A DNA stretch of 37,888 nt from Bifidobacterium breve (GCA_945878785.1 CAMDVC010000002.1:1-37888); one strand, 5' to 3'; counted from the first letter of the stretch, positions 1 to 37,888 are shown. Notes: generated by a model from the letters alone, not told the origin. Translations and numbers: made by a program.

Positions 1-231
1 GCGAAGTCAGGTCATCGCACTGGCGGAGACCCTCGTAATCGCCAATATGTAGGTGACCATCTCACTGCAACTGCGGACGATGCGCACATTGCTCTGTGCA
101 TGGACCCACAAACATCAGGCGGATTACTCGCAGCTGTTCCGCAAGCCACCGCTGATGCACTTGTAAGTTCGGGCGGATGGACAGCCGTAGGGCATTTCGT
201 TGTGGGCGGACCAGCGCTCGAAATTCGTTGA
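1..231 (+). CDS. selD: Selenide, water dikinase (selenophosphate synthetase), C-terminal part, truncated by the window edge
   Basis: Frame 1 is open from base 1 to TGA at 229-231. The translation ...TGGDPRNRQYVGDHLTATADDAHIALCMDPQTSGGLLAAVPQ...GHFVVGGPALEIR* contains the SelD C-terminal motif DPQTSGGLL. It is absent from the ORF track because it has no start codon in the window. Confidence 0.85.
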   Translation, partial: AKSGHRTGGDPRNRQYVGDHLTATADDAHIALCMDPQTSGGLLAAVPQATADALVSSGGWTAVGHFVVGGPALEIR

Positions 232-271
232 GCCCCACGGGCTCTCGGACAGCCCGAGTACCCTGACATGC

Positions 272-511
272 ATGGCCACGGTTCGATTCTTTGCTCAGGC
301 TCGTGAGGCCGCGGGAACCGGAACCGCCGTCATTTCTGGATCCAGTGTTGGGGCAGTGCTTGATTCCGCTGTTGCCAAGTATGGCTCCCAGTTCGAAGCG
401 GTGCTCGCAATGAGCAAGGTATGGCTGAATGGTGAAGAGGTGTCACGCGAGCACCCCGTGACCGATAAAGATGAAGTAGCGGTGTTGCCGCCTGTGTCGG
501 GAGGAATCTGA
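272..511 (+). CDS. MoaD/ThiS family beta-grasp sulfur carrier-like protein
   Basis: MATVRFFAQAREAAGTG...EVAVLPPVSGGI*. The C-terminal PPVSGG is typical of MoaD/ThiS, with one extra Ile. The internal ATG at 272 is a better start than 200, with TACCCT-N7 upstream. Confidence 0.82.
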   Translation: MATVRFFAQAREAAGTGTAVISGSSVGAVLDSAVAKYGSQFEAVLAMSKVWLNGEEVSREHPVTDKDEVAVLPPVSGGI

Positions 512-996
512 TGTCAACTGAAATCCCAGGCACATTGGCCGAGATTCGTGCACAACGCAACGCATTGAATATGGAAGAAGATGCCATTTCATATGTACGT
601 CGACTTGCTCAAGGTCGACTTGATTTAGTGCAAGACGAAGAACGTCGCAGAGCAAGTGGTGCTGACGCACCAGTGGGTTCATTAGCCGATCGACTTGCAG
701 ATGTATTTGGACAACAACATGGTGGTGGCAGTGCGCGTCCGCCACGTGAAACAAATATTGCTGGTGATCATCCGTTGGTGAATGAACTTGATGAACTGTG
801 TGAGCACTATCAGTTTGAATCACTTGAGAACATTGATGATCGTGCGTTATCTGACCTTGCAGGTGCATTAGGAATGTTTGAAAAATCTTGTTCACAACAG
901 CGTCATGATTTGTTTGAACGTATCGATGCGCTTACTGCTGCATTAGTAGCGCGTGTGCGCGAAAGTGGCGCCGGTGCAGTGGTGAAAGATTCGTAG
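511..996 (+). CDS. RsiG-like (c-di-GMP-responsive anti-sigma factor family) protein
   Basis: EIRAQRNALNMEEDAISYVRRLAQGRLDLV contains E(X)3S(X)2R(X)3Q(X)3D exactly. The C-terminal helix EKSCSQQRHDLFERID matches the same spacing with F in place of Q. Confidence 0.78.
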   Translation: MSTEIPGTLAEIRAQRNALNMEEDAISYVRRLAQGRLDLVQDEERRRASGADAPVGSLADRLADVFGQQHGGGSARPPRETNIAGDHPLVNELDELCEHYQFESLENIDDRALSDLAGALGMFEKSCSQQRHDLFERIDALTAALVARVRESGAGAVVKDS

Positions 997-1000
997 GGCC

Positions 1001-1360
1001 ATGCCTATTCGCCCAACTGAGACGTTGCACGATGTCGGTGAATTCATTCGCCAACAACGCGAGAACGCACAAAAGAGCATTCGTGACCTTGCGCGTTCTG
1101 CCGGAGTATCGAATCCGTATCTCTCGCAAATAGAACGCGGCATCCGTCGACCATCGGCCGACATCTTGCAGCAAATTGCTCGTGCACTCGAGATTTCAGC
1201 AGAGACCTTGTATGTCAGAGCAGGCATCCTCGATGGCTCGCCCCCGGTAGCCAGCAGCGTTCCCGAAGCTATTAATAACGACGAGCGACTCACAGGAGAA
1301 CAAAAGCAAAGCCTTTTGTCCGTGTATCGGTCTTTTGTCGGCCCTGTCGCCCCCGAATAG
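1001..1360 (+). CDS. XRE-family helix-turn-helix transcriptional regulator
   Basis: LGxxIRQQRENAQKSIRDLARSAGVSNPYLSQIERGIRRPSADILQQIARALEIS is a canonical HTH_3 domain. Confidence 0.85.
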   Translation: MPIRPTETLHDVGEFIRQQRENAQKSIRDLARSAGVSNPYLSQIERGIRRPSADILQQIARALEISAETLYVRAGILDGSPPVASSVPEAINNDERLTGEQKQSLLSVYRSFVGPVAPE

Positions 1361-1405
1361 CCACCCTTAGGGAATGAGACAAGCCCTAGATAGGTTGAGT
1401 TCTGC

Positions 1406-2617
1406 ATGCTTCGTGTAGCCGTCCTCTCACTACATACGTCGCCTCTTGTCCAGCCAGGTGTTGGCGACGGAGGCGGAATGAACGTGTACGTGCGCGAGTT
1501 GGTATCTGCCCTTGCTCATGCCGGAGTTGACTGCACCACATATACACGTACGTGGCGTGATGATCTTCCCGCCGAAGTCATGATTGAGCCGAACCACAAA
1601 GTGGTGCATATTCCTGCAGGTGCAATAGATATGCCAAAGGGCGACATGATCTCGATTGTCCCTCAGTTCACTGAAGGAGTTCTTGATCACATCAATGCAC
1701 ACGGCGGCACCGATGTAATCCATGCCAACTATTGGCTGAGTGGACTCAGTGGCCACTCGCTGAAGCATGAACTTGATGTTCCACTGGTCAGTACTTTTCA
1801 TACGTTTGCTCGCGTGAAGGCTGAAGGCGGCGACCCTGAATCTGAATTCCGCGAACAATCAGAAACCGAAGTTATTGGTTGCTCTGATGCCATCTGCGTC
1901 AGTTGCACAGAAGAAGAGCGTCAGTTCTTGTCTTTGTATGGAAACCCTCCTGGGAAGATTGAAATCGTTGCACCCGGAGTCGAGCATGCATTCTTTGCAC
2001 CTGGTGATAAGCGTGGCGCACGCAAAGCTCTTGAACTTGGCAGCGGCCCTGTGTTGTTGTTTGTTGGTCGTATTCAGCCACTGAAGGGTGCTGATGTTGC
2101 AGTTCGCTCACTTGCAGAGTTGGGTCGTAAAGATGCAGTGCTTCTTATTGTCGGTGGTGCAAGCGGTACTGAAGGTGAAACTGAATTAGCCCATGTTCAT
2201 TCGTTGATTGAAGAACTTGGCGTTGAAGGTCAAGTGCGCTTCGTTGCACCACAACCTCACCATATTTTGTCTACGTACTACCGCGCAGCAGATGTTGTAC
2301 TGGTGCCAAGCAGAAGCGAAAGTTTTGGCCTTGTTGCGTTAGAGGCAGCAGCGTGTGGAATCCCCGTTGTTGCTACTGCGGTCGGTGGACTTCTGAACAT
2401 AATTGAAGATGGTCGTACAGGTTTCCTGGTACCGGATCGTCAACCGGATATTTTTGCTCGCCATATCGCCACCATTCTTGATGATCCATCAGTCGCTGTG
2501 AATATGTCTGCTCAAGCGGCTGAGCGTGCAAAGGCATACACCTGGAGCTTTGCTGCGGCGCGTTTACGTCGTGCATATTCAGACCTCACGTCACGCGATC
2601 GAGTCGAGTGTAAGTAG
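1406..2617 (+). CDS. mshA: GT4-family glycosyltransferase, MshA-like (D-inositol-3-phosphate glycosyltransferase)
   Basis: MLRVAVLSLHTSPLVQPGVGDGGGMNVYVRELVSAL...DVIHANYWLSG...FVGRIQPLKGADVAV...PSRSESFGLVALEAAACGIPVVAT. It is followed by a YbjN-family gene, as in mycobacteria. Confidence 0.8.
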   Translation: MLRVAVLSLHTSPLVQPGVGDGGGMNVYVRELVSALAHAGVDCTTYTRTWRDDLPAEVMIEPNHKVVHIPAGAIDMPKGDMISIVPQFTEGVLDHINAHGGTDVIHANYWLSGLSGHSLKHELDVPLVSTFHTFARVKAEGGDPESEFREQSETEVIGCSDAICVSCTEEERQFLSLYGNPPGKIEIVAPGVEHAFFAPGDKRGARKALELGSGPVLLFVGRIQPLKGADVAVRSLAELGRKDAVLLIVGGASGTEGETELAHVHSLIEELGVEGQVRFVAPQPHHILSTYYRAADVVLVPSRSESFGLVALEAAACGIPVVATAVGGLLNIIEDGRTGFLVPDRQPDIFARHIATILDDPSVAVNMSAQAAERAKAYTWSFAAARLRRAYSDLTSRDRVECK

Positions 2618-2625
2618 AAATAGCA

Positions 2626-3087
2626 ATGAGCGAGCTTTTCGGTAACACGCATCTTGAATTACTTGATCGGCAGATTACATCGTGGTTAATGACCATGATG
2701 GAACGCAATGCCACAATTGTTGCAGTTGACCGTGGTGAACCAGACGAGTATCGATGGTATGTGCGCATGCGGGGTGAAGAAAAAGAATTCACAACTGTGT
2801 GGTTCACACTTGGCCAGCGCACACTTCAGTTCGAAACATATGTCATGCCAGCACCAGAAGAAAATGCGGAACAGTTGTATGAGCATGTTCTGCGCCGCAA
2901 CGAATCACTAGTGGGTGTGCATTTCTCCATTGGAATTGAAGACGCTATTTTCCTACGTGGCGAATTGCCACTACGCATGGTCGATGAAGACGAACTCGAT
3001 CGCGTGGTCGGAACCCTTTATGCCACCGTCGAGCGCATTTTCCCCACCATCATCCGTATTGGTTTCGCCAGTCACTTTGCTGACTGA
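2626..3087 (+). CDS. YbjN-domain (type III secretion chaperone-like fold) protein
   Basis: 153-aa protein (YVRMRGEEKEFTTVWFTLGQRTLQFETYVMPAPEENAEQLYEHVLRRN...) directly downstream of the mshA-like gene, as for mycobacterial YbjN homologues. Confidence 0.7.
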   Translation: MSELFGNTHLELLDRQITSWLMTMMERNATIVAVDRGEPDEYRWYVRMRGEEKEFTTVWFTLGQRTLQFETYVMPAPEENAEQLYEHVLRRNESLVGVHFSIGIEDAIFLRGELPLRMVDEDELDRVVGTLYATVERIFPTIIRIGFASHFAD

Positions 3088-3141
3088 GTAATTGCCAAAC
3101 GGCATTAGGCCTCGCCCACATCTCAATTGCCGAGGGGCGGG

Positions 3142-3168
3142 GAGGTCGGGGAAGTCAGCCCCGTCCTC
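3142..3168 (+). terminator. Strong hairpin between the YbjN gene and proC, possible terminator
   Basis: GAGG-T-CGGGG(3147-3151)-AAGTCAG-CCCCG(3159-3163)-T-CCTC stem. There is no U-tract. An alternative pairing, GCCGAGG 3129-3135 with CCTCGGC 3165-3171, also exists. Confidence 0.35.
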
Positions 3169-3194
3169 GGCACCATCGCTATTAGTGTTGACAT

Positions 3195-3989
3195 ATGGCT
3201 TCACACACTCCACGGCTCGTCATTATCGGCGGGGGCAATATGGGCACTGCAATAGTCAGTGGCCTGGTGGCTAATGGGTGGGAAGCATCAAGCATCACAG
3301 TTGTTGAACTTGATGCAGACAAGCGGTCGTCATTGGAATCAACATTTGGTGTTCGTACTAGCGAAACTGTGGTTGTGGGCGACGGTGCACTTATTGCGGT
3401 GAAGCCTGGCGATGCTGCAGCAGTGTGCGCGTCGGCAGCTGTGCTTGGAATTCCACGCATTCTTTCTATTGCTGCTGGAATTTCTGTTGCAACATTGCAA
3501 GATGCTGCCGGTACAACAACAGCTGCAGTACGTGCCATGCCGAATACACCAGCATTAGTAGGCGAAGGTGTGTCAGCCATTTGTGGCAGTGCGCAATGCA
3601 CTGAAGATGATCTTGCGTGGGCAGAGTCTTTGTTGAGTGCTGTTGGCATTGTGGTTCGTGTTGATGAAGCACACATGGATGTAGTGACAGCAGTTGCTGG
3701 TTCTGGCCCCGGCTATCTGTTCTTGATTGCCGAGTCGCTTCTTGACGCTGCGCGCGCGGAAGGATTACCCGCGGGTATTGCAGACACTCTTGTTAGGCAA
3801 CTCTTCAAAGGCGCTGGCATTTTGCTCGCAGAATCTACGGAAAGCCCGGCCACGTTGCGTGAGCGCGTCACCTCCCCGAACGGTACAACCGCTGCGGGGC
3901 TTGGTGTTCTCGAGTCATCGGGCATTCGTGAAACTATGCACAACGTCGTGAAGGCAGCTGCCGCACGCAGTGTTGAAATGGGCAAATAG
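3195..3989 (+). CDS. proC: Pyrroline-5-carboxylate reductase
   Basis: IIGGGNMGTAIVSGL...RAMPNTPALVGEGVSAI...AGSGPGYLFLIAESLLDAA...VTSPNGTTAAGL. Confidence 0.93.
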   Translation: MASHTPRLVIIGGGNMGTAIVSGLVANGWEASSITVVELDADKRSSLESTFGVRTSETVVVGDGALIAVKPGDAAAVCASAAVLGIPRILSIAAGISVATLQDAAGTTTAAVRAMPNTPALVGEGVSAICGSAQCTEDDLAWAESLLSAVGIVVRVDEAHMDVVTAVAGSGPGYLFLIAESLLDAARAEGLPAGIADTLVRQLFKGAGILLAESTESPATLRERVTSPNGTTAAGLGVLESSGIRETMHNVVKAAAARSVEMGK

Positions 3990-4045
3990 ATCCCACACTT
4001 TTTTGTGAGGGGTATTTAACTTTTTCGTAACAACGGGTGTATGGT

Positions 4046-4149
4046 TGTGACACAGGTCACCAGCACCGGGAAACCAATGCTGGGAGTCGCGCTCAGCAAT
4101 GAGCTGCGCCGAGAGGACCGGTGCCGTCGGGGGGTTGGCACCGGTCCTC
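4046..4149 (+). ncRNA. Candidate structured RNA or leader with consecutive hairpins upstream of the SAM hydrolase-like gene
   Basis: Consecutive inverted repeats: GTGAC/GTCAC (4047-4060); CCAGCA/TGCTGG (4060-4083); CGC-GCTCA-GCAA-TGAGC-T-GCG with a GNRA loop (4088-4108); 13-bp perfect stem GAGGACCGGTGCC/GGCACCGGTCCTC (4113-4149). Not assignable to a known Rfam family by eye. Confidence 0.4.
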
Positions 4150-4195
4150 CCGTATGTCTGAGCTCAAATCGTTTCTCTTCCAATATGGTGAACAA

Positions 4196-5053
4196 ATGCA
4201 CTCACACGTGTCTCTCTTAACTGACTATGGCCTCAACGATGAATTCGTTGGAGTGATGAAGTGCGTCATCACCGACATGGCACCACATGTACGCATCACT
4301 GACATAACCCACGGGATTCCAGCATTCGATGTTCGCGCTGGTTCGTTAGCCCTCGCACGGGCAATTCAATATGTGCCGCCGGGAATTGTGATTGCAGTTG
4401 TTGACCCAGGCGTCGGTACTTCACGTCGAGCAATAGCTATTGAAGTATCCAATGGTCGCGGCGTACTAATGGGCCCAGACAATGGGTTGCTTGCATCTGC
4501 TGCTGCAATGGCAGGCGGTGCAGAACGCGTTTTTGAACTGAGCAACGCCATGCTTCACATTGAAGCTCCAGGCACAACATTTGCAGGCCGCGATATTTTT
4601 GCTCCCGTAGCTGGTTTCCTGTGCAACGGTGGGGCAATTGAAGAAATCGGTGAACAAATTGATTCCGCAAGTGTGATGCCGGGACTAGTACCGATTCCCA
4701 CTAACGAGACGCACGCAACATATGGCGACGGAGTGCGTTGCGAAATCACATGGGTTGATGTGTATGGCAATTGCCAACTAAACATCGGACCAGAAGACTT
4801 GGTGCACCTTGGTCCTGTGCTTCGTTTAGTCATTGGAGAAGATGTGCGTAGTGCACGCATGACAACTCATTTTGCTGACATTGATGGCGGCGCAATTGGT
4901 GCTGTCACAGATTCATACGGCATGGTGGCACTGGCTGTCGACAGAGGATCAGCTGCTGAAGTGCTGCGTGTTGGCGCCGGAGATGGTGTTTCTGTTTATG
5001 CAGGACAAGTAGATAGCGCTACGTCTGCTGTGTCGATACGTCCCGCCAAGTAA
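4196..5053 (+). CDS. SAM hydrolase / SAM-dependent halogenase fold family protein (DUF62, SAM hydroxide adenosyltransferase)
   Basis: MHSHVSLLTDYGLNDEFVGVMKCVI...HVRITDITHGIPAFDVRAGSLALARAIQYVPPGIVIAVVDPGVGTSRRAIA...GPDNGLLASAA. The start at 4196 fits the family N-terminus and a TATGGT-N6 element; the listed ORF starts upstream at 4121. Confidence 0.85.
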   Translation: MHSHVSLLTDYGLNDEFVGVMKCVITDMAPHVRITDITHGIPAFDVRAGSLALARAIQYVPPGIVIAVVDPGVGTSRRAIAIEVSNGRGVLMGPDNGLLASAAAMAGGAERVFELSNAMLHIEAPGTTFAGRDIFAPVAGFLCNGGAIEEIGEQIDSASVMPGLVPIPTNETHATYGDGVRCEITWVDVYGNCQLNIGPEDLVHLGPVLRLVIGEDVRSARMTTHFADIDGGAIGAVTDSYGMVALAVDRGSAAEVLRVGAGDGVSVYAGQVDSATSAVSIRPAK

Positions 5054-5062
5054 GGTTCAAGT

Positions 5063-5149
5063 GTGCGCCCAGCAGTGACTTTGACCATCGCCCTCCTTAT
5101 CGGGGTCATCATGGCGTCAGGAATCATCAGTCTTCTGATGCTGAAATAA
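5063..5149 (+). CDS. 28-aa single-pass membrane small ORF
   Basis: GTG start; M/VRPAVTLTIALLIGVIMASGIISLLMLK*. It fills the gap between the SAM hydrolase-like gene and the acyl-CoA ligase. TAAGGT lies 6 nt upstream of the GTG. Confidence 0.5.
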   Translation: MRPAVTLTIALLIGVIMASGIISLLMLK

Positions 5150-5162
5150 GGACAGTGGCCAG

Positions 5163-6650
5163 ATGAATCTTGCTCATATTCTCGATGCACACCCAGATTC
5201 ATCTACTGCCCTAGTGAGTCGCGGTCGTAGCACAACGTACGGAACATTGCGTCAACAAATTGCCAGTATGCGTGGTGCACTGCTTCGCGAAAATGTTGGA
5301 AAGGGTGATGTTGTTGCATTGTTGTGCGGCAATAGCCGTTACTTTGTCGTTTCGTATTTCGCTGCAATCGGAATTGGCGCAATCATTGCGCCATTGAATC
5401 CCACTAGCCCTGCACCTGAAATAGAGGGTGAGCTACTTGCGATTAAACCAACAGTTGTCGTTGTAGAGCCATCTGCAACTGCTGCATGGGAACTTATTCC
5501 GTCAGTCACATCATCCGCAGTACGAATTGTTATCGGCACTGAAGGTCATTCAATTCCGGGAGCTCTCACTATTGACGACATGTTGTCTGGTGCGCCTGCG
5601 GACATCCTTGATGTTGAGTCTTCGCATCCTGCCGCATACATGTTCACCAGTGGAACTGCGGGGTCACCTAAAGCAGCTGTGTTGACTCACAACAACTTGC
5701 TCACCAATATTCATCAAACAAATGTTGCTGAACACATTGGTTCTGACGATGTCACGTTTGGTGTATTGCCGTTGTTTCATATTTTTGGTCTCAACGTTGT
5801 GCTCGGCACAACTTTTGCTGGCGGCGGCTGTGTGGTTCTCGTACAACGCTTTGACCCAGTATCGGCGATGGAAACAATTGTTGAACGCAAAGTCACTGTG
5901 TTGCCTGGTGCTCCCAGCATGTGGATGGCATTAGCGCAACTTGATCACCCAACGCCTAACGGGTTTGCCGGAGTGCGCATTGCATTATCTGGTGCTGCAA
6001 AATTGCCCGAACAAATCAGTCAATCAATTAGCGCTCGTTTCGGCCTTCAAGTGTTTGAAGGGTATGGGCTTACTGAAGCTGCACCGGTGGTGACTACATC
6101 AATTGGTTTGACATGGATTCCTGGTTCTATTGGTCGAACTGTTCCGGGAATTGAACTTCGTTTAGTTGATGAGAATGGTGATGATGTTCTTATTGGTGAC
6201 AGTGGAGAAATTTTGATTCGCGGAGAAAATATTTTTGCGGGATATCTCAACGATCCGGAAGCAACAGCACGAGTATTAACTCGAGACGGCTGGTTGCGTA
6301 CTGGCGATATTGCAGTTGTCGATGAAGACGGACATCTGTACATGGTTGACCGCATGAAAGATCTCATCATTGTTTCTGGCTTCAATGTTTTTCCTGCCGA
6401 AGTAGAAGGTGTGCTTAGCGCACATCCCGATATTGCAGAAGTTGTTGTGGTGGGAACACCTCACCCACATACAGGCGAGGCCGTACGGGCGTATGTTGTC
6501 GCTCGCAATGGAGTGCATCTTGATGAAGATGCGATTATCGATTACTGCCGTACAAAATTGGCACGGTACAAGTGCCCATCAAAGGTGTTGTTTGTTGATG
6601 CGCTTCCGCGCAATCTCATCGGAAAAGTTCAGCGCTTCGCTTTACGGTAG
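5163..6650 (+). CDS. AMP-binding acyl-CoA synthetase/ligase
   Basis: AYMFTSGTAGSPKAAVLTHNN (AMP-binding signature), EGYGLTEAAPVV, GWLRTGDIAVVDEDGHLYMVDRMKDLIIVSGFNVFPAEVE. Confidence 0.92.
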   Translation: MNLAHILDAHPDSSTALVSRGRSTTYGTLRQQIASMRGALLRENVGKGDVVALLCGNSRYFVVSYFAAIGIGAIIAPLNPTSPAPEIEGELLAIKPTVVVVEPSATAAWELIPSVTSSAVRIVIGTEGHSIPGALTIDDMLSGAPADILDVESSHPAAYMFTSGTAGSPKAAVLTHNNLLTNIHQTNVAEHIGSDDVTFGVLPLFHIFGLNVVLGTTFAGGGCVVLVQRFDPVSAMETIVERKVTVLPGAPSMWMALAQLDHPTPNGFAGVRIALSGAAKLPEQISQSISARFGLQVFEGYGLTEAAPVVTTSIGLTWIPGSIGRTVPGIELRLVDENGDDVLIGDSGEILIRGENIFAGYLNDPEATARVLTRDGWLRTGDIAVVDEDGHLYMVDRMKDLIIVSGFNVFPAEVEGVLSAHPDIAEVVVVGTPHPHTGEAVRAYVVARNGVHLDEDAIIDYCRTKLARYKCPSKVLFVDALPRNLIGKVQRFALR

Positions 6651-7365
6651 GTGATTGAGTGGCGGCACTTGCCACTAAGAACCCTGCAAACAAAATTGCA
6701 ATGCCCAACATGAGCGTGACGGCAAATGCGGTGTCTTCGCCTAGTCGCCCAGACAATGTTCCACTTGCAGCCAACGTGGCTGCCCCGAGGGCGATGAGTG
6801 CATTACCAATCGCAAGTTTCGGAGCTGATGTCACGTGTCGTTCAACAGTTGACGACAGTGCGGGGTTTGCGCCACGTATCACGCGCCACACCGACCAGAT
6901 GGCGCCACCAAAAATAATGAGCGCAGGAATTGATGAACCGACTGCAGCAAGAATGCGCGGCAGGGCTGTAAAGAGGTCACTGCCTTGAGGCATATCTGTT
7001 GGATTGATGGCGCCCTTCATTGGTGCCGTGAGGATGATGCCGGTGGAAAATCCGCTGAAGACAAGAAGGCACTGGGCGACCATGTGACCTGTTCGTTGGC
7101 CAGCCAAGAGATAGATGGTGCCTAGCGCCAGCCAGGGAACATTGATGACGGCACCAAAGAGGAAAAAGACTCGAAATGAGGCCGTACTCCAGCCCCGAGC
7201 CTCCGCCCACCAGAGAGCCAGAGCCGCAATGGCAAAGAGGCCCATAGCGATTGTCCATGCCAATTCATGGGGCCTGCGCCTACGAAGCCACCGATCCAAG
7301 GTGCTGAGACCAAAGGCCACAGCGATAATGAAGGAAGCTGCGGCAAGCGCCGTATTGAGGGTCAC
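6616..7365 (-). CDS. Multi-pass integral membrane protein of unknown function
   Basis: Several hydrophobic helices in VTLNTALAAASFIIAVAFGLSTLDRWLRRRRPHELAW... The ORF track extends to 7542, but GTG at 7365-7363 with TAACAT-N7 upstream is a better start. The 3' end overlaps the convergent acyl-CoA ligase. Confidence 0.65.
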   Translation of the reverse strand: MTLNTALAAASFIIAVAFGLSTLDRWLRRRRPHELAWTIAMGLFAIAALALWWAEARGWSTASFRVFFLFGAVINVPWLALGTIYLLAGQRTGHMVAQCLLVFSGFSTGIILTAPMKGAINPTDMPQGSDLFTALPRILAAVGSSIPALIIFGGAIWSVWRVIRGANPALSSTVERHVTSAPKLAIGNALIALGAATLAASGTLSGRLGEDTAFAVTLMLGIAILFAGFLVASAATQSPTVKRSAELFR

Positions 7366-7396
7366 AGTCCCAATGTTAGGCGTGAGGCTATGGACT

Positions 7397-7414
7397 TCGT
7401 GAAATGATGCACGA
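7397..7414. promoter_or_regulatory. Putative Rex operator
   Basis: TCGTG-AAATGATG-CACGA: an inverted repeat with the spacing of the Rex consensus TTGTG-N8-CACAA, located 20 bp upstream of the rex start at 7434. Confidence 0.55.
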
Positions 7415-7433
7415 GGTAATAGCGTGGGGGTGC

Positions 7434-8123
7434 ATGTCGGAATCCCCCCGCCGCCGAATCCCAGAAGCTGCCCTCGGGCGTCTTCCCATATATTTGCGCA
7501 TTCTCGTTGAACTCGGCCACGAAAATGTTGCGCAAGCGTCAAGCGAGCAGCTTGCTGAACTCGCAGGAGTCAATGCTGCAAAGGTGCGCAAAGATTTGTC
7601 GTACCTCGGCACCTACGGCACTCGAGGCGTTGGTTATGAAGTGCAATTTCTCACTGTGCAGATCCAACGTGAACTAGGCCTGAACCAGGCGTGGCCAGTT
7701 GTCATTGTTGGCGCTGGAAATCTTGGACAGGCAATGGCTAACTTCACTGGCATCGCAGAGCGTGGTTTTCATATTGTCGGAGTCGTCGACAAAGACGAAT
7801 CAAAAATAGGTACGCAGGTGGGTGGTGTAAGCGTTACCCATGTCGACTCTCTCACCCAGCTTGTTCAATTGCACAAGGTCAGTATCGGAATCATTACAAC
7901 TCCGGCGGCCCATGCTCAAGACGCGGCTGATTCACTAGTGCGTGCAGGCATCGGATCCATCATGAACTTTGCTCCAACAATTTTGTCGGTACCTCGCGAT
8001 GTGCATGTGCGCAAAGTTGATCTTGCGCTTGAACTGCAGATTCTTAGCTACTACGAAGACTGCCGTAATGGCAATTTGCGCGACGTGCCTACAGACGGCC
8101 GCATAGACCCGGTGAGCGCGTAA
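7434..8123 (+). CDS. rex: Redox-sensing transcriptional repressor Rex
   Basis: RRIPEAALGRLPIYLRILVEL...SSEQLAELAGVNAAKVRKDLSYLGTYGTRGVGYEV...VVIVGAGNLGQAMANF. It heads a rex-hemACDB cluster. Confidence 0.93.
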   Translation: MSESPRRRIPEAALGRLPIYLRILVELGHENVAQASSEQLAELAGVNAAKVRKDLSYLGTYGTRGVGYEVQFLTVQIQRELGLNQAWPVVIVGAGNLGQAMANFTGIAERGFHIVGVVDKDESKIGTQVGGVSVTHVDSLTQLVQLHKVSIGIITTPAAHAQDAADSLVRAGIGSIMNFAPTILSVPRDVHVRKVDLALELQILSYYEDCRNGNLRDVPTDGRIDPVSA

Positions 8124-8129
8124 CACGAT

Positions 8130-9389
8130 ATGTCCATCGTTGTCCTCGGAATTAACTACCACACGAGTCCGGTCACATTGCTTGAAAAGGTAATGATTCC
8201 ACTTCCTGCAATGTCTGAAGCATTGCGGGTTCTTTCGAGCCATAGTGATATTCGTGAAGTTATAGTTTTGTCTACTTGCAACCGCACAGAGGTGTATGCA
8301 ATAGCCGAGAGATACCATGCCGCTCACACAGACATTCTTGAATTCTTATGTGAGACGAGTGGCCTGAGTGCAGACGAGATCACACCTCATTTGTATAGCC
8401 AATTCGATGATGACGCCGTTGTGCATCTCTTTGAAGTTGCAGCTGGAATAGATTCAGCAGTTCTCGGCGAAACTGAAATCGTTGGTCAAGTGCGTGAAGC
8501 ATGGGATTTTGCAATGAAGCAAGGTACATCGCGTAGCACATTGAATTTGTTGTTCCGTTACGCACTTGAATCCGGAAAGCGTGCCAGAACAGAAACTGGA
8601 ATTAGTCGTTCTACTGCGTCTGTTGCACATGCTGCCGTAGAAATGGCAGAAGAAATTCTCGGAACACTCAGTGGCAAACGGGTTCTTGTTGTTGGCGCTG
8701 GTGAAATGGGAGAAGGAGTCGCAGGTGCGTTGTCTCGTGCTGGTACCGAAAGCATTACTGTTCTCAACCGCACCGTTTCTCGGGCAGAAGCACTCGCAGA
8801 CAAGATTGGTGCTCGCGTTTCTGACTTTGAAAGTCTCGAAAATGAACTATCCACAGCAGATGTTGTGTTGGCGTGCACAGGTGCAGGTGGAGTCATCATT
8901 GATCACGAGTTATTGGCTCGTGTTCGACAGGGCGTTTCAACACCGTTACTTGTGGTTGATATCGCGTTACCGCGTGACGTTGCTGCGAGCGTTGCAGAGT
9001 TGCCTGGCGTGACATTGCGAGACCTCGATAATCTCAGTGACTGGGCGCAGCGGGGTATTGATAAGCGTTCATCTGAAGTGGGCCAGGTTCGCGAAATTAT
9101 TGGTGAAGAAGTGAAACGCTTCCTGCTTGATCAAACACAACGACAGGCAGCGCCGCTAGTCGCCCAATTACGTGAAGTAGTCGAATCAATTCGCACGGCC
9201 GAGATGGATCGGTTTGAGACAGCGTTGTCAGCGATGACCCCAGAACAGCGGGAACTTGTGGAATCCATCTCTCACGGCATCATCAACAAAATGCTTCATG
9301 TCCCCTCTGTGCGCCTTCGTGAGGCTGCCGGAACTCCACAGGGAGAACGACTGTCAGCTGCGGTCCGAGATTTGTTTAGTCTCGACTAA
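8130..9389 (+). CDS. hemA: Glutamyl-tRNA reductase
   Basis: VVLGINYHTSPV..., VLSTCNRTEVYA, GETEIVGQVREAW, VVGAGEMGEGVAGALSRAG. Confidence 0.94.
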   Translation: MSIVVLGINYHTSPVTLLEKVMIPLPAMSEALRVLSSHSDIREVIVLSTCNRTEVYAIAERYHAAHTDILEFLCETSGLSADEITPHLYSQFDDDAVVHLFEVAAGIDSAVLGETEIVGQVREAWDFAMKQGTSRSTLNLLFRYALESGKRARTETGISRSTASVAHAAVEMAEEILGTLSGKRVLVVGAGEMGEGVAGALSRAGTESITVLNRTVSRAEALADKIGARVSDFESLENELSTADVVLACTGAGGVIIDHELLARVRQGVSTPLLVVDIALPRDVAASVAELPGVTLRDLDNLSDWAQRGIDKRSSEVGQVREIIGEEVKRFLLDQTQRQAAPLVAQLREVVESIRTAEMDRFETALSAMTPEQRELVESISHGIINKMLHVPSVRLREAAGTPQGERLSAAVRDLFSLD

Positions 9390-9397
9390 GAACATCT

Positions 9398-10282
9398 ATG
9401 ACAACTATTCGTATCGCCACACGCTCCAGCGCACAAGCACGCACTCAGGCAGAGGCGGTCGGCGCATTATTGATAGCCGCCAGCGACGGCGTTGCAGTTG
9501 AGTACGTGTTTGTTGATACGCACGGCGATCTCAACGCAACAACTCCGTTACATCTCATGGGTGGTCAAGGCGTCTTTGTGAAGGAAGTGCAGCGTGCAGT
9601 ACTTGAGAATCACGCAGATATTGCAGTGCACTCTGCAAAAGATCTTCCCTCGCAGAACGCAGACGGGCTCGTAATTGGTGCAATTGGCGAACGCCGAACA
9701 CCAAATGATGCCTTAGTCGGGAAACGATTAGAGGAACTTGCAGTTGGCGCCACCATTGCCACTGGGTCAGTTCGCCGCCGTGCGCAACTGATGCGCGTTC
9801 GTCCTGATCTGCAATTTGTTGACCTTCGCGGAAATATCCAAACTCGTTTATCGAAAATTCCTGACGGTGGCGCAATTGTCATGGCTGTTGCAGCGTTAGA
9901 AATTCTTGACATGACATTGCATATTGATGAGGTGCTTGATCTAGACGTGGCTGTTCCAATGGTGGGGCAAGGCAGTGTGGCAATCGAGGCGCGTACTGAT
10001 GACACTGAAACACGAGCGATCCTTACGCTTATTGATCACGCAGCAAGTCGTCGTGCAGTAGAGACAGAACGCGCCTTTCTTGCAGAACTTGGTGCTGGCT
10101 GTTCTTTGCCAGTGGGTGCACATCTGTCGAACGACGGAGTGTTTCGCGCGTTCATGGCAAATGATGATTTCAGTGACTCGGTACAGATTGTCGGTTCTAT
10201 TGGTGATTCTGACGACTTTCGTGTCGTCGGAATAACTGCAGCAATTGAGTGCCGTGCTCGACTCGCAAAGCCACTTAATTAA
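9398..10282 (+). CDS. hemC: Porphobilinogen deaminase (hydroxymethylbilane synthase)
   Basis: IRIATRSSAQARTQAEAV, GVFVKEVQRAVLENHADIAVHSAKDLPS, IATGSVRRRAQL, RAFLAELGAGCSLPVGAH (dipyrromethane Cys). Confidence 0.94.
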   Translation: MTTIRIATRSSAQARTQAEAVGALLIAASDGVAVEYVFVDTHGDLNATTPLHLMGGQGVFVKEVQRAVLENHADIAVHSAKDLPSQNADGLVIGAIGERRTPNDALVGKRLEELAVGATIATGSVRRRAQLMRVRPDLQFVDLRGNIQTRLSKIPDGGAIVMAVAALEILDMTLHIDEVLDLDVAVPMVGQGSVAIEARTDDTETRAILTLIDHAASRRAVETERAFLAELGAGCSLPVGAHLSNDGVFRAFMANDDFSDSVQIVGSIGDSDDFRVVGITAAIECRARLAKPLN

Positions 10283-10287
10283 CGTTC

Positions 10288-11028
10288 ATGGGTAGTCCAC
10301 TTGATAATCGTTCAGTGGTTATCACTCGATCCATTTCACAAAACGAATCGTTGCGTCGTTTATTGGAAGCTCGTGGTGCGCGAGTAGTTGAAGTTCCACT
10401 CATCGCTATTACCGAACCCGAAGATGAGGGACGTGAGCGAGATGAAGTTCTTCAGCATTTTGATCAATTCGATTGGATCGTTGTGACATCGCCTAATGGT
10501 GCAGATTGTATAGCCCCATTCCTTGTTGCTGCCCATGCTGCTGGTGATGCTGAACGTTTTCCATCACTTGCTGCTGTTGGTGAAGCAACGGCACGTTCGC
10601 TTGGTGTCACGGTGGCGATGACAGCTAATCCTGCGAGAGCTGATGTACTTGCCGAGCAGTTTCCAACCGGCACTGGATCAGTCTTGGTTGTGCAAGGAAA
10701 TTTGGCTGATGATTCGTTGAGTAGCTCGCTACGCGCAAAAGGGTGGGCAGTGACTCAAGTAGTCGCATATCGCACTGTGCAACTACGACCCACGCGCGAA
10801 ATAATGTTGCCAGCAATGGCCGCAGATGTGTTGCTGCTCGCATCAGGCAGTGCAGCGAACGCGTGGTTCGACGCATTCGGAACAACTACGCCACCGTTTG
10901 TGGTTGCGATGGGACCATCAACAGCCAAAGTCGCGTCTGCTCTTGGTATTGATGTATCGGCCGTAGCGCCCGAACAAACACTTGAATCAATGATTCAGAC
11001 CGCTGAAAGAGTGCTTGCCGACGTGTAA
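10288..11028 (+). CDS. hemD: Uroporphyrinogen-III synthase
   Basis: RSVVITRSISQNESLRRLLEARGARVVEVPLIAI...DWIVVTSPNGADC, located between hemC and hemB. Confidence 0.88.
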   Translation: MGSPLDNRSVVITRSISQNESLRRLLEARGARVVEVPLIAITEPEDEGRERDEVLQHFDQFDWIVVTSPNGADCIAPFLVAAHAAGDAERFPSLAAVGEATARSLGVTVAMTANPARADVLAEQFPTGTGSVLVVQGNLADDSLSSSLRAKGWAVTQVVAYRTVQLRPTREIMLPAMAADVLLLASGSAANAWFDAFGTTTPPFVVAMGPSTAKVASALGIDVSAVAPEQTLESMIQTAERVLADV

Positions 11029-11075
11029 CTGGTGGTGCCTGTCGATGCTGGCGCAATAGCCAATAGCATTACAGT

Positions 11076-12056
11076 GTGGCTTTCCCTGTTTCACGCCCCC
11101 GCCGGCTACGCACCACTCACGCCATGCGTGAATTGGTTGCTGAGACCCGCCTTCATGTCTCAGATCTTGTTGCGCCGTTGTTTGTTCGCGAAGGAATTTC
11201 TGCCCCGCAGCCGATTGGGTCGCTGCCAGGCGTCGTTCAGCACACTCGTGAATCTCTTGTCGCCGAAGTGGTTTCTTTGCGTGACCTTGGCGTGCGCGCC
11301 GTGATTTTGTTTGGAATCCCTGTCGTAAAAGACGCAGTGGGCTCAGGAGCGTATGACCCAGATGGCATTGTCCAGGTGGCACTTCGTGATCTGCGAGCTG
11401 CAGTGGGCGATGACATGGTCATCATGGCCGACCTGTGCGTTGATGAATACACGTCCCATGGGCACTGCGGAATTATTGGGGCCAACGGAGACGTCGACAA
11501 TGATGCGACGCTTGCGATCTATTGCAAAACCGCTCTTGCACAAGCAGGGGCCGGAGCGCACGTTGTAGCGCCGAGCGGCATGATGGACGGACAAGTGGGT
11601 GCTATTCGCGCCGCACTTGATGGTGCTGGGCATCAGAATGTGGCAATTATGGCCTATTCGGCAAAATATGCCTCGGCGCTGTACGGACCATTCCGTGATG
11701 CAGTTGATGTGCACATTGAAGGTGGAGGTCACCGCAAGGGGTACCAACAGGATTGGCGTAATACCCGGGAGTCGATGCGCGAGGTTTTTGAAGATCTTGA
11801 ACAAGGTGCTGACATTGTGATGATTAAGCCTGCGCTGTCCTATCTCGATGTCATAACTCATGTGCGCGAAGCAGTCGATGTGCCAGTCGCGGCGTATCAC
11901 GTGAGCGGCGAGTATTCCATGATTAAGGCTGCTGCTGAACGCGGATGGATTGATCATGATGCAGTTGCGCTCGAGCAACTAACAGCAATCAAGCGTGCTG
12001 GTGCTGACATTATTCTCACGTACCTCACGCGCTGGTTCGCTGAATATTCTTCATAA
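11076..12056 (+). CDS. hemB: Delta-aminolevulinic acid dehydratase (porphobilinogen synthase)
   Basis: GTG start. RPRRLRTTHAMRELVAETRL, ADLCVDEYTSHGHCGI, VAPSGMMDGQVGAIRAALD, MIKPALSYLDVI...VAAYHVSGEYSMIKAA. Confidence 0.94.
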   Translation: MAFPVSRPRRLRTTHAMRELVAETRLHVSDLVAPLFVREGISAPQPIGSLPGVVQHTRESLVAEVVSLRDLGVRAVILFGIPVVKDAVGSGAYDPDGIVQVALRDLRAAVGDDMVIMADLCVDEYTSHGHCGIIGANGDVDNDATLAIYCKTALAQAGAGAHVVAPSGMMDGQVGAIRAALDGAGHQNVAIMAYSAKYASALYGPFRDAVDVHIEGGGHRKGYQQDWRNTRESMREVFEDLEQGADIVMIKPALSYLDVITHVREAVDVPVAAYHVSGEYSMIKAAAERGWIDHDAVALEQLTAIKRAGADIILTYLTRWFAEYSS

Positions 12057-12067
12057 GGAAACACGCA

Positions 12068-13420
12068 ATGAACTCACCGATCCCTCTTTGTGATGCCAAC
12101 GCTTGCGTTGCTGCCGGCTGTACTGCAACTGTCTGTCGAGGCATTGGAATTGCATCGAACCAAGTTTTGTTTGATCGTTCTGCGCTAGTCATTCCTGGCG
12201 GAGTTAACTCGTCTATTCGTGCATTCAAAGCTGTTGGAGGTACTCCCTATGTTGTGTCTCGTGCTGACGGTGCATTTGTATATGACGTGGAAGGCAATGA
12301 ACTTATTGACTTGGTTCAAAGTTACGGTGCCATCATTCTTGGACACGCACATCCAAAAGTAACTGAAGCTATTCGTAGTGCAGCAGAAGATGGTACGTCG
12401 TATGGTGCACCCACTCCGCGTGAAATGAAATTGGCAGAAGCAATTTCAGAACGGGTTCTCTCCTGTGAGCGCGTTCGTTTCATGAATAGTGGAACAGAAG
12501 CAACAAGTACTGCAGTCCGTTTGGCACGCGGAGCAACTGGACGAAAGCGCATTGTTACATTCCATGGAAACTTTCATGGTGCTACTGATGCATTATTGGC
12601 CGCAGGTGGAAGTGGTTTAGCAACGCTTGGTCTGCCAGGTACTGCTGGTGTACCCAATGAAGCAGTTGCTAATACATGGGTACTGCCATACAACGTTGTA
12701 CCAACACTTGATAATGATGTCGCTGCAGTTTTTGTTGAACCCGTTGCTGCAAACATGGGGTTAGTTGCCCCTGCCCCAGGGTTTCTCGAAGGACTTCGTG
12801 CAGAGTGCGACCGAGTCGGTGCGCTACTTGTATTTGACGAAGTGATTACCGGGTTCCGTCTGGGTTCTGGTGGTGCTCAAGCTAAATACGATGTGCGACC
12901 AGATCTCACATGCTTTGGAAAAGTTATTGGTGGCGGATTACCAATTGGCGCAGTCGGTGGTCGACGCGACATCATGGAAAATCTCACACCACTTGGTGCG
13001 GTATTTCACGCAGGAACTCTTGCGGGAAACCCTCTTGCCACTGCGGCTGGTCTTGCAGCGCTCAATGAATTATCTGATGATGTATATATGGAATTGTCGG
13101 CACGAGCTCGTTTTACTGCGGCGATGTTGCGTGATGTATGTAGTGATGCAGGAATTCCTGCACAGTTTCCGGTTGTCGGAACTTTGATCGGAATGTATTT
13201 CGGAAACGAACTTGGCACGAAGACTCCAACGAATTTCGAAGAGGCACAAACGACAGATGAAGCGTTATACGCAAAAGTGTTTCATGCATTATTGAGCGGG
13301 GGCGTTGCGTTAGCACCCGGAGCATATGAGGCTGTATTCGTTGGTCTTTCTCACACCGATTCAGTTCTTGATCAGTTAGCAGTTCGTGTGTCCGCGGCGT
13401 TGAAAGGCCTCATGAATTGA
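12068..13420 (+). CDS. hemL: Glutamate-1-semialdehyde 2,1-aminomutase with a cysteine-rich N-terminal extension
   Basis: VIPGGVNSSIRAFKAVGGTP, RFMNSGTEATSTAVRLARGATGR, LVFDEVITGFRLGSGGAQ, CFGKVIGGGLPIGAVGGR. AAGGA lies upstream of the ATG at 12068. Confidence 0.93.
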   Translation: MNSPIPLCDANACVAAGCTATVCRGIGIASNQVLFDRSALVIPGGVNSSIRAFKAVGGTPYVVSRADGAFVYDVEGNELIDLVQSYGAIILGHAHPKVTEAIRSAAEDGTSYGAPTPREMKLAEAISERVLSCERVRFMNSGTEATSTAVRLARGATGRKRIVTFHGNFHGATDALLAAGGSGLATLGLPGTAGVPNEAVANTWVLPYNVVPTLDNDVAAVFVEPVAANMGLVAPAPGFLEGLRAECDRVGALLVFDEVITGFRLGSGGAQAKYDVRPDLTCFGKVIGGGLPIGAVGGRRDIMENLTPLGAVFHAGTLAGNPLATAAGLAALNELSDDVYMELSARARFTAAMLRDVCSDAGIPAQFPVVGTLIGMYFGNELGTKTPTNFEEAQTTDEALYAKVFHALLSGGVALAPGAYEAVFVGLSHTDSVLDQLAVRVSAALKGLMN

Positions 13421-14016
13421 GTCGGCGAATTCTTGCCGGGCTTTTTGTAGTGTTCCTCGCTGTAATTTTTATTCTCGCCACCCGCGGGTCATCATCAGAA
13501 ATATCTGTCACTCAAACACTTCGTAAAATTGATTTGGTCGCAAGTGTTAATTCAATCAATGTCGATTCTTCATGGTCACAAGAAAGTGACAGTACTCGTG
13601 GCGGTGCCATGCGGTTATCTCTTGATGACTTGCGAGTGTTGACTGTGCAAGACGGAACATTGACTGCAAACTACGGTTCGATTTCGGCGTGTACCGATTT
13701 TGTAAGACCAAATGCATGTGTACTTTTAGCAGACATGTTGGGAGACGCGATTGTGTGGTTTGCACTTATGCCGGCCGATGTAATGGCCGGCCGAGAGTTT
13801 TTAACTTTGCCAGGTTTGGTCGACATGCAAGCCAATGGTGATGAAGGAATTTTGCGAAATGGCTGGGTAGTGAAGTTGGCAGCGCCGGTGAAGCGAGAAT
13901 GTGGCGACGTAACAACTTCATCGTTGCGCGACTTCATCACGCGTTTTCCTGATCAGCTCAGCAAAACAATTGTGAATCTCACTACTGACAATGTTGTAAC
14001 TGTGAAGTGTAAATAA
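13417..14016 (+). CDS. Membrane-anchored hypothetical protein
   Basis: TTG start overlapping the hemL stop. N-terminal TM segment ILAGLFVVFLAVIFILATRG, then a soluble domain. Confidence 0.6.
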   Translation: MSRRILAGLFVVFLAVIFILATRGSSSEISVTQTLRKIDLVASVNSINVDSSWSQESDSTRGGAMRLSLDDLRVLTVQDGTLTANYGSISACTDFVRPNACVLLADMLGDAIVWFALMPADVMAGREFLTLPGLVDMQANGDEGILRNGWVVKLAAPVKRECGDVTTSSLRDFITRFPDQLSKTIVNLTTDNVVTVKCK

Positions 14017-14829
14017 TTATTTAGCGATTGAGGCGCGAGGTTCAGTGCCTACGGCGCCTGGTTTTTCAGCAAGCATCGCAAAATCTTTTTCAATGCTGTC
14101 GAACGATGATGTTCCAGTTTCTAATGCCTTAAAGATTTCAGATTCTGGTGAACACCATGTCTCATACTCAGACATCCACTCTTCACTTGCAGTGTCTGCC
14201 CCAGAGGTTGTGTATCGCACATGGCATACAACGGACAGAATTTCCGCTTCAGTAAGTGCTCCACCAGCTTTTTCGCCTTGCATCGGCATGGCGTTTCCGT
14301 TGTATGAAAGTGGGGCGTGTGCGCCACCTTCACGTTTTGGATTGCCGTACAACTTAAGGCCAGATGCCACGTACTTTTGACTACCGGTGTAAACGAAGTT
14401 CAACATGTCTTCGATGTGAGGGAATGTCTTCATGACTTCACCTTGATACAAAACGCGACCAGCTCCGCCAGCTCCGGCAGCTCCATGACAACCTGCACAC
14501 GAACCATAGGTAGCAGCTCCGATCGACATTGGGCCAGCAATTACTTTCTCTGCTGGCTTTAGAGCAATGAGGTACAACATTGCCCACGCAGGAAGTAGAG
14601 CCAAAGTGGTCATTGCCCAGAACGGAATCTTTTTGCGTGTCTTAGCGGCAACAACATACGCAGGGTCTGGTATCACAGCTTTCGGCGCCGGGGCTTCTTT
14701 TGCCTTTGCTGGTGCAGTTGACGCGGCAGGAGAAGCGACTGCTGGAGTGCTGTCGCTGGTGCTGTCGCCAGACGCCTCTGCACGACGGGCTTTGGAGCGA
14801 TTCAGAAGGTGCTCGGGAATCTCGGTCAC
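14017..14829 (-). CDS. Membrane-anchored monoheme cytochrome c with an IPEHLL-type N-terminal motif
   Basis: GTG start with GAGAGG upstream. TEIPEHLLNRSKARR, Ala/Pro-rich linker, TM FWAMTTLALLPAWAMLYLI, CAGCHG heme motif, downstream GNAMPMQG candidate Met ligand. Confidence 0.82.
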   Translation of the reverse strand: MTEIPEHLLNRSKARRAEASGDSTSDSTPAVASPAASTAPAKAKEAPAPKAVIPDPAYVVAAKTRKKIPFWAMTTLALLPAWAMLYLIALKPAEKVIAGPMSIGAATYGSCAGCHGAAGAGGAGRVLYQGEVMKTFPHIEDMLNFVYTGSQKYVASGLKLYGNPKREGGAHAPLSYNGNAMPMQGEKAGGALTEAEILSVVCHVRYTTSGADTASEEWMSEYETWCSPESEIFKALETGTSSFDSIEKDFAMLAEKPGAVGTEPRASIAK

Positions 14830-15160
14830 TGCGCTTACCTCTCGGGGAGACCTGTCAGGCCTCTAAGAAGGCGGGATGCCTTCAGACGCAATGCCTGACA
14901 TGACCACGATAGACAAACTTCCCCTTATGCGAGTAATCATTTGCCAAAAGTCGAGAAATTTGTTTGTCAGGCCAAATGGTGAGGGGGGTATGAAACATGC
15001 ACAATGGCACAACCATGGCACGAATTTGCCGGCGACAAATACGGGAATTGGTCACATTCAGAAAATGGAATTTCTGCCCTTGCGATGACTAGTCTTGAAA
15101 GTGCTTAGGCACCAGCCCGATGACACAACCGTCACTAGGACCGAAGAAGAAGAATCGTTC

Positions 15161-15637
15161 ATGATCTCGATTGACATACTTAGATGGCCAGGGATTAACC
15201 AGGCTTTTTTGTTCTCTTTTTTTCTCACAACTGCGATGGCTCTCATCGTCATTCCTCTCGGGAAGCGACGCCCTGTCGGTACCCAGTCAACGTGGGGTGA
15301 AGCAATGGTAGGTTCCGTTTACACATTCTTTGTGTTGTTTCTTGCGTTTGGTGTCGTACCTCACCAATTCCTTGACCATGCCGACAAAGATCTCGGTTGG
15401 CGTAAAGACAAACTGCTTCTTGGCCCTTTTGACATTTTGAAGCCCAAGGCTTTCGGCGGCAATTTCCCTATGACAATTAGCTACGAAGCAGTGCGAGACA
15501 TTCTGGCAGTCGTTCTTCACGGATACTTCATTGCTCTCATGGTGTTTATGTTTGTTTGGTGGCAAAAGCGCGGAGAACGTGGCGTAAAAGAACTTGAAGT
15601 GTCCACATACGGCCGACCATTGGTGAAAAGGGGCTAA
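15161..15637 (+). CDS. Integral membrane protein at the head of the cytochrome b/Rieske cluster
   Basis: MISIDILRWPGINQAFLFSFFLTTAMALIVIPLG...VVPHQFLDHADKDLGWRKDK...; about 3 TM segments. The ORF track starts at 15095; the true start is uncertain. Confidence 0.65.
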   Translation: MISIDILRWPGINQAFLFSFFLTTAMALIVIPLGKRRPVGTQSTWGEAMVGSVYTFFVLFLAFGVVPHQFLDHADKDLGWRKDKLLLGPFDILKPKAFGGNFPMTISYEAVRDILAVVLHGYFIALMVFMFVWWQKRGERGVKELEVSTYGRPLVKRG

Positions 15638-15642
15638 ACCGA

Positions 15643-16056
15643 ATGGCACGTACAGACGCAAACCCACCAATGCCGGAATGGTCAACTGAGTATCAACTCG
15701 TTGAGGTGGATGCTGATTACCTTGGAAAGGCAGTCAAGCCAAAGCAATTCATTCATATTGATCAAAGTGAATGCATCATGTGTGAAGGTTGTGTTGATAT
15801 TTGTCCGTGGAAGTGCATCCACATGGTGACGACAGATGCAATTGCGGAAGCGCAAGACACTGAAATGCCTGGGTCAGATCCTTCTGACAACGTTCTCTTC
15901 ATCATTGATGATGATGTGTGCACTCGTTGCGCACTCTGTGTCGACCGTTGCCCAACAGGAGTAATCATCCTGGGCAAAGTTGGCGCACCAGATCCAGATG
16001 GTGACAGTCATATCCGAACTAACAATCATGGCTACGGCTATGGAATGCGACTCTGA
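15643..16056 (+). CDS. 2[4Fe-4S] ferredoxin-like protein
   Basis: CIMCEGCVDICPWKC and CTRCALCVDRCPTG, each CxxCxxCxxxCP. Confidence 0.88.
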   Translation: MARTDANPPMPEWSTEYQLVEVDADYLGKAVKPKQFIHIDQSECIMCEGCVDICPWKCIHMVTTDAIAEAQDTEMPGSDPSDNVLFIIDDDVCTRCALCVDRCPTGVIILGKVGAPDPDGDSHIRTNNHGYGYGMRL

Positions 16057-16067
16057 GGTAAAGGCCC

Positions 16068-16850
16068 ATGGCAAAAGTTCTTGATAATCCACGTCCCACT
16101 CTCAAAGAGCGGGCGGCCCAATTAGGCAATCAAATGCAGGGAAGTCAGGCATGGAATGCAATTTTCCGTCCTGGTTCAATCTTCCGTAAGGGCTACACAG
16201 ACAGCCCGCGTAACCGTTCGTACGTCATCATGAACTCGGTGCTCTACCACTTGCACCCAGTCAAGGTAAAGCGTCATGCAGTCAAAGTCAGTTACACACT
16301 GTGCCTTGGTGGTCTCAGCTTCTTCTTGTTTATTTTGCTCACTGTTACAGGTATTTTCTTGATGTTCTTCTACCGCCCTACAGGTGCTGCAGCGTGGCAA
16401 GACATTCAAACATTGCAGACATCTGTCACGTTCGGATTACTTGTTCGAAACCTGCATCGATGGGGAGCCCACCTCATGGTGTTGTCAACATTCCTGCACA
16501 TGTCTCGCGTGTTTTATCACGGTGCATACAAAGCACCACGTGAATTCAACTGGGTCATTGGCATTGTGCTGTTGACACTCACATTGCTTCTCTCATTTAC
16601 TGGTTACTTGTTGCCGTGGGACCAATTAGCCCTGTGGGCTGTAACCGTTGGAACCAACATGATGGGCTACACGCCAGTATTCGGATCGCAAGTGCGATTC
16701 GTATTGCTCGGCGGCGTTGAAATTGGTTCTGAAACCTTGCTTCGTTGGTACGTACTGCACGTGCTTCTACTTCCATTCGTCATCGTTATCTTTATGGCTA
16801 TCCACTTCTGGCGTGTTCGTAAAGACGGCGGAATTTCCGGACCTTTGTAA
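16068..16850 (+). CDS. Cytochrome b6-type subunit (N-terminal half of split cytochrome b)
   Basis: YTLCLGGLSFFLFILLTVTGIFLMFFYRPT. Heme ligand pairs are H-x13-H (LHRWGAHLMVLSTFLH) and H-x14-H (HVLLLPFVIVIFMAIH). Confidence 0.88.
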   Translation: MAKVLDNPRPTLKERAAQLGNQMQGSQAWNAIFRPGSIFRKGYTDSPRNRSYVIMNSVLYHLHPVKVKRHAVKVSYTLCLGGLSFFLFILLTVTGIFLMFFYRPTGAAAWQDIQTLQTSVTFGLLVRNLHRWGAHLMVLSTFLHMSRVFYHGAYKAPREFNWVIGIVLLTLTLLLSFTGYLLPWDQLALWAVTVGTNMMGYTPVFGSQVRFVLLGGVEIGSETLLRWYVLHVLLLPFVIVIFMAIHFWRVRKDGGISGPL

Positions 16851-16865
16851 TCGAGAGGGCATCAA

Positions 16866-17594
16866 ATGACTGAAATACCTGAACACCTACTGAAGCGAGC
16901 ACAAGCAGCTCGCGACAAAGCGGCCGAAGATGCCACAACCCCAGCCGCGGCTGGTGGCGACTCACGTATCCCTGACCATTTGCTCGAACGCAGCAAGGCT
17001 GCTCGTGGTGATGGAGGCGCGGTAGCGGTTGCAGAAAAGGCATCAGCAGTTGTTACTGCAGTACCGTCAGCCGGATTGCCTGTTGGCGCTGGTCCTGGCG
17101 GACATACTCAACGTTTATTGACCGTTGTTAAGTCCGGTTCTATTCAAGAAACAAAGGCAGCACCAGTTGACAAAGTTCATACCTGGCCTCACTTGTTGGC
17201 TGTTGAATTTGTTGCAGGTCTTGCATGTACAGCGTTCTTGTTTCTTTTCTCATGGTTTGTCAATGCACCATTGATGCATGCAGCTGACTTCAACAAAACC
17301 CCTAACCCTTCAAAGGCTCCGTGGTATTTCCTTGGGTTACAGGAACTTCTCACCATGTTCCACCCGTTGGTTGCTGGAGTGACGTTGCCTGGAATGGGAC
17401 TTATTATCCTTGTCTTGGCTCCTTTTGTTGACAAAAATGCTTCGAACAAACCTGAAGATCGGAAATGGATGACATCAATGTTCACCTTGTTCCTGATGTT
17501 CTGGGCAGTGCTCGTCATCATTGGTTCTTTCTTCCGCGGTCCTGGATTCAACTTCACTTTCCCATGGCGTGACGGAATTTTCTTTGAATTGTGA
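16866..17594 (+). CDS. Cytochrome b subunit IV-like (C-terminal half of split cytochrome b) with a duplicated IPEHLL motif
   Basis: TEIPEHLLKRAQAAR and RIPDHLLERSKAAR at the N-terminus, then VHTWPHLLAVEF...NPSKAPWYFLGLQELLTMFHPLVAGVTLPGMGLIIL. Confidence 0.82.
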   Translation: MTEIPEHLLKRAQAARDKAAEDATTPAAAGGDSRIPDHLLERSKAARGDGGAVAVAEKASAVVTAVPSAGLPVGAGPGGHTQRLLTVVKSGSIQETKAAPVDKVHTWPHLLAVEFVAGLACTAFLFLFSWFVNAPLMHAADFNKTPNPSKAPWYFLGLQELLTMFHPLVAGVTLPGMGLIILVLAPFVDKNASNKPEDRKWMTSMFTLFLMFWAVLVIIGSFFRGPGFNFTFPWRDGIFFEL

Positions 17595-17658
17595 TGAAGA
17601 CATTGAATACCCCCAACATCATTCGACGTAGCGACAAAAAAGCAAGGAACGTATAGTC

Positions 17659-18507
17659 ATGAGCACCGGAATTGTCATCGCAATTGTTGTCATTGCGGCC
17701 ATCGTTTTTGGCCTGATTGTTGTCCTCACAACTTCGCGCACTTCTGAAGTTCGCGGTGCGGGGGCATTGTCGCGTGAGACTCGTTCACGCAACACAAAGA
17801 CAAACATCGCAGACTCCGCTCCAAGTGGGCGTGATGTTGAAGCTCAAGCAGTTGTTCGTTCTACATCCGTAGTCAAGGCAGCGCCTGTTGAATTGGCCCC
17901 GTGGGTAGCACCTGACGAAGAAGCACTTGGCGTCTCACGTCGCATGTTTTTCAATCGTGCAACAGTTACCTTGCTCACAGTGAGTGTCGGAGCATTCGGT
18001 GCTTCTGTAGTTGGCTTTCTCTGGAAGGGCGCTGAAGGTGGTTTCGGTTCCAAAATCAATGCTGGAAAAGTTGACGACGTTATTCAATTGATTCGTCAGA
18101 ATAAAGGCTTCTTGTATCTGTCCGAAGCACGTGCGTGGGTGACCGAGTATCCAAAAGATGCACTCGGCAAGGGTCAGGCTGTTTATGCCGGCCAAGCTCC
18201 TGTGTATTCTGGAATGCAGGCAGGCATTGTTGCGTTGTATCAAAAGTGCCCTCATCTTGGATGTCGAGTTCCTGAATGCAAGAGTTCGCAATGGTTTGAA
18301 TGCCCATGCCACGGTTCTCAGTACAACCGTGTCGGTGAGAAAAAGGGTGGACCAGCACCACGCGGTATGGATCGTTTCGGAGTATCTATTGCGAACGGTC
18401 TTCTCACTATTGATACTGGCGCAGTTTTTGCAGGCCCATCAATTGGTGTTAACACCACTGGTCAAGAAGCCGAAGGACCACACTGCGTCGGCGGAGGAGA
18501 GCACTAA
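17659..18507 (+). CDS. Rieske [2Fe-2S] iron-sulfur subunit
   Basis: CPHLGCRVP...FECPCHGSQYN (CxH...CxxH). SRRMFFNRA before a TM is consistent with Tat export of a Rieske protein. Confidence 0.9.
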   Translation: MSTGIVIAIVVIAAIVFGLIVVLTTSRTSEVRGAGALSRETRSRNTKTNIADSAPSGRDVEAQAVVRSTSVVKAAPVELAPWVAPDEEALGVSRRMFFNRATVTLLTVSVGAFGASVVGFLWKGAEGGFGSKINAGKVDDVIQLIRQNKGFLYLSEARAWVTEYPKDALGKGQAVYAGQAPVYSGMQAGIVALYQKCPHLGCRVPECKSSQWFECPCHGSQYNRVGEKKGGPAPRGMDRFGVSIANGLLTIDTGAVFAGPSIGVNTTGQEAEGPHCVGGGEH

Positions 18508-18509
18508 TT

Positions 18510-19574
18510 ATGTTTGCAGCAACGAGTACCTCCATTGCATGGGTAATTCTTCTTATCTCGCTTGCGGGGTGGGCGCTCTACGCATTCTCTAACATCCGGT
18601 CATCACGCGCCGAAGTCGGTTCTGAGCAAAAACTTGCTGCAAACCGCAAGGAATATTACGACGATGAAGTTCTTGAAGGTCCACGCTTAGAGCGGGTCCA
18701 AGTTCTTGGGCTTTTTTTCCTTGTCATCATCACCCTTGCACTGCCTCTGTATTGGGTCCTTGAACCTGCTCGCACAGCTGGTGCTCAATTTGGATTCGAA
18801 AAGCGTTTCACCGAATGGGGAGCAGAACTGTTCGCTTCCACTGCTGATGGTGGATATAACTGTTCAGGTTGTCACGGCGGCATGAAGGCAACTGGTGGCG
18901 TTGCTGCGTATGCAATGACTGATCCAAAAACATCTGAAGTGAAATCGGTGTCATGGAAGGCTCCTGCGCTAAACACTGTGATGTACCGATACACAGACGA
19001 CGAGATTCGGTTTATTTTGAACTACGGCCGTCCGTTTTCTCCGATGTCAGCGTGGGGAACCATCGGTGGAGGTCCACTAACCGATCAGAACATCACCACT
19101 CTTATTGAGTACTTGAAGTCAATCCAGATTCCGCAAGATAATTGCGTGGAGCCGCGTGGCCCGTACAACCCAACATGTGTTGATGGCAAGTTGCCCGTAG
19201 CAGAAAACAAAGCGATTATCACTGAAGCACAACGTCTAGTTGACAACGGTACTCACGCAACTCTTGGTGAATCGCTTTTCAATCTCAATCTCAATTCAGG
19301 TGCGTACTCATGCGCCCGTTGTCATACAAAGGGTTGGTCGTATGACGATCCACAAGCAACTGGCGGCGGCGCTTTTGGGCCAAACCTCACAGGTGGTTCT
19401 TCAGTCCGACAGTTTCCGAATCAGTCAGACATGATTGCGTTTATTAGCGGCGGCTCGGAACTGGGCAAGCGCTATGGCGAACAAGGTCAGGGCGGTGGTC
19501 GAATGCCGGCCTTTGGTCAGGTGTACACACAAGATCAACTAAAGTTGATTGTGGAATACGTGCGGAGTTTGTGA
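18510..19574 (+). CDS. Membrane-anchored diheme cytochrome c
   Basis: Two CxxCH motifs (CSGCHGG, CARCHT), candidate Met ligands (FSPMSAWG, GGRMPAFG), two N-terminal TM segments. Confidence 0.87.
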   Translation: MFAATSTSIAWVILLISLAGWALYAFSNIRSSRAEVGSEQKLAANRKEYYDDEVLEGPRLERVQVLGLFFLVIITLALPLYWVLEPARTAGAQFGFEKRFTEWGAELFASTADGGYNCSGCHGGMKATGGVAAYAMTDPKTSEVKSVSWKAPALNTVMYRYTDDEIRFILNYGRPFSPMSAWGTIGGGPLTDQNITTLIEYLKSIQIPQDNCVEPRGPYNPTCVDGKLPVAENKAIITEAQRLVDNGTHATLGESLFNLNLNSGAYSCARCHTKGWSYDDPQATGGGAFGPNLTGGSSVRQFPNQSDMIAFISGGSELGKRYGEQGQGGGRMPAFGQVYTQDQLKLIVEYVRSL

Positions 19575-20389
19575 TGTTGTCAGCGCTACTTGCAGTCGGC
19601 TGGGAACCCGAAATCCGCGGATGGATCATTGTCATCATCAGTGTTGCGGTGCTGATGGGCTCTACATATCTGATCTTGGGTACCAACCTTGGCGCTCGCC
19701 TTGGTTTTCTGATTGCTATCACTGGCTTAGCCGGATGGATGATGTCTATGGCAATTATTTGGGCTGTGTACGGCATCGGTCTTAAGGGACCAGAACCAAC
19801 GTGGCATCCTCACGAGCCAATTGCCATTGTTCGCGATGGATCTCTCCTCGATCGAACAGAAATTGTCGAGAGCTCTAGCGACCTCAAAGGACTTGACTCT
19901 GTTGCGGCAGCAAAGAAGATTTCTGATCAGTTGGAGAGCGAAGGATGGGAATCTCTCGCGGAATCTAATCCACAACGTGGTCAAGCAGTTGCCTCAGCAG
20001 ACGAAATCATTCAGATTGAAGCAGAGGAATTTGCGGCTGGAGAATATGTAGCTGTTGCCGTGTACGACAAAGGTGGCGAACGTTATCCAAAACTTGGCGA
20101 CTCGATTGACTTCTTGGCCTTCAAGCACGAACCGCGATACGCAATTGTTGAAGTCGCCCCGTTAGTAGTTCAGCGCGCAGAACCGGGTCGTGCACCTGCA
20201 CGTGCTCAGATTGATGAAACTCAACCACGCCGTTATGTAGTGATGATTCGTGATTTGGGTGCAAAGCGTCGGCCTGCGTTCCTCATCGGCTTTGGTTCAG
20301 GATTGATTTTCTTTTTGTTGGCGTGGGTCTTGCACCGCCGCGAAGCGTTGCTGCGTAAAAATCTTGCACTCACGGCCTCGGTGGTCTAA
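19574..20389 (+). CDS. Conserved-looking membrane protein of unknown function between the cytochrome complex and nuoA
   Basis: Two N-terminal TM helices, a soluble domain of about 150 aa, a C-terminal TM (FLIGFGSGLIFFLLAWVLHRREALL). Translationally coupled to the diheme cytochrome c gene. Confidence 0.62.
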   Translation: MLSALLAVGWEPEIRGWIIVIISVAVLMGSTYLILGTNLGARLGFLIAITGLAGWMMSMAIIWAVYGIGLKGPEPTWHPHEPIAIVRDGSLLDRTEIVESSSDLKGLDSVAAAKKISDQLESEGWESLAESNPQRGQAVASADEIIQIEAEEFAAGEYVAVAVYDKGGERYPKLGDSIDFLAFKHEPRYAIVEVAPLVVQRAEPGRAPARAQIDETQPRRYVVMIRDLGAKRRPAFLIGFGSGLIFFLLAWVLHRREALLRKNLALTASVV

Positions 20390-20392
20390 ATC

Positions 20393-20842
20393 ATGGGCCA
20401 GTACCTTCCGATAGTTGCCTTGATGGTGCTGGCAATTCTGTTTGCTGTTATCAGTCTGTTTGCGTCGAAGTTGCTTGCGCCTAATCGTCCGAACTCCGCC
20501 AAAGAAGCGCCGTATGAATGTGGAATCGTGCCTAGTCGTGAACCGCCTGAGCGCTTCCCAGTCAGTTTCTTTGTTGTCGCCATGTTGTTCATCATGTTTG
20601 ACATTGAAATTATCTTTGCGTACCCGTATGCCGTTGATCGTCAGTTTCTTGGCACATACGGCTTTTTAGAAATGGTTTCCTTCAGCGCCGTGTTCTTCGT
20701 GGCATTCGTGTACATGATCGCTCGCGGAGCTCTTGACTGGGGCCCAATACAGCGAGCAAGCAAACTTGAAACACAAGAGTCACTTGGCTTCACTACAACA
20801 AGTTCTGTGCGAGTTGTAGGTTCAGAAGGCAGAGTTGCCTAA
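20393..20842 (+). CDS. nuoA: NADH-quinone oxidoreductase subunit A
   Basis: [49 protein letters not shown]. Confidence 0.95.
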
Positions 20843-21423
20843 TGGGAGTTGTTCAAAACATTGCTGATGACGGTCTCGGGGGCATGGACCACAACTTCGT
20901 TACAGCACGTATCGAAGACTTAGTGAAGTGGGCACGTTCACGTTCAAGCTGGGGAGCATCGTTCGGCCTTGCATGCTGTGCAATCGAAATGATGGGAACT
21001 GGTGCATCGCATTACGACCTTTCACGTTTCGGAATGGAAGTGTTTCGCGCTTCTCCACGCCAAGCAGACATCATGATTGTTGCTGGTCGAGTTAGTCAGA
21101 AAATGGCTCCAGTGCTGCGTCAGGTGTACGACCAAATGATGGAACCCAAGTGGGTCATCTCAATGGGCGTGTGTGCATCAAGTGGAGGAATGTTCAACAA
21201 CTATGCAATCGTGCAAGGGGTAGACCAAATCGTTCCGGTTGACGTGTATGCGCCAGGTTGCCCACCTACTCCCGAAACTCTCATTCATGCAATTGAAACT
21301 TTGCATCAGTTGATTGAAGATGGTGAGATCATGCGTCGTCGCGTTGCTAACAACGGCGGTGCTGGTGTTGAACTTTCATCTGAACCCGTAGCGCACACTT
21401 CAGTCACAATCGGTTCGAAGTAA
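20842..21423 (+). CDS. nuoB: NADH-quinone oxidoreductase subunit B
   Basis: [20 protein letters not shown]...[34 protein letters not shown]. Confidence 0.96.
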
Positions 21424-21425
21424 TA

Positions 21426-21929
21426 ATGAGCGACTCAGCAGGCACATTGGAGAATGCTGTAGAGACTCAACATGGTTGCCCAGTGCAAGATTCTCTCGGA
21501 CAGCGCGTGCTACATGCTTCGCGCGATCAGTATGTTTCAGTAATTAAGGCTTTGGCCGATGATGGATACGAGATGTGCATTGATCTCACCGGAGTCGATT
21601 ATCTCGAGATGCCACATCGTAAAATTGGCTTTGGTATTCAACCAGAGCGTTTTGAACTAGTTGTGAATTTGTTGTCATTGTCACAGCGCCAGAGAATTCG
21701 GGTACGAGTTCAAGTTCCTGCAGACGACGTCACAATGCCAACATTGTTTGATATTCATCCAGGCACAGAAGCTCATGAACGCGAAACTTTCGACATGTTC
21801 GGAATTGTTTTCGCTGGCCACCCCGATATGACTCGTATTTTGATGCCAGAAGACTGGGACGGACACCCGTTACGCAAGGACTACAGCCAAGGTTCCATCC
21901 CTGTGCAGTTCAAAGGTGCTAACTCATGA
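21426..21929 (+). CDS. nuoC: NADH-quinone oxidoreductase subunit C
   Basis: HPGTEAHERETFDMFGIVFAGHPDMTRILMPEDWDGHPLRKDY. Confidence 0.94.
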   Translation: MSDSAGTLENAVETQHGCPVQDSLGQRVLHASRDQYVSVIKALADDGYEMCIDLTGVDYLEMPHRKIGFGIQPERFELVVNLLSLSQRQRIRVRVQVPADDVTMPTLFDIHPGTEAHERETFDMFGIVFAGHPDMTRILMPEDWDGHPLRKDYSQGSIPVQFKGANS

Positions 21930-23254
21930 CCATTATCTCTGCCGGTACCGCTGAAGGCGGACAAGAACTTCTGTCACGTAGTGAACTCACGGCCAAAGAA
22001 TTGCTCCGCGAAGTTGGCTCGGTTTTACGCCTGAGCGAAACAGAAGCCGCTCTTCTTGCAGAAGTACAGACCGAAGCTCCTGAAGATCAAACAATGATCA
22101 TCAACATGGGTCCTCAGCACCCGAGTACTCATGGTGTTCTGCGTCTCATGCTTGAACTCCAAGGTGAAACTGTGTTGCGCTGCAAGCCAATCATTGGGTA
22201 TCTGCACACTGGCATGGAAAAGACCGGTGAGTCACTGACGTACATGCAGGGCGGTACAAACGTCACTCGCATGGACTATTTGTCTCCATTGAATAACGAA
22301 CTTGTTTTCTCGATGGCGGTTGAGAAGTTGCTTGGTATTGATGGTGATATTCCGGAACGTGCTGTGTGGATGCGCATGTTGCTTTCAGAATTGAATCGTA
22401 TGAGCAGCCATTTGTTGTTCCTTGCGACTAACGGAATGGACCTCGGCGCAGTGTCCATGATGTTGTACGGATGGCGCGAACGTGAAGATGTCCTTCGTTT
22501 CTTTCAGAAGGTCACGGGCCTTCGAATGAATCACAACTTCATTCGCCCTGGTGGTGTGGCAGCCGACTTGCCAGCAGGTTGGCGCGATGACGTGCTTGCA
22601 ATTCTTGAAGGTTTGCCATCACGACTTGAAGAATATGACATCTTGATGACTGGTCAACCCATTTGGCGTGAACGTCTACAAGGTGTTGGTGTCATCACCG
22701 CCCAAGAAGCAATTGCTCTTGGTGCAACTGGACCTATTCTTCGTTCGACCGGAGTTGCATGGGACCTGCGTCGCGACATGCCGTATTTACACTATGACCA
22801 AGTGGAGTTTGACGTCATTGTTGGTCAATACGGCGACGCCTATGACCGTTACTCAATTCGATTCAACGAAATTCGCGAATCAATGCGCATTGTGTATCAA
22901 GTTCTTGATTGCATGCCTTCTGGCGATTTCCGTATTCAGAACAAGAAAGTCACGCCACCGCCTCGTGCACGCATCGACGAGTCAATGGAAGCACTGATTC
23001 ACCACTTCAAGATCTTTACCGAAGGCTTCAAAGTGCCAGAGGGCGAAGTGTATGTAGCTATCGAAAGTCCGCGTGGCGAAATTGGGTGTTATATCGTGAG
23101 CGATGGCTCATCAAATCCGTATCGCATGCATGTTCGTGCCCCATCATTCGTGAATATTCAAACCATGCCACACATGATGCGTGGCGGGCTCGTTGCTGAT
23201 GCTGTCGCAGTTATTTCATCAGTTGATCCGGTACTCGGGGAGGTTGATCGCTGA
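21926..23254 (+). CDS. nuoD: NADH-quinone oxidoreductase subunit D
   Basis: NMGPQHPSTHGVLRL...IGYLHTGMEKTGE...ESPRGEIGCYIVSDG. Confidence 0.96.
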   Translation: MTIISAGTAEGGQELLSRSELTAKELLREVGSVLRLSETEAALLAEVQTEAPEDQTMIINMGPQHPSTHGVLRLMLELQGETVLRCKPIIGYLHTGMEKTGESLTYMQGGTNVTRMDYLSPLNNELVFSMAVEKLLGIDGDIPERAVWMRMLLSELNRMSSHLLFLATNGMDLGAVSMMLYGWREREDVLRFFQKVTGLRMNHNFIRPGGVAADLPAGWRDDVLAILEGLPSRLEEYDILMTGQPIWRERLQGVGVITAQEAIALGATGPILRSTGVAWDLRRDMPYLHYDQVEFDVIVGQYGDAYDRYSIRFNEIRESMRIVYQVLDCMPSGDFRIQNKKVTPPPRARIDESMEALIHHFKIFTEGFKVPEGEVYVAIESPRGEIGCYIVSDGSSNPYRMHVRAPSFVNIQTMPHMMRGGLVADAVAVISSVDPVLGEVDR

Positions 23255-23868
23255 TGGCTCGACTAACAGAAGAAAACATTCGTCTCGCCCGTGAAATCAT
23301 TGGCCGTTATCCAAAGGCCAGGTCTGCAACTATCCCGTTGTTGCATCTCGCTCAAGAACAAGATGGTTATGTCACAAACGAAGCCATGTCGCACATTGGC
23401 GAACTAGTCGGAGCATCGTCTGCTGAAGTGTTCGGAACAGCGTCGTTCTACGAGATGTTCAAATTCGAACCAGTGGGTAAGTACCTCATCAATATCTGCG
23501 GCACCATGTCATGTGCATTGATGGGTTCTGAAGAACTCATGCATCAGGCTGAAGAGCGCCTCGGTATCAAGATGGGTTCCACCACGCCAGACGGAAAATT
23601 CACTCTTGAACATGCTGAATGTCAGGCCGCATGTACCGAAGCTCCATGTTTGCAAGTGAACTATCGCTATCGCTACCGCGTCACGCCGGACGAACTCGAC
23701 GCACTTATTGATGACTTGGCGGCTGGAAATCTTTCATCCGAAATTCCTGCTCACGGTACAGTTGCCGTAGTTCGCCAGCACATTCCTGCTGACCGCGCAG
23801 TTGGCGCTATCGCGCCAGAATTAGTTACTGAGAATCCTGCTTGGCTAGATGGAAAGGCCGCGCTATGA
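23254..23868 (+). CDS. nuoE: NADH-quinone oxidoreductase subunit E
   Basis: EVFGTASFYEMF, ICGTMSCALMGSEEL, AECQAACTEAPCLQVN ([2Fe-2S] cysteines). Confidence 0.94.
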   Translation: MARLTEENIRLAREIIGRYPKARSATIPLLHLAQEQDGYVTNEAMSHIGELVGASSAEVFGTASFYEMFKFEPVGKYLINICGTMSCALMGSEELMHQAEERLGIKMGSTTPDGKFTLEHAECQAACTEAPCLQVNYRYRYRVTPDELDALIDDLAAGNLSSEIPAHGTVAVVRQHIPADRAVGAIAPELVTENPAWLDGKAAL

Positions 23869-25259
23869 CCGGTGGAACCTGGAAACACGCACCTGGCTTT
23901 TATGCCGGTGATCGCCCTCAAGTTGTGACATCGCGTTTTCAATATGAAGACTCGTACACGCTCGAGCGTTACTTAGCCACTGATGGATATAAGGGATTGC
24001 GTTCAGCACTCGCTCGTCCTGCAAATGAAATCCATGATGAAGTCAGGAGCGCCACTGTCCTCGGTCGTGGTGGTGCTGGTTTCCCTGCAGGTACTAAATG
24101 GGGGCTGATGCCACAAGAAGTGTGGCCCCGGTACCTCGTTGTTAATGGCGACGAAAGTGAACCGGGAACCTACAAAGATCGCTTGCTTATGGAGCGCGAT
24201 CCGCATCAGCTGATTGAAGGCTGTCTTATCGCTTCGTATGCAGCTGGACTATCGCAATGCTTCCTTTATATACGTGGTGAAATGGCACTTGCTCAAGAAC
24301 GAATTGCAGCAGCCCTCAACGAGGCGTATGCAGCCGGATACATCGGTAAAAACATTCTCGGCTCAAAGTTTTCACTTGACATTGTTCTTCACTGGGGTGC
24401 AGGCGCATACGTAGTGGGTGAAGAGACTGCACTGATTGAAAGTCTTGAAGGCAATCGTGGCATGCCTCGCTTGAAGCCTCCGTATTTCCCTGCAGCAAAT
24501 GGCTTGTACGGACAACCCACAATTGTTAACAACGTGGAGACTCTTGCCAACCTTCCATGGTTGTTGAATAACGGAACTGCTGCGTACACAGCAATTGGTA
24601 CCGCAACTTCTCCAGGTACACGAATGGTTGCCGTATCTGGCCATGTCAATCGTCCTGGTGTATTTGAAATCATCAACGGAATTACAACATTCCGTGACCT
24701 GCTGTACGGAGACGAGTTCTGCCAAGGCATTCGCAACGGAAACGGTCTCAAAGCATTTGTTCCTGGTGGTGGCTCGGCCCCGTGGTTCACCTCTGATCAA
24801 CTTGATCTTCCATTCGAAGCAAGCCAAGTGGGGCCTGCTGGCTCAATGCTTGGCTCTGGTGCCGTCATGGTGATGGATTCAACCACAGATATTCCACATG
24901 CTGCACTGACTCTTACTCGTTTCTATGCCCATGAATCGTGTGGAAAATGCACACCATGCCGCGAAGGTGGAACATGGCTTGAACGCATTCTGTCTCGCGT
25001 TGTTGATGGCAAGGGAACAGATGCTGACCTTGACCAAATCTTCGAAGTCGGTGAATCAATTTGCCCGGGTGCATTCCCTCATGCATCAAACGAGAAATTG
25101 GGAATTGCTGCAGTGCCATTTCCATATCGCATGAACACCATCTGTTTCGTTGGTCCGTCAGCGTATGTGCCAGTTCATTCGGCACTTACGTTGTTCCGCA
25201 GCGAATTTGATGCACGTATCGTAAAGCGCACCATGATCAAAGTAACCGCGGTTGCATAA
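23865..25259 (+). CDS. nuoF: NADH-quinone oxidoreductase subunit F
   Basis: VLGRGGAGFPAGTKWGLMP, VVNGDESEPGTYKDR, ESCGKCTPCREG. ATG at 23865 overlaps the nuoE stop. Confidence 0.95.
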   Translation: MTGGTWKHAPGFYAGDRPQVVTSRFQYEDSYTLERYLATDGYKGLRSALARPANEIHDEVRSATVLGRGGAGFPAGTKWGLMPQEVWPRYLVVNGDESEPGTYKDRLLMERDPHQLIEGCLIASYAAGLSQCFLYIRGEMALAQERIAAALNEAYAAGYIGKNILGSKFSLDIVLHWGAGAYVVGEETALIESLEGNRGMPRLKPPYFPAANGLYGQPTIVNNVETLANLPWLLNNGTAAYTAIGTATSPGTRMVAVSGHVNRPGVFEIINGITTFRDLLYGDEFCQGIRNGNGLKAFVPGGGSAPWFTSDQLDLPFEASQVGPAGSMLGSGAVMVMDSTTDIPHAALTLTRFYAHESCGKCTPCREGGTWLERILSRVVDGKGTDADLDQIFEVGESICPGAFPHASNEKLGIAAVPFPYRMNTICFVGPSAYVPVHSALTLFRSEFDARIVKRTMIKVTAVA

Positions 25260-27625
25260 TGACCACTATCGACACCACAGAGACAAACGATGTGCCGCCT
25301 AAAGACCCGAACGCAGTATCGATAACTATTAATGGCCGCACTGTTGAAGCACGTAAAGGTGATCTTATTATTGCGGCAGCAGACAGTGTTGATGAGTACA
25401 TTCCACGGTTTTGCTACCACCCACGTATGAGCTCAGTTGGCATGTGTCGCCAATGCATGGTTGAAGTAGAAGGTCCTCGTGGACCGATGATGGTTGTCAG
25501 TTGTATGACTCCTGTTGCTGAAGGTCAAATAGTGCGCACAGATACGCCGCAGGTAAAGCGCGCACAAGAAGGCATGATCGAGTTACTTCTTGCAAATCAC
25601 CCACTTGACTGCCCAGTGTGTGACAAAGGCGGGGAGTGCCCGTTGCAAGACCAAGCCTTTAGCCATGGTGCGGGCGAGAGTCGCTTTGTAGAAGAGAAGC
25701 GCCACTATGAAAAGCCAATCCCAATCAGCGACTTGGTATTTCTTGATCGTGAACGTTGCATCTTGTGCGATCGTTGCACCCGTTTCGCTGATGAAGTAGC
25801 GGGCGACCCTCTCATCAGTTTCACTCAGCGGGGAAACAACACTCAAATAATGACGTTCCCAGATGAGCCGTTTGCTTCATACTTTTCTGGCAACACAGTG
25901 CAAATTTGTCCAGTGGGTGCACTTACTGCTTCGCCGTACCGATTCAAGGCTCGTCCGTGGGACCTTGAACAACGGGAAAGCACTTGCACAACATGTTCAG
26001 TTGGTTGTCGAACAGTTGTTCAATCAAGCCGTGATGAACTGTTGCGATACCAAGGTGTCGATAGTGATCCAGTGAACTGGGGTTGGTTGTGCGACAAGGG
26101 TCGTTTCAACTTCCAGTCAACGAATTCAGAAGATCGCCTTTCAACCCCGCAAATCAAGTCGGGTGATTCCTTTGTTACTTCCTCGTGGTCTGATGCTCTT
26201 GAATCAGTTGCTCGTGTTATCCGTCATTCACGCGAGGGCTCAGTAGCAATTCTTGGTGGTGCTCGTGGAACAAACGAAGACGCATTTGTGTGGGGTGCTC
26301 TTGCTGATGCAGCCGGAATCACCATGCGTGACGCGCAACTCGATGACGGACTCCCAGCGTCTGTGTTCTCGCATCCACAAGCCACAATTGATTCTGCATG
26401 TGCGGGTGGCACTGTCATTCTTTTGGCTCCAGACATCAAGGAAGAGCTTCCGGTGTTGTACCTGCGTCTTCGTGACGCGGTACAGAAGAAGCGAATTCGT
26501 CTGATTGAGATTTCATCTCATGAAACTGGTCTTACGAAGTATGCATGGAAATCAATTCGGGCTGAGTCCGGCACCGCAGCTGCCGCTATGCCAGCGCTTC
26601 TTGCGCAAGCTGATATTGCTGCGCAACTTGCATCTGGACCAGTTGTGATAGTCGCTGGTCGCCCGAACCTTGCAGAATCTGCATCGCACACAATGGATGC
26701 TGTGGACGCCGTTCTGGCAGTTGCTCCATCAGCAAGTGTGTTGCCAGTTTTGCGTCGTGGAAACGTCCGTGGTGCATTGTCACTTGGGCTTGGGCCACGT
26801 AATGGCAATGACGCTGCCGCAATCCTTAATGCATCAGCGAAGGGCAATGTTGATTGCCTCATTCTTCTCGGTGCTGACCCGCTCTCTGATATTGCAGACG
26901 TCGATCTTGCTCGTCGAGGAATTGCAGGAGCGAAGTTTGTCGTTGCTATTGATACCTTCCTCACCGCTAGTGCGTCACATGCAGATGTTGTATTGCCTGC
27001 GGCTGCTTATGGTGAAAAAGACGGCACCACGATGAACCTTGAGGGACGCGTTACCTCAGTGGTTCAGAAAATCACACCCCACGGAACGTCGCGCGCAGAC
27101 TGGATAATTGCAGTTGAACTCATGACTCTTCTTGGGCATGAATCGAACTTCACCACGTTGTCAGACATTCAAGATGCGATGTCTGCCGCAGTTCCTGGTT
27201 TCGGAAGCACCACTACTACTGTGGCAATCAAGCGCGATGGAATCGTCGTGTCGGTTACTCCGCCAAGTTCTACATCAGCATCAACGAGTGTTGCAGCACC
27301 TCGCAACTCGTATGAATTCCGCCTCGATCTCAGTCGTAAATTATTTGACCGTGCAATCGGCACAATCACCAGTCCATCACTTGCGAATTTAGCTACAGAG
27401 GCGAATGTATTTATTCACCCTCTTGATCTTGATCGTGTGGGCACTGCCGAAGGAACAAATGTGCGGGTTTCAAATTCGCACAGTTCCATTGTTCTGCCAG
27501 TTCGTGCATTGTCTTCAATACCTCGTGGAACAGCATGGGTGCCGTTCAATCAAATTGGTGCAGATGTTCGTGAACTCGTTCGTCGTAATGAATCAATCAC
27601 CGATGTCAGAATTGAGTCAATGTGA
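25259..27625 (+). CDS. nuoG: NADH-quinone oxidoreductase subunit G
   Basis: CPVCDKGGECPLQDQ, RCILCDRCTRF, VQICPVGALT, CTTCSVGC and a molybdopterin oxidoreductase-like C-terminus. Confidence 0.95.
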   Translation: MTTIDTTETNDVPPKDPNAVSITINGRTVEARKGDLIIAAADSVDEYIPRFCYHPRMSSVGMCRQCMVEVEGPRGPMMVVSCMTPVAEGQIVRTDTPQVKRAQEGMIELLLANHPLDCPVCDKGGECPLQDQAFSHGAGESRFVEEKRHYEKPIPISDLVFLDRERCILCDRCTRFADEVAGDPLISFTQRGNNTQIMTFPDEPFASYFSGNTVQICPVGALTASPYRFKARPWDLEQRESTCTTCSVGCRTVVQSSRDELLRYQGVDSDPVNWGWLCDKGRFNFQSTNSEDRLSTPQIKSGDSFVTSSWSDALESVARVIRHSREGSVAILGGARGTNEDAFVWGALADAAGITMRDAQLDDGLPASVFSHPQATIDSACAGGTVILLAPDIKEELPVLYLRLRDAVQKKRIRLIEISSHETGLTKYAWKSIRAESGTAAAAMPALLAQADIAAQLASGPVVIVAGRPNLAESASHTMDAVDAVLAVAPSASVLPVLRRGNVRGALSLGLGPRNGNDAAAILNASAKGNVDCLILLGADPLSDIADVDLARRGIAGAKFVVAIDTFLTASASHADVVLPAAAYGEKDGTTMNLEGRVTSVVQKITPHGTSRADWIIAVELMTLLGHESNFTTLSDIQDAMSAAVPGFGSTTTTVAIKRDGIVVSVTPPSSTSASTSVAAPRNSYEFRLDLSRKLFDRAIGTITSPSLANLATEANVFIHPLDLDRVGTAEGTNVRVSNSHSSIVLPVRALSSIPRGTAWVPFNQIGADVRELVRRNESITDVRIESM

Positions 27626-28851
27626 GTGGTGTAATTTTCGCTATTGATCCAATGTTGGAAGGCAATGTCCTCTGGACGCCGCTACTGATAGTCCTTGTAA
27701 AAGTTCTTCTCGTTTTCGTTGTCGGTTTAGTAGCAACAATGTTGATGGTGTGGTTCGAACGCAAAGTCATTGCCGGCATGCAGAACCGAGTTGGCCCAAA
27801 CAAGGCTGGTCCTTGGGGAATCTTGCAAACTCTGGCAGACGGAGTCAAGTTGTTCTTCAAAGAAGACCTCATTCCGGAACGTTCTGATCGGTTCATGTTT
27901 CGCTTGGCTCCGTATCTTGCGTTGGTTCCAGCATTTCTTGCATTTGCGATTATTCCTCTCGGCGGAGATTTCCGCGACGGTAAGGGCGGTCTCGTCACCT
28001 TGTTCGGACAACAGACTCGACTGCAATTAGCCGACCCTCCTGTTGGGGTGTTATTCGCTTTGGCAATTTCATCAATTGCTGTGTACGGGATCATGTTGGC
28101 CGGTTGGTCGAGTGGATCCAAGTACCCATTGCTCGGCTCTGTTCGTGCATCGGCGCAGATGGTTTCATATGAAGCAGCTCTTGGCTTGTCTCTCGGTGCA
28201 GTTCTGTTGGTGTCTGGAACTCTCTCAACTGCTGGCATTGTCAATCTGCAATCGTCAATTGGAAACTGGAACATTGTGGCAACCGGTTTCGTACCGTTCG
28301 TCATCTTCCTCATTGCTGCTACCGCCGAATTGAATCGACCTCCGTTTGACTTGGTAGAAGCCGAACAAGAACTTGTGGGTGGATTTAACACTGAGTATTC
28401 GTCAATTCGATTTGCTTTGTTCTTCCTCGCTGAATTCATGAACACCGTCACGATGTCAGCATTGATCGTGACTCTGTTTTTTGGTGGTCCTCAACCAATC
28501 GCTATTGGAACCACCACTTTGGATATTCCGTTTATTCCGAATGCAATTGAGGGCACTGTCTGGCTTCTTCTCAAAGTGCTCGTCTTCCTCTATGTCTACG
28601 TATGGTTCCGCGCCACCCTTCCGCGTTTCCGTTATGACCAACTCATGGATTTGGGTTGGAAGATTCTGATTCCTGGCTCCCTTGGTTGGTTCATGCTTCT
28701 TGCTGCTCAGCGAGTAGGGCGAGATGCAGGATGGGATCAAATATTGGTCACTCTTGTTACTGCTCTTGTTCTCATCGGCGGCTACGGATTACTCCTTGCC
28801 GCACAACATGTCAGTCGCGTTAATCGTGAGAAGGATGGAGCGAGCTTCTAA
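27622..28851 (+). CDS. nuoH: NADH-quinone oxidoreductase subunit H
   Basis: [64 protein letters not shown]. Confidence 0.95.
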
Positions 28852-29504
28852 TGGGCTACTTCGGAGGATTTCTCGTCACCATGCGTCAGCATGGTGCACG
28901 TAACAAGGTCACTACTGAATATTCAGGCGGCCGTATATTTCGTCGTAAAAACAACGACACCAAAGACGAAAAGATTGACAAGCCAGAGCGCATGCATGGC
29001 CGTCATGTTCTGAATCGTTACGAAGATGGAATGGAAAAGTGCATCGGTTGCGAACTGTGCGCCGGTGTGTGTCCTGCAAAGTGCATTTATGTGCGCGGAG
29101 CCGACAATAACCCTGATAACCCAACTTCACCTGGTGAGCGCTTCGGTTTCATATACGAAATTAATTATCTTCGTTGCATCCATTGCGATTTGTGTGTCGA
29201 GGCATGCCCAACAGAAGCAATTACTGAGACAAAATTATTTGAATTCTCATTTACTAATCGCCAAGATGCCATTTATACAAAGTCTGAATTACTTGTTGAT
29301 AACCATGGCTTGCCGCAGCATCTGCCGTGGGAAGACTGGCGCCCAGGCGAGGACCAAAACACATCGGGCTGGATGCGTGCAACCGCGTCTGCAGGAAGTG
29401 AGGATTTTGTTGGCGTCGTTTCATGGGGTGGGGAACTCGGGTACGGTGTTCGCGCTGCCGAACCAACGCAAGACATCAGCGATGAATCCGAGTCAAAGAA
29501 CTAA
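28851..29504 (+). CDS. nuoI: NADH-quinone oxidoreductase subunit I
   Basis: [18 protein letters not shown] and [16 protein letters not shown]. Confidence 0.95.
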
Positions 29505-30043
29505 TGGAACTTTTCGTTTTCGTAGTTGCCGCGGCAATGGTTCTGGGTGGGGCTTTGGGAGTCGTCACTCGGTCTAACCCCGTACACGCCGCCATGAGTC
29601 TTGTTCTTACTTTGTTTGGTATTGCCGTGATGTTTGTTTCGCATAATGCGCACTTTTTGGCAGCCGTACAAGTCATTGTGTATGCCGGAGCAATTGTAGT
29701 TTTGTTCTTGTTCGTCATCATGTTGCTCGGCGTTGACAAAGCAGAAGATCTCAGTGTCGAACCAATAACAAACCAACGCCCCCTTGCCGCAATTATTGGC
29801 GTTGGTATCAGTGCCATTGTGATTGCCGCAATTGTTTCATCTCGTGCGGGCCTCGGAGCCTCTGGGGAAGGCGTTGACAAGACCACCCTTGAATCTCCTG
29901 ATGCAAACATCCGCCAACTAGCTCGTGTGATTTTCAGTGACAACGTTTTTGCCTTTGAACTGACCTCAGTGTTGCTACTAGTCGCGGTTATTGGCACCGT
30001 AGTAATGGCGCGTAAAACTAAGGCTGTGGGGACTGGCAAATGA
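29504..30043 (+). CDS. nuoJ: NADH-quinone oxidoreductase subunit J
   Basis: [52 protein letters not shown]. Confidence 0.94.
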
Positions 30044-30366
30044 GTTTTATGCTTTCTGTCGTGCAGCCCACTTCTACGTGGTATCTCGTTTTGTCAGCAG
30101 TGTTGTTCGGTATCGGCACCATCGGAGTCATGGTGCGTCGCAACCCTCTCATTATGTTCATGTGCATTGAATTGATGTTGAATGCCGTGAACCTCTCTTT
30201 CGTTGCTTTGTCTAGCCAAATTGCAAATATTGATGGACAAGTCGTTGTATTTTTCGTCCTTGTAGTTGCTGCTGCTGAAGTAGTAGTAGGGCTTGGCATC
30301 ATCGTTTCCATCATGCGACGACGCACTTCTTTGACAGTCGACGACATGTCGGGACTGAAGGGGTAG
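30040..30366 (+). CDS. nuoK: NADH-quinone oxidoreductase subunit K
   Basis: [44 protein letters not shown]. Confidence 0.95.
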
Positions 30367-30371
30367 TTGCC

Positions 30372-32282
30372 ATGTCGGATCTTGTTTGGCTTATTCCTGC
30401 ACTGCCATTAGGTGGCTTCTTATTGATTCTCTTGTTCGGCCGCATTCTTGGCGAACCACGTGCCGGAATTCTCGCCACAGCAATGACAGCATCCTCGTTC
30501 GTTGTGACGGTTGGCGTGTATCTCGACCTCTTGTCTCGTACTGCAGAAGAACGCCATCATGTCATCACATTGTTCTCGTGGTTGCCTGTTGGAACACTCC
30601 ATATTGATATGGCTCTTTTGGCAGATCCATTGAGCATCACGATGGCTCTCTTTGTCACAGGAATCGGATCTCTCATTCACTTGTACTCAATTGGGTACAT
30701 GCATGGTGATCCAAAGTTCTCGAAGTTCTTCCTCTATCTCAACCTTTTCGTGTTCTCCATGCTGATGCTGGTACTCGGTGAAAACCTTCTCGTTACCTTC
30801 CTTGGTTGGGAAGGTGTGGGTGCCTGCTCATACTTCCTCATCTCGTTCTGGCATACACGTGACTCCGCAGCAACTGCTGGTAAGAAGGCATTTGTTACCA
30901 ACAGAGTCGGCGACTGGGGAATGATGGTCGCGATGTTCCTTGCTTTTTCGGCGGTTGGAACACTGTCGTATGAAGGTATTAATGCCGCTGCAGACGGTGG
31001 GAAAATTGCCGCAGTTACTGCAACTGGAATAGCCATGATGTTGTTTGTTGGTGCATGCGGAAAGAGCGCACAGTTGCCGCTGTATATATGGTTGCCCGAC
31101 GCAATGGAAGGCCCTACTCCGGTTTCAGCGTTGATTCACGCAGCCACCATGGTGACATCCGGAGTGTTCCTCCTTACGCGCATGGCGCCAGTTCTTCACG
31201 CGTCGTATCCGTGGGCAGGTGATGTGATTGCAACTGTTGGTGCGCTTACTGCATTATTCGCAGCCACTATTGCGGTAGCTCAAACCGACATTAAAAAAGT
31301 TTTGGCGTATTCCACTGTTTCTCAACTTGGCTTTATGTTCCTCGCTATTGGTTCAGGCGCTTATGTAGCAGCAATTTTCCACATGGTGACCCATGCATTT
31401 TTCAAGGCACTTTTGTTTCTTGGTTCAGGCTCGGTCATCCATGGCATGCATCACGAACAAGACATGCGCAAGATGGGGGCTCTTCGCAAGTTGATGCCCA
31501 TCACTGGGTTTACCTTCATTATTGGTTGGTTGGCCATTGCTGGTATCCCGCCGTTTGCAGGGTTCTGGTCAAAGGATGAAGTACTTCTCTATGCGTTTGC
31601 AAACAATCGCCTTCTCTGGCTTATGGGAGTCGTCACTGCACTTTTGACTGCGTATTACATGACGCGCCAAGTCATCATGGTGTTCTTCGGTGAAGCACGT
31701 TGGAATGATCATGCAGAAGAAAACGGTGCACATGGTGATCACACACCACATGAGAGCCCATGGACAATGGTGACACCACTTGTTGTTCTTGCCGGCTTGT
31801 CGATTGTTGGTGGAGCAATGCAGTTGCCGTTCTCAAAGAGCACACATTTTCTTGAACATTGGCTTGAACCGGTTGTTCATCATTCTGAGGTATCAATCGC
31901 TGATACGTGGGCGTATAGCAACAAATGGTTGTTGCTCGTAGTCGCAATTCTTATTGCTGTAAGCGGAGTTGTTGCATCTATAGCGGTGTATGCCAAGGGC
32001 AAGTTCAAAATCATCGAACCGAAAATTCTTGCTGATGCATGGCGATACGACTCTGCTGTCTCGGCCATTGTTGGTGGCCCAGGGCGAGCAGCTTTTGGCG
32101 GCGTTGCTGCGTTCGACGCGAAAATTGTTGATGGTGCAGTGAACGGAATTGGTACCGAAGTCCGTGCCGCTAGTGGCCTATTGCGCAAGGTGCAGAGCGG
32201 GCTTGTCCGTTCGTATGCATTCGTAATTGGTCTTGGCGCAGTGGTGCTACTCGCATGGTTCCTTCTGAGAGGAATTCTCTAA
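30372..32282 (+). CDS. nuoL: NADH-quinone oxidoreductase subunit L
   Basis: LGWEGVGACSYFLISFWHTR, QLPLYIWLPDAMEGPTPVSALIHAATMVTSGVFLLTR. Confidence 0.96.
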   Translation: MSDLVWLIPALPLGGFLLILLFGRILGEPRAGILATAMTASSFVVTVGVYLDLLSRTAEERHHVITLFSWLPVGTLHIDMALLADPLSITMALFVTGIGSLIHLYSIGYMHGDPKFSKFFLYLNLFVFSMLMLVLGENLLVTFLGWEGVGACSYFLISFWHTRDSAATAGKKAFVTNRVGDWGMMVAMFLAFSAVGTLSYEGINAAADGGKIAAVTATGIAMMLFVGACGKSAQLPLYIWLPDAMEGPTPVSALIHAATMVTSGVFLLTRMAPVLHASYPWAGDVIATVGALTALFAATIAVAQTDIKKVLAYSTVSQLGFMFLAIGSGAYVAAIFHMVTHAFFKALLFLGSGSVIHGMHHEQDMRKMGALRKLMPITGFTFIIGWLAIAGIPPFAGFWSKDEVLLYAFANNRLLWLMGVVTALLTAYYMTRQVIMVFFGEARWNDHAEENGAHGDHTPHESPWTMVTPLVVLAGLSIVGGAMQLPFSKSTHFLEHWLEPVVHHSEVSIADTWAYSNKWLLLVVAILIAVSGVVASIAVYAKGKFKIIEPKILADAWRYDSAVSAIVGGPGRAAFGGVAAFDAKIVDGAVNGIGTEVRAASGLLRKVQSGLVRSYAFVIGLGAVVLLAWFLLRGIL

Positions 32283-33832
32283 TGCACGCTTCCTTCCCAA
32301 TTTTGTCGGCTCTTATCTTGTTGCCGATTCTCGGTGCAGTTCTCATCACAATTGTGAGCAATAAATACCTTGAATTGGTAAAAGTCATCGCGATGGTTTT
32401 CAGCGTTGGTGTTGGCGGGATGTCAATCTGGTTGCTGGCTTCATTTAAATCTGCCGACTCGGGATTCCAATACGTTTCTCAACATGATTGGGTGACGTCG
32501 TGGGGAATCTCATGGCATCTTGGTGTTGACGGTGTCTCTTTATTCCTTGTCGTGCTTACCGGAATTCTTTTCCCGCTAGTCATTCTCGGTGTTGATCCGC
32601 ATCATGATCACAAGAGATACCTGGCATGGTTGCTGTTGCTTGAAGCTGGCGTGATGGGCAGCTTCCTCAGTCTCGATCTTTTCTTGTTCTTCATCTTTTT
32701 CGAAATTGTTCTTGTGCCGATGTATTTTCTCATTGGTGGATGGGGATATGACAAGCGCGTGTATGCCGCTACAAAGTTTTTTTTGTACACGATGCTCGGC
32801 TCGGCATTCATGTTGGTCGGCATCATTGCTACCGCAGTCCTCGCCCGACGCGACATCGGGTATCTCACCTTTGACCTGGTGACAATTGCTGAGCAAGCAA
32901 GTTTTGCTACCAATACTGGTCGTTGGCTATTTGTATCGTTTGCCATCGCTTTCGCTGTGAAGGTGCCTATCTTTCCGCTGCACACTTGGCTACCTGACGC
33001 ACATACACAAGCGCCAACAGGAGGCTCAGTCATCTTGGCTGGCGTGTTGCTAAAGATGGGAACATATGGATTCCTTCGATTTGGTCTGTATTTATTCCCT
33101 GCTGCAGCAGTGTGGGCGAAACCAGTATTGCTAACACTCGCTGTAATCGGAATCATCTATGGCGCAATCGCTGCCACCATGCAGACTGACCTCAAGCGTC
33201 TCGTTGCGTATTCATCAGTTGCTCACCTCGGATTTATTGTCCTTGGTATTTTTGCGATCACTTCACAATCGCTTACGGGCAGTGTGATGCAAATGGTTAA
33301 CCACGGTATTTCAACGGGAGCATTGTTCTTGTTGGTTGGCATGATTTACGAACGTCGCCATACTCGCGAAATCGCTGAATTGCGCGGTATTCAATCTGTT
33401 GCTCCAATATTCTCAGCGGCATTCATGATTGTGATGTTGAGCTCAATTGGCGTTCCAGGTCTCAACGGATTTGCCGGAGAATTTTTGATTCTGATTGGTT
33501 CATTCCAGTCGGCCAGATGGTGGACCATTGTCGCTGCGACCGGTGTGATTCTTGCTGCTTTGTATCTGTTGTGGGCCTACCAACGGGTTTTCCACGGTGA
33601 ACCAGATGAAGCGAATTCAACTTTTGCTGAGATGACTTTGCGCGAAGGTGCGTTAATTATGGTGTTTATCGGACTCATCGGTTTCACAGGTGTGTATCCA
33701 AAGCCAATGCTGGAGCGAATTGAACCCAGTGTTGACAAGTTGGTCGAACACGTCGTGTCTCACAGCGACTACAAGGCTCCGACCACCCCCAAGATTGTGG
33801 CTGAGCCTCACGGAGAAAAGGCGGGTGAGTGA
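32282..33832 (+). CDS. nuoM: NADH-quinone oxidoreductase subunit M
   Basis: FFEIVLVPMYFLIGGWG, FPLHTWLPDAHTQAPTGGSVILAGVLLKMGTYGFLRF. ATG at 32282 overlaps the nuoL stop. Confidence 0.95.
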   Translation: MHASFPILSALILLPILGAVLITIVSNKYLELVKVIAMVFSVGVGGMSIWLLASFKSADSGFQYVSQHDWVTSWGISWHLGVDGVSLFLVVLTGILFPLVILGVDPHHDHKRYLAWLLLLEAGVMGSFLSLDLFLFFIFFEIVLVPMYFLIGGWGYDKRVYAATKFFLYTMLGSAFMLVGIIATAVLARRDIGYLTFDLVTIAEQASFATNTGRWLFVSFAIAFAVKVPIFPLHTWLPDAHTQAPTGGSVILAGVLLKMGTYGFLRFGLYLFPAAAVWAKPVLLTLAVIGIIYGAIAATMQTDLKRLVAYSSVAHLGFIVLGIFAITSQSLTGSVMQMVNHGISTGALFLLVGMIYERRHTREIAELRGIQSVAPIFSAAFMIVMLSSIGVPGLNGFAGEFLILIGSFQSARWWTIVAATGVILAALYLLWAYQRVFHGEPDEANSTFAEMTLREGALIMVFIGLIGFTGVYPKPMLERIEPSVDKLVEHVVSHSDYKAPTTPKIVAEPHGEKAGE

Positions 33833-35325
33833 TGGTTTTCGCAGCAACACTTGACGGCCCTTCAATTCCTTGGGTTGAACTAATTCCCATTCTTTCGCTA
33901 TTGGCAGGTACTTGTTTTCTACTGCTCGTCGGTTCGCTTGTTCCAACATGGCCACGCCGTGGATATGCATGGGTAACAGGAATCTCAACAACTATTGCAA
34001 TCGTTGCAAATGCGGTGAAATGGAACAACCTGTATTACAACAAGGGCGAGACATTCTTTGCTGATGTAATTGCCATTGACCGATTCTCTGTTCTAGCCAG
34101 CATCACAATTTGTTTGGCTGTCATTTTTGGCGCGCTCATGATGTCTGCGTATTTGGTCCGAATGAATGCAGACGGGCCAGAGATGTACGCCCTGTTGTTG
34201 ACCTCCGCCATCGGTGCATTGGTGATGGTGGCTGCAAATGAACTCATTGTGTTGTTTCTCGGACTCGAAATTTTGAGTCTGTCGCTATATCTTTTGGCGG
34301 CGAGCAATCGTGATCGCGAGCAGAGCCAAGAATCAGGTCTGAAGTATTTCATTCTTGGCGGATTCTCCTCTGCGTTTTTCCTGTACGGAGTGGCATTGAT
34401 CTTCGGATCAACGGGCAGCACAAAGATCTCGGAGATCGGTGAAGCGCTGTCGGGGAACATCTCCATCGCCAATACTGACGCAATCTTGCTCGTTGGTATC
34501 GGCATGTTGTTGGTCGGTCTCGGGTTCAAAGTGTCGGCTGCGCCATTCCATGTGTGGACTCCTGACGTGTACGAAGGAGCGCCGACTCCAGTTACTGCAT
34601 TCATGGCATCTGTCGGAAAAGTCGCGGCATTCGCAGCGCTCATTCGAATTCTGGCGGTGGGTCTTGAACAGCGCGTTGATGATTGGCGTCCTGTTGTATG
34701 GGCGCTCGCAATCCTCACCGTGTTCACTGGTTCGATTTTGGCAGTGGTCCAAACAAACGTAAAACGTATGTTGGCGTATTCGTCTATTAGCCACGCCGGA
34801 TTTATTCTGGTCGGAGTAGAAGCTGCTGGTCATGTGGGCAGTGACGGAGTTGCAACTTCTATGAACTACCTAGCGATCTACACCGTGTTGGTGATGGGTT
34901 CATTCGCAATTGTTCTTGCATTGTCTGGTAACACCGACGGAGAAACGAATCTTTCTGATTTCAAAGGTCTTGCAAAGCGCCGTCCTGCGTTGGCGTTGGC
35001 GTTCACCGTCTTATTGTTCGCTCAAGCGGGTGTTCCGCTTACAGCAGGGTTTGTTTCAAAATTTGCAGTCATCAAATCATCTGTAGAAGCAAACTCGTAT
35101 GTTCTTGCAATTGCAGCAATGGTGGCAGCAGTCATTGGTGCCTATTTGTACCTTCGTATTGCAGTCAGCATGTGGTTAGAAGAGCCTGCATCAGATTCTG
35201 AAATATCAGTAGATCCAGCAGTCGTTATTGTGATTGCCATCTCCGTTGCTGCAACTCTGATTGTTGGGTTCTTCCCAGAGTTGCTTCTTCATGCAACGCG
35301 CCTTGCGCGTTTTGCGCCGCTCTGA
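33832..35325 (+). CDS. nuoN: NADH-quinone oxidoreductase subunit N
   Basis: LGLEILSLSLYLLAASNRDREQSQESGLKYFILGGFSSAFFLYG, FHVWTPDVYEGAPTPVTAFMASVGKVAAFAALIR. Confidence 0.95.
   Translation: MVFAATLDGPSIPWVELIPILSLLAGTCFLLLVGSLVPTWPRRGYAWVTGISTTIAIVANAVKWNNLYYNKGETFFADVIAIDRFSVLASITICLAVIFGALMMSAYLVRMNADGPEMYALLLTSAIGALVMVAANELIVLFLGLEILSLSLYLLAASNRDREQSQESGLKYFILGGFSSAFFLYGVALIFGSTGSTKISEIGEALSGNISIANTDAILLVGIGMLLVGLGFKVSAAPFHVWTPDVYEGAPTPVTAFMASVGKVAAFAALIRILAVGLEQRVDDWRPVVWALAILTVFTGSILAVVQTNVKRMLAYSSISHAGFILVGVEAAGHVGSDGVATSMNYLAIYTVLVMGSFAIVLALSGNTDGETNLSDFKGLAKRRPALALAFTVLLFAQAGVPLTAGFVSKFAVIKSSVEANSYVLAIAAMVAAVIGAYLYLRIAVSMWLEEPASDSEISVDPAVVIVIAISVAATLIVGFFPELLLHATRLARFAPL
35295..35311 (+). 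terminator. Possible intrinsic terminator inside the 3' end of nuoN
   Basis: AACGCGC-CTT-GCGCGTT followed by TT. Convergent stop codons leave no intergenic space for a terminator. Confidence 0.35.
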
Positions 35326-35326
35326 T

Positions 35327-36016
35327 CTAACTGGCGTGAGTAATCAGGGTATTAAACAAACCCTGCTGTGACGGATCATCACGGGCGGTGTCTTCTGGGT
35401 GCCATTGCACTGCAACTATCCATGTTGAGCCTGTGTGTTCGACCGCCTCAATAGTTCCGTCTTGATGTGTTCCGACAACAACAAGACCTGGTGCAACTTT
35501 TTCAATCGCTTGATGATGAAGTGAATGTATAAGTGGATCAGTAGTTCCCATTGCTTGCGCCAACCGTGATCCCGTGACGACTTGAATACCGTGCATGGTG
35601 TCGCGATGGTCAGGAGTTGTCTTGAGGTGCTGCACAAGAGTGCCACCAAGAGCAACGTTCAGCACTTGTTGTCCGCGACACACGGCTAAAACTGGAATAT
35701 CGCATTCCATAGCACGATGTAAAGCCGCAATTTCAAAGTCATCAACAAGTTCATTGACTCCAAACAACTGGGCCCATTCAGTCGCTCCGTATTTTGATGG
35801 GCTGATATCACCGCCACCAATCATGAGCATTCCATCGCACCGAGCAATGGTTTGAGTAATTGTTGACATGTCGTCTGTAGGCGGAACAAGGACTGGTAGG
35901 CCACCGGCACGATGGATGGCATCTATGTAGTTCTGTCCGCAACTTGTAACCGGAGTGCGGTGTCCTGTTGCTTCGGGGCTCATGCGTCCTGGAATTGCAA
36001 TTAGCGGTTTGCTCAT
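35327..36016 (-). CDS. Class I glutamine amidotransferase, gamma-glutamyl-GABA hydrolase (peptidase C26/PuuD)-like
   Basis: VLAVCRGQQVLNVALGGTLVQHL (nucleophile Cys) and IVAVQWHPEDT. Confidence 0.85.
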   Translation of the reverse strand: MSKPLIAIPGRMSPEATGHRTPVTSCGQNYIDAIHRAGGLPVLVPPTDDMSTITQTIARCDGMLMIGGGDISPSKYGATEWAQLFGVNELVDDFEIAALHRAMECDIPVLAVCRGQQVLNVALGGTLVQHLKTTPDHRDTMHGIQVVTGSRLAQAMGTTDPLIHSLHHQAIEKVAPGLVVVGTHQDGTIEAVEHTGSTWIVAVQWHPEDTARDDPSQQGLFNTLITHAS

Positions 36017-37224
36017 CCGGCTTCTACTTCGTCGGCCTCGTATCCGGCTTTGCGAACTGCAGCCAACACTTCATCAGCTTGTTCACGACTACGTACTTCC
36101 AGAACGGCCTGAATACCAGTTTCGCGAACATGCAAACTGACACCTTCACGGACGTGTTCTACTTCAACAAGGTTGGCCCCTGTTTCTGCGAACAATGTGA
36201 GTAGTCGAGCAAGACCACCAGGCCTATCAGAGATACGAACAAACAAAATAAGTCTGCGACCAGCTTTTGTTTCATTGCGACGAATCAGCCCGGGAAGCAG
36301 ACCGAGGTCAACATTGCCACCTGACAGCACAACACATGTTGTACCGGTCTGGGCTGGCTTTACTTGGCCGCTCATCAGTGCGGAAACACCTACGGCGCCA
36401 CCGCCCTCAACGTACAACTTGCCACGATCCATCAGAAGCACCATTGCATCGGCAACAAGATCTTCTTCAACAACAACAATTTCATCAACGTATCGTTCAA
36501 TAAGTGGACGAGTGAAAACACCAGGCATCTTCACTGCAATTCCGTCAGCAAGTGTGACGATAGGACCATCTGGGGGAGGTGATCCGGCGTACGGCGCACA
36601 CGCACGTACTTGAACACCAATGACTCTGATCTTTGGGTTGAATGTCTTTAGTGCCATTGCAACACCGCCTGTCAAACCGCCTCCACCAAGTGGAATGATG
36701 ACAAGTGATAAATCTGAAATGTCTTCCAGCAATTCAAGACCAAGAGTTGCTTGTCCCGCAACAACAACGGGGTCGTCATATGGATGACAGAAATTCATTC
36801 CCTTTGCATCTGCCCGTCCTTGAGCTGCAGCAACAGCGTCAGACAATGTGTCGCCACCTTCACTCAGAATTGCGCCAAATGAACGCGCGGCTTCCATCTT
36901 CGATAACGATGCACCAGCCGGAACAAAAATCTCACACGGAACGTTGTGATGTCGTGCAGCAAATGCAATTGATTGAGCATGGTTTCCGGCGCTACCCGCC
37001 ACCACGCCGTTCTTGACTGCATCCCCGAGCGAGGCGAGTTTGCTCATCGCACCGCGAATTTTGAAAGACCCCGTGCGCTGCAAATTCTCAGCCTTGAACA
37101 CCACGTTTCCGCCGTACCGTTCAGACAACGTAGCGGATTCGGTGATGGGGGTGCGCTTGACCACCCCTATTCCGGCAAGTCGAGCTGCTTCGATGACTTC
37201 AGAATCAATTGGTATAGCTGTCAT
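36013..37224 (-). CDS. ilvA: Threonine ammonia-lyase (threonine dehydratase) with a C-terminal ACT domain
   Basis: FKAENLQRTGSFKIRGAMSKL (PLP lysine), GSAGNHAQSIAFAARHHNVP, PLGGGGLTGGVAMALK; C-terminal LILFVRISDRPGGLARLLTLFAETGANLVEVEH. Confidence 0.93.
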   Translation of the reverse strand: MTAIPIDSEVIEAARLAGIGVVKRTPITESATLSERYGGNVVFKAENLQRTGSFKIRGAMSKLASLGDAVKNGVVAGSAGNHAQSIAFAARHHNVPCEIFVPAGASLSKMEAARSFGAILSEGGDTLSDAVAAAQGRADAKGMNFCHPYDDPVVVAGQATLGLELLEDISDLSLVIIPLGGGGLTGGVAMALKTFNPKIRVIGVQVRACAPYAGSPPPDGPIVTLADGIAVKMPGVFTRPLIERYVDEIVVVEEDLVADAMVLLMDRGKLYVEGGGAVGVSALMSGQVKPAQTGTTCVVLSGGNVDLGLLPGLIRRNETKAGRRLILFVRISDRPGGLARLLTLFAETGANLVEVEHVREGVSLHVRETGIQAVLEVRSREQADEVLAAVRKAGYEADEVEAG

Positions 37225-37231
37225 CTTGCCC

Positions 37232-37238
37232 TACCGTA
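37232..37238. promoter_or_regulatory. Possible shared divergent -10 element
   Basis: TACCGTA gives TACCGT (+, 7 nt before the ATG at 37245) and TACGGT (-, 8 nt before the ilvA ATG at 37224). Confidence 0.4.
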
Positions 37239-37244
37239 GTGGGC

Positions 37245-37888
37245 ATGCGTGCTGTACTCATTGCTAATAGTGAGGATGCTGATCCAGGATTCGTAGGTCG
37301 TTCATTGCGCCAACGCGGGTACTCATTCACTGAATTTCTTCGAGAAGACCATCAGAATTGGCCGACTCTCGACGGTTTTGACCTCGTTGTGGCAATGGGG
37401 TCGAATTGGAGCACGTATTGGGATCATGTTGCAGATCCCGTCCGGGCTGAGCAAACCCTGCTGGCAGATGCGATGTCTCGGGGTATCGCAATTCTTGGAA
37501 TTTGCTTTGGTGCACAACAATTGGCGGTCACCCTGGGAGGGGAAATCACCAGGGCAAAAACCCCTGAAATCGGTTGGTACCAGGTGTTTCCGGTCGCAGA
37601 GGCAGCCAATTCAACACCTGATTGCCTCACCCGGGGTGATTGGATGCAGTGGCACTACGACCGATTCAGCGTTCCCGCTGGGGCCACAACCTTGGCTGAT
37701 TCACCCGTTGGCCCCCAGGCCATGATCTGTGGAAGGGCGCTTGGCCTCCAGTTTCACCCCGAGGCATCAGAAACGATTGTCCGATTGTGGATGACGGGGG
37801 AAGGGGGCGACGAAATAGCTGCCCTTGGAATTACCCCTGATGAAATGATTGAGGAGACGAGTTCGCGAGTGGTTGATGCCGAACAGAG
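37245..37888 (+). CDS. Class I glutamine amidotransferase, GMP synthase-like GATase1 domain; truncated by the window edge
   Basis: MRAVLIANSEDADPGFVGRSLRQRGY...GIAILGICFGAQQLAVTLGGEI...ALGLQFHPEASE. The frame is open to the end of the window, so it is missing from the ORF track. Confidence 0.85.
   Translation, partial: MRAVLIANSEDADPGFVGRSLRQRGYSFTEFLREDHQNWPTLDGFDLVVAMGSNWSTYWDHVADPVRAEQTLLADAMSRGIAILGICFGAQQLAVTLGGEITRAKTPEIGWYQVFPVAEAANSTPDCLTRGDWMQWHYDRFSVPAGATTLADSPVGPQAMICGRALGLQFHPEASETIVRLWMTGEGGDEIAALGITPDEMIEETSSRVVDAEQ

Follow-up and report, generated by a model that had tools for sequence, protein, structure and literature searches.

In the window (the whole stretch of 37,888 nucleotides that was analyzed), a membrane-anchored monoheme cytochrome c and a PetD-like subunit IV of cytochrome b, respiratory membrane proteins that are otherwise unrelated, were found to begin with the same short tag. 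Recurrence of this tag on both proteins across the class Acidimicrobiia, its near-invariant core and the identity of its further carriers suggest that it is probably the short form of a lineage-specific cytoplasmic docking module, which would couple the bc complex (complex III) to its cytochrome c and terminal oxidase (complex IV).

A Shared N-Terminal Tag on Cytochrome c and PetD

The tagged genes and the bc operon occupy the following positions in the window:
14017-14829, minus strand: membrane-anchored monoheme cytochrome c, in a CcoP/FixP-like position in the class; heme site CAGCH; Cytochrom_C match at E=0.0033, below the Pfam cut-off
14782-14829, minus strand: N-terminal tag (M)TEIPEHLLNRSKARR of the cytochrome c, GTG start; helix 6-19 in the AlphaFold model
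15095-15637, plus strand: bc-operon membrane protein, no family match
15643-16056, plus strand: bc-operon ferredoxin-like protein (4Fe-4S dicluster), Fer4 family matches; candidate cytosolic partner
16068-16850, plus strand: cytochrome b6-like subunit, PF00033, E=1.5e-46
16866-17594, plus strand: PetD-like cytochrome b subunit IV, carrying the tag twice; Cytochrom_B_C (PF00032), E=2.2e-9, 37.9 bits, above the cut-off
16866-16913, plus strand: tag copy 1, MTEIPEHLLKRAQAAR; helix 6-23 in the AlphaFold model
16968-17006, plus strand: tag copy 2, IPDHLLERSKAAR; helix 37-47 in the model; I/P/L/L/R conserved at 95-98% in alignment A5
17007-17090, plus strand: hypervariable low-complexity PetD linker; pLDDT <50 for residues 49-88
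17091-17195, plus strand: second conserved cytosolic segment GPGGHTQRLLTVVKSGSIQETKAAPVDKVHTWPHL, shortly ahead of the membrane domain; invariant-column block G76-L110
17659-18507, plus strand: Rieske iron-sulfur subunit, PF00355
18510-19574, plus strand: cytochrome c subunit with two CxxCH sites, PF00034

Re-reading of the sequence returned all three motif copies that the first-pass annotation had reported, at 14820-14782 (minus strand), 16875-16913 and 16968-17006 (both plus strand). The copy opening the monoheme cytochrome c is IPEHLLNRSKARR, and IPEHLLKRAQAAR and IPDHLLERSKAAR both lie within residues 1-47 of PetD, which represents the subunit-IV half of a split cytochrome b. The same annotation had counted synonymous differences in six of the eight TEIPEHLL codons of the two N-termini, and exactly these were found again (acc/act, gag/gaa, att/ata, ccc/cct, gag/gaa, ctt/cta). 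Searched as a degenerate DNA pattern, [IV]P[ED]HLLxR matched three times in the 1.33 Mb window genome (an assembly estimated as 78% complete), each time at this locus, and its reversed control did not match there. In 21 genomes (the window genome and 20 relatives) the pattern gave 44 matches against two for the reversed control, and all 21 were positive. Chance similarity was ruled out by these reversed-pattern controls, and recent copying was ruled out by differing codons in the window and in the L062/L063/L069/L070/L077 clade. No large set of tagged proteins emerged from the window genome: the other matches inspected, with up to two mismatches, were out of frame or in mid-protein.

The window cytochrome c consists of the tag, a disordered linker (residues about 20-55), a membrane helix (70-89) and a cytochrome domain (100-250). 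Its AlphaFold model, computed with a 42-sequence alignment, reached a pLDDT of 87, with the tag helix 6-19 at about 79, linker residues 22-38 below 50 and the cytochrome domain above 90. In the PetD model (pLDDT 61, pTM 0.28) both tags were likewise predicted to be helical before a disordered linker. Against a docking role, the linear tag by itself offers little length for strong binding. A K/R-rich juxtamembrane segment, followed by the membrane helix and then the CxxCH heme site, is seen in the cytochrome c, and PetD-type N-termini are cytoplasmic; both window carriers should be N-in, with cytoplasmic tags. The predicted tag helix is only weakly amphipathic (moment 0.05 in the cytochrome c, 0.34 and 0.22 in the two PetD copies, with negative mean hydrophobicity), which argues against membrane binding and led us to reject an amphipathic membrane-targeting helix.

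Classical CcoP carries two hemes, and the window cytochrome c has a single CxxCH. A homolog from a deep lineage gave a weak FixP_N match (E=0.0013). A fold search of the PDB with the window protein yielded no significant match, the best being a chain of the Rhodobacter capsulatus CIII-CIV complex (E=0.2).

Conservation of the Tag Across Acidimicrobiia

The PetD locus has its named relatives almost entirely in metagenome-assembled genomes of Acidimicrobiia/Ilumatobacteraceae. In 80 named loci the tag begins within a few residues of the start in all intact PetD proteins and in all divergent cytochromes c that were detected, and both proteins are tagged in 59 loci among all those analyzed. The second PetD copy follows about 30-50 residues downstream in most Acidimicrobiales. 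Alignment of 42 cytochrome c orthologs (31-90% identity to the window protein) revealed 14 invariant columns: M1, P5, L8 and R11 in the tag, R65, P69 and W71 in the juxtamembrane segment, C111, C114, H115, G119 and G121 at the heme site, as well as M181, the probable axial methionine, and P182. P5, L8 and R11 of the tag are as invariant as C111, C114, H115 and M181. The six core tag positions showed mean pairwise identities of 91% in PetD and 89% in the cytochrome c over 46 dereplicated loci, compared with 19% in the linkers of both proteins and 78% in the PetD membrane body. The tag is N-terminal in all intact orthologs examined and does not vary freely, its P, L and R being invariant; the core idea of the first-pass annotation withstood the conditions for refutation that it had set itself.

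Within single genomes, the codons of paired tags are mostly unshared even where 19 of 20 residues are identical, which indicates that selection acts on the protein; the earlier claim that similarity is kept at the protein rather than the DNA level held for these pairs. PetD and cytochrome c alike carry MAGIPEHLLKRAQEAR[ED]KAA in the clade of L062, L063, L069, L070 and L077, and cytochrome tags outside this clade read MTEIPEHLLKRSxxRR. In the deep lineages G026 and G032 the PetD and cytochrome tags are near-identical within each genome (MVEIPEHLLKRSQAAR and MVEIPEHLL[KQ]RSREAMARAKA, respectively). On average, PetD and cytochrome tags were slightly more similar within genomes (0.645) than after shuffling (0.623; permutation p=0.0006, phylogeny uncorrected). 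This likeness is compatible with one partner for both tags; the effect is small and may reflect shared descent.

The strict pattern was present in 134 of 198 Acidimicrobiia genomes, with a control near zero for most rows; many of the genomes analyzed are draft assemblies. The 64 negative genomes are of two main kinds. PetD is likewise absent from all sampled negative genomes of families f10 and f12, and in most of the others PetD begins with a longer element such as LPEHLLRRSAEAKAKATGRPVDEILAEMKGE, which some proteins carry in several copies. Loosening the pattern made the full extent of the tag visible (IPEHLRKR in PetD copy 1, IPAHLLER in copy 2, VPDYLLQR in the cytochrome c).

A Longer Module in Deeper-Branching Lineages

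In deeper-branching Acidimicrobiia, alignment A3 defined a module of about 44 residues, MSELLxxxAxxLGxPExLVxRSAEARAxAxGxxVDEVLxxWAGG, which occurs in one to four copies, always N-terminal to a low-complexity Ala/Pro/Glu-rich linker and a membrane domain. Further carriers were found with profile A2, built from the longer PetD N-terminal elements; A3 was seeded from A2-found sequences, so its carriers are not independent of A2, but it includes no short tags. With a profile made from long modules only, the two window proteins came out on top in their genome and were the sole matches there at E≤0.01 (4.2e-5 and 0.00225). This profile result identifies the window's short tag with the central helix of the 44-residue module, as a remnant of the longer form. 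The motif positions and codons of the first-pass annotation were exact, but its pattern was too strict and described only what is left of a longer module.

Four types of carrier were identified: PetD, CcoP-like cytochrome c, CcoO-like cytochrome c and a multi-pass membrane protein. The CcoO-like carriers of deep lineages possess a FixO domain (PF02433; E=3.2e-10 and 5.7e-8, above the cut-off) and a CHTQxVR-type heme site. The multi-pass carrier has about 370-400 residues and no Pfam match; it adjoins CtaG in at least three genomes, in two of which it lies 3' of COX3, COX4 and CtaG. Scanning of 43 loci located the module on 36 PetD, 29 cytochrome c and 12 CcoO-like frames. Seven more frames with the module are unclassified and appear to be PetD or cytochrome gene ends that were truncated at a contig end or a run of N. 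Repeat number is two in most Acidimicrobiales PetD, up to four as detected in G050 and three in some cytochromes, which would fit multivalent binding.

The set of carriers varies between lineages. No tagged multi-pass homolog was found in the family of the window, where the profile matched untagged membrane proteins beside oxidase genes. CcoO-like proteins are untagged in G032 or when fused to CcoN; module-free CcoO-like sequences are mostly long frames resembling CcoN-CcoO fusions, in which the N-terminus is that of CcoN.

Isolated modules gave no Pfam match, including none to PF02817 (E3_binding, the peripheral subunit-binding domain) at E≤10, and no sequence relative in the PDB (best E=1.2). 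Outside the class, a stricter pattern occurred in three of about 338 actinobacterial genomes, always within unrelated reading frames, and the module profile returned four weak matches (E 0.001-0.006) in 199 genomes sampled from the phylum. Judged by these searches, the module appears to be restricted to Acidimicrobiia within the phylum, with no convincing copy in other actinobacterial classes. Literature searches with the motif strings returned nothing, and broader ones gave only general papers on supercomplexes.

Gene Neighborhoods of the Carriers

In the window the genes for the tagged cytochrome c and PetD are divergently transcribed neighbors, and nuo genes lie 3' of the bc operon. Oxidase genes of this lineage (CtaD and a second COX1) are on contig 21; the tagged cytochrome stays beside the bc operon. 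In Actinomarina-like genomes (assigned from a size of about 1.1 Mb and from composition) a CcoN-CcoO-CcoP cluster, with the module on CcoO and CcoP, is divergent from a bc operon with a module-bearing PetD; the CcoN-like gene gave a COX1 match at E=1.3e-11. A CcoN-like/CtaC/CtaD/CtaE/CtaF/CtaG/CcoO-like cluster opposite the bc operon of G032 ends with the gene for the tagged cytochrome (gene names assigned from sequence, some of them profile-tested). Carriers and neighborhoods together indicate that, across the class, it is complex III and its c-type cytochrome/oxidase partner that are marked by the tag. Because all carriers of the long module are respiratory or oxidase-linked, coupling of complexes III and IV is favored over general localization. 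The earlier proposal of a cytosolic tag on unrelated respiratory proteins stood in its core; its alternative of a localization signal appears less likely.

Proposed Docking Role and Alternative Explanations

The docking model builds on features that were observed: conservation, carriers, neighborhoods, repeat number and a predicted helix followed by a disordered linker. The interaction, its partner and the coupling role are what we infer. In complex III, the subunit-IV-like cytochrome b presents a short helical unit at the end of a flexible Ala/Pro-rich tether, predicted as a single helix in the window and as about three helices in the 44 residues of deeper lineages. Its membrane-anchored c-type cytochrome partner of the terminal oxidase, CcoP-like and often also CcoO-like, presents this unit as well, and so does, in some lineages, a membrane protein whose gene lies beside aa3-oxidase genes. 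Modules may bind each other or one common receptor, which would keep the electron-carrying cytochrome in one assembly with complexes III and IV or help to assemble them. A bolder and more tentative version, which we regard as possible, is that in Acidimicrobiia, including the highly abundant marine Actinomarina-like lineages, the repeated module self-associates or binds one scaffold, so that an interchangeable peptide code clusters membrane-anchored cytochrome c with complex III and with both types of oxidase. To our knowledge, no respiratory chain organized by such a code has been described.

The tag might instead dock a dedicated soluble electron-transfer or scaffold protein rather than join complex to complex. 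The ferredoxin-like protein of the operon (15643-16056) is the best soluble candidate: its gene directly precedes those for cytochrome b6 and PetD, both in the window and at Actinomarina-like loci, and it is cytosolic and rich in Asp/Glu where the tag is rich in Arg/Lys. Ferredoxin docking would, however, leave the module on cytochrome c, CcoO-like and CtaG-neighbor proteins unexplained, and we consider this reading unlikely. A targeting or insertion signal for respiratory membrane proteins (membrane patch, polar localization, SRP/YidC hand-over) would agree with the N-terminal position before the membrane domain and with the occurrence on otherwise unrelated membrane proteins. But the tag is confined to a few oxidase and bc proteins instead of membrane proteins generally, repeats internally, is weakly amphipathic and is conserved like catalytic residues, making such a signal quite unlikely.

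Degrons typically consist of an N-terminal helix and then a disordered low-complexity stretch, and the AlphaFold models place a helix and a disordered low-complexity stretch at the N-terminus. A recognition site for regulated turnover by FtsH, Clp or the proteasome, balancing subunit levels, is nevertheless highly improbable, as the three-helix long form, the multiple copies and the restriction to one class and to partner complexes would all be unusual for it. Least probable of all is a passive origin of the similarity, as something left over from shuffling of N-terminal domains or from gene conversion between divergent neighbors. The carrier genes are indeed divergently transcribed neighbors, and the CcoO and CcoP modules are near-identical in two Actinomarina-like genomes. 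This explanation is largely refuted by core residues that are invariant class-wide while linkers change, and by codons that are mostly unshared even between identical residues.

If docking is correct, coupling of complexes III and IV could be built from portable cytosolic tags, and the joining of these complexes in non-mycobacterial Actinobacteria would become directly testable. The module, undescribed so far, marks which membrane proteins of the respiratory chain form a set in a bacterial class that is both large and ecologically abundant, and its tag offers a concrete peptide bait for the partner.

Comparison With Known Systems

The PF02817 domain of 2-oxo-acid dehydrogenases, the docking domains of polyketide synthases and encapsulation peptides are small helices on low-complexity tethers, repeated or shared between proteins. 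The Acidimicrobiia module differs from docking modules of the PF02817 type in that no sequence match to it was found in Pfam or the PDB and in that its carriers are respiratory membrane proteins.

The obligate actinobacterial III2IV2 supercomplex (QcrCAB-CtaCDEF of Mycobacterium and Corynebacterium) belongs to the same phylum and meets the same need for electron transfer from complex III to complex IV. Unlike QcrCAB-CtaCDEF, the system described here has a split cytochrome b (b6 and subunit IV), operon genes for a ferredoxin-like and an extra membrane protein, a monoheme cytochrome c that is separate and membrane-anchored, and the shared, repeated module. Protein extensions link the two complexes of the supercomplex as well: in mycobacteria an extension of QcrB contacts complex IV (PMC8361435). 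Another comparison is with the bc1-cbb3 assembly of Rhodobacter, in which, according to the portions of the report drawn on here, the membrane-anchored cytochrome cy and CcoP are at the III-IV interface (PMC7876108). Native contacts, as presented in those portions, are made by transmembrane helices (CcoH, cy), and a shared N-terminal module is not described in them (PMC7876108). The same portions report that a fusion of cytochrome c1 with the N-terminus of CcoP on the n side linked complex III to complex IV and could stabilize the assembly (PMC7876108). This engineered link is located where the Acidimicrobiia module sits.

Tag sequence and start codons of the carrier genes

In one clade (loci L062, L063, L069, L070, L077), the tags of PetD and of the monoheme cytochrome c were both shifted to MAGIPEHLLKRAQEAR. 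The codons of the two tags differ in these loci, and the shift is a concerted change at the protein level. A second cytosolic segment of PetD was strongly conserved, and this conservation persisted even in proteins whose tag has an altered form:

17091-17195: PetD segment GHTQRLLTVVKSGSIQ..KVHTWPHL, lying after the tags and ahead of the membrane domain

In loci L024-L204, 93 of the 104 cytochrome c genes start with GTG or TTG, whereas ATG is used by 107 of the 114 PetD genes, a contrast hinting that their translation rates differ.

Gene surroundings and assemblies

By gene names assigned from sequence, haem biosynthesis genes immediately precede the cytochrome region, which is in turn followed by nuo genes. 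The bc operon opens with two genes also kept in distant Acidimicrobiia.

8130-13420: hemA, hemC, hemD-like, hemB and hemL-like genes
15095-16056: unassigned membrane protein and ferredoxin-like protein with two 4Fe-4S sites

Given these two proteins, the composition of the bc complex is unusual.

Some publicly available assemblies that hold the Acidimicrobiia locus carry the name Bifidobacterium breve, Ferrithrix thermotolerans or Phycisphaeraceae (L064, L069, L080, L109, L112); they are probably mislabelled or contaminated. The Actinomarina-like genome G037 carries two bc/oxidase clusters with dissimilar linker repeats (L163/L164, L282/L376), possibly reflecting a strain mixture or a duplication.

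Further carriers of the long module

An unannotated multi-pass membrane protein of ~370-400 aa, adjoined by CtaG and aa3-oxidase genes, bears the long module (L265, L266, L275 and similar loci); a Pfam search with it returned zero matches. Reading frames of ~620-690 aa with a CHTQxVR haem site (L323, L324, L326, L327, L341, L343, L346, L349) lack the module, and there the CcoP-like cytochrome is its only bearer. These frames look like CcoN-CcoO fusion proteins.
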